DNA of 64,000 bases, from the NCBI RefSeq assembly GCF_900167455.1, contig NZ_FUWJ01000001.1, positions 1,612,001 through 1,676,000 of the forward strand. Direction: 5' to 3'. The translations under genes and the position numbers were made by a program. Source of the stretch: Enhydrobacter aerosaccus. GTDB lineage: Bacteria; Pseudomonadota; Alphaproteobacteria; Reyranellales; Reyranellaceae. How positions within the stretch are numbered: the stretch's first letter is position 1; every line of letters starts with the position of its first letter. Shown in pieces: positions 1 through 64,000 of this stretch. The notes beneath the pieces are model-generated. The model had not been told where the DNA came from. It saw only the letters and a program-made list of their open reading frames with translations, and ran no database searches.

Positions 1-273
1 ATCGCCCAGCCTGAGCCGCGTCTCCTCCACACGGCTCAGGCCGGTGGCGCGCCGGGCCTGGATATCGGCCATCAGCGCGGCGAAGGCTGACTCATCGGTC
101 GCCGAGGCCAGCGCCAGCCGGTCTCCCCAGTGCAGGTGCTGGACGATGTCGTTGACGGTCCAGTGCTTGAACTGCGTCGGCCTCGCCCAGTCGCCGGGTT
201 GGAGGCGGGCCAGCAGGCGATCGAATTCATCCGCCTCGGCGGCAAGGTCGGAGACTTGTTGCAGGCTTGTCAT
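1..273 (-). CDS. DinB/MDMPI-type metal-binding domain protein (partial, N-terminus only)
   Basis: The first 91 codons of a gene that runs off the left edge; the ATG is at 271-273. The translation starts MTSLQQVSDLAAEADEFDRL and has W38-x-V40-x-D42-x3-H46. This W-x-V-x-D-x-x-x-H pattern opens the DinB/mycothiol-dependent maleylpyruvate isomerase N-terminal fold, in which the His is the first metal ligand. The TIGR03084-type proteins of alphaproteobacteria begin this way and are usually about 250-260 residues, so roughly two thirds would be missing. Substrate unknown. It is transcribed away from the efflux pair that follows. Confidence 0.6.
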   Translation of the reverse strand, partial: MTSLQQVSDLAAEADEFDRLLARLQPGDWARPTQFKHWTVNDIVQHLHWGDRLALASATDESAFAALMADIQARRATGLSRVEETRLRLGD

Positions 274-515
274 GGGCGTCGGCTCCCTTCGGGGCGACGA
301 TAGCGGAGGCACGGCGCCGCTGTCCCTGCTCCGTCGTTTCCTACGGGTGACTAGTGCCCGTCCCGGAATGCGGGACCTTCCATTGTCCACGGTGTCATTG
401 GTCTGAATGGCCATGGCTAGGATCACGGCGTCGCGCATCCCCCGGCGCACCATACTGCCTTCCGGACGCGGCTGGTTCCCGGTAGTTTGGCGCCTAGACA
501 GGACAGAGTACGCCC

Positions 516-1772
516 ATGTCAGTTCCAGGGTCCGGCCGCCTTTCTGGCCGCATCGAGCCGTTGCCGCGGGTCGGCTCCGAGGCAGAGACCTCCGACCGGG
601 TCACGGACCGCACCGCCGCGCCGACACAAGTCCCCCGACCGCCAGTCCAGTCGCCCGTCCAGCCGGCATCGACCCCGGCAAGGCGACGCGGCGGGCGCCG
701 CCGCGGCGTGCTTGCCATTATGCTGCTGGCAGTGGCCGGCTTCGGCGGCTGGTACGGCTATCGCTGGTGGACCGATGGACGCTTCATGGTGTGGACCGAC
801 GACGCCTATGTCGGAGCCAAGACCGTGATCCTGGCGGCAAAAGTGCCGGGCTACATCTCGTCGCTCAATGTCGAGGACAACGCGTTCGTCCACGGCGGCG
901 ACGTCATCGCCATCATCGACGACGGTGACTACAAGCTGGCGCTCGAATCGGCGCGCGCCCGGACCCGGACCCAGCAGGCCACGGTCGAGCGGATCGGTCG
1001 CCAAATCAAGGCGCTGGAGGCCGCCGTAGAACAGGCCAAGGCGCAGCTCGTGTCGGCCCAGGCCGGTGCCGCCCGCGCCAAGCTCGAATTCGACCGCCAG
1101 CAGTCGCTCACCCTCATCGGCGGCGCCAGCAAGCAGGTTTTCGAACAGGCCTATACCAACCGCGACCAGGGCGATGCCGCGGTCCTCAACGCCAAGGCTG
1201 CCGTCGATGCGGCCGAGGCCAATGTCGCGGTGGCCCGGAGCCAGCAGGAGGAGGCGCGCCAGACAGTATCGGAACTGGAGATGGCGGCCGCGCGCGCCGA
1301 GCGCGATCTCTCCTTCACGGTGATCCGCGCGCCGTTCGACGGCGTGGTCGGCAACCGTGCCATCCAGGCCGGCGGCTACGTGCAGGCGGGCACGCGTCTC
1401 GTAAGCGTGGTGCCGCTCGACGACGTCTATATCGACGCCAACTTCAAGGAGACGCAGCTCGCCCGCATCAGGCCAGGGGCGCATGTCTCGATCCTGGTCG
1501 ATGCCCTGCCGGATGTCGTGCTCGACGGCACGGTCGAGAGCATCGCTCCCGCTTCGGGCTCGGTGTTCTCGCTGCTGCCGCCCGACAACGCCACGGGCAA
1601 CTTCACCAAGATCGTGCAGCGCCTGCCGGTGCGCATTCGCGTCGCCCCCGAAGTGGCGGAACAGGGCGCGCTGCGGCCTGGCATGTCGGTGGCCGCCGGC
1701 GTCGATACGCGCACCGGCGCCATGGGCGCGCCGCCGGTTTCGATCACGGCCACACCGACAGCCCCCCGGTAA
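516..1772 (+). CDS. HlyD/EmrA-family efflux periplasmic adaptor (membrane fusion protein)
   Basis: 418 residues. A polar, proline-rich N-terminal tail ends in an Arg-rich stretch (residues 57-63). A single membrane anchor follows (about 64-83), then a biotinyl-lipoyl-like half (W-T-D-D-A-Y-V near 92), a long alpha-helical hairpin rich in Ala/Glu/Gln (about 140-265), the second lipoyl half (VIRAPFDGVVG) and a beta-barrel domain. This is the EmrA layout. Proteins of this type join an inner-membrane DHA2 pump to an outer-membrane channel. The pump gene starts 13 bases downstream, so the two form an operon. No TolC-like channel is encoded nearby. Exported compound unknown. Confidence 0.9.
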   Translation: MSVPGSGRLSGRIEPLPRVGSEAETSDRVTDRTAAPTQVPRPPVQSPVQPASTPARRRGGRRRGVLAIMLLAVAGFGGWYGYRWWTDGRFMVWTDDAYVGAKTVILAAKVPGYISSLNVEDNAFVHGGDVIAIIDDGDYKLALESARARTRTQQATVERIGRQIKALEAAVEQAKAQLVSAQAGAARAKLEFDRQQSLTLIGGASKQVFEQAYTNRDQGDAAVLNAKAAVDAAEANVAVARSQQEEARQTVSELEMAAARAERDLSFTVIRAPFDGVVGNRAIQAGGYVQAGTRLVSVVPLDDVYIDANFKETQLARIRPGAHVSILVDALPDVVLDGTVESIAPASGSVFSLLPPDNATGNFTKIVQRLPVRIRVAPEVAEQGALRPGMSVAAGVDTRTGAMGAPPVSITATPTAPR

Positions 1773-1785
1773 GCGGAGCGCGGCA

Positions 1786-3369
1786 ATGGCCAGCCCTGGC
1801 TCTCCTGCCGCGCCTTCCGCTGCGGCGGACAACGACCGCATCGAGCCGCAACACCTGGCGGCGTTCATCGCCATGGTGTTCGGCATGTTCATGGCGATCC
1901 TCGACATCCAGATCGTCTCTGCCTCCCTCAGCGAGATCCAGGCTGGACTGTCGGCGAGTGCCGACGAGATCCCGTGGGTGCAGACGGCCTATCTGGTCGC
2001 CGAGGTGGTGATGATTCCGCTCTCGGGCCTGCTGTCGCGGGCGATGGGCACACGCATCCTGTTCGCCCTCTCCGCCGGCGGCTTCACACTGTCGAGCCTG
2101 GCTTGCGGACTGTCGACCTCGATGGAGGAGATGATCCTGTGGCGTGCCGTACAGGGCTTCATCGGCGGCGGCATGATCCCGACCGTGTTCGCGACCGCCT
2201 ATATGGTGTTCCCGCGCTCGAAGTTCGCGGTCGTCACGCCGGTGATCGGCCTGGTGGCGACGCTGGCGCCGACGATCGGCCCGACCGTCGGCGGCTACCT
2301 GACCGACCTGCTGTCGTGGCGCTGGCTGTTCTTCATCAACATCGTGCCGGGCCTCTGCGTCACGACTGCGGCCCTTGCCCTGATCGATTTTGACGAACCG
2401 CACTGGGCGCTGTTCGACGATTTCGACTGGCTGGGGCTGGCGGCCATGGCAGGCTTCCTGGGCTCTCTGGAATACGTGCTCGAGGACGGGCCACGCTACG
2501 GCTGGTTCGAGGACGAGACGGTGCTGACGCTGGGCTGGGTGATGGTCCTGTCGGCGGTCGTGTTCTTCGTGCGCGCCTTCACGGTGCGCCAGCCGATCGT
2601 CGACTTGCGGACCTTCGGCAACCGCAACTTCGCGATCGGCGCCCTGCTGGCCGCCCTGGTGGGAGTCGGCCTCTACGGCATGACGCTGATCTATCCGCTC
2701 TATCTCGGCCGCATTCGCGGCTACAACGCGCTTATGATCGGCGAGACGGTGTTCGTCTCGGGCGTGGCCATGTTCCTGACGGCACCGATCATCGGGCGGC
2801 TGATGTCCAAGGTCGATCCCCGCCTCATGATCATGGCCGGCAGCCTGATCTTCGCCGTCGGCACCTGGCAGACCAGCACCATCACCAGCGACTGGGATTT
2901 CGGCGAGCTGCTGTGGCCGCAGATCTTCCGCGGCGTTGGCCTGATGACGACGATGATCCCAATCCAGAACGTCGCGCTCGGCACGCTGCCGCTCGACCGC
3001 GTCAAGAACGCCGCCGGCCTGTTCAACCTGATGCGCAACCTCGGCGGCGCCATCGGGCTCGCCGGCATCAACACCGTGCTCAACGACCGCACCGACCTGC
3101 ATCTGGCACGGCTGCACGAGCGGCTCACCTGGGCGCATCCGCCGGCCCTCGAGCGGCTCGACCAGCTCACCCAGCGCCTGCAGGATTATCCCGACGCCGC
3201 CACCATGGCGCTGAAGCTGCTGACGCAGATCACTCATCAGCAAGGCGTGGTGATGGCCTTCGCCGACGTGTTCCTGCTGCTGACCCTGATCTTCGTGGCC
3301 CTGGCGGGCCTGACGCTGCTGCTGCGGCGGCCAGCCGCCGGCGCCGCTCCGGGCGGCGGAGGTCACTGA
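1786..3369 (+). CDS. DHA2-family MFS drug exporter (EmrB/QacA type)
   Basis: 527 residues with about 14 hydrophobic segments, the DHA2 number. The first helix carries M-A-I-L-D-I-Q-I-V, the family's motif D1 (LDxTVVNVALP-like), and LLSRAMGTR follows as a degenerate motif A. The ATG at 1786 was chosen because the sequence upstream in this frame is antisense-like Arg/Pro-rich text overlapping the adaptor, and because homologues begin shortly before the first helix. It works with the preceding HlyD-type adaptor as a proton-driven tripartite exporter in the inner membrane. Substrate range cannot be read from the sequence. Confidence 0.9.
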   Translation: MASPGSPAAPSAAADNDRIEPQHLAAFIAMVFGMFMAILDIQIVSASLSEIQAGLSASADEIPWVQTAYLVAEVVMIPLSGLLSRAMGTRILFALSAGGFTLSSLACGLSTSMEEMILWRAVQGFIGGGMIPTVFATAYMVFPRSKFAVVTPVIGLVATLAPTIGPTVGGYLTDLLSWRWLFFINIVPGLCVTTAALALIDFDEPHWALFDDFDWLGLAAMAGFLGSLEYVLEDGPRYGWFEDETVLTLGWVMVLSAVVFFVRAFTVRQPIVDLRTFGNRNFAIGALLAALVGVGLYGMTLIYPLYLGRIRGYNALMIGETVFVSGVAMFLTAPIIGRLMSKVDPRLMIMAGSLIFAVGTWQTSTITSDWDFGELLWPQIFRGVGLMTTMIPIQNVALGTLPLDRVKNAAGLFNLMRNLGGAIGLAGINTVLNDRTDLHLARLHERLTWAHPPALERLDQLTQRLQDYPDAATMALKLLTQITHQQGVVMAFADVFLLLTLIFVALAGLTLLLRRPAAGAAPGGGGH

Positions 3370-3444
3370 CACGGGCGGAGACTGGGAACCTGACCCCGCC
3401 TCGATAAGTTGCTGGGATGGCATTCCCGTCGCCGAGGAGGTTCC

Positions 3445-3771
3445 ATGCCCCAGATCCAGACCGCCAACCAACCCGTCACCCAGATCACCATCGTCGAGGC
3501 CGAGCCGGACAAGCAGGCGGAAGCGCTGTCGCTGATGACCGAGCGCGCCCGCTTCATGGCCCGGCAGCCCGGCTTCGTCTCCATCAGCCTGCATCGCAGC
3601 CTCGATGGCCGGCGGATCGTCAACTACATCCAGTGGAGCAGCCGCGAGCAGCTCGAAGCCGCGCACAAGGCGCCGCAGTTCCGCAAGGAATGGGACCGGT
3701 TCGATCGCATGACCGACGACATCGATCCGCATCTGTACGAGGTGTGCGAGATCCTGGACGGCAAGCGGTAG
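3445..3771 (+). CDS. Antibiotic-biosynthesis-monooxygenase (ABM) domain protein
   Basis: 108 residues forming one ferredoxin-like ABM/dimeric alpha-beta barrel domain: a strand with TQITIVEAEPDKQ, a helix with ALSLMTERARFMARQPGFVS, then NYIQWSSREQLEAAH. The start at 3445 is set by GAGGAGG about 6 bases upstream; an upstream in-frame ATG at 3409 lacks such a site. ABM proteins are small cofactor-free oxygenases or heme-degrading or quinone-modifying enzymes; which applies here cannot be told. It lies 75 bases after the efflux pump and may be co-transcribed with it. Confidence 0.8.
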   Translation: MPQIQTANQPVTQITIVEAEPDKQAEALSLMTERARFMARQPGFVSISLHRSLDGRRIVNYIQWSSREQLEAAHKAPQFRKEWDRFDRMTDDIDPHLYEVCEILDGKR

Positions 3772-3789
3772 GAGCGGCATCGCCGCTCC
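3771..3789. terminator. Hairpin between convergent genes
   Basis: A perfect 8-bp inverted repeat GGAGCGGC/GCCGCTCC with a 3-base loop begins at the last base of the ABM stop codon and lies 20 bases from the stop of the convergent lipoprotein gene. There is no T-tract, so it would act as a bidirectional barrier rather than a textbook intrinsic terminator. Confidence 0.45.
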
Positions 3790-3808
3790 CGCCTGGACGG
3801 CGCCAGCC

Positions 3809-4408
3809 CTACTTGCCGATCATTCCATCCTTCTTCATCGCCTCGAGCATCTCGGTGGCGGCGAGGTCGAACATCTGGTCGTCGATGTCGGCCCAGATGT
3901 TCTTCTGTCCGAAATTCACCTTGAATTGCCAGAGCGTCTTCTTTCCGTCGTGCAGGAGGACGCTCAAAGTCACGGTCATCACACAGTCGGCATAGCAGGC
4001 GATCTTGGCCGACGTGATCTGGGCGAACAGTATGGCGGGGGCAGTCGGAGAAACCGTCAATCCATACGGTGCGGCGAGGGCTGGGAAGCGGTCACGAAAG
4101 TCACGGCTGATCAGCTTCGCGAACTCCTGCAGCCTTTCATGTCCCTTGACCCTGTTGGCCTCCTGTTGCGCTGGCAGCACTGCCCCATAGGATGTCGTCT
4201 GGACCTCGAGCCTCACGGCGTTGTTGGGCATCATGTCGATGCGGACAGCCTCGATCTTCTGCGCCGGCCGCTCGACGATCTTGCTGTCGGACGATCTGAC
4301 CGTGCCGCAACCCGCCAGCGCCGCCACGAGACCGCCGATCGCGACACAGCGTACGGCCGCCGACATCCATGTCGTCAGCCGCTTGGCCGACATGTTGAAA
4401 GACATCAT
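3809..4408 (-). CDS. Putative lipoprotein, member A of a tandem paralogous pair
   Basis: 199 residues from the ATG at 4408 (preceded by GAGGGAGAGCGGGGGA). An N-terminal signal segment ends in a lipobox L-A-G-C, so the mature protein should be lipidated. The rest has no domain I recognise: a mixed alpha/beta protein with Y-G-L-T-V-S-P mid-protein, two Cys (K-I-A-C-Y-A-D-C) and a C-terminal M-K-K-D-G-M-I-G-K. It is clearly homologous along its length to the next gene (shared VPYG/APYG, R-D-R-F-P/R-T-R-F-P and MKKDGxIG), so the two arose by duplication. Function unknown; an envelope assembly or secretion accessory role is possible. Confidence 0.75.
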   Translation of the reverse strand: MMSFNMSAKRLTTWMSAAVRCVAIGGLVAALAGCGTVRSSDSKIVERPAQKIEAVRIDMMPNNAVRLEVQTTSYGAVLPAQQEANRVKGHERLQEFAKLISRDFRDRFPALAAPYGLTVSPTAPAILFAQITSAKIACYADCVMTVTLSVLLHDGKKTLWQFKVNFGQKNIWADIDDQMFDLAATEMLEAMKKDGMIGK

Positions 4409-4529
4409 TCCCCCGCTCTCCCTCGAACGCACACACGCTCCGCTTCCTCCACATGGAGGCAGCCGTCGCGGAGCGACAACGGTCTGCCGCAAGCCGAGGA
4501 GCATCGCCTCGCCGGCTCTATGATCCCGT

Positions 4530-5129
4530 CTAGCCGCCGATCACACCGTCCTTCTTCATGCCGTCGAGCAGCTGAACGGCGACGGCGTCGAACAGGACGT
4601 CGTTGATTTCGACCGTGGAGCTTGCCTGGCCGAACTCGATCGAGGACCGCCACAAGGTCTGTCCGCCCGCGTCGAGCAGCTTCGCCTCAATGGTGACGGT
4701 GGTCGTGCATTTGCCGGCTCCGCAGTTCGTCTCGCTGCTTTCGATCCGCACATGCAGCACGTTGTCGGCTGTCGGCGCGATGCGCACGCCGTAGGGAACC
4801 GCCAAAACCGGGAAGCGGGTTCGGAAGCCGGTGACCAGCAGCCGCGCGATCTCCTGCAATTTGATCTGCGCCGTGTACGAACTCGATCCCTGCTCCGCGG
4901 CGGTATTGGCGTATCTCGGAACGACCGTCGACACCTTGGTGGGCACGGCGTGGTTGGGATCCACGACCACGCTCATGACCTGGATCCGTGCCGGAGGCTT
5001 CACCAGAAGTTCGCTGTGAGAGGATTTTATGTTCGAGCAGGCGGAGAGCAGGACCAACAGAACGCCGACAAACGCACCCACGCGCACAGGCTCCGCCGCC
5101 CGTGCGGCGAAGCGACCAAACGCAACCAT
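4530..5129 (-). CDS. Putative lipoprotein, member B of a tandem paralogous pair
   Basis: 199 residues. A hydrophobic N-terminus (V-G-A-F-V-G-V-L-L-V-L-L) leads to lipobox L-S-A-C near residue 31, followed by S-N-I-K-S-S-H-S. The body matches the downstream paralogue: an E/A-rich segment with L-Q-E-I-A, R-T-R-F-P-V-L-A-V-P-Y-G, a Cys pair C-G-A-G-K-C in the same place as C-Y-A-D-C, and the ending M-K-K-D-G-V-I-G-G. The genes are 121 bases apart on the same strand. The conserved Cys pair suggests a structural disulfide in the periplasm. No known family assigned. Confidence 0.75.
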   Translation of the reverse strand: MVAFGRFAARAAEPVRVGAFVGVLLVLLSACSNIKSSHSELLVKPPARIQVMSVVVDPNHAVPTKVSTVVPRYANTAAEQGSSSYTAQIKLQEIARLLVTGFRTRFPVLAVPYGVRIAPTADNVLHVRIESSETNCGAGKCTTTVTIEAKLLDAGGQTLWRSSIEFGQASSTVEINDVLFDAVAVQLLDGMKKDGVIGG

Positions 5130-5433
5130 CGATCCCGGCTCCCCCCGTCAACGCAATCGCGACTGTTTCATATCGGTTGAGAGCGGTAACGGTCTACAAC
5201 TGTTTCGACGGTCCCGTCATCGCGCACGGAAGAAGATGTTGGATCCACACTGGCCGCTATCTCTGGTCGATGCCAGCCCGACCAATGGACTTCACCGGTG
5301 CCGATGTGACCGTATAAGCTAGTGTGCCATATTCGGGGGGAGCGGAGTCGGTGTTTCCGGGAAGTTTGTCCGGCGTCGCCATTAGGCGGATGCGCCATGC
5401 TGGAGAGGTGCCGACCGGCGCCGGACGGTCTGC
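5130..5433. other. Intergenic stretch between divergent genes
   Basis: 304 bases separating the lipoprotein pair (minus) from the DUF4239-like gene (plus). No convincing coding frame. The only element I can point to is a sigma70-like promoter candidate on the plus strand at 5291-5318. Confidence 0.5.
5291..5318 (+). promoter_or_regulatory. Candidate sigma70 promoter for the DUF4239-like gene
   Basis: TTCACC at 5291-5296 and TATAAG at 5313-5318 are separated by 16 bases, about 115 bases upstream of the TTG start. The -10 is good, the -35 moderate. Based on consensus resemblance only. Confidence 0.35.
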
Positions 5434-6234
5434 TTGGCCTATCTGATCGCCGCCCTGGCGCAGCACCTCAACGACTTCGCCATCCTGGCGATCGCGGCGA
5501 TGGTATTCGGAGCCGGCGGCGTCTTCCTCTCCTATGTCGCGCACCACGTCTGGTTCAACCGCTGGCCGGTGCGCGGCGAGGAAGACAAGAAGGTCGCCGA
5601 TACCGTCCAGACCAGCCTGCTGGGCTTCTCCGCCTTCGTGCTCGCGCTCGCCGTCACCAACGTCCTGTCGAACCTGTCGCAGGTCGGGGAGGCCGCATAC
5701 CTGGAAGCCGGCGACATCGCCAGCCTCGATCGCGAGCTCGGCGCCCTGGGTAACCAGGCCACGACGGCCCGTCAGGCGCTGGCGGATTATGCGCGCGACG
5801 TCGCCGCCGACGAATGGCCGCGGCTCGCCAAGGTGCAGCCGACGCTGTCGCCGATCGTGTCGCAGGACATCACCAGGCTCTGGGCCGAGACCCGGCGCCT
5901 GCAGGGCGACGCGCAGCTGGTGCCCGAGCATATTCGCGATGCCCTGGACCGCTATCTCGGCACCATCGAGCGGGCCCGCGCCGAACGCCTGGCCCAGGCG
6001 ACCAAGAGCATTCCCTCGATCTTCTGGATCATCATCATCCTGTTCGTGTCGGCGGCGAGCTTCATGAACGGACGCAACAACCTGCATCGCTTCGGCATGC
6101 ATCTGATCGTCGTCCACATGGCAGCGATCGGCATGGTGATCGCGCTGATCGTGATCGTCGACAATCCGTTCCGCGGCGTGACCAGCATCGATCCGTCGAT
6201 CATCGCCGACGCCCTGAAGGCGCCGGCGCACTAA
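5434..6234 (+). CDS. DUF4239-like (bestrophin-like) membrane protein
   Basis: 266 residues. There are two N-terminal membrane segments (about 5-40 and 60-82), a long soluble helical middle with V-G-E-A-A-Y-L-E-A and many Arg/Ala residues (about 85-190), then two C-terminal membrane segments (about 194-212 and 228-245). This 2+2 pattern with a central helical domain is that of DUF4239. The start is TTG at 5434; no ATG or GTG precedes it in frame, and a later ATG would remove the first helix. Function of the family is not established, though a channel-like fold has been suggested by its bestrophin label. Confidence 0.7.
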   Translation: MAYLIAALAQHLNDFAILAIAAMVFGAGGVFLSYVAHHVWFNRWPVRGEEDKKVADTVQTSLLGFSAFVLALAVTNVLSNLSQVGEAAYLEAGDIASLDRELGALGNQATTARQALADYARDVAADEWPRLAKVQPTLSPIVSQDITRLWAETRRLQGDAQLVPEHIRDALDRYLGTIERARAERLAQATKSIPSIFWIIIILFVSAASFMNGRNNLHRFGMHLIVVHMAAIGMVIALIVIVDNPFRGVTSIDPSIIADALKAPAH

Positions 6235-6716
6235 GGGCGTCCGACCGTGGCGATCGCCGCCCCTCCGGGTGACGGCCGTTGGCGACCAGAATCGGTCACG
6301 CCGGCTACCAGCGCTATCATGCCGGCACCATGACGACCGCCTCTCTTCCTGCCGCCGCCGCTCGCGAGCCTCGCGAGGAATCGCCTTCGATGCAGCCGGG
6401 CCACGCTTTTCGGCCAATCCTCGCGAGGAAAATTTTTATTGTGCAGGGCGAAGCGGCCTGCCCCCGCCAGCACCGAGTTCCCGTTTATTTTCCGTTTGTT
6501 TAACGGCAGGCCGCCCCAGATTGATCACCGCATGCCGTCTTGCTGCAGATGCACACGCTTCACCACAATCCTCCCCATCCACCGGCACAGGCTGCGGCCG
6601 GATGGCGAAATCACATTGATGGAGAACGAGCCGTGCTTATCACTCGCTCTTGCCAGTCCAGCACGCGGGCGCTAGCACCATTGCAACGCGACAACGAAGA
6701 CAGCAGGGAGCTGAAC
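6235..6716. other. Long leader region upstream of pckA
   Basis: 482 bases with no credible gene. It contains two AT-rich islands unusual for this DNA, around 6428-6442 (AAAATTTTTATTG) and 6482-6503 (TTTATTTTCCGTTTGTTTAA). These are reasonable places for the pckA promoter and activator sites. No specific operator recognised. Confidence 0.5.
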
Positions 6717-8324
<1,608 letters not shown>

Positions 8325-8339
8325 GCCTTCCGGATACCG

Positions 8340-8367
8340 ACCAGCCGCCTCAGACGATGCGGCTGGT
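8340..8367. terminator. Hairpin at the pckA / acyl-CoA ligase junction
   Basis: Perfect 9-bp inverted repeat ACCAGCCGC/GCGGCTGGT with a 10-base loop, starting 15 bases after the pckA stop and overlapping the last codons of the convergent ligase. It lacks a T-tract; likely a transcription barrier or 3'-end stabiliser. Confidence 0.4.
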
Positions 8368-9900
8368 GCGGTTCCCCCAATAGCGATCCCGCAGCAGGCG
8401 CTTGTAGAGCTTGCCGGTCGGCAGGCGCGGCAGCTCGGGCTCGAAGTCGATCGAGCGCGGCACCTTCTGGCGGGCGAGATGCTGGCCGCAGAAGGCGATC
8501 AGCTCCTCGGCGATGGCGGGGCTCGGATGCTGCTCGGGCATGAGCTGCACCACCGCCTTCACCTCCTCGCCGAGGTCGGGGTTGGGCACGCCGAACACGG
8601 CTGCATCAGCGACCTTGGGATGGGTGATCAGCAGGTTCTCGCATTCCTGCGGATAGATGTTCACGCCGCCTGAGATGATCATGAAGGTGGCGCGATCGGT
8701 GAGGTAGAGATAGCCGTCGCTATCGACATAGCCGACATCGCCGACCGTGCTCATGCTGCCGTCGGACGAGCGCGCCTCGCGGGTCTTGGCGGGGTCGTTG
8801 AAGTACTCGAACGGCGTCGCGGTCTTGAACCACAGCGTACCGGCGGTGCCGGGCGGGACCTCCTTCATCTCGTCGTCGAGCACATGCAGTTCGCCCAGCA
8901 GCACGCGGCCCACGGTACCGCGATGGGCCAGCCACTCCTCCGAGTCACAGGCCGTGAAGCCCAGCCCCTCGGTGGCGCCGTAATACTCGTGGATGATCGG
9001 CCCCCACCACTCGATCATCTGCTCCTTCACCTGCACCGGGCACGGCGCCGCGGCATGGATGGCGATCTCGAGCGACGACAGGTCGTGGCGCTTGCGCACC
9101 GCCTCCGGTAGCTTGAGCAGGCGCGAGAACATGGTCGGCACGAGCTGGCTGTGGGTGATTCGGTACGTCTCGACCAGCTGCAGGTAATGCTCGGCGTCGA
9201 AGCGCTCCATGATCACGACGGTGCCGCCGTTGCGGATGGTCAGGTTGACCGCCGCCTGCGGCGCCGAGTGGTAGAGCGGCGCCGGCGACAGGTAGATCAT
9301 GCCGTCGCGATAACGCCAGAGCTTGTCGAGGAAGGCGAAGATCGGCAAGTGCTGCGACGGCGGCTGTTCGGGGATCGGCCGCACGATGCCTTTCGGCCGG
9401 CCGGTGGTGCCGGAGGAATAGAGCATCGCCGTGCCCAGCGATTCGTCGGCGATCGGCGTACCCGGCAGCCCCGCCGTCGCCTCGTCGAGGTTGCGCACGC
9501 GGTCGCCGTCACCCGGCCCGTCGACGATCAGGCACAGCTCGATCCGGGGTGCCAGCGGCAGCGCCGCCAAGGCAACGTCGCGCTTGGCCTGCGAGGTGAT
9601 GAGCACCCGCGATTCGCTGTTGTTGAGGATGTAGGCCAGCTCCTCGACCGTGAGGAACGAGTTGACGCAGGTGTAATAGAGCCCCGCCCGCTCGCCGGCG
9701 CCGCAGCATTCGACGTAGCGGGCGTTGTTCTCCATGTAGATCGAGTAGTGATCGAGCCGCTTCAGCCCCTGCCGCCGCAGCAGGTGAGCCAGCCGGTTGC
9801 TCCGAGCCTCGAGCTCGCCGTAGGTGATGGTCTCGCCGCTGCCCGCCATGATGACGGCCGGCTGTTCTGCCCGCGTGGCCGCGTGCTGCCTCGAATACAT
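8350..9900 (-). CDS. Class I acyl-CoA synthetase (AMP-forming ligase)
   Basis: 516 residues. The P-loop-like A3 motif Y-S-S-G-T-T-G-R-P-K-G lies at 161-171, an adenine-binding Y-Y-G-A-T-E-G near 310, the hinge segment D-R-A-T-F-M-I-I-S-G-G-V-N-I-Y-P-Q-E near 415, and the C-terminal catalytic lysine region P-T-G-K-L-Y-K-R-L. These enzymes activate a carboxylic acid as acyl-adenylate and transfer it to CoA. The hinge sequence (DRxxFMIISGGxNIYPxE) is typical of FadD3/FadD17-like and cyclohexanecarboxylate-type ligases; I cannot name the acid. The ATG at 9900 follows GGAGGGAG. It stands alone with no beta-oxidation genes beside it. Confidence 0.9.
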   Translation of the reverse strand: MYSRQHAATRAEQPAVIMAGSGETITYGELEARSNRLAHLLRRQGLKRLDHYSIYMENNARYVECCGAGERAGLYYTCVNSFLTVEELAYILNNSESRVLITSQAKRDVALAALPLAPRIELCLIVDGPGDGDRVRNLDEATAGLPGTPIADESLGTAMLYSSGTTGRPKGIVRPIPEQPPSQHLPIFAFLDKLWRYRDGMIYLSPAPLYHSAPQAAVNLTIRNGGTVVIMERFDAEHYLQLVETYRITHSQLVPTMFSRLLKLPEAVRKRHDLSSLEIAIHAAAPCPVQVKEQMIEWWGPIIHEYYGATEGLGFTACDSEEWLAHRGTVGRVLLGELHVLDDEMKEVPPGTAGTLWFKTATPFEYFNDPAKTREARSSDGSMSTVGDVGYVDSDGYLYLTDRATFMIISGGVNIYPQECENLLITHPKVADAAVFGVPNPDLGEEVKAVVQLMPEQHPSPAIAEELIAFCGQHLARQKVPRSIDFEPELPRLPTGKLYKRLLRDRYWGNRTSRIV

Positions 9901-10004
9901 GCGCTCCCTCCAGATCCGACGTTTCTTGGGGTCAACGTTGGCCCGGCGGGGACGGGCAAATCAAGCACGGCAGCGGCGGACGCGACTTGCCGCAATTCGG
10001 GCAG

Positions 10005-10034
10005 CAAAAAACCCCGCCAGCTGGTGGCGGGGTT
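10005..10034 (-). terminator. Intrinsic terminator of the cold-shock gene
   Basis: Read on the minus strand: AACCCCGCCA/TGGCGGGGTT forms a 10-bp GC-rich stem (10010-10034) with a 5-base loop, followed directly by a run of six Ts. It lies about 60 bases beyond the cold-shock stop codon. Confidence 0.85.
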
Positions 10035-10053
10035 CAAGCTCCTCTTCAGAGGC

Positions 10054-10073
10054 TGCCGCTATTGGTAGCGGCA
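10054..10073 (-). other. Second hairpin in the cold-shock 3' region
   Basis: TGCCGCTA/TAGCGGCA, a perfect 8-bp stem with a 4-base loop, lies between the cold-shock stop codon and the intrinsic terminator. It may be an RNA-stabilising 3' structure; it has no T-tract of its own. Confidence 0.5.
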
Positions 10074-10093
10074 ATCCCTGATCCGGAAAGGGC

Positions 10094-10306
10094 TCAGCCG
10101 ACGGTCCGCAGATTGTCGGCCGCCAACTTGCCGCTGCGGCGGTCGGCGACGAGCTCGTATTCGACCTTCTGGCCCTCGGCGAGGCCATCAAGGCCGGCGC
10201 GCTGGACGGCGCTGATATGGACGAAAGCGTCGGCGCCACCATTGTCCGGTTGGATGAAGCCGAAGCCCTTGGTGGCATTGAACCACTTAACGGTTCCCGT
10301 AGTCAT
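10094..10306 (-). CDS. Cold-shock domain protein (CspA family)
   Basis: 70 residues, one cold-shock OB-fold domain. RNP1 K-G-F-G-F-I lies at 13-18, RNP2 D-A-F-V-H-I-S at 26-32, and the usual W-F-N-A-T start is present. Such proteins bind single-stranded nucleic acid and melt RNA structure. A single-domain CspA-type protein is standard for alphaproteobacteria, which often carry several copies. A short AT-rich leader precedes it and two hairpins, one an intrinsic terminator, follow, so it is a monocistronic transcript. Confidence 0.95.
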
Positions 10307-10499
10307 ACGAAGTATAGCCTTTCAAGACGTAGATATGCTGACCCTTCCCTTGCGGAGACGGGCCGTCGAATGCGCATTTACTGTTCGGGATCAGTCGATG
10401 GCCTGGCGCTGGTGCCGCAAGGCCAAAAAAAGTCCGTGTATCGACAAGTTTTCATATGGGCGATGTTTTGCTCCCTTTCAAGCCTGCGGATTGGTTACT

Positions 10500-10919
10500 T
10501 CAGGAAACCGCCGCCAATCGGGCAATCGACGAGGCGGCGCGCACCAAGGGGCCGTCCCGACGGCCATCGAGCATGTTGTGGATCACGCCCTTCAATTCAT
10601 CCGGGTCGAACGGCTTGGCAACTAGCGGCACATGCCGATAGGCCTGCGGGATGAGCGAAAGGTGGCTGTAGCCGGTCAGGAAGGCGAAGGGGATGCTGCG
10701 CTGGGCCAGCATGGCGCAGATGGGGAAGCAGAAGCGGTCGTCGAGGTTGATGTCCAGAAGCGCCCCGTCGAGAGGCGCCTGGCGGGCATAGACCAGTCCG
10801 GTCTCCACGCCCGAGGCCGGTCCAATCGGTTCCATGCCGCAATCGAGGACGAACTCGCAGACGACTTCGGCCAGGAGATAGTTGTCCTCGACAACGAGGA
10901 TCTTCGATCCCTCGAACAC
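10500..10919 (-). CDS. Single-domain response regulator (receiver only)
   Basis: 139 residues, a CheY-like receiver with acidic pair E11-D12, phosphoacceptor D56, T82 and K102 followed by P. No output domain follows, only a short Ala/Arg tail. The start is GTG at 10919 with AAGAAGG-type sequence upstream. The receiver resembles those of alphaproteobacterial stand-alone regulators (VEDNYLLAExx at the start). It probably relays phosphate for a histidine kinase encoded elsewhere; none is visible in the window. Target unknown. Confidence 0.85.
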   Translation of the reverse strand: MFEGSKILVVEDNYLLAEVVCEFVLDCGMEPIGPASGVETGLVYARQAPLDGALLDINLDDRFCFPICAMLAQRSIPFAFLTGYSHLSLIPQAYRHVPLVAKPFDPDELKGVIHNMLDGRRDGPLVRAASSIARLAAVS

Positions 10920-11087
10920 GGGGTACCTGCCTTCTTCTATGGGCAGTCACCATAGTCCAGTGTCGCGCGCACGCCCTGTGACCAAACTGGGGCTCCGCAA
11001 CCTATTCGATCATGGCCTTGCGGCAGAGTTGCCGCCGATGCCACAGGATGTGGTTCTCCGACGCGGCAATCGCCGTGCCGCCAGAAG

Positions 11088-11762
11088 CTATCCCCTGCCC
11101 ACCAAGGCCCGGTTCTCAAGCCGGCTCAACAGCCGCACGACCGGCCACAGGATGAGGAAGTAGATCACCGCCGCCATCACGATCGGCGTGGGGTTGTAGG
11201 TGACGCTCTGCGCCTGGCGCGCCTGGAACAGCAGTTCCGGCACCGCAACGACGCTGCCCAGCGAGGTGAGCTTTACAACCTCCAGGGTATTGGAGAGCAG
11301 ATCTGGCAGCACGTTGCGCACGGCCTGGGGCAGGACGACGTAGGTCATCGTCTGCAGGCCGGACAGCCCCGTCGACCGTGCCGCTTCGACCTGGCCACGC
11401 GGGATCGATTCGATGCCTGCGCGCAGGATCTCACCGTAGTACGAGCCGGTATTGAGGAAGAAGGCGATGGCCACGCAGGCGAAGCCGCCGAGTTCCAGAC
11501 CGGCGAAAGGCAGGCCGGCGAACAGCAGCACCAGCAGGACCAGTGGCGGGAAGGCGCGGAAGAAGTCGACCCAGGCCATCAGCGGCCAGCGCACAGCGCG
11601 GCTCCTCGCCTGGGCCAGCAGGGCGAGCACCAGCCCGCCAATGAAACCGAGCGGCACCACCAGCAAGGACAGCAGGATCGTGTTCAGGAGACCGGCCAGC
11701 ACGATCGGCAGCGCCGCCTCGGCGATCTCCGCATTGAAGAAGGACTGGACTATCTCTTCCAT
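11088..11762 (-). CDS. Polar amino-acid ABC transporter permease (HisM/GlnP type), second subunit
   Basis: 224 residues with about five membrane helices and the EAA-loop signature Q-V-E-A-A-R-S-T-G-L-S-G-L-Q-T-M-T-Y-V-V-L-P-Q-A, characteristic of the polar amino-acid importer family. The ATG at 11762 overlaps the end of the first permease by 13 bases, showing translational coupling; the longer open frame above it is antisense-like and ignored. It pairs with the first permease to form the channel energised by the ATPase at 12583-13323. Confidence 0.92.
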   Translation of the reverse strand: MEEIVQSFFNAEIAEAALPIVLAGLLNTILLSLLVVPLGFIGGLVLALLAQARSRAVRWPLMAWVDFFRAFPPLVLLVLLFAGLPFAGLELGGFACVAIAFFLNTGSYYGEILRAGIESIPRGQVEAARSTGLSGLQTMTYVVLPQAVRNVLPDLLSNTLEVVKLTSLGSVVAVPELLFQARQAQSVTYNPTPIVMAAVIYFLILWPVVRLLSRLENRALVGRG

Positions 11763-12430
11763 GCGAACTTCGTTTCGATCCAGCGCGCCGCCACGACCAC
11801 CGGCAGGAACAGCACGAGATAGGCGCCAGCGCCCATCATCAGCGGCGACGGATTGTAGGAATTGGACACGGCCGAACTGGCCATGCCGAGGATCTCGTGC
11901 AGCGCCACCACCGTGCCCAGGGCCGTGCCCTTGGTGATTGCGATGGTGCGATTGGTCAGCGGGGCGATCGTCAGCCGAAGCGCCTGCGGCAGCACGACAT
12001 AGAGCAGGGTCTGAGCGAACGATAGTCCGGTCGAACGCGCGGCCTCCCACTGCCCGCGCGCCACCGACGTGATGCCGGCCCAGAAGATCTCCTCGGCGAA
12101 GGCCATCAGCACCAGGGCCAAGGCCAGCCACGTGGAGACGAAGCTCGAGGGCGACCAACCAGCCGAGGGCAGACCGAAATAGAGCAGTACGATGATAACC
12201 AACGGTGGCAGCGACCGGAACAGATCGACGACGAAGATGATCAGCCAGTTGAGCGGCCGGATGCCCGCGCTTCTCACCAGGGCAAGGAGGAGGCCAGCCG
12301 CCAGTCCACTCAACACGATCGCCACGGCGAGCTCGATCGTCACCACCGTGCCGTACAGGATGTCCGGCAGGTATTTCGCCATGACCTTCGCGTTGAAGAA
12401 GGTCTCGACAAACCGATCCCAGGCACTCAC
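11750..12430 (-). CDS. Polar amino-acid ABC transporter permease, first subunit
   Basis: 226 residues, five predicted helices, EAA loop Q-W-E-A-A-R-S-T-G-L-S-F-A-Q-T-L-L-Y-V-V-L-P-Q-A. The start is assigned to GTG at 12430, where a GGGGAG lies about 9 bases upstream; a longer reading to 12508 is possible but its extra residues are not permease-like. It is 52% or so similar by eye to the second subunit in the EAA region, the usual heterodimer arrangement. Part of the SBP-ATPase-permease-permease unit running 14280 to 11088. Confidence 0.9.
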   Translation of the reverse strand: MSAWDRFVETFFNAKVMAKYLPDILYGTVVTIELAVAIVLSGLAAGLLLALVRSAGIRPLNWLIIFVVDLFRSLPPLVIIVLLYFGLPSAGWSPSSFVSTWLALALVLMAFAEEIFWAGITSVARGQWEAARSTGLSFAQTLLYVVLPQALRLTIAPLTNRTIAITKGTALGTVVALHEILGMASSAVSNSYNPSPLMMGAGAYLVLFLPVVVAARWIETKFAWKR

Positions 12431-12582
12431 GGGCGGAATCTCCCCGAGCCGGTATCGGCGATGCCCTGCTCGCAGCAGATCTGTCGGCCACGGCACATGT
12501 CGACGCACTCGGCGATGAAGCGCCGGCGGAGCTGTTCACTCAGTCCAGAACGACCGATCGATGCTGTCACGTTCCGGCCCGT

Positions 12583-13323
12583 TCAATGCTGCCGGATCTG
12601 GCCGATGAAGGCACGCGTCCGCTCATGTGCCGGGTTCTCGAAAATCTGCGCCGGCGGCCCCTGCTCCACGATCAGGCCGTGATCCATGAACACGACCCGA
12701 TCGGCGGCGGCCCGCGCGAATCCCATCTCGTGGCTGACCACGATCATGGTCATGCCGGACTCCCGCAGGGACCGCATCACCGCAAGCACTGATCCGACCA
12801 GCTCGGGATCGAGTGCGCTGGTCGGTTCGTCGAACAGCATCACCCGCGGCTCAAGGGCAATGGCGCGCGCGATCGCCACGCGCTGCTGTTGGCCGCCCGA
12901 CAGTTCGGCCGGGCGATGGTGGGCCCGCTCGGCAAGCCCCACGCGCTCGAGCGCGGCGCGGGCAATGGTCTCCGCCTCGGCGCGGCTCTTCCCGGCCACC
13001 TTGCGCAGGGCGAGCATCACGTTGCCGAGCGCGGTCATGTGCGGATAAAGGTTGAAGGACTGGAACACCATGCCGATGTGCTGGCGTGCATGGTTGATGT
13101 CGGTCTTGGGGCTCAGCATGTCGATCCCCGCGACCGTGATGCTGCCCGAGCTCGGCTCTTCCAGCCGATTGAGACAACGTAGCAACGTCGACTTGCCCGA
13201 GCCCGACGGGCCGATCACGAAGACGAGCTCGCGCTCAGCTACGTCGAGGTCGACGCCCTTCAGGACGTGAACCTGACCAAAATGCTTGTGAATGCCGTGA
13301 GCGGCGACGATCGGCGCTGTCAT
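12583..13323 (-). CDS. Amino-acid ABC transporter ATPase (GlnQ/HisP type)
   Basis: 246 residues. Walker [10 protein letters not shown] at 38-46, Q-loop [10 protein letters not shown], signature L-S-G-G-Q-Q-Q-R, Walker [13 protein letters not shown] and switch H in V-V-S-H-E-M. The [12 protein letters not shown] segment is typical of the polar amino-acid subfamily. It hydrolyses ATP to drive the two permeases encoded just downstream. A 152-base gap to the first permease is long for an operon but contains no obvious terminator. Confidence 0.95.
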
Positions 13324-13419
13324 GAAACTCCCATCGTCCCGAGCGGACCGACGACACCAAAGGACTCTGCCTCAGGGCCGGCCGCGCTCGGGATGACAAT
13401 ACTTCCCGGATTTACGAGA

Positions 13420-14280
13420 TCAGCCGCAATGCAGTTCGTGCGGCGTCGGATCGTAACCCGGCATGCCTGGCACGCCGTAGCCCGGCGTGACGGTCCGCTC
13501 GAGGGCGTCCGCAGGAGGCGTGCGGCCGAACCACTTCTCCGACAGCTTCACCAGCGATCCATCCTTCTTCATGCAGTCGAGCGTGTCCTGCAGCTGGGCC
13601 CGAAGTTTCGGATTGCTCTTCGGCACCGGCGCGGCCCAGTGGGCGCGCGTGTCGGTCAGCTCGAGGTCGGCAACGAATTGCGGGTTCTTCGAGGCCGTGT
13701 AGAGGATGATCGTATTGCCGGCAATCGTCGCATAGGCCCGGCCCGACAACACCGCCTGGATCGCATCGGGCTGGGTATCGTAAGCCTGCACCTCGAAGCC
13801 GATCTCCTGCCCCATCTTCTTGCTCAGCGTCTCGTACGGCGTGCCCTTGTTCACGGCGACCGCCTTGCCCTTCAGATCAGCCCAACTCTTGATCGGAGCG
13901 CTGCCCTTCTTGATTCCGAACTGGAACGACGTCCACAGATAGCCCGCCGTGAACAGCATGTTCTCGGCCCGCTCCTTCGTCACCGTTACCGGCGCTGCAA
14001 TGAAATCGTAGCGTCCCGACTCCATGCCGGGGATCAGAGTCGAGAAGCTCACGGAATCGATGACAATGTCGCGATGCATCCGCTTGGCGACTTCCGTGAA
14101 CAGATCGACGTTGAAGCCTTGCGTGCCGCCGCCGAGCTTCGGAAAAGCGTGCGGCGCGAAGGTTCCGTCGACGCCCGTCTTCAACGGCGGCTGCTTGTCT
14201 TGCGCCTGAGCCGGCGCCACCGCGGCCCCCATCCCCAAAAGCAGAATGGCCGCCGCAGCGGCCAGTTTGCGGTTCAACAT
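13420..14280 (-). CDS. Amino-acid-type ABC solute-binding protein (SBP family 3)
   Basis: 286 residues from the ATG at 14280 (GGGAGGGCGATCG just upstream). Signal peptide with hydrophobic core A-A-A-A-I-L-L-L-G and cleavage after A-Q-A. The mature protein has the SBP_bac_3 pattern G-V-D-G-T-F-A-P-H, F-N-V-D-L-F-T-E-V-A-K-R, G-R-Y-D-F-I-A-A-P-V-T-V-T-K-E-R. The usual ligand-carboxylate Arg is in T-K-E-R-A-E. The C-terminal 40 residues (G-Y-G-V-P-G-M-P-G-Y-D) are a Gly/Pro extension not usual in the family. It captures substrate in the periplasm for the permeases at 11088-12430; proximity to hydantoinase genes suggests a hydantoin or N-carbamoyl ligand. Confidence 0.9.
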   Translation of the reverse strand: MLNRKLAAAAAILLLGMGAAVAPAQAQDKQPPLKTGVDGTFAPHAFPKLGGGTQGFNVDLFTEVAKRMHRDIVIDSVSFSTLIPGMESGRYDFIAAPVTVTKERAENMLFTAGYLWTSFQFGIKKGSAPIKSWADLKGKAVAVNKGTPYETLSKKMGQEIGFEVQAYDTQPDAIQAVLSGRAYATIAGNTIILYTASKNPQFVADLELTDTRAHWAAPVPKSNPKLRAQLQDTLDCMKKDGSLVKLSEKWFGRTPPADALERTVTPGYGVPGMPGYDPTPHELHCG

Positions 14281-14310
14281 TCGATCGCCCTCCCTCGAAA
14301 TCCCCAAGAC

Positions 14311-14330
14311 CAGACGTTAGAACAGACGTT
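14311..14330. repeat. Direct repeat CAGACGTT in a divergent promoter region
   Basis: Two identical CAGACGTT octamers at 14311-14318 and 14323-14330, 12 bases start to start, in the 72-base gap between the solute-binding-protein gene (minus) and the racemase gene (plus). The placement suits a regulator-binding site controlling both genes; inference only. Confidence 0.35.
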
Positions 14331-14352
14331 GTTGAATAGCAATTTGGAGGCC

Positions 14353-15036
14353 ATGATTCAGGCCATGTCCCAGCCCGACCGTATCCTCGTCATCAACCCC
14401 AATTCCACCCAAGCCGTCACCGCCGGCATCGACAAGGCCATGGAGCCGTTGCGCATGACCGGCGGACCAGCCATCGAATGCGTGACATTGAAGGACGGCC
14501 CTCCCGGCATTGAGACACAGGCGCACGTCGAGAGCGTCGTCGCTCCCATCAGTGCCATGGTGAGAAGCCGTGACAACGACTGTTCGGCCTTCGTCATCGC
14601 CTGCTACTCGGATCCCGGCCTGCATGCCGCGCGCGAAGTGACCACCAAGCCGGTGCTGGGCATTGCTGAGTGCGGCATCCTGACAGCCCTCACCCTTGGC
14701 CAGCGTTTTGGCGTGATCTCCATCCTGCGGAAATCCATTCCACGCCATCTGCGCTATGTTGGGCAGATGGGGCTGAACGATCGCATGGCGGGCGATCGCG
14801 CCATCGGCCTCGGAGTCGTCGAGTTGGCGGACGAGGCCCGAACCTTCAGTCGCATGGCGGAGGTCGCCGCCGAACTGCGCGATGAAGATGGCGCCGATGT
14901 CCTGGTCATGGGCTGCGCCGGCATGGCCCGCTATCGCGACCGGCTGCAGCGTCATGTCGGGCTTCCCGTGGTCGAACCGAGCCAGGCCGCCGTCTCCATG
15001 GCCATCGGCCGATCCCGTCTCGCCTGGGGAAGCTAG
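14353..15036 (+). CDS. Hydantoin / Asp-Glu racemase family protein
   Basis: 227 residues. The two-cysteine racemase architecture is clear: first catalytic Cys C84 in V-I-A-C-Y-S-D-P-G, second C188 in V-M-G-C-A-G-M-A, plus N-terminal I-N-P-N-S-T. This combination matches hydantoin racemases, which invert the C5 stereocentre of 5-substituted hydantoins so that a D-specific hydantoinase can use both forms. The start is ATG 14353 (TTGGAGG 2 bases away) or ATG 14365; both are compatible. It sits between the amino-acid transporter and the hydantoinase operon and abuts the flavin reductase end to end. Confidence 0.85.
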   Translation: MIQAMSQPDRILVINPNSTQAVTAGIDKAMEPLRMTGGPAIECVTLKDGPPGIETQAHVESVVAPISAMVRSRDNDCSAFVIACYSDPGLHAAREVTTKPVLGIAECGILTALTLGQRFGVISILRKSIPRHLRYVGQMGLNDRMAGDRAIGLGVVELADEARTFSRMAEVAAELRDEDGADVLVMGCAGMARYRDRLQRHVGLPVVEPSQAAVSMAIGRSRLAWGS

Positions 15037-15663
15037 CTACTCCGCCGCCTTCGCCTTCACGACCGGCGCGGGCGGAAACTCCATGCGGTCGTTGGTACGG
15101 CAGTAGCGGTCCGCGAACATGCGGCCGACCGGATGATATTTATCCATGTGAACGCGCATGGCCTTGGGATCCCACAACTCGTCGCGAATGTGGAAACGCA
15201 GGCCCTCGCCGATCACGAGCTGGCGGTCGTCCTTCACGTTGATCGTCTGCCAGACCTTGCACTCCATCGCCCACGGCGCATCAGCCAGTCTTGGCGGCTT
15301 CACGTCAACCGACGGCGCGAGCCTCAATCCCAGATAATCCGCCTCGCCGATATCGGGCGGGAAGTCACCGCTCGATTCGTGCATCTTCAGCGCCAGCGGC
15401 TCGTCGGCCAGATTGACCACGAACTCGCCGGTGCGCTCGATGTTGCTCCAGGTGTCCTTGATCCGCCCATCCGGCCTCTTGTTGATGGCAAACATGCAAA
15501 GCGGCGGATCTTCGGCGAAGACGTTGAAGAAGCTGAAGGGCGCGGCATTGACCACGCCCGTCGGCCCCAGCGTCGTCACCCAGGCGATCGGCCGCGGCAG
15601 CACGAACGCCGTCAGGATCTTGTAGCGGTCGTGCGAATTAACGTCGGACGCGGCGTATTGCAT
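15037..15663 (-). CDS. Flavin reductase-like FMN-binding protein (flavoredoxin / DIM6-NTAB family)
   Basis: 208 residues. The N-terminal R-P-I-A-W-V-T-T-L and N-A-A-P-F-S-F-F-N-V-F-A-E-D-P-P segments form the split-barrel FMN-binding core of this family, and F-V-V-N-L-A follows. Such proteins reduce FMN with NAD(P)H for a partner monooxygenase or act as flavoproteins themselves. No monooxygenase component is encoded in the cluster, so the partner is unknown. It is last in the minus-strand operon, 9 bases after the carbamoylase, and its stop codon abuts that of the convergent racemase. Confidence 0.85.
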   Translation of the reverse strand: MQYAASDVNSHDRYKILTAFVLPRPIAWVTTLGPTGVVNAAPFSFFNVFAEDPPLCMFAINKRPDGRIKDTWSNIERTGEFVVNLADEPLALKMHESSGDFPPDIGEADYLGLRLAPSVDVKPPRLADAPWAMECKVWQTINVKDDRQLVIGEGLRFHIRDELWDPKAMRVHMDKYHPVGRMFADRYCRTNDRMEFPPAPVVKAKAAE

Positions 15664-15672
15664 CGATGACTC

Positions 15673-16623
15673 CTAGTTCGCCAGATCGATCTCGACGCCG
15701 GTGCGCTCGGAGATCAGCTTGTAGTGCTCTGGACGACGGTGCTTGGCGAAGTTGAAGGTGGTGTTGCGGATGTATTCACCAAGCGCGAGGTCACAGTCGT
15801 AGGAGATCACCTCGTCCTGCTCGGTCGTGCCCTTGGCGACGACCTCGCCGGTCGGCGCGACGATTGCCGAGCCGCCATGCAGCCAGAAGCCGTCTTCCTT
15901 GCCGGCCTTGGCCGTGGCAATGACCCAGATGCCGTTCTGATAGGCGGCTGCCTGCAGCGACAGCATATGGTGGAACACCCGCAGGTACGGCGGCTCATGC
16001 GGCGCATAGACGTTGTCGCTCGGCGTGTTGTAGCCCAGCACCACCATCTCGGCGCCCTTCAGGCCCATGACACGGAAAGTCTCGGGCCAGCGACGGTCGT
16101 TGCAGATGCACTGGCCGATGCGGACATCGTCCTTGAACATCTTCCACACGTTGAAGCCAAGATTGCCGACCTCGAAGTACTTCTTCTCGAGATGCTGGTA
16201 CGGCACGTTCGGACGATGGTCGTCATGGCCCGGCAGATGGACCTTGCGATACTTGCCGACCAGACGCCCGTCGGGTCCGACCAGGATCGAGGTGTTGAAA
16301 TGATGTGCCTTGCCGCCCTCCTCGGAGCGCTCGGCATAGCCGAGATAGAAGCCGATGCCCTTGGAGCGCGCCAGTTCGAACAGCGGCTGCGTCTCCGGGC
16401 TCGGCATCTGGTTCTCGAAGTACTTCTCGACTTCGTTCGGATCGTCGTACCAGTAGCGCGGGAAGAAAGTCGTGAGCGCGAGTTCGGGAAACACCACGAA
16501 CTTCGAGCCGCGGGAATCGGCTTCCTTCAGCATCTCGATCATCCGCTTCACCACGCTGGCGCGGCTGTCGGCGAGATTGATAGGCCCAAGTTGGGCGGAG
16601 GAAACTTTCAGACGACGAGACAT
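15673..16623 (-). CDS. N-carbamoyl-D-amino-acid hydrolase (nitrilase superfamily)
   Basis: 316 residues, close to the 304 of characterised D-carbamoylases. The catalytic triad is visible: E47 in F-P-E-L-A, K127 in Y-R-K-V-H-L-P-G, and C174 in the diagnostic I-C-N-D-R-R-W-P-E. Downstream G-L-K-G-A-E and S-Y-/A-Y-Q-N-G also match that subgroup. It hydrolyses N-carbamoyl-D-amino acids to D-amino acid, CO2 and NH3, the second step of hydantoin degradation. It is encoded between hydantoinase and flavin reductase. Exact side-chain specificity is not readable; beta-ureidopropionase-like use is less likely given the NDRRWPE motif. Confidence 0.92.
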   Translation of the reverse strand: MSRRLKVSSAQLGPINLADSRASVVKRMIEMLKEADSRGSKFVVFPELALTTFFPRYWYDDPNEVEKYFENQMPSPETQPLFELARSKGIGFYLGYAERSEEGGKAHHFNTSILVGPDGRLVGKYRKVHLPGHDDHRPNVPYQHLEKKYFEVGNLGFNVWKMFKDDVRIGQCICNDRRWPETFRVMGLKGAEMVVLGYNTPSDNVYAPHEPPYLRVFHHMLSLQAAAYQNGIWVIATAKAGKEDGFWLHGGSAIVAPTGEVVAKGTTEQDEVISYDCDLALGEYIRNTTFNFAKHRRPEHYKLISERTGVEIDLAN

Positions 16624-16692
16624 CTTGCTTTCACCTCTACATTGGATCGCGGCCCGACCCGCTTGCGCGTCCGAGCCGCAAAGGCAATCCGG

Positions 16693-18162
16693 TTAGAACA
16701 GCGGCTTGGCGCCAAAACGGCTCATCGCCTGCAACTCCGGCGCCGCCTGCCCGAGCGGCTTCGAGGAGTCCGGTGAAGCGCACGGCAGGAACTGGCCGGA
16801 GCCGCGCTCCGCGTTCAGCTTCCCGTCCTCGACAACGATGCGGCCACGGCTGACGACGACCGTCGGCCAGCCCTTGATCTCGCGGCCCTCGTAGGGCGTG
16901 TAACCGACATTGTCGTGCAGGTCCTTCCAGCGGATCGTCACGTCCTTGTCGGCATCCCAGATCGCGAGGTCGGCGTCGGAGCCGACCGCGATCGTGCCCT
17001 TGCGCGGATAGAGGCCATAGAGGCGGGCATGGTTCGTGGAGGTGAGCGCCACAAACTGCTGCATCGTGATGCGGCCCTTTTGCACGCCTTCGCTGAACAG
17101 CATGGGCAGGCGGATCTCGATACCCGGCACGCCGTTGGCCATCTCCTTGAAGGTGGTCTTGTCGCCCTTCGGGATCTTGCCGCCCTCGTTGAACTGATAG
17201 GGCGCATGATCCGACGAGAAGGTCTGGAAGGTGCCGTCCTTCAGCCCCTCCCACACGGCTTCCTGCGCAGCACTGTCGCGCGGCGGCGGGCTGCAGCACC
17301 ACATCGCGCCCTGGACGCCGGGCTTGTCCATATCGTCGGCGGTCAGCGCGATATATTGTGGGCAGGTCTCACCGTAGATCTTCAGCCCCTTCTTCTGTGC
17401 CTGGCGGATCGTCTCGATCGCCTCGATCTCTGATACGTGGACGATCAGCATCGGCGCGTCGACCAGGCGGGCCAGTGAGATGGCGCGGTTCGTCGCCTCG
17501 GCCTCCGCCACACGGGCATGGGCGATCGCATGGAACTTCGGCGCCCCATGGCCCTGCTCGATCAAGTGATGCGCCAGCCACTGGATCATGTCGTGGTTCT
17601 CGGCATGCACCATGACCAGCGCGCCTTCCTTGCGGGCGAGCGCCAGGATGTCGAGCATCTGATAGTCGCTCACCTTCATGGCGTCGTAGGTCATGTAGAT
17701 CTTGAACGAGGTGTAGCCGTCGCGGATCAGCGCCGGCAGGTCCTGGCCCAGTGCCTGCGGCGTCGGATCGGTCACGATCAGGTGGAAGGCGTAATCGATC
17801 ACCGCCTTGGGCGTCGCCGCCTCGTGATAGTCCTTCACAACCTGACGCAGCGACATGCCGCGATGCTGGGCGGCGAACGGGATCACCGTCGTCGTGCCGC
17901 CGAATGCAGCCGACACCGTGCCCGAATAGAAGTCATCGGCGCACATGATGCCGAAGCCGGACTTCTGCTCGATATGGGCGTGGCTGTCGATGCCGCCCGG
18001 CAGGACGAATTTGCCGGCTGCATCGATCTCGCGCCTGCCCTTGCCCTTGATGCCGGGCTCGATGGCAGCGATCACGCCATCCTTGACGGCGATGTCACCT
18101 TCGATCTGGCGGTCGTCGTTGACGATCTTCGCGTTGCGAACGATCAGGTCGTAATCAGCCAT
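16693..18162 (-). CDS. D-hydantoinase / dihydropyrimidinase
   Basis: 489 residues, cyclic amidohydrolase TIM barrel with a complete binuclear metal site: H61-x-H63, carboxylated lysine K154 in S-F-K-I-Y-M, H187, H242 and D318 in S-S-D-H-A-P. The S-S-D-H-A-P-Y and G-E-T-C-P-Q-Y motifs are those of dihydropyrimidinases rather than dihydroorotases or allantoinases. It opens the hydantoin or dihydropyrimidine ring to an N-carbamoyl amino acid, the substrate of the next enzyme in the operon. It starts 18 bases after the DapA-family stop. Whether the physiological substrate is a hydantoin or dihydrouracil is open. Confidence 0.93.
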   Translation of the reverse strand: MADYDLIVRNAKIVNDDRQIEGDIAVKDGVIAAIEPGIKGKGRREIDAAGKFVLPGGIDSHAHIEQKSGFGIMCADDFYSGTVSAAFGGTTTVIPFAAQHRGMSLRQVVKDYHEAATPKAVIDYAFHLIVTDPTPQALGQDLPALIRDGYTSFKIYMTYDAMKVSDYQMLDILALARKEGALVMVHAENHDMIQWLAHHLIEQGHGAPKFHAIAHARVAEAEATNRAISLARLVDAPMLIVHVSEIEAIETIRQAQKKGLKIYGETCPQYIALTADDMDKPGVQGAMWCCSPPPRDSAAQEAVWEGLKDGTFQTFSSDHAPYQFNEGGKIPKGDKTTFKEMANGVPGIEIRLPMLFSEGVQKGRITMQQFVALTSTNHARLYGLYPRKGTIAVGSDADLAIWDADKDVTIRWKDLHDNVGYTPYEGREIKGWPTVVVSRGRIVVEDGKLNAERGSGQFLPCASPDSSKPLGQAAPELQAMSRFGAKPLF

Positions 18163-18180
18163 ATCTCTCTACTCTGCCCC

Positions 18181-19140
18181 CTACTCCGCCGCCATCTTCG
18201 AGCCGCGTCCCGCGTCCGCCAGACGGCGTTCCAGTCGCTCGATCATGTTCTCGAGCTCGGCCTTGTCCGTCGCCGTCAGCGACGATCCCGGCGCCCTTTG
18301 CTTTGGACTCTTGATCGCACCGCGCCGGAACAGCACTTCCTTGCGCAAGGCCAAGCCGATCGCCGGCTGCACTTCGTGCCGCACCAGCGGCAGATAGATA
18401 TCGAACAGGTCCTCAGCCTCCTCGGCCTTGCCGGAAGCGAACAGGTCATAGACCTTGACCAGCATCTCCGGCCAGGCAAATCCCGTCATGGCACCGTCGG
18501 CACCGCGTCGCAGCTCCTGCGGATAGTAGAGACCGCCGTTGCCGACCAGGATCGAGACGCGACGACGGCCGGGCTTCTTTTCGCTCTCGCGCACGCGAGT
18601 GAGCTTGGCGAGGCCGGGCGCATCCTCGTGCTTCAGCATCACGAGCTGCTTGAAGTCGTCGACCAGCCGCTCGAAGACGGTCGGCGGCAGATAGACTCCC
18701 GTAGCCTGCGGATAATCCTGATAGACGACGGGGATGTCGGGCCCCAGCGCCTGGAAGACCTGCGCATAGTAATTGTAGATGCCGTCATCGCCCTTCAGAC
18801 CCGGAGGTGGCGCCACCATGACGCCGGCGGCCCCAGCGATCATCACCTCGTGCGCCAGGCGTCGGACATTCTCGAGGCCGGCATGGCTTACGCCGACGAT
18901 GACCTGGCGACTGCCGACACGGCCGATCACGCGCTTCACGACGTCGATCGATTCCTCGCCCGTCAGCTTATGCGCCTCGCCCATCATGCCGAGCAGCGTG
19001 AATCCATGTACGCCGCAGCCCAAATAAAAATCGGTCAGCGTGTCGACGCTCTGCAGATCAAGCGCGCCGTCGTCCGTGAACGGCGTGGCGGCGATGATGA
19101 AGACGCCTTTGGCCTGCTCTGTGAGTTTTCCTGAAGACAT
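18181..19140 (-). CDS. DapA-family (DHDPS/N-acetylneuraminate lyase superfamily) aldolase
   Basis: 319 residues, class I aldolase (beta/alpha)8 barrel. The Schiff-base lysine is K170 in V-M-L-K-H-E-D, the conserved tyrosine Y140 in V-V-Y-Q-D-Y-P. The canonical G-T-T-G-E loop that binds the 2-keto acid is changed to G-M-M-G-E (51-55), so this is probably not lysine-pathway DHDPS. A C-terminal 50-residue Arg/Glu helical extension is unusual for the family. It is the first gene of the operon with hydantoinase, carbamoylase and flavin reductase, suggesting cleavage or condensation of the keto-acid skeleton released later in the pathway. Confidence 0.85.
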   Translation of the reverse strand: MSSGKLTEQAKGVFIIAATPFTDDGALDLQSVDTLTDFYLGCGVHGFTLLGMMGEAHKLTGEESIDVVKRVIGRVGSRQVIVGVSHAGLENVRRLAHEVMIAGAAGVMVAPPPGLKGDDGIYNYYAQVFQALGPDIPVVYQDYPQATGVYLPPTVFERLVDDFKQLVMLKHEDAPGLAKLTRVRESEKKPGRRRVSILVGNGGLYYPQELRRGADGAMTGFAWPEMLVKVYDLFASGKAEEAEDLFDIYLPLVRHEVQPAIGLALRKEVLFRRGAIKSPKQRAPGSSLTATDKAELENMIERLERRLADAGRGSKMAAE

Positions 19141-19199
19141 GACAATTTTCCCGGCGCGTTTCTTGCAGCGATTGTGCCAGCCGTCCCACGCTTGTCGAG

Positions 19200-19212
19200 C
19201 GAGACGGTCTCG
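19200..19212. promoter_or_regulatory. Palindrome in the divergent promoter of the hydantoin cluster
   Basis: CGAGAC-G-GTCTCG is a perfect 13-base palindrome 60 bases upstream of the DapA-family start and 40 bases upstream of the first permease start. A dimeric repressor could bind here and control both directions. No regulator gene lies in the cluster, so the factor is unknown. Confidence 0.4.
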
Positions 19213-19252
19213 GCCACTGTCTTAGCGGGGAAAGGGGCAGGTTTCGAACGAA

Positions 19253-20191
19253 ATGGCGCGGCATATCGCTCATCGGCTGGTGATTTCTCTTCCTGTCTTG
19301 CTCGGAGTATTGCTGATCGGCTTTCTATTGCTGCAGGTCGTGCCTACCGATCCGGCAACCGTTTCTGCCGGTCCTAGCGCCACAAAGGCCGACATCGAGG
19401 CGATCCGCCAGGAGATGGGCCTCGACAAACCGCTCTATGTGCAATTCGGCAAGTATCTCGTTCGAGTGCTGCAGCTCGATCTCGGCCGCTCGATGATTTC
19501 CAATCGCACGGTCGCCGAGGAAATCGGCAATACCTTGTGGCCGACGATCGAGCTGATGTTGGCGAGCCTGATCTGGGCGGCGCCGCTTGGAATCGTACTG
19601 GGTACCCTCGCTGCGCGAAAGCGCGGGACCTTGATAGATCGCGCCATCATGGCCCTGTCGGTGATGGGCGTGTCCGTGCCGGTATTCTGGGTCGGGCTGC
19701 TGCTGATCCAGCATGTCGGCGGTGCCGGATGGTTGCCGTTCCAGGGTCGCGACGGACCGATTTGGACCCCGACCGGCCTCAAGAGCATCATCCTGCCCGC
19801 AGTGACCCTCGGCGCCATCTTCGTGGGTCCGGTGGCGCGCATGACGCGCACCTCCCTCCTCGAGACGCTGAACGCCGATTACGTGCGTACCGCGCGGGCG
19901 AAGGGCGCCTCCGACTGGCGGGTTACGATACGCCATGCCTTGCGCAATGCGTTGATCCCCGTCGTCACCCTGATCGGCTTGCAGATCGGCTTCCTGCTGG
20001 GCGGCTCGGTGGTCACCGAGACCATGTTCTCCTGGCCGGGCGTGGGACGCATGGCGGTGGGCGCCATTACCTCGAGCGATTTTCCACTGGCTCAAGGTTC
20101 TATCCTGATCCTCGCGATCGGCTATATGGTCGTGAACCTGCTGGTCGACGTGCTCTACGCCTATCTCGATCCTCGGATAGCCAGAACTTGA
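19253..20191 (+). CDS. Peptide/nickel-type ABC transporter permease (DppB-like)
   Basis: 312 residues with about six membrane helices. Typical DppB features: N-terminal R-H-I-A-H-R-L-V-I-S-L-P-V-L-L-G-V, M-G-L-D-K-P-L-Y-V-Q-F, and EAA loop Y-V-R-T-A-R-A-K-G-A-S-D-W-R-V-T-I-R-H-A-L-R-N-A. It forms a heterodimeric channel with the next gene, 7 bases downstream. First gene of a six-gene plus-strand operon divergent from the hydantoinase operon. Confidence 0.93.
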   Translation: MARHIAHRLVISLPVLLGVLLIGFLLLQVVPTDPATVSAGPSATKADIEAIRQEMGLDKPLYVQFGKYLVRVLQLDLGRSMISNRTVAEEIGNTLWPTIELMLASLIWAAPLGIVLGTLAARKRGTLIDRAIMALSVMGVSVPVFWVGLLLIQHVGGAGWLPFQGRDGPIWTPTGLKSIILPAVTLGAIFVGPVARMTRTSLLETLNADYVRTARAKGASDWRVTIRHALRNALIPVVTLIGLQIGFLLGGSVVTETMFSWPGVGRMAVGAITSSDFPLAQGSILILAIGYMVVNLLVDVLYAYLDPRIART

Positions 20192-20198
20192 GCATCCC

Positions 20199-21104
20199 AT
20201 GACCGATGCCGCCTTGCCGCTCCAGAGTGACGCCGATCAGCGCGCAATCGCCATTCTCCGCCGCAAGAACGCGGTGTGGCGCCGGATTCTGCGGGATCCA
20301 CCCGCCGCGATCGCTGCCTTCTTCCTCTTCCTACTCGTGGCGGCTGCGCTGCTGGCGCCCTGGATCGCTCCGTTCGATCCCTATGCCAGCAACATGCGCT
20401 ATCGCCTCTGCGGCATTGGCTCAGCGCGCTGTGCCCAGTTCCTGCTCGGTGCCGACCAGACCGGGCGCGACATGGTGAGCCGGCTTCTGTTCGGCTTGCG
20501 CTCCACCCTCGCCATCGGCGTGATCGCCGTCATGGTCGGCGGCGGCATCGGCACGTCGATCGGATTGCTGGCCGCCTATTATCGTCGCCTCGACACGCCC
20601 TTGATGCGTCTGGTCGACGTCTTGCTCTCCTTCCCGCCAATCCTGTTCGGCCTTGCCATTGCAGCCGTCGTCGGGGCCGGCCTTCCCGGCCTGGTGCTGG
20701 CGCTGTGCGTCACCTCCATCCCCACGATCGCACGCATCGCCCGAGGTGCTGCGGCGTCGGTGATGCAGCAGGAATATATGGAAGCTGGCCGTGCCGTCGG
20801 ATTGGGGGACGGTGCCCTGATCTGGCGCTATCTCGCCATCAACTGTTGGCCGACGATCCTGATCTACATGACGCTGCAGCTCGGGCAGGCGATCTTGCTA
20901 GGCGCCGCCCTGTCCTTCCTGGGCCTTGGCGCCCAGCCACCGGTCGCCGAACTGGGCAGCATGGCCGCCGACGGCCGCAAGTTCCTGACCATCGCGCCGC
21001 ACGTGTCGACATTGCCGTGCGCGGTGATCTTCCTGGTCGTTCTCGCCTTCAACATTCTCGGCGACGCCTTGCGCGACGCTCTCGATCCCAAGCTCAGGCA
21101 ATAG
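20199..21104 (+). CDS. Peptide/nickel-type ABC transporter permease (DppC-like)
   Basis: 301 residues. The N-terminal cytoplasmic segment with W-R-R-I-L-R-D-P-P-A-A-I-A-A and first helix are those of the OppC_N domain. Further on are L-L-G-A-D-Q-T-G-R-D-M-V-S-R-L-L-F-G, the DppC signature, and EAA loop Y-M-E-A-G-R-A-V-G. It partners with the upstream DppB-like subunit. The stop lies 9 bases before the solute-binding-protein gene, with AGGAGG ahead of that start. Confidence 0.93.
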   Translation: MTDAALPLQSDADQRAIAILRRKNAVWRRILRDPPAAIAAFFLFLLVAAALLAPWIAPFDPYASNMRYRLCGIGSARCAQFLLGADQTGRDMVSRLLFGLRSTLAIGVIAVMVGGGIGTSIGLLAAYYRRLDTPLMRLVDVLLSFPPILFGLAIAAVVGAGLPGLVLALCVTSIPTIARIARGAAASVMQQEYMEAGRAVGLGDGALIWRYLAINCWPTILIYMTLQLGQAILLGAALSFLGLGAQPPVAELGSMAADGRKFLTIAPHVSTLPCAVIFLVVLAFNILGDALRDALDPKLRQ

Positions 21105-21113
21105 GAGGGCAAT

Positions 21114-22694
21114 ATGAGTAAGCGTTTCATGTGGGCAACGCTCGCCGCGATGGCGACCGCCGTGACGGCGGCAACACCGGCTTTCGCGCAGAGGACCGTG
21201 ACCATCCTGCGGGAGATCGACACCGACCGGTATGATCCGCATAAGTCGACCTCACGGTCGGGTGCGGAAGTCATCTACATGATGGGCGACACGCTGGTGA
21301 ATCTCGACTTCGACATGAAGACACTGAAGCCCGGCCTCGCCAAGAGCTGGTCGGTGTCGCCGGACGGTCTCACCTATACCTTCAAGCTGCGCGACGACGT
21401 CTCCTTCTGCAGCGGCAAGAAGTTGACGGCCAAGGATGTGGTGGCGACCTATGAGCGCTGGCTCGACCCGGAGACCAAGGGCCTGGTGAAATGGCGCATG
21501 GGCGATGTCGACAAGGTCTCGGCGCCTGACGATTACACCGTCGAATACAAGCTCAAGAAGCCGTTCTCCGAACTGCTCTACCAGATGACGCAGTACTTCC
21601 ACACCATCATCAATGTCGAGCAGGCGAAGCAGCTCGGGGCGGATTTCGGAGTGAAGGGCTTCGACGGAACCGGTCCCTACTGCTTCGAAAGCTGGACCCC
21701 GCGCGATTCGACCGTGCTGACCAAGCATGCCGGCTACAAGTGGGGCCCGCCGATCTACCCGTACACCGAAGCGCAGGTCGACAAGGTGGTCTGGAAGATC
21801 ATGCCTGAAGAGAATACGCGCGTAACCGCGCTCCAGACCGACCCGTCCGACGCCAGCCAGTACGTTCCCTACTGGGCGCTCAAGGATCTCATGGCCGACA
21901 AGAAGCTCTCGGTCACCAAGGCCGAGAACTACTTCTGGACCTACTTCATCGGCTTCAAGGTCGATCACGCGTTGGTCAGCGATATTCGCGTACGCGAAGC
22001 GCTCAACCTGGCCGTCGATCAGAAGGCCATCACGGACGCGGTCACCTTCGGCTTCGCCGAGCCAGCCGACACGATGCTCGAGCCCGGCGTGCTCGATTAC
22101 AACGGCAAGCTCGACAAGACCCTGTACGGCGAGAACGTCAAGAAGGCTGAAGCTCTGCTGGACGAGGCGGGCTGGAAGAAAGGCCCGGATGGCTTCCGCT
22201 ACAAGGACGGCAAGAAGCTGGCCCCGGTCCTGTACGGCATCTCGGGCGCCTTCAAGGAGATCGCCGAGGCGGTCCAGGGAGATCTGCGCAAGGTCGGTGT
22301 CGATCTCCAGATACAGCTGTTCGATGCGACCGTCGCCTGGGGCAAGCTCGCCACGCAGGAGTTCGATGCCTTCGGCATGAGCTTCCCCTATGTCAGCGCC
22401 GGCGACGCCCTGAACCTCTACTTCCGGTCGGCCAACGTCCCCACGCCCAACCGCATGAACTGGAAGGACAAGGAGACGGACGATCTGCTCGACAAGGGCA
22501 TGACGGCCACGGACGACGCGACCCGCGCCGCTGCCTACGAAGCGGTCCAGAAGAAGGTCCACGACGCCTTCGTGTGGATCCCTCTATTCCACGAACCGCT
22601 GTTCATCGTCGCCGGCTCCAACCTCAAGCCGATCAAGGCACACGGCAACTACGGCTGCGGCTTCTACAAGGGGCTGGGCATCGCCTTCAAATAA
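21114..22694 (+). CDS. Peptide/nickel-type ABC solute-binding protein (SBP family 5)
   Basis: 526 residues. Signal peptide with cleavage after A-F-A-Q. SBP_bac_5 landmarks: I-D-T-D-R-Y-D-P-H near the N-terminus, L-V-N-L-D-F, L-A-K-S-W-S-V-S-P-D-G-L-T-Y-T-F-K-L-R, and D-F-G-V-K-G-F-D-G-T-G-P-Y. It binds substrate for the DppBC-like channel. Family members bind peptides, but also opines, nickel chelates and heterocycles. With hydantoinase and deaminase-like genes on both sides, a cyclic nitrogenous ligand is plausible here (inference). Confidence 0.92.
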   Translation: MSKRFMWATLAAMATAVTAATPAFAQRTVTILREIDTDRYDPHKSTSRSGAEVIYMMGDTLVNLDFDMKTLKPGLAKSWSVSPDGLTYTFKLRDDVSFCSGKKLTAKDVVATYERWLDPETKGLVKWRMGDVDKVSAPDDYTVEYKLKKPFSELLYQMTQYFHTIINVEQAKQLGADFGVKGFDGTGPYCFESWTPRDSTVLTKHAGYKWGPPIYPYTEAQVDKVVWKIMPEENTRVTALQTDPSDASQYVPYWALKDLMADKKLSVTKAENYFWTYFIGFKVDHALVSDIRVREALNLAVDQKAITDAVTFGFAEPADTMLEPGVLDYNGKLDKTLYGENVKKAEALLDEAGWKKGPDGFRYKDGKKLAPVLYGISGAFKEIAEAVQGDLRKVGVDLQIQLFDATVAWGKLATQEFDAFGMSFPYVSAGDALNLYFRSANVPTPNRMNWKDKETDDLLDKGMTATDDATRAAAYEAVQKKVHDAFVWIPLFHEPLFIVAGSNLKPIKAHGNYGCGFYKGLGIAFK

Positions 22695-22704
22695 TGGTCC
22701 TGAC

Positions 22705-22734
22705 GCCTTCCTCCTCCTGTCGGAGGAGGAAGGC
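22705..22734 (+). other. Strong intercistronic hairpin after the solute-binding-protein gene
   Basis: GCCTTCCTCCTCC/GGAGGAGGAAGGC, a perfect 13-bp stem with loop TGTC, 10 bases after the SBP stop and 33 bases before the amidohydrolase start. There is no T-tract. Such hairpins after SBP genes commonly protect the upstream message or cause partial termination, giving more SBP than downstream proteins. Confidence 0.65.
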
Positions 22735-22767
22735 GATACGCCGAATGGATGGAGGAATGGAGCAATC

Positions 22768-24231
22768 ATGAAGACGACCAAGATCGCCGGCCTCGACCAT
22801 GTCGTCGCCTGGGACGATGCGGAACAGCGGCATGTCTATCTCGACAGTGCCGATCTCGTGTTCAAGGGCAACGAGATCGTGCATGTCGGACCGGGCTATG
22901 GCGGTCCCGTCGACACGACCATCGACGGCAAGGGCTTCATGGCAATCCCGGGCTTCGTCAACGTTCACAGCCATCCCTTCTCGGAACCGGCCAACAAGGG
23001 GCTGACGGAGGAGTATGGCAGCGACAAGCTGGGCCAGAGCTCGCTCTACGAATATCTCACCGTATTCGGGCTGGCGCCGGAGGACGCCGGCCCCTCGACG
23101 CAGGTGGCGATGTCGGAGCTTCTGAAGAGCGGCGTCACGACCATCACCGATCTGTCGATGGCGCGCGACGGCTGGGTCGACGATCTCGCCAAGACCGGCA
23201 TTCGCGCCGTCGTCTGTCCAATGATGCGCCAGGGCGCCTGGTACACCAAGAACGGCTACACGGTCGAATATGCCTGGGACGAGAAGGCCGGCGAGAAAGC
23301 CTTCGAAGCGTCGATGAAGACCATCGATGAGGCGATCCGGCATCCGAGCGGCCGCATCGGTGCCATGGCCGGGCCGGCGCAGATCGATACCTGCCACGAG
23401 GGCTTCTTCCGCGAATCGCTCCAGGAGGCGAAGAAGCGCGGCATACCGATGCAGACCCATGCCTGCCAGGCGGTGGTCGAGTTCCACGAGATGATGCATC
23501 GCCATGGCAAGACGCCCATCGAGTGGCTGGGCGCGATCGGCGTTCTGGGGCCAGACTTGATCATCGGTCACGGCATCTTCCTCAACGACCATCCGCAGAT
23601 CCACTATCCACACGGCAACGACTTCGAGCGACTGCGCGATTCGGGCGCGTCCGTGGCCCATTGCCCAACCGTGTTCGTGCGCCGTGCCATGGTGATGAAT
23701 TCGCTCGGCCGCTACATGAATGCCGGCATCACCGTCGGCATCGGAACGGATACCTTTCCCCACAACATGGTCGACGAGATCCGGCTCGCCTGCTACGTCG
23801 CGCGCGCCTTCACCGGCAACTACAAGATGGGCACCACTCGGCATGCCTTCGAGGCCGCCACGATCGGCGGTGCCAAGATGCTGCGCCGGCCCGATCTCGG
23901 TCGCCTGGCGCCCGGCTGCAAGGCAGACTTCTCGCTCGTCGACATGAACCATCCCTACATGCAGCCGAGCCACGAGCCGGTGCGCAGCCTGATCTATTCG
24001 GCAAGCGAGCGTGCCATCCGCCACGTCTATGTCGACGGTGCGCAGGTCGTGCGCGACGGCAAGGTGCTGACGATCGATGTCGAAGCCGCGACTGCGGGCT
24101 TGATCGAAGGCCAGCGGCGGCGCTTGAAGACCGTCAGCGAGCGGGATTGGGCCTGTCGGGATGCGGATGCGCTTTCACCGCCGGTTTACCTGACCAAGGA
24201 TCGGCTGCCGCAATCGAGGCCGGTAACATGA
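22768..24231 (+). CDS. TRZ/ATZ-type amidohydrolase (chlorohydrolase / deaminase family)
   Basis: 487 residues, amidohydrolase superfamily, mononuclear subtype. Metal ligands H67-x-H69 in N-V-H-S-H-P, H231 in Q-T-H-A-C-Q, H268 in I-I-G-H-G, and D328 in G-I-G-T-D-T. The Glu normally three residues after the third His in deaminases of this group is Q234 here. The N-terminal composite beta domain and C-terminal A-D-F-S-L-V-D are typical. Relatives deaminate or dechlorinate s-triazines, guanine, cytosine or melamine-like rings. Its place between SBP and ATPase genes of the same transporter links its substrate to what is imported. Confidence 0.85.
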
Positions 24232-24298
24232 CGACAGCCGTCTGGACCGCGGCCTTCCAGGCCACTGATGATCGGGCGAGCGGCAAGCTCGCGGTCCA

Positions 24299-25300
24299 AT
24301 GACCCCGCTTCTCGAAGTCGATTCCCTCAGGACCGAGTTCCGGTCGGGCGGCAACACCTTTGCAGCCGTGGATGGCGTCAGCTTCACGCTGGCACCAGGC
24401 GAGACGCTTGGCATCGTCGGGGAGTCCGGCTGCGGCAAGTCCGTGACCTCGCTGTCCATCATGCGACTTGTGCCCAACCCGCCGGGCCACATCACAGGTG
24501 GCGCCGTTCGGTTCCAGGGCCGCAACCTGCTCAATCTGCCCGAAGCGGAGATGCGCACTCTGCGGGGCGGCGCGATCTCGATGATCTTCCAGGAGCCGAT
24601 GACCAGCCTCAATCCCGTGCAGACGATCGGCGCGCAGATCATCGAAGGCATTCTGCTGCATCGCGCGGTCGGGCCGGCGGAAGCACGGGCGCGCGCGCTG
24701 GAGATGCTTCAGCTCGTGCGCATCCCCTCGCCCGAGACGCGTCTCGACGAATATCCGCACCAGCTTTCCGGCGGCATGCGCCAGCGAGTCATGATCGCCA
24801 TGGCGCTGGCTTGCGATCCGAAGGTGTTGATCGCCGACGAGCCGACGACGGCGCTCGATGTCACCATCCAAGCGCAGATCCTCGATCTACTGCGCGACCT
24901 GCGGGAACGGACCGGCACCGCCATCATGCTGATCACCCACGATCTCGGCGTCGTGGCCGAGCTGGCGCACCGCGTCATCGTCATGTATTCGGGGCGGATC
25001 GTCGAAGAGGCGCCGGTCGACCTGCTGTTCGCCGATCCGCAGCATCCCTATACGCTGGGCCTTCTGGGCTCCATCCCGCGGCTCGGCAGCGATGGCGACG
25101 AACGGCTGACGGCGATCGAAGGCACCGTTCCCAATCCCTTCGCCCTTCCTGCGGGATGTCGCTTCAGTCCACGCTGCCCGCTGGCCGACAGCCGCTGCCG
25201 CAGCGAGGCGCCACCGCTGCAAGAGATCGGCAAGGGACACCGTACGGCATGCTGGAAGGCACCACTCGACCAGACCCTGGCAGGAGCCGCCGCGGCATGA
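24299..25300 (+). CDS. Peptide/nickel-type ABC transporter ATPase (DppD/OppD-like)
   Basis: 333 residues. Walker A G-E-S-G-C-G-K-S, signature L-S-G-G-M-R-Q-R, Walker [15 protein letters not shown], and C-terminal oligopeptide-transporter domain with Cys cluster C-R-F-S-P-R-C-P-x6-C (iron-sulfur or structural). It energises the permeases at 19253-21104. The stop codon overlaps the start of the partner ATPase (ATGA at 25297-25300). Confidence 0.95.
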
Positions 25301-26361
25301 GCGAACCCCTCCTGTCCGTCGATGGCCTGGCCAAGCACTTCGCAGTGCATCGTGGCGTCCTGTTCCAAAACAAGATCGGCAGCGTGCGCGCCGTCGACGG
25401 TCTTTCCTTCGAGGTCGCCGAGGGCGAGACTTTGGCGCTCGTCGGGGAATCCGGGTGTGGCAAGTCCACGACGGGCCGCATGATCCTGCGCCTGATGGAG
25501 GCCAGTGCCGGCAGCATCCGCTTTGCCGGCAAGGACGTGCGTTCGCTCGACCGTCGCGCCTTGCGAGACCTCCGGCGCGACATTCAGATCATCTTCCAGG
25601 ACCCCTACGCTTCGCTGAACCCCCGCCTCACCGTCGGCGAGACCCTGGCCGAGCCGCTGCGGCTGCACGGCTTGGCCTCCGGGCCGAAGCTGCGCCAGCG
25701 CATCGATAGCCTGCTGGCCGAGGTCGGGCTCTCGCCGTGGCATGCGCTGCGCTATCCGCACGAATTTTCGGGTGGCCAGCGTCAGCGGATCGGCATCGCC
25801 CGCGCGCTTGCCTCCGAGCCCAAGCTCATCGTCTGCGACGAGCCCGTCTCGGCGCTGGACGTGTCGATCCAGGCGCAGGTGATCAACCTGCTGCAGGACC
25901 TCAAGGAGAAGCGCGGCCTCTCCTACATCTTCATTGCCCACGATCTCGCCGTGGTGCGCCATATCAGCGATCGCGTCGCCGTGATGTATCTCGGCAAGAT
26001 CGTCGAGCTGTCGCCGAAGCGGCAGCTGTTCGCCATGCCGCGTCATCCCTATACCCAGGCCCTGCTCTCGGCCGTGCCGGTGCCCGACCCGAGTGCCCAG
26101 CGGGCGCGCATCCGCCTCACCGGCGACATCCCGAGCCCGCTCAATCCGCCGTCAGGCTGCCGCTTCCACACGCGCTGCGCCTACGCCAAGGATCGGTGCA
26201 AGGTCGAAGAGCCAGCACTACGGCCAATCGGCCAGGAGGGAGAAAAGGTCGCCTGCCATTTTGCCGAGACCATTGTCCCGCCGACGCTGGTACCGGAGAA
26301 CGAACCGCCTTACGCCGCCCGGCTAGCGGCCTTGCGCAAATTCCGGCCAGCAACGGCGTGA
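25297..26361 (+). CDS. Peptide/nickel-type ABC transporter ATPase (DppF/OppF-like)
   Basis: 354 residues. It opens with [11 protein letters not shown] and the OppF-specific loop before V-R-A-V-D-G-L-S-F. Walker A is G-E-S-G-C-G-K-S-T, signature F-S-G-G-Q-R-Q-R, Walker [13 protein letters not shown], and the C-terminal domain has C-R-F-H-T-R-C. The start at 25297 is set by the 4-base overlap with the upstream ATPase; the open frame above it is a shadow of that gene. Last gene of the plus-strand operon; its stop abuts the convergent oxidoreductase stop. Confidence 0.95.
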
Positions 26362-27411
26362 TCAGGCGGCGGGCACGCCCGAAGTCGTCGAGTATTCGAA
26401 GTGCAGCGGCTGCTCGGGATGGATCAGGCCATAGGCAGAGCGCGCAGCAACGGCGGCCTCGGCGAAGCCGGTGAGGATCAACTTCAGTTTGCCGGGATAG
26501 GTCACGACATCGCCGACCGCGAACAGTCCCGGCCGGTTGGTCGCCGCCGTGGCGGGGTCGATCGAGATCTGATTGCGCTCCAGCGCCAGGCCCCACTCGG
26601 CGATCGGCCCCAAGGACATCGACAGGCCGAAGAACGGCAGCAGGATATCGGCCGGGATCTTCTTCTCCACGCCGTCCAGGGTTGCGACATTCACCGCCAT
26701 GAGCCGCCCGTCGACGCCATCGAGGCTCTGGAGCTGATAGGGAACCACGAGGTCGATCTTGCCGGCTGCAACCAGCGCCTTGAGCCGAGACTCGCTCTCC
26801 GGCGCGGCGCGGAACCGATCGCGGCGATGCACCACCGAGACCCGGGCCGCGACCTCGGCGAGCGACAAGGCCCAATCCACCGCCGTGTCGCCGCCACCGG
26901 CGATGACGACTCGCTTGCCGCGGAAGCTCTCACGCTGCGTGACGTAGTAGAAGACGCTTTTGCCTTCGAACGCTTCGATGCCGTCGAGCGGCGGTCGGTT
27001 CGGCCCGAAGGCGCCAACGCCGGCCGCGACGATCACGGCGCGAGCCTGGATCACCGTTCCTTTGGATGTGGTGAGCTGCCAGAAGCCACCGGTGGCCGGC
27101 TCGAGCGACTGAACCTGTTGGCCAAGATGATAGACCGGCTGGAATGGCGCTGCCTGGGCCTTCAGCCGGACGATGAGCTCGGCCGCCTCGACGCGCGGAA
27201 AGCCCGGAATGTCGTAGATCGGCTTTTCGGGATAGAGCGCGGTGCATTGGCCGCCGACGTCTTCCAGCACATCGACCACATGGCAGCGGAGCCGAACCAT
27301 GCCGCACTCGAACACCGCAAACAGGCCGACCGGCCCTGCGCCCACGATCACGACGTCGGTCTGATGCATATGCCCGTTGTTCATGCCCATAAGCTGGCCG
27401 ATCCGCCCCAC
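26362..27411 (-). CDS. FAD/NAD(P)-dependent oxidoreductase (ferredoxin-NADP reductase, TrxR-like)
   Basis: About 349 residues (or 342 from the second Met). Rossmann FAD site V-V-I-V-G-A-G-P-V-G-L-F near the start and NADPH site V-V-I-A-G-G-G-D-T-A-V-D-W near 170. The redox-active C-x-x-C of thioredoxin reductases is absent at the equivalent place, and the C-terminal G-D-V-V-T-Y-P-G-K-L-K-L-I is that of ferredoxin/flavodoxin-NADP reductases of the TrxR-like type. It passes electrons between NADPH and ferredoxin or flavodoxin. A possible electron supply for the nearby ISC ferredoxin, but not linked to it. Confidence 0.88.
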   Translation of the reverse strand: MGRIGQLMGMNNGHMHQTDVVIVGAGPVGLFAVFECGMVRLRCHVVDVLEDVGGQCTALYPEKPIYDIPGFPRVEAAELIVRLKAQAAPFQPVYHLGQQVQSLEPATGGFWQLTTSKGTVIQARAVIVAAGVGAFGPNRPPLDGIEAFEGKSVFYYVTQRESFRGKRVVIAGGGDTAVDWALSLAEVAARVSVVHRRDRFRAAPESESRLKALVAAGKIDLVVPYQLQSLDGVDGRLMAVNVATLDGVEKKIPADILLPFFGLSMSLGPIAEWGLALERNQISIDPATAATNRPGLFAVGDVVTYPGKLKLILTGFAEAAVAARSAYGLIHPEQPLHFEYSTTSGVPAA

Positions 27412-27454
27412 AATGGAAAGGCCCCGGCCGGGAGTCCGACCGAGGCCTGAAAAA

Positions 27455-27531
27455 TGGTAGCTGGGGGCGGACTTGAACCGCCGACCCCGGCATTATGAGT
27501 GCCGTGCTCTAACCAGCTGAGCTACCCAGCC
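27455..27531 (-). tRNA. tRNA-Met (anticodon CAT), elongator type
   Basis: The 77 bases on the minus strand fold as a full cloverleaf: acceptor G-G-C-T-G-G-G paired with C-C-C-A-G-C-T (one G-U), D arm GCTC/GAGC with GCTGGTTA loop, anticodon stem CGGCA/TGCCG with loop CTCATAA, T arm GGCGG/CCGCC with TTCAAGT, and encoded CCA. The sequence resembles elongator tRNA-Met; an Ile2 (lysidine) identity is less likely. It begins 57 bases from the phosphatase gene end. Confidence 0.95.
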
Positions 27532-27542
27532 ATGGGTGGGCG

Positions 27543-27572
27543 GTATTAAGCGGCGACGCGGCAGCCTGTCAA
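27543..27572 (-). promoter_or_regulatory. Promoter of tRNA-Met
   Basis: On the minus strand TTGACA (27567-27572) and TAATAC (27543-27548) are 18 bases apart, ending 12 bases before the tRNA 5' end. The -35 is a perfect sigma70 consensus, the -10 partial. Spacing places the start point just ahead of the tRNA. Confidence 0.65.
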
Positions 27573-27587
27573 GGAAGCCGAATGCCT

Positions 27588-28853
27588 TCACGGCACGATA
27601 GGTCTGCCGTCCATCCCGTCGGCCGGCAGCCCGAGAAAATGCAGGATCGTCGGCGCGATATCCACCAGGCTGGTGGGACGTTCGACCAAGCCGGCCCCGA
27701 AGTCGGGATGGACTACAGTCAGGAACGGGCGGGTCTCTCCAGGCCCCAGGCCACCGTGATGGCCGCACCCGATCTCGGGCGTCCCCTCGCCGTCTTCGAT
27801 CAGCCACCGTGTACCGGTCACGCCATAGGGATTGACCTCTTCGTGCCGCGCCGTGTCGACGGCGGCAACGAGGGTGTCGGCGAACAAGCCTGTCTGTGCC
27901 AGCGCCTCTCCCGTCAGGATCGCGCCAGCCCAGGGTTCGCGCTCCAGCCTCGGCAAAAGACTCTGCAATGCCGGACGGGCGTCCGCCGTCGCGTAAAGGA
28001 GCGCGGAGGTCCCCTGGGAGGCGACCCCGACGCGGCCCTGCCGCACCTCGACTTCGAGGCCGTTGGCGCTAAGCCAGTTCCCGACATGGATGGATCGGCC
28101 AATGGTCTCGTGGCCGTGATCGGAGCCGATGAGCAGAAGTGTGTCGAAACGATCCTCGTGCGCCCTTATCGCCTCGACGACCATGGTCACCAGTTCGTCC
28201 GTCACCTTCAATGCATGCAGATGCTGCGGCGAACCCAGGGCGTCGTGGTGGAGGGTCAGGTCGGGGTTCGCCAGCCACAGAATGCCCAGCTTGACGCCGT
28301 CCGCGGGCACCAACTCCCGGCAAAACCGTTGCGCGGTCACCATGTCGCCGTCGAGGTCGTGGCTGACGTCGAGATGGCCTTCCCCATTCAACGGCACGCC
28401 ACCGGGTCCGAACGATCCGGCGCGGTGGCGCACAATCCCGAAATGGTCGGGATCGAGAAAATAGGCTGCCCCCGGCGATACGTTCGAGTAGGCGATCTGG
28501 CCACCGACGGGGGCAAGCCGTTCAGCCAGCGTTGGCATTCGTAACGTCTGTCCCGTGACTCGCCGCAGGGTCTGGCGGAAGGAAGCCACGCCGGCGTTGT
28601 GCACGACGATGCGTCCGTCCTCCACCAATGCCATCTGGTTTCCTTCGAGGCCATGCTGGCCGGGAAAGCAACCCGTCGCGATCGAGGCCGCCGAAACGCG
28701 CGTGACGGAGGGAAAGACCGCGCGATGGTTGCCAGCACTTCGATGCTGCCTTCGAAGGGCCGCCAGCGTGGGAGTATGCGCGTCGTTGATCCACTCGTTG
28801 CCTAGCCCATCACAGACGAGGAGGATTGCCCGGCGGTAGCGCGGTTCAGTCAT
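27588..28853 (-). CDS. Alkaline-phosphatase-superfamily phosphodiesterase/nucleotide pyrophosphatase-like enzyme
   Basis: 421 residues. Metal and nucleophile sites of the superfamily are visible: D in L-L-V-C-D-G-L-G-N, nucleophile T in F-P-S-V-T-R-V-S-A-A-S-I-A-T-G, D/H pair in I-G-S-D-H-G-H-E-T-I-G, and a late H in G-C-G-H-H-G-G. The phosphodiesterase/nucleotide pyrophosphatase branch (PF01663 type) fits best; the physiological ester is unknown. No signal peptide, so it is cytoplasmic as read. It runs in the same direction as the Bug-type binding protein upstream (38-base gap), possibly a small operon. Confidence 0.8.
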   Translation of the reverse strand: MTEPRYRRAILLVCDGLGNEWINDAHTPTLAALRRQHRSAGNHRAVFPSVTRVSAASIATGCFPGQHGLEGNQMALVEDGRIVVHNAGVASFRQTLRRVTGQTLRMPTLAERLAPVGGQIAYSNVSPGAAYFLDPDHFGIVRHRAGSFGPGGVPLNGEGHLDVSHDLDGDMVTAQRFCRELVPADGVKLGILWLANPDLTLHHDALGSPQHLHALKVTDELVTMVVEAIRAHEDRFDTLLLIGSDHGHETIGRSIHVGNWLSANGLEVEVRQGRVGVASQGTSALLYATADARPALQSLLPRLEREPWAGAILTGEALAQTGLFADTLVAAVDTARHEEVNPYGVTGTRWLIEDGEGTPEIGCGHHGGLGPGETRPFLTVVHPDFGAGLVERPTSLVDIAPTILHFLGLPADGMDGRPIVP

Positions 28854-28891
28854 GATGGCATCATAGAGGATATTGCCGAGCGAGCGGGCTG

Positions 28892-29899
28892 CTACTCTGG
28901 TTGAATTCCGGCATCCGCAACGATCCGGTCGCTTTTCGCGATCTCCGCCTGCACATATTCCCGGAACGCTGCCGGCGTCGAGCCGACCGGCACGGCTCCC
29001 TGATCCCGCAAGGCAGCCTGGACATCGCTCGCCTGCAAGGCGGCGATCAGACTCTGGTGCAGGCGTGCGATGACGTCGTTGGGCGTCCCCTTGGGAACGG
29101 CCATGCCAACCCAGGTATTGAACTCGTAACCCGGATAGCCGAGTTCGGCCATCGTCGGCACATCGGGCAGCGCTTCCGACCGAACCGCTGACGTCACCGC
29201 AAGGGCTCGAAGCTTCCCGGACTTCACCAGCGGCACCGCCGGCGGCACGCTGCTGACGGCCATATCGAGATGGCCACCGACAGCGTCCTGCACCAACGGC
29301 CCAGAGCCCTTGTACGGAACATGGAGAAGCTTGACCTTGGCCATGCTCGACAAAAGTTCGGCAGCCAGATGCTGAGGGCTGCCACTACCGATGGATCCAT
29401 AGCTGACCGACGCCGGCTTCCGGCCGGCAGCATCGATGAGCTCACGGAGCGACTGATTGCTGGATGTCGGTGCAACGAAGACCAGGGGAAAAACCGCGAC
29501 AAGGCTGACCGGCTCGAAATCGGCGCGGGGATCGTAGGTCATGTTCCTGAACAGGCTGGCATTGATTGCCATTTCGCTCGCCGCCCCGAACAGGACCGTG
29601 TAGCCATCCGGCATACCTTTGGCGACGACGGCCGCACCGATCATGCCGGTGGCACCGGGCTTGTTCTCGATGATCACAGACTGCCCCAAGGCCTCGGACA
29701 TCCGCTGCGCCATCGCTCGGCCGGTGATGTCGGTCCCGCCGCCCGGCGGATAGGGAATCACGAGCTTGATCGGCCTGCTGGGATAGGCAGCCGACTGCGC
29801 GAGCGTCGATGCGGGTATGCTCCCCAGGCCGAGAGCAAAAGCGAAAGCACGTAGGTGGTCCCGCCGCGACCAGAAGCGATTGAAGCCGTCCTGTGACAT
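28892..29899 (-). CDS. Tripartite tricarboxylate transporter (Bug/TctC) solute-binding protein
   Basis: 335 residues. Signal peptide (L-R-A-F-A-F-A-L-G-L-G, cleavage after A-Q-S-A). The mature N-terminus has Y-P-S-R-P-I-K-L-V-I-P-Y-P-P-G-G-G-T-D, the hallmark of the Bug family, followed by I-I-E-N-K-P-G-A-T-G-M-I-G and P-D-G-Y-T-V-L-F-G. These periplasmic proteins bind carboxylates. No TctA/TctB membrane genes are adjacent, so it is an orphan of the type expanded in beta- and alphaproteobacteria. Confidence 0.92.
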   Translation of the reverse strand: MSQDGFNRFWSRRDHLRAFAFALGLGSIPASTLAQSAAYPSRPIKLVIPYPPGGGTDITGRAMAQRMSEALGQSVIIENKPGATGMIGAAVVAKGMPDGYTVLFGAASEMAINASLFRNMTYDPRADFEPVSLVAVFPLVFVAPTSSNQSLRELIDAAGRKPASVSYGSIGSGSPQHLAAELLSSMAKVKLLHVPYKGSGPLVQDAVGGHLDMAVSSVPPAVPLVKSGKLRALAVTSAVRSEALPDVPTMAELGYPGYEFNTWVGMAVPKGTPNDVIARLHQSLIAALQASDVQAALRDQGAVPVGSTPAAFREYVQAEIAKSDRIVADAGIQPE

Positions 29900-29955
29900 G
29901 GCGGCCTTATCGGGCCGTGTCGTGACGACGTGATGACAGAACGAGGTACCTGCCG

Positions 29956-31083
29956 TCAGGCCCAGCGGCGAATGAAGCCTCCGCCCAAAACGCGCTCGCC
30001 CTTCTCCACATCGTAGATCACGCAGGCCTGTCCCGGCGACACGCCGATTTCCGGTTCGGCAAACCGAACGGCGACCTGGGAGCCATTGCGTGAGACGGTT
30101 GCCGGCCGCAGGGATTGAGAGGATCGGACTCGAGCCTGTACAGGCAAAGAACCGTCGAAGTCCGGCCCCAGCCAGTTCACATCATCGAGCATGATCTCGT
30201 TGCGGCCGAGCGCCGAGCGCGGGCCGACGATCACGCGCCGCGTTTCGGGCTCCAGCCTGACGACAAAGAGCGGCTCGTTGTTGGTTCCCGACCGCTCGCC
30301 GATGGCCAATCCGCGCCGCTGGCCCACAGTGAAGCGCACGATGCCCTCGTGTCGGCCCAGCACTCGCCCACTCATGTCGACGATCTCGCCGGGATCGTTC
30401 GCTTCGGGTCGCAGCTTCTGGACCACCGCCGCATAATCCCGGTTCGGAACGAAGCAGATGTCCTGGCTGTCGGGCTTCTCGGCCACATCCAGGTCGAAGC
30501 GTTCGGCAATCGCCCGCGTTTCGGCCTTGGAGAGATGCCCCAGCGGAAAGCGCAGGAAGGCGAGCTGTTCGCCGGTGGTGCCGAACAGGAAGTAGCTCTG
30601 ATCGCGCGCCGGATCGGCACCACGATGCAGTTCGGGGCCAGCCTCACCCATCACTCGACGCACATAGTGGCCGGTCGCCAGCGCCTCGGCACCAAGCTCA
30701 CGAGCGGTCCTCAGGAGATCGCGGAACTTTACGGTGCGATTGCACGCGATGCAGGGGACAGGCGTTTCACCGCGCAGGTACGAGTCGGCAAAAGCCTCCA
30801 TCACGTCGTTGCGGAACCGGCTTTCGTAGTCGAGCACGTAATGCGGGATGCCAAGCCTTTCGGCGACCTGCCGCGCGTCGCGGATGTCCTGACCGGCACA
30901 GCAGCTGCCGGCCTTCCCGATCGCCGCGCCGTGGTCGTAGAGCTGCAGCGTGATGCCCACGACGTCATACCCCTGCTCCTTGAGCAGGGCCGCGGTGACG
31001 GACGAGTCGACGCCACCGGACATGGCAACCACCACGCGGGTGTCGCGCGGTGTCTTGTCGATCCCGAGAGAGTTCGAAGCCAT
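29956..31083 (-). CDS. mnmA: tRNA-specific 2-thiouridylase MnmA
   Basis: 375 residues. PP-loop A-M-S-G-G-V-D-S-S for ATP, catalytic Cys in [10 protein letters not shown] and second Cys in S-Q-D-I-C-F-V-P, the pair that activates and transfers sulfur to U34 of tRNA Glu/Gln/Lys. The start at 31083 is followed by the normal N-terminus; the open frame above it overlaps a glycine-zipper lipoprotein in antisense. MnmA takes sulfur that originates from a cysteine desulfurase, and two such enzymes are encoded 6-8 kb away in the isc operon. Confidence 0.95.
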
Positions 31084-31129
31084 GGCCAGGCCTATATAGG
31101 ACCCGGCCGCTGCCGCCGCCAGCCGGTCG

Positions 31130-31633
31130 CTAATCCCGCCGATAGCTGGTATCGCGCACGGCCTTGGCGACACCATGGCTGTCATAGACCACGACCACCC
31201 GATCACCCATCTGCACGTCACCGTCGTCTGGTTGGGCGATCGTGACTTTGGAGCCATCATCCTTCTGGACGGTCACCTCGATACCGCGGCGGGTCCCGCC
31301 GTTTCGATCGATGGCGGTACCGGCAATGGCACCACCGACGGCTCCCAGAACACCACCGAGGACCGCGCTCCCGGCGTTATGGCCGATCGCAGCCCCTGTG
31401 ATGGCGCCACCTGCGGCGCCGAGACCGCCGCCGACCAACGTCCCCTGACTGACACCCGAGCCGGTCGATCCTGAAAGTGGGACTTCCCGAATGGAGACCA
31501 CCCGTCCCGTCTCGCCGCGATAGCCGCTGGCGTTCTGCACCACGCCGGGCCGGACGCCTTGATTCTCGCACGCACCCAACGTCGTCGCGAGTGCCAGGGG
31601 CACAAGCAGACCGAGAAGCCACTTAACCGACAT
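31130..31633 (-). CDS. Glycine-zipper 2TM-domain lipoprotein (SlyB-like), copy 1
   Basis: 167 residues from the ATG at 31633. Signal segment [14 protein letters not shown] with lipobox L-G-A-C. Then V-V-S-I-R-E-V-P-L, two Gly/Ala zipper helices ([15 protein letters not shown] and [11 protein letters not shown]), and a C-terminal [12 protein letters not shown]. It is an outer-membrane lipoprotein of the SlyB/Pcp group, thought to stabilise the membrane. Its neighbour on the same strand is a close paralogue. Confidence 0.85.
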
Positions 31634-31676
31634 CAAAAATCCCTCTCTCCGTGCGCCAAGTCCAAACGGCAGGAAA

Positions 31677-32306
31677 TCAATCAGGGTTTCGGGAGGTATC
31701 GCGGACCACCTGGGCGACGCCGTTCCGGCCTTGCACGACCTGTACGCGGTCTCCGAGTTGGATATCCCCGTCATCGCGCTGCGCAATCGTGACCTTGGAG
31801 CCGTCGTCCTTCTGGACAGTCACCTCGATGCCGCGACCGCCGCCGCCGTCTCCATGGCGGCCGTCGAAGATCGAACCGGCGATCGCACCGCCCACGGCGC
31901 CGAGAATGCCGCCGACGATGCCGCTTCCTACCGTCTGCCCCGTCACGGCACCGAGGACCGCACCGCCGACGCCGCCCAGAAATCCGCCGATAACGGAGCC
32001 GTTGCCGGAGCCGCCGCCGCCCTGCAGCCCCACTTCGTTGATGGACACGACCCGACCGCTCTCGCCAGGAACGGCCGCAGCTTGCTGAGGCGACACGGCT
32101 GTCCCGCCCGAAGTCGCGCCCGCGGAGGCGGATGCATTCTGCACATAGACGCCTTGGCTCTGGCTCGGAATGCCGGCTTGGTTGTAGGTGCTGGGCGGTC
32201 CCGAGCGGCTGACGATCCCAGGCTGGACGCCGTTGGACGCACAGGCCCCGACGCTCGCTGCCAACAAAAGTGCAGTCGCCGCGCCCTTAAGTGCCTTTCC
32301 CCTCAT
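31677..32306 (-). CDS. Glycine-zipper 2TM-domain lipoprotein (SlyB-like), copy 2
   Basis: 209 residues. The ATG at 32306 follows GGAGGGG. Lipobox V-G-A-C, a longer linker than copy 1 rich in Ser/Gln/Ala (residues 30-75), then V-V-S-I-N-E-V, a double glycine zipper (G-G-F-L-G-G-V-G-G-A-V-L and [10 protein letters not shown]), and the same C-terminal [17 protein letters not shown]. The zipper and tail are nearly identical in the two copies while the linkers differ, so the duplication is clear. 43 bases separate the genes. Confidence 0.85.
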   Translation of the reverse strand: MRGKALKGAATALLLAASVGACASNGVQPGIVSRSGPPSTYNQAGIPSQSQGVYVQNASASAGATSGGTAVSPQQAAAVPGESGRVVSINEVGLQGGGGSGNGSVIGGFLGGVGGAVLGAVTGQTVGSGIVGGILGAVGGAIAGSIFDGRHGDGGGGRGIEVTVQKDDGSKVTIAQRDDGDIQLGDRVQVVQGRNGVAQVVRDTSRNPD

Positions 32307-32363
32307 GGACCCCTCCACAGCCACTTTAAGGCACGAATCCGGGCCGAATTGGGGCAGGTTCCA

Positions 32364-32570
32364 CTACCCCCGTTCGTCGATCCACGCCGCCTGGATGGCC
32401 TCGAGAATCTTCTCGTTGGACCGGCTCGGATCATCGCCGAAAGCAGGCAGCTCCACCACCCAGCGATGGAGATCGGTGAAGCGCAGGTTCACATTATCGA
32501 CCTCGGGATGGCGCTCCTCAAGTTCGATGGCAATGTCGCGCACGTCCGTCCAGCGCAGCTTTCCCGCCAT
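32364..32570 (-). CDS. iscX: IscX-like Fe-S assembly protein
   Basis: 68 residues, matching IscX length. Recognisable segments: L-R-W-T-D-V-R-D-I-A-I-E-L, H-P-E-V-D-N-V-N-L-R-F-T-D-L and W-I-D-E-R. IscX is a small acidic iron- and IscS-binding protein that tunes cluster assembly. Last gene of the isc operon, 11 bases after fdx. The reading was chosen from its ATG at 32570; the open frame continues upstream into fdx but is a shadow. Confidence 0.9.
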   Translation of the reverse strand: MAGKLRWTDVRDIAIELEERHPEVDNVNLRFTDLHRWVVELPAFGDDPSRSNEKILEAIQAAWIDERG

Positions 32571-32581
32571 CGCGGCAACTC

Positions 32582-32917
32582 CTACTTGTCGACCATCATG
32601 TTCCGGGTAGCAGCCGGCAGTTTCACCACCAGCCCGTCGAGCGCCTCGGTTATGCGGATCTGACACCCCAACCGGGACGTATGGGTCAGGCCGAAAGCGA
32701 GATCCAGCATGTCCTCTTCGTCTTCGCTGGCCGGTGACAGCTTGTCGAACCATTCGGGCTCGACCACGACGTGGCAGGTCGAGCAAGCGAGCGAGCCTTC
32801 ACAGGCCCCCTCGATATCGACTCCATTGCGGTGGGCAATCTCAAGGACCGAAAGACCGATCGGCGCATCCACTTCCTTGCGCGACCCGTCCTTCAGAATG
32901 AAAGTCATCTTCGGCAT
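32582..32917 (-). CDS. fdx: ISC-type 2Fe-2S ferredoxin
   Basis: 111 residues with the adrenodoxin-type cluster ligands C39, C45, C48 and C85 (C-x5-C-x2-C...C) and the motif [14 protein letters not shown]. It donates electrons for cluster assembly on IscU. It lies 14 bases after hscA and 11 before iscX. Confidence 0.96.
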
Positions 32918-32931
32918 ACAGACAGACCTCG

Positions 32932-34827
32932 TTATTCGCCGACACGGCGCTCCAAGTCACTCATCGACAACCCCGCCAGCGCCTCGCGAATACCACGATC
33001 CATACGCCGTTCGGCAAAAGGCTTGGAAAGCGACTCCAGGCTTTCCGCCGCCGCAGTGATTTCGTCACGATCTTCCCCGGCTATCGCTTTGTCGACGCGG
33101 TCACGTGCCGCGTCGATGGCCGCTCTTTCTTCGATTGAGAGCAAATTGCCGTCCTTGGCCAAGGCCGCTTCCAGGGCAAGCAGATTGCGCCTGGCTTCGA
33201 CACGCGATTCGGTAAGCAATCGCCGCGCGACATCCTCCTCTGCATGCTCCAGGCTTTCGTACAGCATGTCCGCCATGTCGTCCTGGCTCAGGCCGTAGGA
33301 TGGTTTGACCTCGATCCGTTGCTCCACGCCCGTGGTGCGCTCCTGCGCCGATACCGTCAGCAGACCGTCGGCGTCCACGGCAAAGGTCACCCGGATCCGG
33401 GCGGCGCCCGCGGCCATCGGTGGAATGCCGGTAAGTTCGAAGCGTGCCAGGCTGCGGCAATCGTCGACCATCTCGCGCTCGCCCTGCACCACATGGATGG
33501 CCATCGCCGTCTGGCCATCCTGATAGGTGGTGAAGTCCTGCGCGAGCTGTACTGGGATGGGGGTATTGCGAGGAACGACCTTCTCGACCATCCCTCCCAT
33601 CGTCTCCAGTCCGAGAGACAGCGGCGTCACATCGAGCAGCAGCGTGTCCGATCCCCCGGTCAATGCCTCCGCCTGCAGGGCTGCCCCCAGCGCCACCACC
33701 TCGTCGGGGTCGATGTCCATAAGCGGCGGCTTGCCAATCAACCCGGCGACGCGCTCGCGCACCAACCGGACCCGCGTCGAGCCACCGACCAGTACGATGC
33801 CATCGATCTTGGAAACCTCCATCGCCGCATCGGCCAGAACCTGCCGCGCGATATCGAGAGTCTGTTCGACGTAGCCGCCAATCGCGTCTTCAAATTCCTC
33901 GAGGGTGACGACGTGGAACGACGGTTTGCTGCCGAGTTCAAGTCTACCAGAAGTCTTGTCCCGACTGGACAGTTGCTCCTTCATCTGACGCGCCAGCGCC
34001 AGGGCGATCTTCACCGCGGCTTCGTCGATCCGGTCCTCGATGCCGTCCCGCTTGCGCTCCATGAGCATCCGCTCGGCGATCGTCCGATCGAAGTCGTCGC
34101 CGCCCAACGCCGTATCTCCGCCGGTCGCAAGCACCTGGAACACGCCCTTCTCCAGGCGCAGCAGAGAAAAGTCGAACGTGCCGCCACCAAGATCGTAAAC
34201 CGCGTACAGCCCCTCGGCTGCCTTATCGAGGCCATAAGCCAATGCGGCCGCCGTCGGCTCGTTGACCAACCTCAAGACCTCGAGCCCTGCGACGCGGGCG
34301 GCATCGCGGGTCGCCGTCCGCGCCGCATCGTCGAAATAGGCCGGTACGGTGATCACGGCCCGCTCCACAGGCTTCTCGAGTGCCGCCTCGGCACGCGCGC
34401 GCAACGTCTTCAGAATCTCCGCCGAGATTTCGACCGGAGACCGCGCCCTGCCACCGACGCGCAGTTTCACCATGTCGCTTTCGCCGGTACCTGGCTCGAT
34501 TTCGTAGGGCAGTACACCTGCCACGGCCTGAACGTCGCGAGCGCCTCGTCCCATGAGTCGCTTCACCGACGCCACGACACGATCCGGCTCGGAAGCCATC
34601 AAGCCCCGAGCCTGGTCTCCGACCAGTACGCCGCCCGCCGCCGGATAGGCGACGACCGACGGCACCAGGGAGTTGCCCGCCTCGTCATGCAGCGCCGCAG
34701 GCTTGCCATCGCGCGCGATCGCGACGACGGAATTGGTCGTGCCGAGATCGATGCCGACGGCCAGTGCTTCCTCGCCCGCATGCGGCAAGGGTGTCTCGCC
34801 CGGCTCATGGATCTCCAGCAGCGTCAT
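32932..34827 (-). CDS. hscA: Fe-S assembly Hsp70 chaperone HscA
   Basis: 631 residues. The ATPase domain opens with [13 protein letters not shown], continues with [13 protein letters not shown] and [13 protein letters not shown], and the substrate domain holds [12 protein letters not shown]. HscA binds the L-P-P-V-K motif of IscU (present in IscU here at 99-103) and promotes cluster transfer. The start overlaps the hscB stop by 4 bases. Confidence 0.97.
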
Positions 34828-35348
34828 CCGTTTGCGATCCCAACTTTCTTGACCAAATTCGCCCGTCGCCCTTGGGCTTCCTCGGCGAACTTGTCGAGAT
34901 AGCGCAGCCGAAGCAGCGCCTTTCTGATGGCGGGCTTGTCGTCCCGCAAGAACAAACTTCCCAGAGCTGTCAGCGCTTGCTGACTCTGCTGCCGAGCTTG
35001 ATCGGCAAGCGAATCGATGGCCTCGATCGTGGTCGCGTCGTGCAGTGCCTCGCGCGATTCCATCGCTTCCATCAGAAGCTCAGGATCATCGATGGTCTTG
35101 CCGTCGCCCGGCAGTTCGACGCCTTTCAGGCCAGCCAAGTAGACCGCCCGCGCCAGCGGGTCCTTCAATGTCCGATAGGCATCGTTGAGCGCGGCCGCCT
35201 CCGTTGAGGCTCGCGCCCGTTCCTCAGCCGGCTTGCCGACGAACCGATCCGGGTGCCATCGGCGCTGAAGTGCGAAGTAAGCCTTGTCGAGAACCGCAGG
35301 CTCCAGGTCGAGCGCCGCCGGCACTCCCAGCCGCGCGAAATGATCCAT
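34824..35348 (-). CDS. hscB: Fe-S assembly co-chaperone HscB
   Basis: 174 residues. J-domain with R-R-W-H-P-D-R-F, the H-P-D tripeptide that stimulates HscA ATPase, followed by a C-terminal helical bundle (L-L-L-R-L-R-Y-L-D-K-F region) that holds IscU. Between iscA (18-base gap) and hscA (4-base overlap). Confidence 0.95.
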   Translation of the reverse strand: MDHFARLGVPAALDLEPAVLDKAYFALQRRWHPDRFVGKPAEERARASTEAAALNDAYRTLKDPLARAVYLAGLKGVELPGDGKTIDDPELLMEAMESREALHDATTIEAIDSLADQARQQSQQALTALGSLFLRDDKPAIRKALLRLRYLDKFAEEAQGRRANLVKKVGIANG

Positions 35349-35366
35349 GGCCCGATTGCTTCACTG

Positions 35367-35774
35367 TCAGACGTGGAAGGATTCGCCACAACCGCAGCGG
35401 CCCTTTTCGTTGGGGTTCTTGAAGACGAACCCCGACTTCAGCTTCTCTTCCTGGTAGTCCATCTCGGTCCCGATCAGGAACAACGAAGCCTTCGGGTCGA
35501 TCAGAATCTTGAGCCCGCTGGTCTCGACAACCTCGTCCATCGGCTCCTGCTTGTCGGCGAATTCAAGCGTGTAGGACAAACCCGAGCAGCCCTTGGAGCG
35601 CACGCCGATCCGAACGCCCGCGGTCGGCTTGCCGCGCCCCTCGATGAGCGCTCTGACGCGCTCGGCGGCGGCTGGCGTGACGGTCATCACCTGAGGACGC
35701 GGCCGTCTCGGCCGAGCCGCTGGCGGCGCGCCGGCAGCGGCCTTGGCAACGTCGGTGGTCGTGGACGTGCTCAT
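35367..35774 (-). CDS. iscA: A-type Fe-S carrier protein IscA
   Basis: 135 residues if started at M-S-T-S-T-T-T-D (35774); an ATG 4 codons earlier is also open. The N-terminal 30 residues are an Ala/Pro/Arg-rich extension not usual in IscA. The core has the three conserved Cys of the family: G-V-R-S-K-G-C-S-G-L-S-Y and C-G-C-G-E-S-F near the C-terminus. Its place between iscU and hscB supports IscA rather than ErpA. Confidence 0.93.
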   Translation of the reverse strand: MSTSTTTDVAKAAAGAPPAARPRRPRPQVMTVTPAAAERVRALIEGRGKPTAGVRIGVRSKGCSGLSYTLEFADKQEPMDEVVETSGLKILIDPKASLFLIGTEMDYQEEKLKSGFVFKNPNEKGRCGCGESFHV

Positions 35775-35794
35775 ACTCTGCTCCAAACCCTTTG

Positions 35795-36232
35795 CTACTC
35801 GGCGACCGCTTCCTGGCGCTCGACCTCATTGTCGTCAGGCTTCGCAAATTTCTGTGCAGCCTTTGCACGGTAATCCGCGATGGCGGCCTTGATGGCGTCC
35901 TCGGCCAGAACGGAGCAATGGATCTTCACGGGAGGCAGAGCCAGATGCTTGGCGATATCTGTATTCTTGATCGTCTCGGCCTCGTCGATGGTCTTTCCCT
36001 TGACCCACTCGGTGACCAGCGACGAAGACGCGATCGCCGAACCGCATCCGAAGGTCTTGAACTTCGCATCCTCGATCAGGCCATCGGCGCCGACCTTGAT
36101 CTGCAGCTTCATGACGTCGCCGCAGGCCGGGGCTCCGACCAGTCCCGTTCCGACATCCTCGGCATTCTTGTCGAGCGACCCGATGTTGCGGGGGTTCTCG
36201 TAGTGGTCGATCAGCTTTTCGCTGTAGGCCAT
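35795..36232 (-). CDS. iscU: Fe-S scaffold protein IscU
   Basis: 145 residues. Cluster ligands C37, C63, C106 with D39 in C-G-D, and chaperone site L-P-P-V-K at 99-103. IscU receives sulfur from IscS and iron to build 2Fe-2S/4Fe-4S clusters. A short charged C-terminal tail (after 125) is extra. 27 bases after iscS. Confidence 0.97.
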   Translation of the reverse strand: MAYSEKLIDHYENPRNIGSLDKNAEDVGTGLVGAPACGDVMKLQIKVGADGLIEDAKFKTFGCGSAIASSSLVTEWVKGKTIDEAETIKNTDIAKHLALPPVKIHCSVLAEDAIKAAIADYRAKAAQKFAKPDDNEVERQEAVAE

Positions 36233-36259
36233 GACACTCTCCTCAAGTTCGCGGACGAC

Positions 36260-37498
36260 CTAGTGGGCCGCCCATTCAATCGACTTCAGATCGATACCTT
36301 CCTGCGCCATCTCCCAGAGCGGGCTCATCTCGCGCAGCTTCGTGACGTGGCGCACCAGTTCGTCCACCGCCGTATCGACCTCCTGCTCCGTCGTGAAACG
36401 ACCGAGGCCGATGCGGAGCGACGTATGAGCCAATTCCTCCTCGACCCCGAGCGCACGCAGCACATAGCTGGGCTCCAGGGACGCCGAAGTACAAGCCGAG
36501 CCGGATGAAACCGACAGCCCCTTGATTCCCATCATCAGCGACTCGCCCTCGACATAGGCGAAGCTGATATTGAGGTTGCCGGGAATGCGGTGCTCCAGGT
36601 CACCGTTGACGAAGATCTCCGGCAACTTTGCCCGCAATCCCTTGAGCATCCGATCCTGCAGCCTCTTCAGCCGCTTGGCCTCGGCATCCATCTCCTTCGT
36701 GCAGATCTCGGCGGCCTCGCCCAGCCCGACGCAAAGCGGCGTCGGCAAGGTACCGGACCGGAAGCCCCGCTCCTGCCCGCCACCGACGATCAGCGGCACG
36801 AGCCGCACGCGCGGCTTGCGGCGGACATAGAGCGCGCCGATGCCCTTGGGGCCGTAAATCTTGTGGCCGGAGATGCTCATGAGGTCGATGTTCATCGCCT
36901 CGACATCGAGCGGAATCTTGCCTGCCGCCTGGGCAGCGTCGGTATGGAAGAACGTCTTCTTCTCACGGCAGATCTTGCCAATCTCGGCCAGCGGCTGGAT
37001 GACGCCGATCTCGTTGTTCACCGCCATGATCGAGACCACGACCGTCTTGTCCGTGATCGCCTCACGAAGTTGGTCGAGATCGATCAGGCCATTCTGCTGT
37101 ACCGGCAGATAGGTCACCTCGAAGCCCTGCTGCTCGAGATGGCGGCAAGTATCGAGCACGCACTTATGCTCTGTCACGGTCGTGACGATATGATTCTTGC
37201 GGTCCTTGTAGAACTCGGCGACGCCGCGAATGGCGAGGTTGTTGGACTCGGTGGCGCCGGAGGTGAAGATGACCTCCTTTTCATCTGCGCCGATCAGCTT
37301 GGCGACCTGGCCACGGGCCTTCTCCACGCCCTCTTCGGCCTCCCAGCCATAGGAATGGCTTCGGGAATGGGGATTGCCGAACTTGTACGTGAAGTACGGC
37401 ATCATGGCGTCCAGGACGCGCGGATCGAGCGGCGTGGTCGCCTGGTAATCGAGGTAGATCGGCTGATCGTTGCGCCGGACCTGCTGGAACGCTTTCAT
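36260..37498 (-). CDS. iscS: Cysteine desulfurase IscS
   Basis: 412 residues, PLP-dependent. PLP lysine in [10 protein letters not shown], the active Cys in the long loop [13 protein letters not shown], and [10 protein letters not shown] for PLP stacking. It extracts sulfur from cysteine for IscU and, by relay, for tRNA thiolation (MnmA). 18 bases downstream of a second desulfurase. Confidence 0.97.
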
Positions 37499-37516
37499 GC
37501 TAACCCCTTGAATTCC

Positions 37517-38638
37517 CTAGGCGGCCTGAGGTCGGGAGATATCCGACTGAGACACTCGGACATATAGGTCCCGCCAAGCCGCGATCAAGCGCTCGATATC
37601 GCCGAAAACCGTGTTCCAGCCGAAGCTTATTCTCAAGGCCGTTACCGATTCGGAAAGATCCACACCCATCGCTTCCAATACCGCCGAGGGGCCCACCTTG
37701 CCCGAGGAGCAGGCGGCGCCCGAGGATACGCAGATTCCGGCAAGATCCAGTGCCATCACCTGTGTTTCCGCCCTCACGCCCGGCATCGAAATGCAACTGG
37801 TGTTGCTCAGTCGCGGCGCGCCGGCACCGAAAACCCGAGCGGCAGGCGCCAGTTCGCACAGCGCCGACTCGAGCCGATTTCGCCAGTCCGCCATGTCCAA
37901 ACCGTTCACGGCAGCTTCGGCAGCAGCGCTGAATCCAGCGATGCCCGGGACGTTCTCCGTACCAGCGCGCCGGAAGCCCTCCTGCCCGCCGCCCACCCGG
38001 TCGGGTGAGAACGGCGCCCCCTCACGGAGCACCAGGGCTCCGACGCCCGGCGGTCCACCTAGCTTGTGGGCAGAGAGGCTGAGATAGTCGATGCCGAGGC
38101 CGTGCATGTCGATGGCGACCTTGCCGCCGGCCTGGACTGCATCGCAATGGAAGAGCGCACCGGCTGCCCGCACGATGCGACCGATGTCCGCGACGGGCTG
38201 CAAGACCCCGGTCTCGTTGTTCGCGAACATCACCGAGACCAGTGCCGGCTCCGGAGACGCCGCAAGCATCCGCTCGAGCGCCGCGAGGTCCACGACGCCA
38301 TCGCGATCGACGGGAATGACGCCCGCCCCGGGAACCACTCTGCGGACGCTATCGTGCTCGACTGCCGAGACGAGCACCCTTTTCCTGCCGGAGCCTGTCA
38401 GGACAGCATTGTTCGCTTCGGTGCCCCCGGACGTGAATACCACCTCCGCCGGCAGGGAACCGACCAAGGCCGCCACCTTGCCACGAGCGCCCTCGATGCA
38501 GGCTCGCGCCCTGCGGCCGCTCCGATGCACCGAAGAGGGATTACCTCCCATCCGCAGTGCCTCGACCATGGCCTCGTACGCTACGGGCCGCAGCGGGCTC
38601 GTCGCGTTGTGGTCGAGATACACGGGGGTGGCGTTCAT
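37517..38638 (-). CDS. Second cysteine desulfurase (NifS-like)
   Basis: 373 residues, shorter and more divergent than iscS. PLP lysine in S-L-S-A-H-K-L-G-G-P-P-G, catalytic Cys in S-S-G-A-A-C-S-S-G-K-V-G-P-S, the short-loop form seen in NifS/IscS-like group members, and T-S-G-G-T-E-A-N-N near the N-terminus. It lies between iscR and iscS (6 bases from iscR). Its role beside IscS is not known; it may serve a separate sulfur acceptor or be a relic of duplication. Confidence 0.9.
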   Translation of the reverse strand: MNATPVYLDHNATSPLRPVAYEAMVEALRMGGNPSSVHRSGRRARACIEGARGKVAALVGSLPAEVVFTSGGTEANNAVLTGSGRKRVLVSAVEHDSVRRVVPGAGVIPVDRDGVVDLAALERMLAASPEPALVSVMFANNETGVLQPVADIGRIVRAAGALFHCDAVQAGGKVAIDMHGLGIDYLSLSAHKLGGPPGVGALVLREGAPFSPDRVGGGQEGFRRAGTENVPGIAGFSAAAEAAVNGLDMADWRNRLESALCELAPAARVFGAGAPRLSNTSCISMPGVRAETQVMALDLAGICVSSGAACSSGKVGPSAVLEAMGVDLSESVTALRISFGWNTVFGDIERLIAAWRDLYVRVSQSDISRPQAA

Positions 38639-38644
38639 TGGACT

Positions 38645-39133
38645 TCAGCTGGCAGCGACCATCGGTTCTTCCGCGGTGGCCGGAGCGGAGGGCGCATTCG
38701 CGGCCTCCGCGATCCGCGTCGCAAGCTTGCGCTCGAGAACATCCGCCAGGGTTACCGAGCTCAGGAACATGTGAATCTGGTTGCCGAGCTCTTCCCACAA
38801 ATCGTGGGTGAGGCACTTGCTGCGGTCGGCCCGGCAGCCCGTGGCTCCCAGCTCCGTGCAGCGTGTCGCGGAAATCGGCTCATCGACAGCCAGAATGATC
38901 TCCGAGACCCGAGTATCGGCCGACGGCCGGGCCAGCCGATAGCCGCCCCCAGGACCGCGCACGCTCTTGACGAGTTCGGCCCGGCGAAGACGAGCAAAGA
39001 GCTGCTCGAGATATGACAGGGAGATTTCCTGCCGGGCTGCGATATCGGACAAAGACACAGGCTTCGCCTGCGCGTGACGTGCCAAATCCACCATCGCCAT
39101 GACGGCGTAACGACCCTTGGTGCTGAGCTTCAC
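38645..39133 (-). CDS. iscR: Fe-S cluster-sensing Rrf2 regulator IscR
   Basis: 162 residues from GTG 39133 (GAGGAGGATGCT upstream). N-terminal winged helix K-L-S-T-K-G-R-Y-A-V-M-A-M-V-D-L-A, recognition region I-S-L-S-Y-L-E-Q-L-F-A-R-L-R, and the cluster-binding cysteines C92, C100 and C107 with H110 close by. Spacing C-x7-C-x6-C differs from the E. coli C-x5-C-x5-C. It probably represses its own operon when the cluster is loaded; a matching site is at 39273-39298. The Ala/Pro-rich C-terminus is not conserved. Confidence 0.93.
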   Translation of the reverse strand: MKLSTKGRYAVMAMVDLARHAQAKPVSLSDIAARQEISLSYLEQLFARLRRAELVKSVRGPGGGYRLARPSADTRVSEIILAVDEPISATRCTELGATGCRADRSKCLTHDLWEELGNQIHMFLSSVTLADVLERKLATRIAEAANAPSAPATAEEPMVAAS

Positions 39134-39265
39134 AGCATCCTCCTCGTACCGGACCTTGCCGGCTTGTCGTTCCCGAACGCCTAAAGGTCTTGAAAACCAA
39201 GGCGTTGCTACGATATTCCAGCCCCCCGAGCCGAGGGGTCTGGTAAAAACCAACTTAACGGGTAG

Positions 39266-39294
39266 GGTTTAGATAGCCCGAGCGGGTTGGTCAA
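39266..39294 (-). promoter_or_regulatory. Candidate promoter of the isc operon
   Basis: On the minus strand TTGACC (39289-39294) and TAAACC (39266-39271), spacing 17, about 130 bases ahead of the iscR GTG. The -35 is good, the -10 weak, as expected for a regulated promoter. Confidence 0.45.
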
Positions 39295-39298
39295 GTAT
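39273..39298 (-). promoter_or_regulatory. Candidate IscR-binding site (type 1-like)
   Basis: On the minus strand ATACTTGACCAACCC... ends in GGGCTAT over 26 bases. The left half fits the type 1 half-site ATAxYTGACY, the right half only partly fits its mirror. It covers the candidate -35, the position where IscR represses its own operon in E. coli. Consensus match by eye. Confidence 0.5.
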
Positions 39299-39380
39299 CA
39301 AGAATCCAGCAGAATGTTACTGTCGGCCATCAACCGAAGGGGTCCGTGGCGGCCAATAATGACAAAGAATCGGAGTCTCC

Positions 39381-40055
39381 ATGCCTGATGTGATGTTTAC
39401 CGGCCCAGAAGGTCGCCTCGAGGGTCGTTATCACCAGAGCAAGGAGGAGCACGCACCTATTGCGCTGATTCTCCATCCTCATCCGCAGTATGGCGGGACG
39501 ATGAACCACAAGGTGGTCTTCACCCTGTTCCATGTGTTCGTTAATCGCGGCTTTTCCGTCCTGCGCTTCAACACGCGCGGGGTAGGCCGCAGCCAGGGTC
39601 GGTTCGACAATGGCATGGGCGAACTGAGCGATGCCGCCGCGGCTCTCGACTGGCTGCAGACGATGAATGCGGACGCCAAGTCCTGCTGGATCGCCGGCTA
39701 TTCGTTCGGCGCCTGGATCGGCATGCAACTGCTGATGCGCCGTCCCGAAATCGACTGCTTCGTCTCGGTGGCGCCTCCGGCCAACTCCTACGATTTCGGC
39801 TTCCTGGCCCCCTGTCCTTCCTCAGGCCTGATCGTCGGGGCGGAGAAGGACGAGGTCGTCCCTCTCGTGGACATCCAGAAGCTGGTAGCACGGCTGTCGC
39901 TGCAGAAGGGCATCACCGTCGAATCGCGGACGATCAAGGGAGCCAATCACTTCTTCCACGATACGCTCGACAAGCTTGCGGTCGATGTCGACAAGTACGT
40001 CGCCAAATGCCTGATCAATCCGCCGGGCCGGGCAACGTCCAACAAGGAACCGTAA
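39381..40055 (+). CDS. Alpha/beta hydrolase (COG2945-type)
   Basis: 224 residues. Starts F-T-G-P-E-G-R-L-E-G-R-Y with L-H-P-H-P-Q-Y-G-G-T-M oxyanion region, nucleophile serine in A-G-Y-S-F-G-A-W, Asp in G-A-E-K-D-E-V-V-P and His in G-A-N-H-F-F. This conserved family is common next to isc genes in alphaproteobacteria; its substrate is not known. Divergent from iscR with a 247-base gap. Confidence 0.85.
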   Translation: MPDVMFTGPEGRLEGRYHQSKEEHAPIALILHPHPQYGGTMNHKVVFTLFHVFVNRGFSVLRFNTRGVGRSQGRFDNGMGELSDAAAALDWLQTMNADAKSCWIAGYSFGAWIGMQLLMRRPEIDCFVSVAPPANSYDFGFLAPCPSSGLIVGAEKDEVVPLVDIQKLVARLSLQKGITVESRTIKGANHFFHDTLDKLAVDVDKYVAKCLINPPGRATSNKEP

Positions 40056-40066
40056 GGGAGAATAGT

Positions 40067-40092
40067 GAGCGGCGAAGATGCCTTCGCCGCTC
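40067..40092. terminator. Hairpin between convergent hydrolase genes
   Basis: GAGCGGCGAAG/CTTCGCCGCTC, a perfect 11-bp stem with a 4-base loop, between the stops at 40055 and 40106. No T-tract; it probably terminates or stabilises both transcripts. Confidence 0.55.
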
Positions 40093-40105
40093 CGCCACAA
40101 ACGGC

Positions 40106-40930
40106 CTATTTCGCCTGAATGAAAGCCAGCAGGTCGGCGTTAAGCTGGTCCTTGTGCGTGACCGCCAGTCCATGCGGTCCCTTCGCGTAGACCTTCAGGT
40201 GCGCACCCTTCACCAGCTTGACCGAAAGCTGCGCTGAATCGGCGATCGGTACGATCTGATCGTCGTCGCCGTGGATGATCAGCGTCGGCACATCGATCTT
40301 CTTCAGATCCTCGGTGAAGTCGGTCTCGGAGAAGGCCTTGATGCAATCGTACTGGCTCTTCAGGCCACCCATCATGCCCTGCAGCCAAAAGGACTCGCGG
40401 GCGCCCTCGCTGACCTTGGCGCCATCGCGGTTGTAGCCGAAGAACGGCATGGTCAGATCCTTGTAGAACTGCGAACGATCGGCCGCGACGCCTTTGCGGA
40501 TGCCGTCGAACACGTCCATCGGCAGGCCGCCGGGATTGGCCGCCGTCTTGACCATGATGGGCGGCACCGCGCCAACCAGCACCGCCTTGCCCACGCGCTT
40601 GCTGCCGTGGCGGCCGATATAGCGAGCGACTTCACCGCCACCAGTCGAATGACCGACCATGACCGCGTCGCTGATGTCCAACGCTTCGAACAACTGGGCG
40701 AGATCGTCGGCGTATTGGTCCATGTCGTTGCCGTCCCAGGTCTGGGTCGATCGACCATGGCCGCGCCTGTCATGAGCGATGACACGATAGCCATGCATGC
40801 CGAGGAACATCATCTGATCTTCCCAGGCATCCGATGTCAGAGGCCAACCGTGACTGAACGTGACGGGACGGCCCTTTCCCCAATCCTTGTAGTAGATTTC
40901 GACGCCGTCCCTGGTCTTGAAGATTGGCAT
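40106..40930 (-). CDS. Alpha/beta hydrolase (non-heme haloperoxidase / esterase type)
   Basis: 274 residues from the ATG at 40930 (AAGGAG 6-8 bases upstream). Conserved H-G-W-P-L near the N-terminus (oxyanion), nucleophile in V-G-H-S-T-G-G-G-E, acid in H-G-D-D-D-Q-I-V-P, His in K-G-P-H-G. This is the cofactor-free haloperoxidase/arylesterase group, which may act as an esterase or make peracids. Cytoplasmic, no signal peptide. Confidence 0.9.
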
Positions 40931-41002
40931 GCCATGCTCCTTAGGCTCGAGTGACTCGGTCGCATCGTGCATCCCGCAGCTACTTGGAAACGCGATCAAC
41001 AC

Positions 41003-42082
41003 CTAAGGTATATGCAAACGCCCCCCCGTCATTGCCATCGGCACGCCGGTCGTTGTCGGGAAAGTGATGGGAAGACCACGCAACGAACGCGCGGCCAGGA
41101 AGCCGAAGGCTTGAGCTTCGATCGCATCGCCATTCCAACCGAGCTGCTCCGCCGTCACGACGGTCGCGCGCGTCTCTTCGGCAATGGCACGGAGCAGCGT
41201 CGGATTGCGCGCCCCGCCACCGGAAATCACCCACTGCCGAACGGGTGCCGGGAAATGCCGTTCGGCAAGCGCGATGGACCGGGCGGTTCCCCAGGTCAGT
41301 GTTGCCGCCCCATCGGCCACGCTCAATCCATCGACCCAGGCATCGTTGAAGTCGCCGCGATCCAGGGATTTGGGCGGGAGCTTGTTGAAGAAGAGATTTT
41401 CGCTGAAGCGCAGCAGTCGCCCCCTGTTCACCTTGCCCGAGGCAGCGAGCACTCCATCGCGATCGAACCGGGTTCCCGCCCGACGTGCGCACCAATCGTC
41501 GATCGGGCCGTTGCCGGGCCCGGTATCGAAAGCCAGCAGGGCGCCGTCCTCGCCAACCCAGGTTACGTTCGCGACGCCGCCGACATTCACGACCGCGATC
41601 GGCCGCGGGAGATCCCGCACCAGGGCCGCGTGATAGACGGGTACCAGAGGCGCCCCCTGCCCGCCGGCCGCAACATCGGCGCTGCGCAGGTCGTTGACCA
41701 CGCGCACGCCCAACGTCTTCGCAAGCGCGGCCCCATCGCCGATCTGCCAGGTGAAGCGTTTCTCCGGCCGATGCGTGATGGTCTGGCCATGAAAGCCCAC
41801 GACGTCGACTGATGAGAGATCGACGCCATAGTCGGACGACCAGCGCCGAACGGCCTCGACATGGGCTGCCGTCACCGCCTCTTCCGCAGATCGCGTGATT
41901 TCGTTCCCCGTTTCGGCGCCGAAGGCTGCCCGGATCCGGCGGCGACTTTCGTCCGTGTATGGCAGCGTAAGGCAGGGGCCGAGGTGCGCGATGCGCTCGC
42001 CATCAGTCTCGATCAGGGCTACGTCGACGCCGTCTACCGATGTGCCGCTCATAAGCCCAACGACGCGCAGCGGACGACCCAT
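41003..42082 (-). CDS. anmK: Anhydro-N-acetylmuramic acid kinase
   Basis: 359 residues from the ATG at 42082 (TTGGAGCACGGG upstream). Family signature G-L-M-S-G-T-S-V-D-G-V-D-V-A-L at the N-terminus, G-F-H-G-Q-T-I-T-H, and phosphate loop G-G-V-A-N-V-T. It phosphorylates and opens 1,6-anhydroMurNAc in peptidoglycan recycling. The much longer frame extending to 43186 lies antisense to tyrS and is not coding. Divergent from tyrS, a common arrangement in this class. Confidence 0.95.
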   Translation of the reverse strand: MGRPLRVVGLMSGTSVDGVDVALIETDGERIAHLGPCLTLPYTDESRRRIRAAFGAETGNEITRSAEEAVTAAHVEAVRRWSSDYGVDLSSVDVVGFHGQTITHRPEKRFTWQIGDGAALAKTLGVRVVNDLRSADVAAGGQGAPLVPVYHAALVRDLPRPIAVVNVGGVANVTWVGEDGALLAFDTGPGNGPIDDWCARRAGTRFDRDGVLAASGKVNRGRLLRFSENLFFNKLPPKSLDRGDFNDAWVDGLSVADGAATLTWGTARSIALAERHFPAPVRQWVISGGGARNPTLLRAIAEETRATVVTAEQLGWNGDAIEAQAFGFLAARSLRGLPITFPTTTGVPMAMTGGRLHIP

Positions 42083-42253
42083 CCCGTGCTCCAAGCTGGC
42101 TATGCCGATCGTGGCCAGTATGGACGCGTCCGCCCGCTCCTGCCCTGATTCGGCGCGATTCTGGCCTTCCGGCCTCCGTTGAGACGCCGGCCGCCCCGTG
42201 TTACACCGCCGGCCCTTCACGGACAAATCCAAGGGTAGTTCCCGGGCGGAGAG

Positions 42254-43507
42254 ATGACGGGCTTCAAGTCGGATTTCATGCGCATCGTCCACGAACGCGG
42301 CATGGTGCATCAATGCAGCGACACTGCGCGGCTGGACGAGCTTCTCGCGAGCGGCATCCGCACGGCCTACATCGGCTTCGACTGTACTGCCGATTCCCTG
42401 CATGTCGGACACCTGCTGCAGATCATGCTGCTGCGCTGGTGGCAGAAGTGCGGACACAAGCCCATTGCACTCATGGGCGGCGGCACCACCAAGGTCGGCG
42501 ATCCTTCCGGCCGCGACGAAACCCGCCAGTTGCTGACCGTCGAGCAGATCAATGCCAACATGGCGAGCATCAAGCGCAGCTTCTCCAACTACCTTGTCTT
42601 CGGCAACGGCCCCACCGATGCGGTGATGGCGAACAATGCCGATTGGCTGGATACGCTGCTCTACATCCCGCTGCTGCGCGATGTCGGCCGGCATTTCTCG
42701 GTCAATCGGATGCTGACGATGGACTCGGTCAGGCTGCGGCTGGAGCGTGATCAGCCGCTTTCCTTTCTCGAGTTCAACTACATGATCCTGCAGTCCTACG
42801 ACTTCGTGGAACTGTACAAGCGGCACAACTGCATCGTGCAGATGGGCGGCTCGGATCAATGGGGCAATATCATCATGGGGGCCGATCTCGGCCGCCGCAT
42901 GGCCAACGCCGAACTGTTCGCCTTGACCTCCCCCCTGCTCGCCACGGCGTCCGGGGCCAAGATGGGCAAGACGGCCGCCGGCGCGGTCTGGCTCAGTCCG
43001 GATCGGCTGAGCCCGTACGATTTCTGGCAATATTGGCGCAACACCGAGGACGCCGATGTCGGCCGTTTCCTCAGGCTGTTCACGGATCTGCCGCTCGACG
43101 AGATCGCGCGATTGGAAGGCCTTCAGGGCCAGGAAATAAACGACGCTAAGAAAGTGCTGGCCACCGAAGTCACGCGCCTCGCCCATGGCGACCAGGCGGC
43201 AGAGCAGGCGGCAGAAACGGCCCGCCGCACCTTCGAGGAAGGCGGCCGTGCCGATACGCTACCGACACTCGATTTGTCACGCGCCAGACTCGCGACCGGC
43301 ATTCCCGCGTTCGATCTCTTTCATGAGGCCGGCCTGGCCGCCAGCCGCAACGAAGCCCGCAAGCTGATCAAGGGCGGCGGTGGCCGGCTGAACGACATGC
43401 CGATCGCATCCGATACCGTCGTGATCAGCGACAGCGATCTCGATGCTTCGGGGACGTTGAAGCTCTCGGCCGGCCGCAAGCGGCATGTCCTGGTGCGGGC
43501 CGTCTAA
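42254..43507 (+). CDS. tyrS: Tyrosyl-tRNA synthetase
   Basis: 417 residues. Class I synthetase motifs H-V-G-H (50-53) and K-M-G-K-T (236-240), tyrosine-binding Y-D-F and Q-M-G-G-S-D-Q-W-G, and a C-terminal S4 RNA-binding domain ([11 protein letters not shown]). The K-M-G-K-T form of KMSKS is usual for bacterial TyrRS. The stop overlaps the convergent AsmA-like gene by 4 bases. Confidence 0.97.
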
Positions 43508-46500
43508 GGCGCCCGCTTGGTCTGTGACGTTCCATCCAGCGAGCCGTTGAACAGCTCCCGCAGCGCGCCGGGAGTCACGGCGGACATCATGTTGATGTCC
43601 GACTTCAGATCGTCGAACGGACCTTCCAGCCGATAGGAAATCGCAAAGATGCCGGCGCCCTTGCCGCCCGTGATCAAGGGCCCGAGCAACGGCACGTTGG
43701 ACAGCAGATTGTTCAAGGCGAAGCCAGGCACTACGAGTCCGCGCAGACGCGCTGTATCGTTGGCGAGATCGAGATAGCCGGATGTCGTCAATCCAATCGA
43801 CTGGCCACTGGTTCGGCCGTTCTTGACATCGATCCTGTCCCCGGTCTTGAGGATCTGAGCCTCCAGTCCGTCGAATTGCTGAAGGGCATTGCCAGCGCGA
43901 TTGAGCCCATCGATCGTCGAATTGAGCGAATCGACGTCGGGGCGCGGAGTCACCTTCTGCAAACGATAGGGACCAAGCTTTAGCGTTCCCGAGAGCGGTG
44001 CGCCGGCCGCGCTGTCATTGAAAAAGCCGCGGAAATCGAGATATCCGCCAGCCAGGCCGTCGAGCCAACCGGCCTCGTGCAACAGCTGGCCGAAGTCAGT
44101 GATGTAAAGCGCCACGTTGCGAGCAGCCGGAACGGGTTGCACGCGGAAAGTTCCGCCCCGCCCCGCCCCGAGCGCCAGATCGGCAGAGACGAGCCGATCG
44201 CCGGACAGGCTGAACTGGCCGCTGAGCGAACCGAGGCTACCCTTCTTCACCAGCACCTGATCGAGCCGCAACGCGACGTGGGTGGTGTCGGTCGCTGCCT
44301 TCGAGCCGGTTGAAGATCCTGGCTTCCCGGCCTCGTCCTGCCCCTTCAGGGCTTGGCGTACCCTCGGCAGCTCGATCGAACGGCCCCGCAGATCGATATC
44401 GACGTTGTTCCCGTTCTTCCGCCAATCGGCAGAGATATCCGTGCGGCCAACCGCAAGCTCGGCGATGGTGATCTGCTGAAGAACATTGTCAGCGCTGAAC
44501 AGAGCAGTCCCCTTGGCCTCCAGGCCACCGCCGCGCCCCTCGAATTCCGCAGACACAAGTTTGCCGCCCGCGGCGAGCTTTGCGCCCAGAGTCAGTTGGC
44601 TGTCGACACCAGCTTCCTTGCTCCAGCCCAGTTGCGGTACGGAGCTGTTTGCGGCCTTCAAGTCGAGACGCGCCTGCACCTCGCCGGTACCGTTGGGTGC
44701 TACCTGGTAGGACAGGCTCGTCACGTTCATCGGTCCGGTGATGTATGGCTCTATCGACAGGAACCCTGCTTTTGCAATCAGGCTGGCGGGAATTGTGCCT
44801 TTCAGTTCATAGCGCCGGCGGTACGTAGCCTTTGACCCGAACTGCTCTCGCCAGAAAATATCGACCGCCGAGCCATCGAACTTGCCCGCGCCCGTAACGT
44901 TCAGCTGGGAATTCTCGTACAATATTCTGCCTGTCGCTTCCGTCAGGTCGACGGCGCCGATGGCCCCCTTGAGACCGAAATGCGACAGTGAAGCCTCCGC
45001 CCTGATATCGAGGTCGGCCACGGTGATGGCATTGAGCAACGGGAACGACAGCGTCAGGTCGATGGAGACGTCACCGCTCAGCCGCTTGGGGTCGTAAAGC
45101 ATATCTTTTGGCAGCCCAAGCTTGGGCCTCGCCAGCAGAGCATTGGCCGCCGCGGCCGTCCCCGTGATCGGCATATGCAGCTTCGCGACCTGCGGCGGCG
45201 GCCGATCCAGATCGTTGAGGTCTATGGTGGCGTTGCTGACCGTCAGACCGACGCCGGTGCCATGATTGACATCGAAATGAAGCGTGGCGTTTTCGTACCG
45301 GGCCGTCCCCGTCACGTCCTCCAGTTCGGGCATATGCGGCATGTAGTGCACCCGCATGCCTCGATAGGCCAAGGTCGCCACGGCCTGATCGAGCTTGATC
45401 TGCGAGAAATCCCCGCCTGGCGCACTGAGGCCAAACTCAGCAGCGACGTCCAGCGTCCCGCGGCTCAAATTGGCGACCGCCCAATTCCGACCACCTTTGG
45501 CGAACTCCAAGGGCCAATACGCCGCCAGCTGGTCGATCGGGATGTCCGTCACCTCGGCGCGGCCCTTGAAACTCTGCCCCTGCTCCGTCCGGACGCCTTG
45601 CCCCGTAACCGTCACCTTCGCCGCCCCGAGATCGAGGATGAGACGATCGATCTTGGCCGTATGCGATGCAGCATCGACAGAAGCCGCCGCACTCACCCTA
45701 TGGACCTTGTGGACAACGGGCAGAACGCCAGGCAGCGTCAACGTACCGTTGCCGCCGGTAACCTCCATGGCGATGCTATGGATATCCCCGGCGCCGCTTG
45801 CCTCGACATGCATCCGGCCGGCCAGCGCAACGTCTATACCCCGTAACACGCCCGCATTTGGAGATAGGTCGGCCAGCATCGCGGGCTTGAGCCCTGCAAT
45901 CTTCGCCTCGGCCGAGATCCTGCTGCGGTCGCGGCTATAGGTTGCCGAGAAGTCTACATCGACCGGACTGCCTCCATTGCTGAAGCGGGCGCTCGCCGAG
46001 ATGATCACGCCGCTGGCATCACGCCTCAGCTGAGCCTGAACATCGGGTGCAACCCACGTCACACCGCTTGGTATGTCCTTCACCGTCAAGCGACCGCGCT
46101 CGACGCGGACGGTATCGAGTTGCCCCAGCAACGAGGTGTAGTTGGGTTCGTCCATGAGCTGCTCGATCAGGAGATCGACCATCTCGCCTTGCGAGGATGT
46201 ATCACTCTTCGCCAGGACACGTTGGAGCATGCCGCCTTCGCGAGCGATTTCCGCGTCGAGGGTGGGTCGGTCGACCACGATGGCTGTCGGCAGGAATCGG
46301 GCCTTGAGGACGGTGCCGGGTTCGAATGAGAGCGCGACGCTGGGCGCCGTCGCAACAGTCTGCCGTCGCGCGTCGTCTATGCGCAGGCCGCTCAAGACCA
46401 GGCGCATTGGCTGCGCGATACCGTCCCACTGCGCATAAATGTGGTCGGCATGAACCGTTACATTGCCCCCCATGGTCGCGAACTCGCGATCGACCACCGG

Positions 46501-46626
46501 ACGCAGAAAGTCCAGGTTGATCGGCCCAAATGTCAGACGCACACAGACGGCTGCCACGAACAACGCCCCAATGGCCGCCCCGTAGCCAACGATTCGGCCA
46601 ATACTGCGATATACTCTTCCGACCAA
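43504..46626 (-). CDS. AsmA/YhdP-like membrane-anchored protein (DUF3971 and AsmA_2 regions)
   Basis: 1040 residues. One N-terminal membrane helix (about 12-30) followed by a very long, beta-rich periplasmic part. The DUF3971 region is in the first half ([10 protein letters not shown] near 65) and the AsmA_2-like C-terminal region around 800-1000 ([15 protein letters not shown]). Proteins like YhdP and TamB are rod-shaped beta-grooves thought to carry phospholipids between membranes. Assignment by layout and weak motifs. Confidence 0.8.
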
Positions 46627-46708
46627 AGCTCGTTACTTCCGCGTTGACGATGACGGCTGGGCTAGGCAAGCGTGCTGTCGTTGCACAATTTACCCGCCGC
46701 CTTATCCG

Positions 46709-49657
46709 ATGTCTTGGCTTTCGACCATATCCCTGCCGCGACCACACAACCAAGAACGGCTGCAAGTCGCGTGGAGGCGATGGGACGAAAAGGCACCGCG
46801 GCCCAGTGATCCGGCCGCCCTTGCTCTTCTCGAAGCGCTGTTCGGCAACAGCCCCTACCTCACAGAGACGGCCTTAAAAGATCCGATTTTCATGGCCGAT
46901 CTGTGGCAGGCCGGCCCTGATACCGTCCTGACGACGCTCGAATCCGATCTGTTGTCAGTCAGGCAAAGTGCTCGGGCCGGCAGCACGCCCATCGAGATCG
47001 CGACGCAGCTTCGGCGGCTCAAGCACAAGGCGGCATTGGCTGTTGCCGTGGCCGACATAGCCGGCGTGTGGTCGCTCGAGAAGATCACCGGCGCCCTCAG
47101 CGACTTTGCCGGCGCCGCCCTCGACGCGCTGGTCGACGCCCTGCTGCTCCAACTCGATCGGGACGGGCAGTTGCGCATCGCAGGCGACCCTCAGGCCGCC
47201 GCCTTCACCGTTCTCGGAATGGGTAAGCTCGGGGCCGGCGAGCTCAACTACTCGAGCGACATCGACCTCATCCTGCTTTACGACCGCGATGCCCCCGCGC
47301 TCGCCGATGATGAACAGGTGCCGAGACACTTCGTGCGGATGGCCCGGCTGCTGGTCCAGCTTCTGTCGGAAACGTCGGTCGATGGCTATATCTTCCGCAC
47401 CGACCTGCGGCTGCGTCCCGATCCGGGTTCCACGCCGCTGGCCATGTCGGTGCAGGCGGCCGAGCTCTATTACGAAAGTGTCGGCCAGAATTGGGAACGG
47501 GCCGCCATGATCAAGGCGCACCCCGTTGCCGGTAATCGCGCAGTTGGCGGCTCCTTTCTGGGCGACTTGCGTCCGTACATCTGGCGCCGGCATCTCGACT
47601 TCGCCGCCATCCACGACATTCATTCGATCAAGCGCCAAATCGATGCCCATCGCGGCGGCCGCACGATCGGCGTCATGGGGCACAACGTGAAGCTCGGCCG
47701 GGGAGGCATTCGCGAGATCGAATTCTTCGCCCAGACGCAGCAACTGATTTTCGGCGGACGGAATCCGGCTCTGCGGCTGCGCGGCACCTGCGAGACATTG
47801 CGCGCCCTCGCATATGCCGGCCATATCAGCGCAACGGCGGCCGAGGAGCTGATCGAGGCCTATGGCTTTCTGCGCCGGGTCGAGCATCGGCTGCAGATGG
47901 TCGACGATCGCCAGACCCACAGCATCCCCACCGACGAGGCCGGCGTCGACGGCATTGCCGCATTCCTTGGCTATAACGACCGGGCCGCCTTCGAGACGGA
48001 CCTGCTGACACGGCTCCGCTGCGTCGAAAGCCATTACGCCCACCTGTTCGAAGAGGCGCCAAGCCTGGCTGGACCGGGCGGCAACTTGGTGTTTACCGGC
48101 ATCGAGGACGATCCCGGAACGCTGCAGACGCTGCGGACCCTCGGCTTCCAGGATCCTTCCGCCGCCGCGGGCATCGTGCGTCGATGGCATCATGGCCGGT
48201 ACCGGGCCACGCGGTCGGAGCGAGCCCGCGAGCTGCTGACCGAATTGATGCCGGCCCTGCTCAAGGCGCTGGGAGAGACGGCCGCGCCCGACCAGGCGCT
48301 GCTGAACTTCGATCTGTTCCTGAACAATTTGCCGGCCGGGGTTCAGCTCTTCTCTCTCTTCAAATCCAATCCGGCGCTCCTCGAACTGGTCGCAGCCATC
48401 ATGGGCAGTGCGCCGGGTCTCGCGTCCCATCTCTCGCGCCGGACACAGCTGCTGGATTCGGTATTGTCGCCGGATTTCTACAATCGTCTGCCGGCTGCCG
48501 ATGTGTTGGTCGCCGAATTGGGCGCGGCCCTCGCGGGCGCCCATGACGAGCAGGATATCCTTGACACGGCGCGACGCTGGACCAACGACCGACGGTTCCA
48601 GGTCGGCGTGCAGCTCCTCAAGCGCGTGGTGACACCGGCTCAAGCGGGAGAAGCGTACGCCGACGTGGCGCAAGCGACCATCTCCGGACTTTGTGATCGC
48701 ATCGAAAGAAGCTTCGCCGAGGTACACGGTAGTTTCAGTGGACGGCGTCTGGCGGTCCTCGGGCTCGGCAAGCTCGGCAGCCGCGAGATGTCCGCGACCT
48801 CCGACCTCGATCTCATCTTCATCTACGATGTCCCCGAAGGCCTCGAGGTTTCGGATGGCCGTCAGCCGCTGCCCTCGACCCAGTACTATACGCGCCTCAG
48901 CTCGAAGATCGTGACCGCGCTCACGGCCCTGACCAACGAGGGCGCCCTGTATGAGGTCGACATGCGGCTACGGCCGTCGGGCCGCGCTGGCCCTCTGGCC
49001 AATTCCCTCGCGGGCTTCGAGACATATCATCAGCAATCGGCCTGGACCTGGGAGCATCTGGCATTGACGCGTGCGCGCGTCATTCATGGACCCGAGACAT
49101 TGGCCGAACGGCTCACGGCGATCATACGCTCCACCCTTTCCCGCCCGCGCGATCCCGTCGTCCTGGTGCGGGACGTCGCCGACATGCGGGACCGGATCGC
49201 CGAGCACGCCGCCCCCCGGAGTCCATGGGACTTCAAGCATCTGTCCGGCGGCCTGTTCGACATCGATTTCGTGGCCCAGTACCTAGCCCTGCGCCACGCC
49301 GCCCAGCATCCGTCGATCCTTGCGCCCCACCCCGCCGAGATGTTGCGGCGTGCGGCCGAGGCCGGGCTGCTCGCGCCGGACGACGCCACGCTGCTGCAGG
49401 CGACGCGGACCCTGCTGTCCGACGTGCAGAGCCTGTTGCGGCTGACGCTGAACGGCGACGAATCGGCATTCGATGAGACCAAGGCCCCCGAAGGCCAGCG
49501 GCGGTTGATCGCAATGACCGAAGGGGCAGCCGATCTCGATGAACTGCGCGGGCGCATAGGCACCCAAACGCAGGCCGCCCATGCTATATACAAGCGGATC
49601 GTCGAGGACCCGGCACGCGCGGCGGGATGGCTGCCGCGCCGGGAGCGAAGGAGCTAA
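46709..49657 (+). CDS. glnE: Bifunctional glutamine synthetase adenylyltransferase/deadenylase GlnE
   Basis: 982 residues in two nucleotidyltransferase halves: G-K-L-G-A-G-E-L-N-Y-S-S-D-I-D-L-I near 170 (removing domain) and G-K-L-G-S-R-E-M-S-A-T-S-D-L-D-L-I near 687 (attaching domain), each with a D-x-D metal pair and a following helical domain. It controls glutamine synthetase by adenylylation in response to PII. The gene runs into bcp with only 2 bases between stop and start. Confidence 0.97.
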   Translation: MSWLSTISLPRPHNQERLQVAWRRWDEKAPRPSDPAALALLEALFGNSPYLTETALKDPIFMADLWQAGPDTVLTTLESDLLSVRQSARAGSTPIEIATQLRRLKHKAALAVAVADIAGVWSLEKITGALSDFAGAALDALVDALLLQLDRDGQLRIAGDPQAAAFTVLGMGKLGAGELNYSSDIDLILLYDRDAPALADDEQVPRHFVRMARLLVQLLSETSVDGYIFRTDLRLRPDPGSTPLAMSVQAAELYYESVGQNWERAAMIKAHPVAGNRAVGGSFLGDLRPYIWRRHLDFAAIHDIHSIKRQIDAHRGGRTIGVMGHNVKLGRGGIREIEFFAQTQQLIFGGRNPALRLRGTCETLRALAYAGHISATAAEELIEAYGFLRRVEHRLQMVDDRQTHSIPTDEAGVDGIAAFLGYNDRAAFETDLLTRLRCVESHYAHLFEEAPSLAGPGGNLVFTGIEDDPGTLQTLRTLGFQDPSAAAGIVRRWHHGRYRATRSERARELLTELMPALLKALGETAAPDQALLNFDLFLNNLPAGVQLFSLFKSNPALLELVAAIMGSAPGLASHLSRRTQLLDSVLSPDFYNRLPAADVLVAELGAALAGAHDEQDILDTARRWTNDRRFQVGVQLLKRVVTPAQAGEAYADVAQATISGLCDRIERSFAEVHGSFSGRRLAVLGLGKLGSREMSATSDLDLIFIYDVPEGLEVSDGRQPLPSTQYYTRLSSKIVTALTALTNEGALYEVDMRLRPSGRAGPLANSLAGFETYHQQSAWTWEHLALTRARVIHGPETLAERLTAIIRSTLSRPRDPVVLVRDVADMRDRIAEHAAPRSPWDFKHLSGGLFDIDFVAQYLALRHAAQHPSILAPHPAEMLRRAAEAGLLAPDDATLLQATRTLLSDVQSLLRLTLNGDESAFDETKAPEGQRRLIAMTEGAADLDELRGRIGTQTQAAHAIYKRIVEDPARAAGWLPRRERRS

Positions 49658-49659
49658 GG

Positions 49660-50124
49660 ATGAGCGTCGAGGAAGGCAAGAAGGCACCCGATTTCACGGC
49701 CCCGACCGATGGCGGCGGCAAGCTGAAGCTCTCGGAGCTGCGCGGCAAGCCGGTGGTGCTGTATTTCTACCCGAAGGACGACACGCCGGGCTGCACGACC
49801 GAAGCGTGTGGCTTTCGCGATGCCGCTCCCGATTTCAAGAAGCTCAAGGCGCAGGTGGTCGGCGTCAGCAAGGACAGCGTCGCTCGCCACGACAAGTTCA
49901 AGGCCAAGTACGGCCTGTCCTTCCCTCTGGTTTCCGACGAGGACGGGAAGATCTGCGAGAAGTATGGGACCTGGGTCGAAAAGAGCCTTTACGGCCGCAA
50001 ATACATGGGCATCGACCGGGCGACCTTCCTCATCGACAAGGAAGGCACGGTCCGGAAGATCTGGCGCAAGGTCAAAGTATCCGGACATGTCGACGAGGTA
50101 CGTGAGGCATTGGCTGCCCTCTGA
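49660..50124 (+). CDS. bcp: Thioredoxin-dependent thiol peroxidase (BCP/PrxQ)
   Basis: 154 residues. Peroxidatic Cys C45 in T-P-G-C-T-T-E-A-C and second Cys C50, the C-x4-C pair of the atypical 2-Cys PrxQ group. The ATG at 49660 follows GAAGGAGCTAAGG, overlapping the glnE end, so the two are translationally coupled; an upstream in-frame start inside glnE is ignored. Reduces H2O2 and organic peroxides with thioredoxin. Confidence 0.95.
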   Translation: MSVEEGKKAPDFTAPTDGGGKLKLSELRGKPVVLYFYPKDDTPGCTTEACGFRDAAPDFKKLKAQVVGVSKDSVARHDKFKAKYGLSFPLVSDEDGKICEKYGTWVEKSLYGRKYMGIDRATFLIDKEGTVRKIWRKVKVSGHVDEVREALAAL

Positions 50125-50186
50125 AATGGGCGTTCCCCGCTTGTGACCAATTTGCGGCTGTGGCTGGTTCCCCTTCAAGACTCCCT

Positions 50187-50213
50187 CCCGACAGCCCTAT
50201 GGTGGCGGTCGGG
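50187..50213 (+). other. Hairpin between bcp and the response-regulator gene
   Basis: CCCGAC-A-GCC / GGC-G-GTCGGG, a 10-position stem with one A-G mismatch and a 7-base loop, 63 bases after bcp and 58 before the regulator start. It lacks a T-tract. It could end the glnE-bcp transcript or form part of the regulator leader. Confidence 0.4.
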
Positions 50214-50270
50214 GTGTGTGGACGATCCTCGTAAGCGAGCGGGGATTCTTAATGAAGTCGTGGAGGCACT

Positions 50271-51086
50271 ATGCTTCAAATACCGGGTCAATGGGGACCT
50301 GCGAAAATTATTGGACATTCGGCGGCGGAAGCCGCAGCCAGCAAGATCCGGTTGATCTTCGTCGATGACGACGACGATTTCCGCGAGGCCGCCTCGGCGG
50401 AGCTAGAAGACCTCGGCTTCGCCGTCACGACCTATGCCAGTGGAACGGCGCTGCTTGCAGCGATCGAACAGAGCATCAGCGACATTGCCGCCGACGTGAT
50501 CGTGCTGGACTGGAACATGCCGGACATGACCGGCATCGAGCTGGTGCCGCGCCTGCGTCGTCAGGGTATCAAGCTGCCGATCGTCTTCCTGACCGGGCGC
50601 TCGACGCCCTATCTCGAAAGCGCCGCGCTCGACCACGGAGCCCTCGACTTCGTCGACAAGGCGCGCGGCATGCCGATCCTGGCCAAGCGGGTACGGTTGA
50701 TCTTCGAGTCTTCGAAGCGCCCGCCGGAGCTCGCGGTCGACGAGACGCTGGAATACGGCAAGCTTCAATTGAAGCCGCGCATCAGCCGCGTCTTCTGGAA
50801 CGGCCTGGACGTCAATCTGACGCTCACGGAATTCAATGTGGTTCGTCTGCTGGCCTCGAACGCGGGCAATCACGTAAGCTACCGGGCCGTCTACGACTGC
50901 ATGCATCACGTCGGCTTCATCGCCGGCAGCGGCGAGCATGGCTATCGCACCAACGTGCGATCGACCATCAAGCGTATCCGCAACAAGTTCAGGGTGATCG
51001 ATCCGACCTTTTCCGAGATCGAGAACTATCCCTCATTCGGGTATCGCTGGGGCGGCCCGCCAGAAGCCAAACCGGAAGCCAAGTAA
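50271..51086 (+). CDS. OmpR-type response regulator with winged-helix output (ChvI-like)
   Basis: 271 residues. A 25-residue N-terminal extension, receiver domain with acidic cluster D32-D36, phosphoacceptor D80 in L-D-W-N-M-P-D, T108 and K130 (the usual Pro after K is Ala), and a C-terminal OmpR winged helix (L-T-L-T-E-F-N-V-V, R-T-I/V-R-S-T-I-K-R-I-R-N-K-F-R). The ending Y-P-S-F-G-Y-R-W resembles ChvI (Y-G-V-G-Y-R-F). GGAGG sits 5 bases before the ATG. No histidine kinase gene is adjacent. Confidence 0.85.
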   Translation: MLQIPGQWGPAKIIGHSAAEAAASKIRLIFVDDDDDFREAASAELEDLGFAVTTYASGTALLAAIEQSISDIAADVIVLDWNMPDMTGIELVPRLRRQGIKLPIVFLTGRSTPYLESAALDHGALDFVDKARGMPILAKRVRLIFESSKRPPELAVDETLEYGKLQLKPRISRVFWNGLDVNLTLTEFNVVRLLASNAGNHVSYRAVYDCMHHVGFIAGSGEHGYRTNVRSTIKRIRNKFRVIDPTFSEIENYPSFGYRWGGPPEAKPEAK

Positions 51087-51114
51087 GCCTGCCCGGCGGC
51101 CGCGCTGGAATTCG

Positions 51115-52410
51115 TCAGAGTTTGCGGCCGCGGCTTTCGCGGACGAACCATGTCGCGACGAGACTGATCACGCTCGTCGCCGTGACATACCAGGCCGGCG
51201 AAGTGGGATCCTTGGTAACACCAAGCAGCCACGTGATGACGAACTGGGTGCTTCCCCCGAACACCGAAACGCCGATCGCGTAACCGATGGCGACGCCCGT
51301 CGCGCGGACGGAGCGTGGCAGCAGCTCCGGAATGGCGGCAAAGGCGGCCGCCCCTCCCAGAGCTGTCAGCCCCATCATCACCACCGTGGTCACGCACAGC
51401 ATGAGCGCCGTGGGATAGGCCTGGAGCAGCAGGAACAACGGCCACGTTGCCACCGTCAGCACCAGCCGCGGCCAGAGCATCACGGCACGGCGGCCATGAC
51501 GATCGGCCAGCCAGCCCCCCAGCAGCGAAAGCAGAAAGGTCGCGGCGCCGCCGAGCACCGTTGCGGCGAAGGCTGTCGATGGCGGCAGATGCAACGTCGT
51601 CAGGCCGTAGGTGGTCATGTAGTTCGCGGCATAGGTGGAGACGGTGCCACCGAGGATCACGAGAACAGCCAGGACGATGAAGGCGCTTTGCGACCGCAAC
51701 GACGGACGTTCCGCGTCGGCCTTGGCACGAACCTCTCCTTGCTCGAGCGTCTCCGGCATCGCGTGGCGCAGATACAGCGCCACCGGAACCAGGACGAGGC
51801 ACAACAGGAACGGGACACGCCAGCCCCAGGCTTCGAGCTCGGCCGGCGCCAGGGCAAGCGACAGGATCATGCCGAGACCGCTGGCAGCCAGGGCCGCCAG
51901 GCCTTGGCTTGCCAACTGCCAGCTCGAATAGAAGGCGCGCTTGTTCGGAGGCGCGATCTCGATGAGGAACACGCTCGCGGGTCCCACCTCGCCGCCGAGC
52001 GCAAGCCCTTGCACCAGGCGGCAGAACACCACGATAAGCGGCGCGGCGATGCCGATCGTCGCGTAGGACGGCGTCACCGCCAATCCGATCGTTCCGACCG
52101 TGATCAGCACGATGGTCAGCAGCATCGCCGGCTTCCGCCCGGCGCGATCGGCATAGGCCCCGATCAACACGCCGCCCAACGGCCGGAACAGGAACCCTAC
52201 TCCGAACACGCCGACCGACAGCAGCAGACTCGTCATCGGGTTGGAGGTCGGAAAGAAGGTCTTGCCGATATAGACAGCAAAGAAATTGTAGGCGATGAAA
52301 TCGAAGAACTCGAGCGCATTGCCGGCCACGGTCGCGGCCACGACCTTCACAGGCACACGTTCCGCTCTCGCCTTGCCCGTCGCGAGCGGAACCGCCGTTT
52401 CCATCGCCAT
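51115..52410 (-). CDS. MHS-family MFS transporter (proline/betaine/dicarboxylate type)
   Basis: 431 residues, 12 predicted helices. The MHS signature is visible early: A-G-N-A-L-E-F-F-D-F-I-A-Y and R-P-L-G-G-V-L-I-G-A-Y-A-D-R-A-G-R-K. Mid-protein Q-G-L-A-L-G-G-E-V-G-P. These are proton symporters for small organic acids or betaine. A possible start at 52404 (second Met) makes no difference to the fold. Substrate unknown. Confidence 0.9.
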   Translation of the reverse strand: MAMETAVPLATGKARAERVPVKVVAATVAGNALEFFDFIAYNFFAVYIGKTFFPTSNPMTSLLLSVGVFGVGFLFRPLGGVLIGAYADRAGRKPAMLLTIVLITVGTIGLAVTPSYATIGIAAPLIVVFCRLVQGLALGGEVGPASVFLIEIAPPNKRAFYSSWQLASQGLAALAASGLGMILSLALAPAELEAWGWRVPFLLCLVLVPVALYLRHAMPETLEQGEVRAKADAERPSLRSQSAFIVLAVLVILGGTVSTYAANYMTTYGLTTLHLPPSTAFAATVLGGAATFLLSLLGGWLADRHGRRAVMLWPRLVLTVATWPLFLLLQAYPTALMLCVTTVVMMGLTALGGAAAFAAIPELLPRSVRATGVAIGYAIGVSVFGGSTQFVITWLLGVTKDPTSPAWYVTATSVISLVATWFVRESRGRKL

Positions 52411-52534
52411 CAGTCTTCCCCAACCCCCATCAGAATCGCGCCGCTCTCTAGCACAGTGCGCACCTCGAGGGGCAAGGCAAAGCGCCGATCAGGCACTTTC
52501 ACACGACAAAACGCACACACCGTGCGCGAGGCGC

Positions 52535-53389
52535 CTAAGGAGCTTTTGCCCGGCCCGTAGGGGTCCAGCCGTAGATCTTCTGCAAGCTTCCCCCCATCAA
52601 GGTGAGACGATCGTTGTCACTGAGACGGTCGGTAACGCGAAACGCCTCAACGCCCTCCTTGTAGGTCAGCAGCGCGACGGCGCGCGTCCAGTCCGTTCCC
52701 CACATGCAGCGGGCGAAACCGAACGCATCGAAGATGCGGCCCAGTGGATTCCAGATGTCCTTGTACGGGAACTTCTCGTGGGAGAGCGTGCAGGCACCCG
52801 TGATCTTGACGGCGACGTTTTCGTGCGATGCCAAGGCCAGCAGCTTCGGCAACTCCCCCCACGCGTCAGAGGGTGCCGGCGGTGCGAAGGGCTGCGCCAG
52901 ACCGAGGTGATCGACCACCAGTTGGGTATTCGGATGGCGGGTGGCCATCTGTCCGACCTGCTCCAGCCGCCCTCGCGCCAGGAGATTGACCGGAAGGTCG
53001 TGTCGGGCCGCCGCGCCCAGCACGCGATTGATGCCGGGATCCGCGGCATCCTCCGACACATCCGGCCCCATCATGATGCGGATCGCAATGGTGCCGTCGA
53101 TGGCGGCCCACTCGGCGATCGTGTCCTCGACCTTCGGATCGTTCGGATTGACGGGCTTGATGACGGCGAAGCGATCGCGATGCGCCTTCATCACGGCCAG
53201 CGCGTAGCTGGCGTCCCAGCGGTACATCGTCCACACGGACACCAGCAGCGCCCCATCGACGCCCACCGCATCCATTGCCTTCACCATGTCCTCGCCGGTG
53301 ACCTCGGGCGGGCCGGCCAGCACTTCGTGCCACGGCCGTCCGGGATTGTTCCGCTCGTAGCAATGGACCTGCGCGTCGATGGTCAACAT
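52535..53389 (-). CDS. Amidohydrolase family protein (ACMSD/TIM-barrel lactonase-like)
   Basis: 284 residues from the ATG at 53389 (GAGGAAGATGC upstream). Starts with M-L-T-I-D-A-Q-V-H-C-Y-E-R-N, the N-terminal beta-strand of amidohydrolase_2 proteins, where the usual H-x-H is changed to Q-V-H. Later L-V-V-D-H-L-G-L-A and C-M-W-G-T-D-W-T, a metal-site Asp region. This family includes decarboxylases, lactonases and dehydratases; which is open. Confidence 0.8.
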   Translation of the reverse strand: MLTIDAQVHCYERNNPGRPWHEVLAGPPEVTGEDMVKAMDAVGVDGALLVSVWTMYRWDASYALAVMKAHRDRFAVIKPVNPNDPKVEDTIAEWAAIDGTIAIRIMMGPDVSEDAADPGINRVLGAAARHDLPVNLLARGRLEQVGQMATRHPNTQLVVDHLGLAQPFAPPAPSDAWGELPKLLALASHENVAVKITGACTLSHEKFPYKDIWNPLGRIFDAFGFARCMWGTDWTRAVALLTYKEGVEAFRVTDRLSDNDRLTLMGGSLQKIYGWTPTGRAKAP

Positions 53390-53513
53390 GCATCTTCCTC
53401 CCGCTGTGTTGGCACGGAGGCTAGGGTTCACCGCTGTGTCATTCAAGGACAACTGCCAAGGACAACTGCAGGACGAGCTTTGCCGGAAACGAAGTTGGCG
53501 CTACGCTTGTTTC

Positions 53514-53759
53514 ATGAAGCGAACCATTCTCCTGGCTCTCCTGCTCGCCGGTTGCGGCGGAAGCAATCTCGATACCTCGCGTGGCCCCAATGGCGAGACC
53601 ATCGTCGGCAATGCCGTGTCGGTCCAGATCACCAATGCCGCCAACCAGCAGGCGGCGTTCTCACTGGCGGAGGACTACTGCCGCAAGAGTCGGCGCGCCG
53701 CGCGCTTTGTCGCCCAGACCGGAGCGACGGCGGCCTTCGATTGCGTGAAGGTGGAATAG
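53514..53759 (+). CDS. Small putative lipoprotein
   Basis: 81 residues. M-K-R-T-I-L-L-A-L-L-L-A-G-C is a clear short signal with lipobox L-A-G-C, followed by G-G-S-N. The mature part has two further Cys (D-Y-C-R-K and F-D-C-V-K-V-E) that could pair. No known family recognised. A longer open frame upstream of the ATG is antisense-like. Confidence 0.65.
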   Translation: MKRTILLALLLAGCGGSNLDTSRGPNGETIVGNAVSVQITNAANQQAAFSLAEDYCRKSRRAARFVAQTGATAAFDCVKVE

Positions 53760-53861
53760 CCGGCTTCATCGAGTACGGAAACGCACTCCTCCCATACCGC
53801 GCGGCAACAACCAAAACGTGGGGCTCGTTCCTGGAAGGTCTCCAACCAGGGAACGGCCAGC

Positions 53862-54803
53862 ATGTTCATCCACAACAAGCGCCTGCAGTACACGGTCCGC
53901 GTCGGCGAAACCGATCCGGCGCTCGCTTCCCTCCTTCTCGAGCAATTCGGAGGGCCTGATGGCGAGCTCGCCGCGGCGATGCGGTATTTTACCCAGGCTC
54001 TTGCCGAATCCGACCCCGGCCGCAAGGACATGCTCCTCGATATCGCCACCGAGGAACTGAGCCATCTCGAGGTGATCGGCTCGATCGTGGCGATGCTCAA
54101 CAAGGGGGTGAAAGCCCAGATCGCCGAAGCGACGATGGAAGAGGCGGAACTTTATCGATCCCTCACGGCAGGAGGCGACAGCCACACCCAGTCGATCCTG
54201 TATGGCGGTGGCCCGTCCCTCACCAACTCGTCCGGCGTGCCTTGGACGGCGGCCTACATCGACAGCCGAGGCGAGCCGACGTGCGACCTTCGCTCAAACA
54301 TCGCAGCGGAGAGCCGAGCCAAGATCATCTACGAGCGGCTGATCAACATCACCGACGATCCCGGCATCAAGGACGCTCTCGGCTTCCTGATGACGCGGGA
54401 GATCTCGCATCAGAAGTCGTTCGAAAAGGCGCTCTACGCCATCACGGAGAATTTCCCGCCGGGCAAGCTCCAGGGCATTGCTCCCTATGCCGACATGTAT
54501 GTGAACACCTCGCAGGGCGAAGGAGACACGGTCGGGCCTTGGAACAAGGGGCCGCAATGGCAGAAGGTCGACGATCTTGAGAAGGTCATGCCGGCCGACA
54601 AGGGCGATGGCCACGCGACGGTCAAGCTCTCGGCCGATCAGACCGCGGTGGCCAGGCAGGCGATGCAGCGGACGGCGTCAGATCCCGACAGCGATCCGGC
54701 GACCGGGGCGGATCTCGGGGCTGGTCCCGGTGCGGGCAAGATCACGGGTGGCGAAGATACGGGCGCCGCGAAGAATGTGAAGCATGCGGCGAAGAAAAGC
54801 TGA
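53862..54803 (+). CDS. Manganese catalase
   Basis: 313 residues. Ferritin-like four-helix bundle with the di-Mn ligands visible as E35 (D-G-E-L-A-A-A-M-R-Y), E65 and H68 (E-E-L-S-H-L-E), E150 (A-A-E-S-R-A-K) and H183 (E-I-S-H-Q-K-S-F). A Gly-rich loop near 113-125 and a Lys/Ala-rich C-terminal tail follow. It disproportionates H2O2 without heme. The N-terminus M-F-I-H-N-K-R-L-Q-Y is typical of the family. Confidence 0.95.
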   Translation: MFIHNKRLQYTVRVGETDPALASLLLEQFGGPDGELAAAMRYFTQALAESDPGRKDMLLDIATEELSHLEVIGSIVAMLNKGVKAQIAEATMEEAELYRSLTAGGDSHTQSILYGGGPSLTNSSGVPWTAAYIDSRGEPTCDLRSNIAAESRAKIIYERLINITDDPGIKDALGFLMTREISHQKSFEKALYAITENFPPGKLQGIAPYADMYVNTSQGEGDTVGPWNKGPQWQKVDDLEKVMPADKGDGHATVKLSADQTAVARQAMQRTASDPDSDPATGADLGAGPGAGKITGGEDTGAAKNVKHAAKKS

Positions 54804-54861
54804 CTGATATTCGAGGTCCGCTCCCCCCCAGTGTCGTCCAGGGCGCCGCGATGGGGTGCCC

Positions 54862-55062
54862 TCAATCCCTTACCGTGAGATCGACGGCGCGCGCCTTGTG
54901 GGCATAGATATCGATCTTGGCCCACATGCGGGCGCGGACCACGTTTTCCGCCTGGGCCTCGGTCGCGAAAGGGCCGTGCCAGACCATGGTCTCGGGAACG
55001 GGCTTGTTCCAGTTCGCCCGTCCGTTTTCGATCTGATACTCGGCCTCGAACACAAACCACAT
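54862..55062 (-). CDS. Small conserved-looking hypothetical protein
   Basis: 66 residues: M-W-F-V-F-E-A-E-Y, then W-H-G-P-F-A-T-E-A-Q-A-E-N-V-V-R-A-R-M-W-A-K. The G-P-F-x-T-x-x-x-A-E-x-V-W/V-R-A pattern is like that of small alpha/beta DUF4170-type proteins, but I am not certain of the family. Between manganese catalase (convergent) and a broken AsmA gene; a stand-alone small gene. Confidence 0.55.
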   Translation of the reverse strand: MWFVFEAEYQIENGRANWNKPVPETMVWHGPFATEAQAENVVRARMWAKIDIYAHKARAVDLTVRD

Positions 55063-55128
55063 CGCGCAAACTCCGCTTTGCTCTCGCGGCCGTCTCTTAC
55101 ACCCGGTGCTCCTGGCCTGCGAGGGGGA

Positions 55129-57037
55129 TCACGGCTTTCCGGCCAGCAATTGCTGCGCCAGGGCTTCGCAGGCGAGGTCCTTGGCGGTGCCGATGACCGG
55201 ATGGGGGATCGGCCGCTCCACAGCGATCGTGGGCGCCCGAATCTTGCCAGTGATCGAAACCGGTCCATGAAGATCGAGGAGATCGAACTTTTTCGGGTCC
55301 GCCAATATCTTGACATTGACCACTTGAGACGACAGCCCGGCCTGGCCTTCGACGCGCAGCACCGATTTCTGGGTATCCAGCAGCGTCCGGTCGAACGTCA
55401 CCGTGCCGTTGCGGAAGTCGAGGCGTCCGAGGGCACAGCGGATCGGAATGCGGTGATCGCCGGTCACATAAAGCACCAGCGCATCGACGATCTGCAGGCC
55501 TGCGAGACTCACCATCAGGTCGCTGATGGCGCCGCCCTCCATGACCACCTCGACACTGCCGTTCGCGGCTCCCATGACCTGAGCCAGCGAGCGACCGGCA
55601 CCGACCAACTGCACCCGCCCCCGGATCTGGCCCTGCGTCGTCCCGAAGAAGCGCGATCCGCGAAAAAAGGCGCCGAAATCCAGGTTCGTCAGCGCCAGCC
55701 CTGCGCGCACCGTCGGAACATCGCGTCGGGCATCAATTCCCAATTCACCACCGATCTGGCCACCGGCAACCGCCATGGCCAAGGGGTTCACGGTCGCGAC
55801 ACCATTGTCGACGAGAACCCGGAATCTGAGCGCCGTTACCGGCAAATAGGATGGCGCCACCACCCGCTTGGCATCGAGCGTCACGTCCATGTTCATGGCC
55901 CGCAGACGCTCGACATGCAGCGGAACGTTGGGAAAGAGTTCCCCTCGTGCTTCCAGTTGCTGCTCCGTCGCGGCCTGCTGCGGCGAGATATTGCCGCGAT
56001 TGCCAGGAGGCGCGCCGACCAGAGGAGCGAGATCGGCGAAGACCAGTTTTTGCGACACGAGGTTTGCCGTGAGGTGCGACGGCTGTTGGCTGTCGTCGAT
56101 CAGAATATCTCCTGCGAGATCACTGTCGCCCGCATGCCAGGTCGAATCGGTCACCTTCCATTTGCCAGGCTCGCGATCGAGGCGACCAGTGATGCGATAA
56201 GGCGGCGTCGGAGGACCGGGAATGCCGAGCAACGGGTAGATATCGGCGAGGTTCGGGCCCGACAGGGCAAGCTGCACATTGGCCCCCCTTCCACTGGATG
56301 GGGTCCTGCAAGGTGCCCTTGATAGCGAGCTTTGTGGCGCCATAATCGATGTCGAGATCGACAGGATATGGCTTGTCGGTCTGGCGCAGCATTACCGCCG
56401 AGCCGCCGACGAAGTTGACGGCCAGTGGCTGGTTCTCGAGCTTGCCCTTCAGCTGGAGCCGTGCCTCAGGCTGGCCACCGGCCTGACCGGTCGCCGTCGA
56501 GATCGTCCCCTCGAGATCGATCTTGCGCTTGAGGTCGCTGTAGGTCACCTGCCCATCGGTGATGTCGAGTTCGGCAATCAGCGGAGTCTGGTGACGCTCC
56601 TTGGGCGCGGCTGCTTTGGCCACACCGGCCACGACCGGACTCTGCTCCGGGCTCCAGTTGGCCTGGTCCTGCTGATTGCGCTCCATATGCAGCTCGGGCT
56701 TGAGCAAGGTCAGCCTCGGCAACACGAAGTCGCCGCGCAGCAGCGGCCACAGGCGTATGTCGAAATCCACCGCCTGGGCTTTGAGCATGTGGTCAGCCTT
56801 GCCCCAGTCGGCGTTCGCTACCTGGACGTCCGCAAGGTGGACGTGCGAGGTCCAGCCCCAGTCGATGCCGATCTTCCCGATCGTGGTCTTGCGGCCGGAC
56901 AGGGCGGATGCACGGCTCTCGAACTGACGATGCACGAAGTCTGAGGTAACGAACAGATACGCCCCTGCCGCTGATAGCCCAATCAGCGCAGCCAGGATGC
57001 CGACCGACCAGCTCACGACCTTGGCAGTGCGTGTCAT
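55129..57037 (-). pseudogene. AsmA-family protein gene, disrupted by a one-base frameshift
   Basis: Two overlapping frames together give one AsmA-family protein of about 635 residues. The first part (57037 down to about 56283) has an N-terminal membrane helix (W-S-V-G-I-L-A-A-L-I-G), H-V-H-L-A-D-V-Q-V-A-N and the end I-K-G-T-L-Q-D-P-I-Q-W-K-G. The second frame continues A-N-V-Q-L-A-L-S-G-P-N-L-A-D-I-Y-P-L-L-G-I and runs to 55129 with the AsmA C-terminal N-G-S-V-E-V and L-D-F-R-N-G-T. The break lies in a six-base G run (C run at 56283-56288): one G fewer restores the frame. Real mutation, slippage site or sequencing error cannot be told apart here. Confidence 0.85.
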
Positions 57038-57127
57038 GATCGAGCGGAACGATCCAGCTACGACGGCGGTTCCATGCCGGCGAGTGCCGATATTGGATCA
57101 CGGTCAGCGAGCCGATAGGATTGCCCC

Positions 57128-57592
57128 ATGACAGTCGAAAGTGTCCGCGCCTTTCTGGATGAGCATGCCCCCGACATCAAGATCATCGAACTGCCTGACA
57201 GCACCGCCACCGTCGAGATGGCTGCCAAGGGTCATGGCGTTCTGCCCGCCCAGATCGCCAAGACCTTATCACTCAGGATCAAGGATCGAGTCCTCCTGGT
57301 CGTCGCCTCGGGCACGGCCCGGCTCAACAACCGCAAGATCAAGGATCTGCTCGGCGGCAAGCCGCGCATGCTTGCGGCCGAGGAAGTCGCCGAGCTGACC
57401 GGCCATCCTGTCGGCGGGGTTTGTCCATTCGGCCTCGCCACGCCGCTTCCGGTCTATTGCGACCTGTCCCTGAAAGCGTTCGACGAAATCCTGCCGGCCG
57501 CCGGGTCGACGCATTCGGCGTTGCGCATCACCCCCGATCGGCTGGCGGCTCTGGTCAAGGCCGAATGGGTCGATGTCTGCGATCAGCCGTGA
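57128..57592 (+). CDS. YbaK/EbsC-type aminoacyl-tRNA deacylase
   Basis: 154 residues. The catalytic/tRNA-binding lysine region is Q-I-A-K-T-L-S-L-R near 45, and the loop G-G-V-C-P-F-G-L is the family's signature. These proteins hydrolyse mischarged tRNA, for instance Cys-tRNA-Pro. The stop is 3 bases from the convergent aldo/keto reductase. Confidence 0.9.
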   Translation: MTVESVRAFLDEHAPDIKIIELPDSTATVEMAAKGHGVLPAQIAKTLSLRIKDRVLLVVASGTARLNNRKIKDLLGGKPRMLAAEEVAELTGHPVGGVCPFGLATPLPVYCDLSLKAFDEILPAAGSTHSALRITPDRLAALVKAEWVDVCDQP

Positions 57593-57595
57593 CGC

Positions 57596-58561
57596 CTACT
57601 TCTTCTGTTCCTCGGATCGGTCGGTTGCCGGCGGTGGCGCACGGGAAAGATCGGCGATCTCGGCGCGCAACCCGGGAGTCATCGCGATCTCGACCGCGGC
57701 GAGCGAATCCTTCAGCTGGTCGAGATTGCGGGCGCCGATGATGGGGGCGGTAACCGCAGGATGCGCTCCGACCCAGGCGATGGCGGTGCTGACCGGATGC
57801 AGCCCTCTCTCCCGACAGAAGGCAACGTACCGCTCCGCCACCTCGATCATCCAGGCGTCGCCGTAGCGCGCCTCATACATCTTGTTGGTCCTGAGCCGCC
57901 CCGAGGCCTGGCCGAAATACTTGCCAGACAGCAGTCCGGCCGCCGCCGGACTGTAGGGCATCACTCCCAATCCGTTGGCTTCCGCCATGGGCAGAATCTC
58001 CACCTCGGCCTGGCGCTTGACGAGGTTATACATCGGCTGGATGACCTGCAGCCGTGCCCAGCCCTGGCGCTCCTCGATATCGATGGCTCGCTGGATCTGC
58101 CACGCCGCCCAATTGCTGATGGCCGGATAGATCACCTTCCCGGCGCGCACGAGATCCTCCAGCGCCCGGATCGATTCCTCGATCGGCGTGAGTTGATCCC
58201 ACTGATGCAGGAACAGCACATCGACACGGTCCGTCTGCAGACGCCGAAGACTGGCTTCCACCGCCCGCACGATATGGCGCCGGGACAACCCACGGGCATT
58301 TGCGTCGGGACCGATCGGGTTGAAGCATTTGGTCGTCAGCACGAGCTCGTCGCGATGCCCTTTCGCCAACCGGCCCAGAATTTCTTCCGACTTGCCGCCG
58401 GCATAGGCATCGGCGCAGTCGAAGAAATTGATGCCGGCCTCCCGGCAGGCCTTGTACATCGCCGTCGACATCGCCTCGTCTGCATCACCCCCGAACGACA
58501 TGGTACCGAAGCAAAGCTCTGAAACGGAAATGCCGGTACGGCCAAGCAATCGGGTCTTCAT
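57596..58561 (-). CDS. Aldo/keto reductase
   Basis: 321 residues, TIM barrel. Catalytic tetrad positions visible: Asp and Tyr in F-F-D-C-A-D-A-Y-A-G-G-K-S-E, Lys in L-T-T-K-C-F-N, His in F-L-H-Q-W-D. C-terminal NADPH-binding I-I-G-A-R-N-L-D-Q-L. The group (COG0667) reduces aldehydes and ketones with NADPH. Substrate unknown. Confidence 0.92.
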   Translation of the reverse strand: MKTRLLGRTGISVSELCFGTMSFGGDADEAMSTAMYKACREAGINFFDCADAYAGGKSEEILGRLAKGHRDELVLTTKCFNPIGPDANARGLSRRHIVRAVEASLRRLQTDRVDVLFLHQWDQLTPIEESIRALEDLVRAGKVIYPAISNWAAWQIQRAIDIEERQGWARLQVIQPMYNLVKRQAEVEILPMAEANGLGVMPYSPAAAGLLSGKYFGQASGRLRTNKMYEARYGDAWMIEVAERYVAFCRERGLHPVSTAIAWVGAHPAVTAPIIGARNLDQLKDSLAAVEIAMTPGLRAEIADLSRAPPPATDRSEEQKK

Positions 58562-58869
58562 GGGCGGGTTCCTGCGGTTTCGTCGTCGAGCTTCGCCCCA
58601 TCACAGGCAGTGAGCCAGTGAGCGTTGCGGCCGGCGAACACGATGGCATGTCGGTGAATCGTCCTTCAAGGGTGGCGATCGCAACGCCGGATACACATGG
58701 CGATCACTTCCCTGCGACATTCAGACTCTCGCCGGCCGACCGCCACCTTTCTGCCGCATCGGGTCAGCACTCTAGGGTGAACTCGATTTCATGCGGGAAC
58801 GATTGGCTGTTCCGCTCCGTATGGAAGAGAGAGCCCCCTCGACCGACGCTTCCGGAAGGAGCCAACAAC
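58562..58869. other. Intergenic stretch
   Basis: 308 bases between the aldo/keto reductase start and a small gene on the plus strand. An open frame runs through from 58618 but its composition is Arg/Pro/Ser-rich and it lacks an initiation site. No hairpin or promoter stood out. Confidence 0.5.
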
Positions 58870-59169
58870 ATGCTCAGCACCTTCATCGAGAACACGGCAG
58901 TCCGTACGATCCATGTGCCGATTACCCTGAAGAAGCGCGCGACCGCGGAGGAGATCCAGGCCGACCTGCAGGAGCGGATCGACCGCCTTGTCGCCCGCGA
59001 TCCGCGGTTCGTGGGCTGCCTGGCACCCACGCCCCGTCGCGTCTCCCCGAAGAGCGAGAGTGCTCCCAACTGGATCGTCGACGGCTTCCCCGGCCTTGCC
59101 TCCGGCTGCTTCATGGCTCTGGTGAAGCTCGTCGACCAGGCCCGCCTGGAATACGAACTGATCGACTAG
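58870..59169 (+). CDS. Small hypothetical protein
   Basis: 99 residues, ATG at 58870 with CGGAAGGAG upstream. R-T-I-H-V-P-I-T-L-K-K-R-A-T-A-E-E-I-Q-A-D-L-Q-E-R-I-D-R-L-V-A opens with a strand and a helix; W-I-V-D-G-F-P-G-L-A-S-G-C follows. No known family; overlaps the next gene on the opposite strand by 4 bases. Confidence 0.6.
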   Translation: MLSTFIENTAVRTIHVPITLKKRATAEEIQADLQERIDRLVARDPRFVGCLAPTPRRVSPKSESAPNWIVDGFPGLASGCFMALVKLVDQARLEYELID

Positions 59170-59555
59170 GCGTAGGTCGAGATCTCGATCAGATTGCCGT
59201 CGGGATCTCGACAATAGACCGATGTCATCGGGCCGAGGGCGCCGGTCTTCGTCACCGGACCCTGCGCGACTTCGACGCCGCAGGTTCGTAGATGCCCGAT
59301 GACCTCCTGCGGTGATTGCCGGGTGACGAAGCAGAGATCGAGCGACCCTGGCACGTCGTTCTCGGCGGTCCACCAGTTCGCTGTGCCGGTCTGCCGCACA
59401 TTGAATTTCTGCTGGCCGAATTTCAGCGCCACCCGTCGCTCCGGCCCGAACACCTCCCGCGCCATGCCCAGCACGCGCTCGTACCACGCTGCGGTGGCTT
59501 CCACGTCGCGGCAGTTGATGACGATATGATCGATCCGCTCGACGGCGATGGACAT
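59166..59555 (-). CDS. VOC-superfamily protein (glyoxalase/dioxygenase fold)
   Basis: 129 residues, two beta-alpha-beta-beta-beta units. N-terminal R-I-D-H-I-V-I-N-C-R-D-V-E-A-T-A-A-W-Y with metal His (H10), and C-terminal V-Y-C-R-D-P-D-G-N-L-I-E-I with metal Glu. This is the common VOC outline, close to virulence-protein-type members; reaction unknown. Confidence 0.88.
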   Translation of the reverse strand: MSIAVERIDHIVINCRDVEATAAWYERVLGMAREVFGPERRVALKFGQQKFNVRQTGTANWWTAENDVPGSLDLCFVTRQSPQEVIGHLRTCGVEVAQGPVTKTGALGPMTSVYCRDPDGNLIEISTYA

Positions 59556-59666
59556 GATGCGATCCTCCTCGGATTGAGCATAGCCTGATCAGGGGAGGAT
59601 ATTCAGGTACCGGCGGTTGCAGGCCTGTGGCATCAATGCAACGTCACTTCCCGGAGTACCTGGACG

Positions 59667-59915
59667 ATGCAGCCTCAGCCCAGCGATGTCTTGATTCAGC
59701 TCGTTCCCCTTATGCTTATACAACTCGTCCTGCTCTTCGCGGTCGTCCCGCTCGCCCTGAAAGCCAGCCGGAGAGCGTGGGCCTGGATCGTCTTCGCGGT
59801 CATTCCCATCTTCGGCCTGTTGGCGATCCCGATCCTTGTTGCACGAGCACTGGCCGGCCTGATCGGCCGCGTCGACGCGCTGTCCTCGCAGCTCGACTTG
59901 AAAAGAAACGCCTGA
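59667..59915 (+). CDS. Small membrane protein
   Basis: 82 residues with two hydrophobic helices (about 9-31 and 39-60) and a short amphipathic tail. No family recognised. The ORF is flanked by a VOC gene (divergent) and a small exported-protein gene (convergent). Confidence 0.6.
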   Translation: MQPQPSDVLIQLVPLMLIQLVLLFAVVPLALKASRRAWAWIVFAVIPIFGLLAIPILVARALAGLIGRVDALSSQLDLKRNA

Positions 59916-59926
59916 ACCGTCAGGCG

Positions 59927-60187
59927 CTAGGAGCGCTTCGGCAAGGTGAAGCCCGAAGCGCGCAGCTTCCTCTCCAGCACGGCGATGCCGCGGGCGGTGT
60001 TTCCGGAATTGCAGTCCTGGATGGCCTGCTGCGTATCCGGATCCGGCCCCATGCCGCCCATCGCGCCGGCGCTGCCGAGATAGCGGCGCGCCAGCGCACC
60101 CAATTCGGCACAGTACGAAGCGTCATCGGCGTGGACCGCCGTCGGCAGCAGGCTGCAAACGACCGCCACCAAAAACCTGCGCTTCAT
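59927..60187 (-). CDS. Small exported protein, copy 1 of a paralogous pair
   Basis: 86 residues from ATG 60187. Signal peptide F-L-V-A-V-V-C-S-L-L-P-T-A-V-H-A with cleavage before D-D. The mature part has Y-C-A-E-L-G-A-L-A-R-R-Y, then I-Q-D-C-N-S-G-N-T-A-R-G-I-A-V-L-E-R-K-L-R and ends G-F-T-L-P. The two Cys and the G-I-A-V-L-E-x3-R-x2-G-x-T-x-P ending are shared with the next gene on the same strand. Periplasmic, function unknown. Confidence 0.7.
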   Translation of the reverse strand: MKRRFLVAVVCSLLPTAVHADDASYCAELGALARRYLGSAGAMGGMGPDPDTQQAIQDCNSGNTARGIAVLERKLRASGFTLPKRS

Positions 60188-60310
60188 CGTGCTCCCCATC
60201 ACGCGTCCCCATTCCGATCGAACAGCAGAAACACCTGGCCTGCGATCAAGGGCCCATACTTCACAATCGGAGGCGTTTCCACGCCGATGTTCTGTGGCGC
60301 AGATCTCAGC

Positions 60311-60622
60311 CTACGGCGTAGGGAATGTATATCCGGCGTTGCGCGCTTCCGTCTCGAGGATGGCAACGCCCTCGGCATACCGACCGGAGGCGCAGAGCGC
60401 GAGGGCGACATCGGCCCGGAAGCGACGACCGGACAGATGCTGCGAGCCCTTCTCGCTGTCGTACCGCACCAGCCAGCCGCGCAGTTGGTCACAGGTGGCG
60501 GCGGTTGCCGGCAAGATCGTCTTCGGCTGGCCGAACGCCGGGACCACCGCCAGAAGGAAACCGACGCCGACCGCCGCAAGCGCCGACGCCGCGAAGAACC
60601 GGTTGGCGTGGAAGGACGACAT
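60311..60622 (-). CDS. Small exported protein, copy 2 of a paralogous pair
   Basis: 103 residues from ATG 60622. Signal A-L-A-A-V-G-V-G-F-L-L-A-V-V-P-A-F-G. The mature part has T-C-D-Q-L-R-G-W-L-V-R-Y, L-A-L-C-A-S-G-R-Y-A-E-G-V-A-I-L-E-T-E-A-R and ends G-Y-T-F-P. Aligns with the neighbour over the Cys pair and C-terminal half. It sits 13 bases from the end of the porin gene, on the same strand. Confidence 0.7.
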   Translation of the reverse strand: MSSFHANRFFAASALAAVGVGFLLAVVPAFGQPKTILPATAATCDQLRGWLVRYDSEKGSQHLSGRRFRADVALALCASGRYAEGVAILETEARNAGYTFPTP

Positions 60623-60635
60623 CGCCACCCTCTTC

Positions 60636-62024
60636 TTAGAAGTGCAGGTCCATGCCCAGCAGCGCCGCCCAGCTCTGGGCGGCGACCGCGTTGGACGGAC
60701 CGGTGAGATTGGTGAAGACGGCCCCGCCCACCAGCTTGACGCCGGGGCCGAGCTGATAGGTCGCGCCCAGTTCGATGTAGGAAGCCGTCAGGGTGCCGAA
60801 GGTGGCCGCGCCGGCGCTCTGATTGCTGCCGAAATAGACCGACGATGTTGCCGCCGCCGCGACCGAGCAGGTGCTGGTCGAACCCTGCGCGCAATTGAGC
60901 AGCGACGGCGAACCATTGCCATTGTCGTTGGTGGCCACGGCGAAGCCGGCGGACATCTGCCACGGCCCGGTCTCGTACATCACCGCCGCCGCCCAGGTCC
61001 GCGTGTCATTGTCACCGCCGGTATAGCCGTTGCGGCCGAGCCCCATATTGTCCCAGCCCCACGAGCCGCCGACGGTAAAGCCGCGGAAGCCGAACTGCAC
61101 GCCGATCACGGTCTGGTTCCAGGACGACAGGTTGGCGCCGTTGATCGTATTGTAGGCCGACTGCACCTGGTTAAGGCTCGGGCTGAAGGTCATGGTCGAG
61201 AAGCCGCCATAGAACGCTACATAGAGATCGCCGAACTTGTTGAGGTAATTGGCGGCCACGGCCACGGCATTGAGCCAGGAATTGTCGTTGATCGGACAGC
61301 CGTTGGCGGCCGTCGCGGCAGGAAAGCCACAGACACCGGCGACTCCGCTGGTCGGTCCCGAATTCAGGCCCCAGATGGAGCCGGGCTGGGTCCTGGGCTG
61401 CACTTTCGGTGCATAGCTGGCACCGATCTGGAAGCCCCAGATGCGCGGCGTGTAATAGTTGATGCGGTTGGGCTTGTTCTGCTCCACGTCGATGGTGCTG
61501 CCATCGAGACGAAGGGCCGCGACGTTGAAGCCGCGCGCGACCGGATTGGACCACGAGAAGTTGGAGTTGTGCTTGAGGAAGCCCCAGCCGGGCAGCGCCG
61601 ACGGCGCACCGTAATACATGGTGTAGGCGGCGCCGTCCTTGGCACCGAACTCGACCCTGCCCCAATCGGCGAAGGCATACATGTACGCCTCGTCGACCGC
61701 GCGCACATCCGTACCGGCCGACCCGTAGGAGGGATCCCAGGCTTCGAGCTGGACACGGATGCCAACCGAGGTTCCGTTGTCCAGCTTCGTCACGCCGTTG
61801 AAATAGATCTCGCCCTGCTGGATGAACTGGATGCCGTTATATTGCACCGACGTTCCGTTGAGGGCGTAGTTGCCCTCCATGGCACCGGCGAGAACGTAAA
61901 ACTGATAATAGCCACCGACGCCGATCTTGATGGGATCAGCCGCCAGGGCGGGATCCGCCACCAGCCCGCCGATCGCGAGAGAGGTGGACGCAAGGGCGGT
62001 GGACCCAAGACATAACCGCCTCAC
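60636..62024 (-). CDS. Outer-membrane porin
   Basis: 462 residues from GTG 62024 (GGAGGAGTGC upstream). Signal peptide to A-L-A-A-D near 29, then I-K-I-G-V-G-G-Y-Y-Q-F-Y, alternating beta-strand pattern throughout, and a C-terminal Phe (L-G-M-D-L-H-F) used by the BAM complex. Extracellular loops rich in Ser/Asn/Gly. A trimeric general or substrate-selective porin of the alphaproteobacterial type; its selectivity is unknown. Confidence 0.88.
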   Translation of the reverse strand: MRRLCLGSTALASTSLAIGGLVADPALAADPIKIGVGGYYQFYVLAGAMEGNYALNGTSVQYNGIQFIQQGEIYFNGVTKLDNGTSVGIRVQLEAWDPSYGSAGTDVRAVDEAYMYAFADWGRVEFGAKDGAAYTMYYGAPSALPGWGFLKHNSNFSWSNPVARGFNVAALRLDGSTIDVEQNKPNRINYYTPRIWGFQIGASYAPKVQPRTQPGSIWGLNSGPTSGVAGVCGFPAATAANGCPINDNSWLNAVAVAANYLNKFGDLYVAFYGGFSTMTFSPSLNQVQSAYNTINGANLSSWNQTVIGVQFGFRGFTVGGSWGWDNMGLGRNGYTGGDNDTRTWAAAVMYETGPWQMSAGFAVATNDNGNGSPSLLNCAQGSTSTCSVAAAATSSVYFGSNQSAGAATFGTLTASYIELGATYQLGPGVKLVGGAVFTNLTGPSNAVAAQSWAALLGMDLHF

Positions 62025-62139
62025 GCACTCCTCCGCCGCATCGATGGACGGAGGTCTCTCTAACGTCGGTTGTCGTCACTCAGGCGACATCAACTTTAAA
62101 GTTCTGTGATCGGCCCTCGCCGCTTGGGGCCGCGCTCGA

Positions 62140-62823
62140 TTATTCGCCGGTGCGTATCCCGCGTGCGACGGAACCATTGCCGAGTGCAGAGTCTCGCCGC
62201 GGGCGGCGAATCGCTCTCACCTTCCCGCTTTTCCCGCCGCCGCAAAAGAACCGGTCGCCGCCGTCGGACTCCAGGCCCGAAACGCCGACTCCCGGTGGCA
62301 TCTCGAGACGCTCCAGCACATCGCCGGATCGAGGATCGATCCGGCGCACATCGCTCTCCTCGCCTTCCCAGGTGCCGTGCCACAGCTCGCCATCGACCCA
62401 GCTGACACCGGTGACGAAGCGATTGGATTCGATCGTGCGCAGGATCGCGCCGGTATCGGGATCGAGCTGATGGATCTTACGGTTCCGATACTGCCCCACC
62501 CACAACGTCCCTTCGGCCCAGGCGAGCCCGGAACCGCCGCCGCTCGGCGCCGGGATCGTGGCCAGGACGCGGCCCGTCGCCGGATCGATCTTCTGGATAC
62601 GCTCATCGGCGAGCTGAAACAGGTGCCGGCCATCGAACGCCGTCCCGGCATGCGCCGGCACCTCGATCGAGCGCAGTGTCGCTCCGGTCTCGGGATCCAG
62701 TGCCTTGAGCGCATCCCCCGCGGCAAACCAGACACGGTGTCCGTCGAAGGTGACGCCGCCCACCTGGTCCACGCCGGGGAACGGACCGTACTCGCGAATG
62801 ATCTCGGCTGCTGATCGTTTCAT
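62140..62823 (-). CDS. YncE/glutaminyl-cyclotransferase-like beta-propeller protein
   Basis: 227 residues (start 62823, or 62832). Repeated blades with V-W-F-A-A-G, A-L-D-P-E-T-G-A, L-W-V-G-Q-Y-R-N-R-K-I-H-Q-L-D-P-D-T-G-A-I-L and R-I-D-P-R-S-G-D-V, a five- or six-bladed propeller. No signal peptide, so cytoplasmic. Encoded 25 bases after a regulator gene in the same direction; the two are probably one operon. Confidence 0.75.
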   Translation of the reverse strand: MKRSAAEIIREYGPFPGVDQVGGVTFDGHRVWFAAGDALKALDPETGATLRSIEVPAHAGTAFDGRHLFQLADERIQKIDPATGRVLATIPAPSGGGSGLAWAEGTLWVGQYRNRKIHQLDPDTGAILRTIESNRFVTGVSWVDGELWHGTWEGEESDVRRIDPRSGDVLERLEMPPGVGVSGLESDGGDRFFCGGGKSGKVRAIRRPRRDSALGNGSVARGIRTGE

Positions 62824-62848
62824 GTCTTCCATCCTGGTTGCCGGCATC

Positions 62849-64000
62849 CTAGTCGCCCGGCAGAAACGCAGGGAGTAACAACGCGGTCGTGAATCCCGGC
62901 ACCGGCGGCGTCATCCATCGGCGCGCGCGTCCGCGGCCGAACGACTGCACCTTGCCGGCCGCCGCCAGCGAATCGAGGGCCCGCTGCACGGTGCGTTGGC
63001 TGGCGCCCAAGGCCAATGCCAGCGCTGAGCTCGACCAAGACTCACCGTCGGCCAGGAACGCCAGGACCGCGCCATGCTCCTCCTCGACCGGCCGTGCCAG
63101 CACCGCGATCGTGCCATCGCGACGGGGCGCCAGCGCAAATCCCCGCTTGGTGGCGCGCAGGTCGGCCAGCGGTCGAAGCAGGGTGCGCAACCGTCCGACC
63201 TCGACTCGCAACCGCACGCGATGCGATTCGTCGGCAACCTTGCCGCGAAAGGCCAGCGCGATGAGCGCATCGCGGGCCACATCGCCAGGCCACGCCTCGG
63301 CCAGCGCGCGCGCGAGTACGAACAGGACCGGCCGCGTCGCCAGCGACACAACCGTGCCGGCCTGGCGCACAGCATGACGGCAGGCATCGACGACGAGGAC
63401 CTGCGAGGCCAACACGGTCTCGACCGCGTCGAGCCGCAGCACCCGCTCCTCGCCGCGCTCGATCAGGCGCGCGGCCGGCGCATCGAGCGTTCGGGCAGCG
63501 CTTTCGACCTCCGCCGTCAGCGCCGGAATATCGGCCTGCCGCGCGGCCTCCGCGGCCCGGGTCAACGCCGTCCGCGCGGCCTTCGTGCGCAGCCGCCGGA
63601 TCGCGATGCCGGCAACGACCAGCTCGTGAGCAGTCCGCAACGCGGGCGGACACGGCGCCGGATCGAGCGCCGCGAGCGCGCGTTCGGCCTCGTCGAGGCG
63701 GCCGATCAGCAGCAGGCGCCGGACCTCGAGATAGCCGGCATGCGCAGCATTCACCGGGTCGCCTTGTTCGTCGAGGATCGCCCGCGCCATGTCGAGTGTC
63801 TTGGCCGGCCAGCCGAGGTCGCGCGACGCCAGCGCGATCTCGGCCTCGGCGACGACGCAGCGCGCGCGGGCCACGGCCTCCTTCGGTCCGAAGGCACGCG
63901 CTGCCCGGCGCAACAGGCTGCGGGCGCGCTCGAGATCGCCGAGCTGCGCCATGGCGATGCCGCGCAGCGCCAACGCCGCCGCATCGTCGCGCAGCGCGAC
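62849..64000 (-). CDS. Transcriptional regulator with helical repeats and two winged-helix segments (partial, 5' end missing)
   Basis: 383 residues seen, continuing past the right edge. An Ala/Arg-rich helical-repeat (TPR-like) part is followed by R-L-R-V-E-V-G-R-L-R-T-L-L-R-P-L-A-D-L-R-A-T-K-R-G-F-A-L, the wing of an OmpR/SARP-like DNA-binding domain, then a second HTH (A-L-A-L-A-L-G-A-S-Q-R-T-V-Q-R-A-L-D-S-L-A-A-A-G-K-V). Probably controls itself and the propeller gene downstream. Family name uncertain. Confidence 0.7.
   Translation of the reverse strand, partial: VALRDDAAALALRGIAMAQLGDLERARSLLRRAARAFGPKEAVARARCVVAEAEIALASRDLGWPAKTLDMARAILDEQGDPVNAAHAGYLEVRRLLLIGRLDEAERALAALDPAPCPPALRTAHELVVAGIAIRRLRTKAARTALTRAAEAARQADIPALTAEVESAARTLDAPAARLIERGEERVLRLDAVETVLASQVLVVDACRHAVRQAGTVVSLATRPVLFVLARALAEAWPGDVARDALIALAFRGKVADESHRVRLRVEVGRLRTLLRPLADLRATKRGFALAPRRDGTIAVLARPVEEEHGAVLAFLADGESWSSSALALALGASQRTVQRALDSLAAAGKVQSFGRGRARRWMTPPVPGFTTALLLPAFLPGD

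Follow-up and report, generated by a model that had tools for sequence, protein, structure and literature searches.

Enhydrobacter aerosaccus (the host below) carries an AsmA-like gene whose reading frame changes at a run of six G, and the locus raises the question of whether this change reflects a recent mutation, a reversible switch of an envelope protein, a translational device or an error in the sequence. We analysed the locus within a stretch of 64,000 nucleotides, which we call the window. Its relevant features are as follows.

56120..57037, minus strand: first open reading frame (ORF), 305 aa; the N-terminal 250 residues of an AsmA-like protein, then 55 out-of-frame residues to the stop
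55129..56343, minus strand: second ORF, 404 aa; the C-terminal 385 residues (from 56286), after out-of-frame codons
56283..56288, minus strand: G6 run and frame-change point, in the overlap of the two ORFs, which lie in different frames
57128..57592, plus strand: divergent neighbour, an aminoacyl-tRNA editing domain protein (PF04073), unbroken
57596..58561, minus strand: neighbour, an aldo/keto reductase (PF00248), unbroken

One AsmA-like gene in two frames

The plus strand reads CCCCCC at 56283-56288, so that the run is G6 on the coding (minus) strand. Both ORFs match the Pfam family AsmA (PF05170) above its curated cut-off of 29.8 bits, the first at profile positions 1-213 (54 bits, 1.7e-14) and the second at positions 363-604 (69.2 bits, 4.4e-19). 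When joined, the two halves align with full-length orthologues over residues 1-635, the first frame covering residues 1-250 and the second frame residues 251-635, and both halves are open throughout except for the single break. A first-pass annotation had described an AsmA-family gene split at this run, and the Pfam halves together with the orthologue alignment confirm that description; its further proposal, that removal of one base would give a single full-length AsmA-like protein, was right both in the identity of the protein and in the one-base nature of the break.

In an alignment of 24 relatives, conserved residues flank the G run directly: W249 on one side, and G251 and A252, at 90% or more, on the other. 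Because residues on both sides are invariant or nearly so, the frame change is pinned to the few bases around the run. Most simply, the extra base would be a G; an extra C in the CC that follows the run would also fit, but would replace the nearly invariant Ala by another residue. The gene, 1909 bases long, contains only two runs of six or more of any base, and the frame change falls on one of these, a placement that is unlikely to have arisen by chance. G/C runs of six or more are not as such unusual: the whole 64-kb window has 13 of them, compared with about 41 predicted from dinucleotide steps. Such runs are rarer than this prediction for both bases on the plus strand (positions 1-64000), with 12 C runs against 26.7 and one G run against 14.7.

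Proteins of the AsmA family have an N-terminal membrane helix followed by a beta-groove. The structure predicted for an intact orthologue, at middling confidence (pLDDT 63, pTM 0.52), has a helix at residues 2-30 and then mostly strands. A search of the PDB with this model gave weak matches, none below E 0.001, with TamB second at 5.3e-3. Measured against the NCBIfam equivalog models, the intact orthologue scores 36.8 of the 412 bits required for AsmA (NF008091), 25.3 of 519 for YhdP and 21.3 of 825 for TamB. As these scores are far under the cut-offs, the protein is AsmA-like and not E. coli AsmA, YhdP or TamB proper. It nevertheless has in common with the AsmA-like proteins of E. coli, given as AsmA, YhdP, TamB and YdbH (PMC8593681), the PF05170 match, a predicted N-terminal membrane helix and a beta-rich predicted fold.

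The junction in related genomes

The host genome comprises 6.77 Mb in 30 contigs, and its relatives include Reyranella species. Our reading of the junction took in 58 loci, many of them duplicated between two collections; 56 cross the junction (all but L030 and L033), and these reduce to 32 distinct sequences. Every one of the 32 is in a single frame at the junction, and the G6 run is found in none. The nearest relative, the one-contig genome G015 (72.5% protein identity), reads TGGAAGGGGGCG; its run has five G and keeps the frame. In the other 31 sequences G or C runs never exceed four over the 42 bases read, and 15 of them read exactly TGGACCGGCGCC at the position of the run. A wider search identified one match in each of 32 of 145 other genomes, covering at least 600 of the 635 residues at an identity of 54% or higher. 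No internal stop is present in 31 of these 32 full-length matches; the remaining one, in G072, has a single TAG somewhere within it. The frame is thus disrupted in the host where its homologues are intact, the pattern by which a pseudogene formed by a recent frameshift is recognized.

Given that none of the 32 related junctions has G6 and that all are in frame, the extra base is private to the host among the genomes examined. The scope of this statement is set by the collection of relatives, which may leave out records very near the host genome: among the 65 genus genomes searched (the host included) there was no same-species record, and the closest match to other DNA has 73% identity. In one relative, G013, a second AsmA-like copy (L032 4001-5862; G013:C33:22677-24459) is broken into three frames, and the other copy in that genome (G013:C10) is unbroken.

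Its restriction to the host among the relatives examined makes the extra G most likely either a knock-out mutation of recent date or a sequencing error, and not a switch. The first-pass annotation had offered two readings of the run, a sequence error and a slippage switch. The former is still viable, as discussed below; the latter finds no support, with no G6 in 32 junctions and with 33 other G/C runs of six or more lying in unflagged host genes.

Phase variation, in which replication slippage at the G run would turn the envelope protein on and off, is in our judgement very unlikely. In its favour are the position of the frame change on a G run, the envelope nature of the product and the rejoining of the frames that an altered run length would bring; in having a mononucleotide G tract at the frame change of an envelope gene, the locus resembles phase-variable poly-G genes such as Neisseria pilC1 (PMC5231331). 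A length of six bases does not by itself exclude such a mechanism, because the minimum total repeat length for a candidate locus in the same study is six. However, the host tract, in a sequence known from one genome, is short, and it is not conserved: among the 32 related junctions G6 is absent and five G occur in only one. Elsewhere in the host, G/C runs of at least six leave their genes unbroken, and in Escherichia intragenic homopolymers, which are mostly of six bases, are reported to vary little in length (PMC8928963). Our literature search for AsmA with a phase-variable homopolymer found nothing beyond a review of DNA methylation. Less likely again is the specific proposition that the extra G represents a real, reversible slippage state in which the AsmA-like putative lipid-transfer protein is off in part of the population; if true, it would provide the host bacterium with a simple envelope switch.

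Recoding and initiation in the second frame

The G run also bears on translation, through a potential start codon immediately downstream.

56275..56277, minus strand: second-frame GTG; a purine-rich stretch, of which the G run is part, lies 6 bases upstream of it (window 56275-56290)

Programmed recoding, whether by a ribosomal +1 shift or by transcription slippage, or internal initiation at GTG 56277 might yield a full-length or a split protein; we consider this the least likely of all the readings. The G run supplies a Shine-Dalgarno-like match just before the GTG, and among second-frame starts only this one has a 5-of-6 match to AGGAGG; before the second-ORF ATG at 56343 there is no such sequence (best 2 of 6). 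From its sequence context, initiation at this GTG is conceivable, although the match speaks only weakly for internal initiation and we regard it as a chance occurrence; the resulting C-terminal piece would be without the membrane helix. Recoding, for its part, is at odds with the single frame of the relatives at the junction: neither a conserved G tract nor a conserved frameshift site was found among the 32 junction sequences, and both were rejected as explanations, the relatives being in one frame and without G6. In a survey of transcription slippage that was limited to A and T runs, many genomes gave evidence of selection at runs of nine A or T (PMC1088944), a length that also argues against slippage-based recoding here, as far as a survey of A/T runs can be applied. 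Coupled translation of two separate genes was likewise rejected. The stop of the first ORF (56120) is 223 bases beyond the second-ORF ATG and is overlapped by no second-frame start, and the 5-of-6 Shine-Dalgarno-like match occurs at GTG 56277 only.

Coding constraint on both sides of the break

The age of the break was approached through a codon alignment of 32 sequences (the host, G015 and 30 others), in which parsimony served to place changes at conserved sites on the host and G015 branches. For the C half, changes at codon positions 1/2/3 number 16/13/52 along the host branch and 33/16/37 along the G015 branch; for the N half, the counts are 16/16/26 (host) and 10/17/18 (G015). Taking as conserved those residues that are shared by at least 95% of the 30 other sequences, retention in the C half is 166 of 175 for the host and 155 of 175 for G015; in the N half both keep 63 of 69. 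These patterns show that coding constraint was maintained along the host branch; the signal is clear for the C half and weaker for the N half, where the third-position excess is modest (26 of 58 changes). Since the C half, which would go untranslated after the break, is without decay, the break is either very recent or not real, and a gene that is in truth intact would be expected to retain constraint to the same degree.

Accuracy of the host assembly

This last possibility, that the sixth G was miscalled and that the cells carry an intact single-frame gene, ranks second among the explanations and is a serious contender, nearly as likely as mutation. Homopolymer length is a common indel error, the gene appears constrained on both sides of the break, and a base-call or assembly error would give an identical picture. 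In addition, the GeneTack survey expects sequencing errors, and not real indels, to underlie lone, homology-confirmed frame breaks (PMC3711429), and the host break belongs to this class. As in the singleton frameshifted genes of that survey, two frames jointly match one Pfam/BLAST family and the break is unshared by homologues; as far as the description of the class in the survey goes, we see no substantive difference from it, and the ambiguity between error and mutation is common to the host gene and the class.

Against an error stands the condition of the rest of the assembly. We compared two 400-kb host stretches with G015 (2.0 Mb with ORFs of at least 100 aa, and 1.2 Mb with ORFs of at least 120 aa). 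The first stretch (set 1) gave 159 gene pairs with 52,526 aligned residues, of which 22 pairs were flagged for a stop or frame change, and the second (set 2) gave 260 pairs with 99,817 aligned residues and 51 flagged; the break count covers these pairs apart from partial matches, which number 5 in the first set and 14 in the second. Judged by windowed codon-position patterns, a few direct looks and ten protein alignments, the AsmA-like gene alone among the 419 pairs has a clear mid-gene break with coding signal on both sides. Most flags have no third-position excess up to the stop or frame change, as happens when a longest-ORF reference enters non-coding or antisense DNA. Individual flags could be dismissed on other grounds. 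At about 13.4-14.6 kb of the window the reference ORF extends upstream into other DNA (DNA alignment), and at 68-70 kb of the set-1 stretch the codon-position profile indicates two overlapping genes. Ten flags were unclear; in four of these (275138, 275732, 786666 and 549578) protein alignment placed the differences upstream of a conserved start, and the other six were judged by eye to be antisense or non-coding readings.

Homopolymers elsewhere in the host are similarly undisturbed, with 33 G/C runs of six or more (15 + 18) inside unflagged genes that have a G015 orthologue. Clean matches in the first 400 kb, among them that of the AsmA C half, contain a further 92 runs of five. Frameshifts and broken G/C runs are therefore uncommon, which speaks against an error-rich assembly, an explanation that we reject within the limits of the 419-pair comparison, and leaves room for a single error. 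The reverse comparison, starting from G015 genes, flagged 18 of 174, among which DNA alignment identified at least two real breaks in G015 and one false flag. A G015 frame break lies in an enoyl-CoA-hydratase-like gene (named by eye; L179, G015:C1 about 4,539,500-4,540,300), and another near the C-terminal end of a different gene (L182, G015:C1 about 4,609,200).

Probable recent loss of function and the place of the gene in the genus

We rank first, as the probable explanation, a recent loss-of-function insertion of one base in this AsmA-like envelope gene, a plain reading that was absent from those listed in the first-pass annotation. Polymerase slippage in a short G tract, from five G to six, may have added the base. 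If the base is real in cells, translation would stop 55 residues past the break, after the N-terminal helix, the first strands and 55 foreign residues. The product would be a membrane-anchored fragment lacking 385 of the 635 residues of the protein, its C-terminal 60%, which belong to the predicted beta-rich body; given this loss, the allele is most likely null.

Loss of this gene would have precedent within the genus. By hand count in draft genomes, a full-length AsmA-like copy is present in 18 of the 29 other genus members that are at least 97% complete and missing in 11 (G002, G008, G017, G023, G025, G028-G031, G062, and G036, which has a fragment only). On this distribution the gene appears to be patchy and dispensable. 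The host retains three other AsmA-family genes and one TamB gene, all without internal stops. Rescue by a close paralogue was rejected: the other matches in the host's own genome are distant (23-28% identity), and the gene has no close paralogue there. The unbroken paralogues parallel the redundancy of AsmA-like proteins reported for E. coli (PMC8593681) and P. aeruginosa (PMC10900882).

A lone frameshift in an AsmA-like gene is an ordinary event. Should the extra base prove not to be real, the break would amount to an annotation note for the host genome; if it is real, the locus would be a further example of the loss of an individual AsmA-like gene while its paralogues persist.
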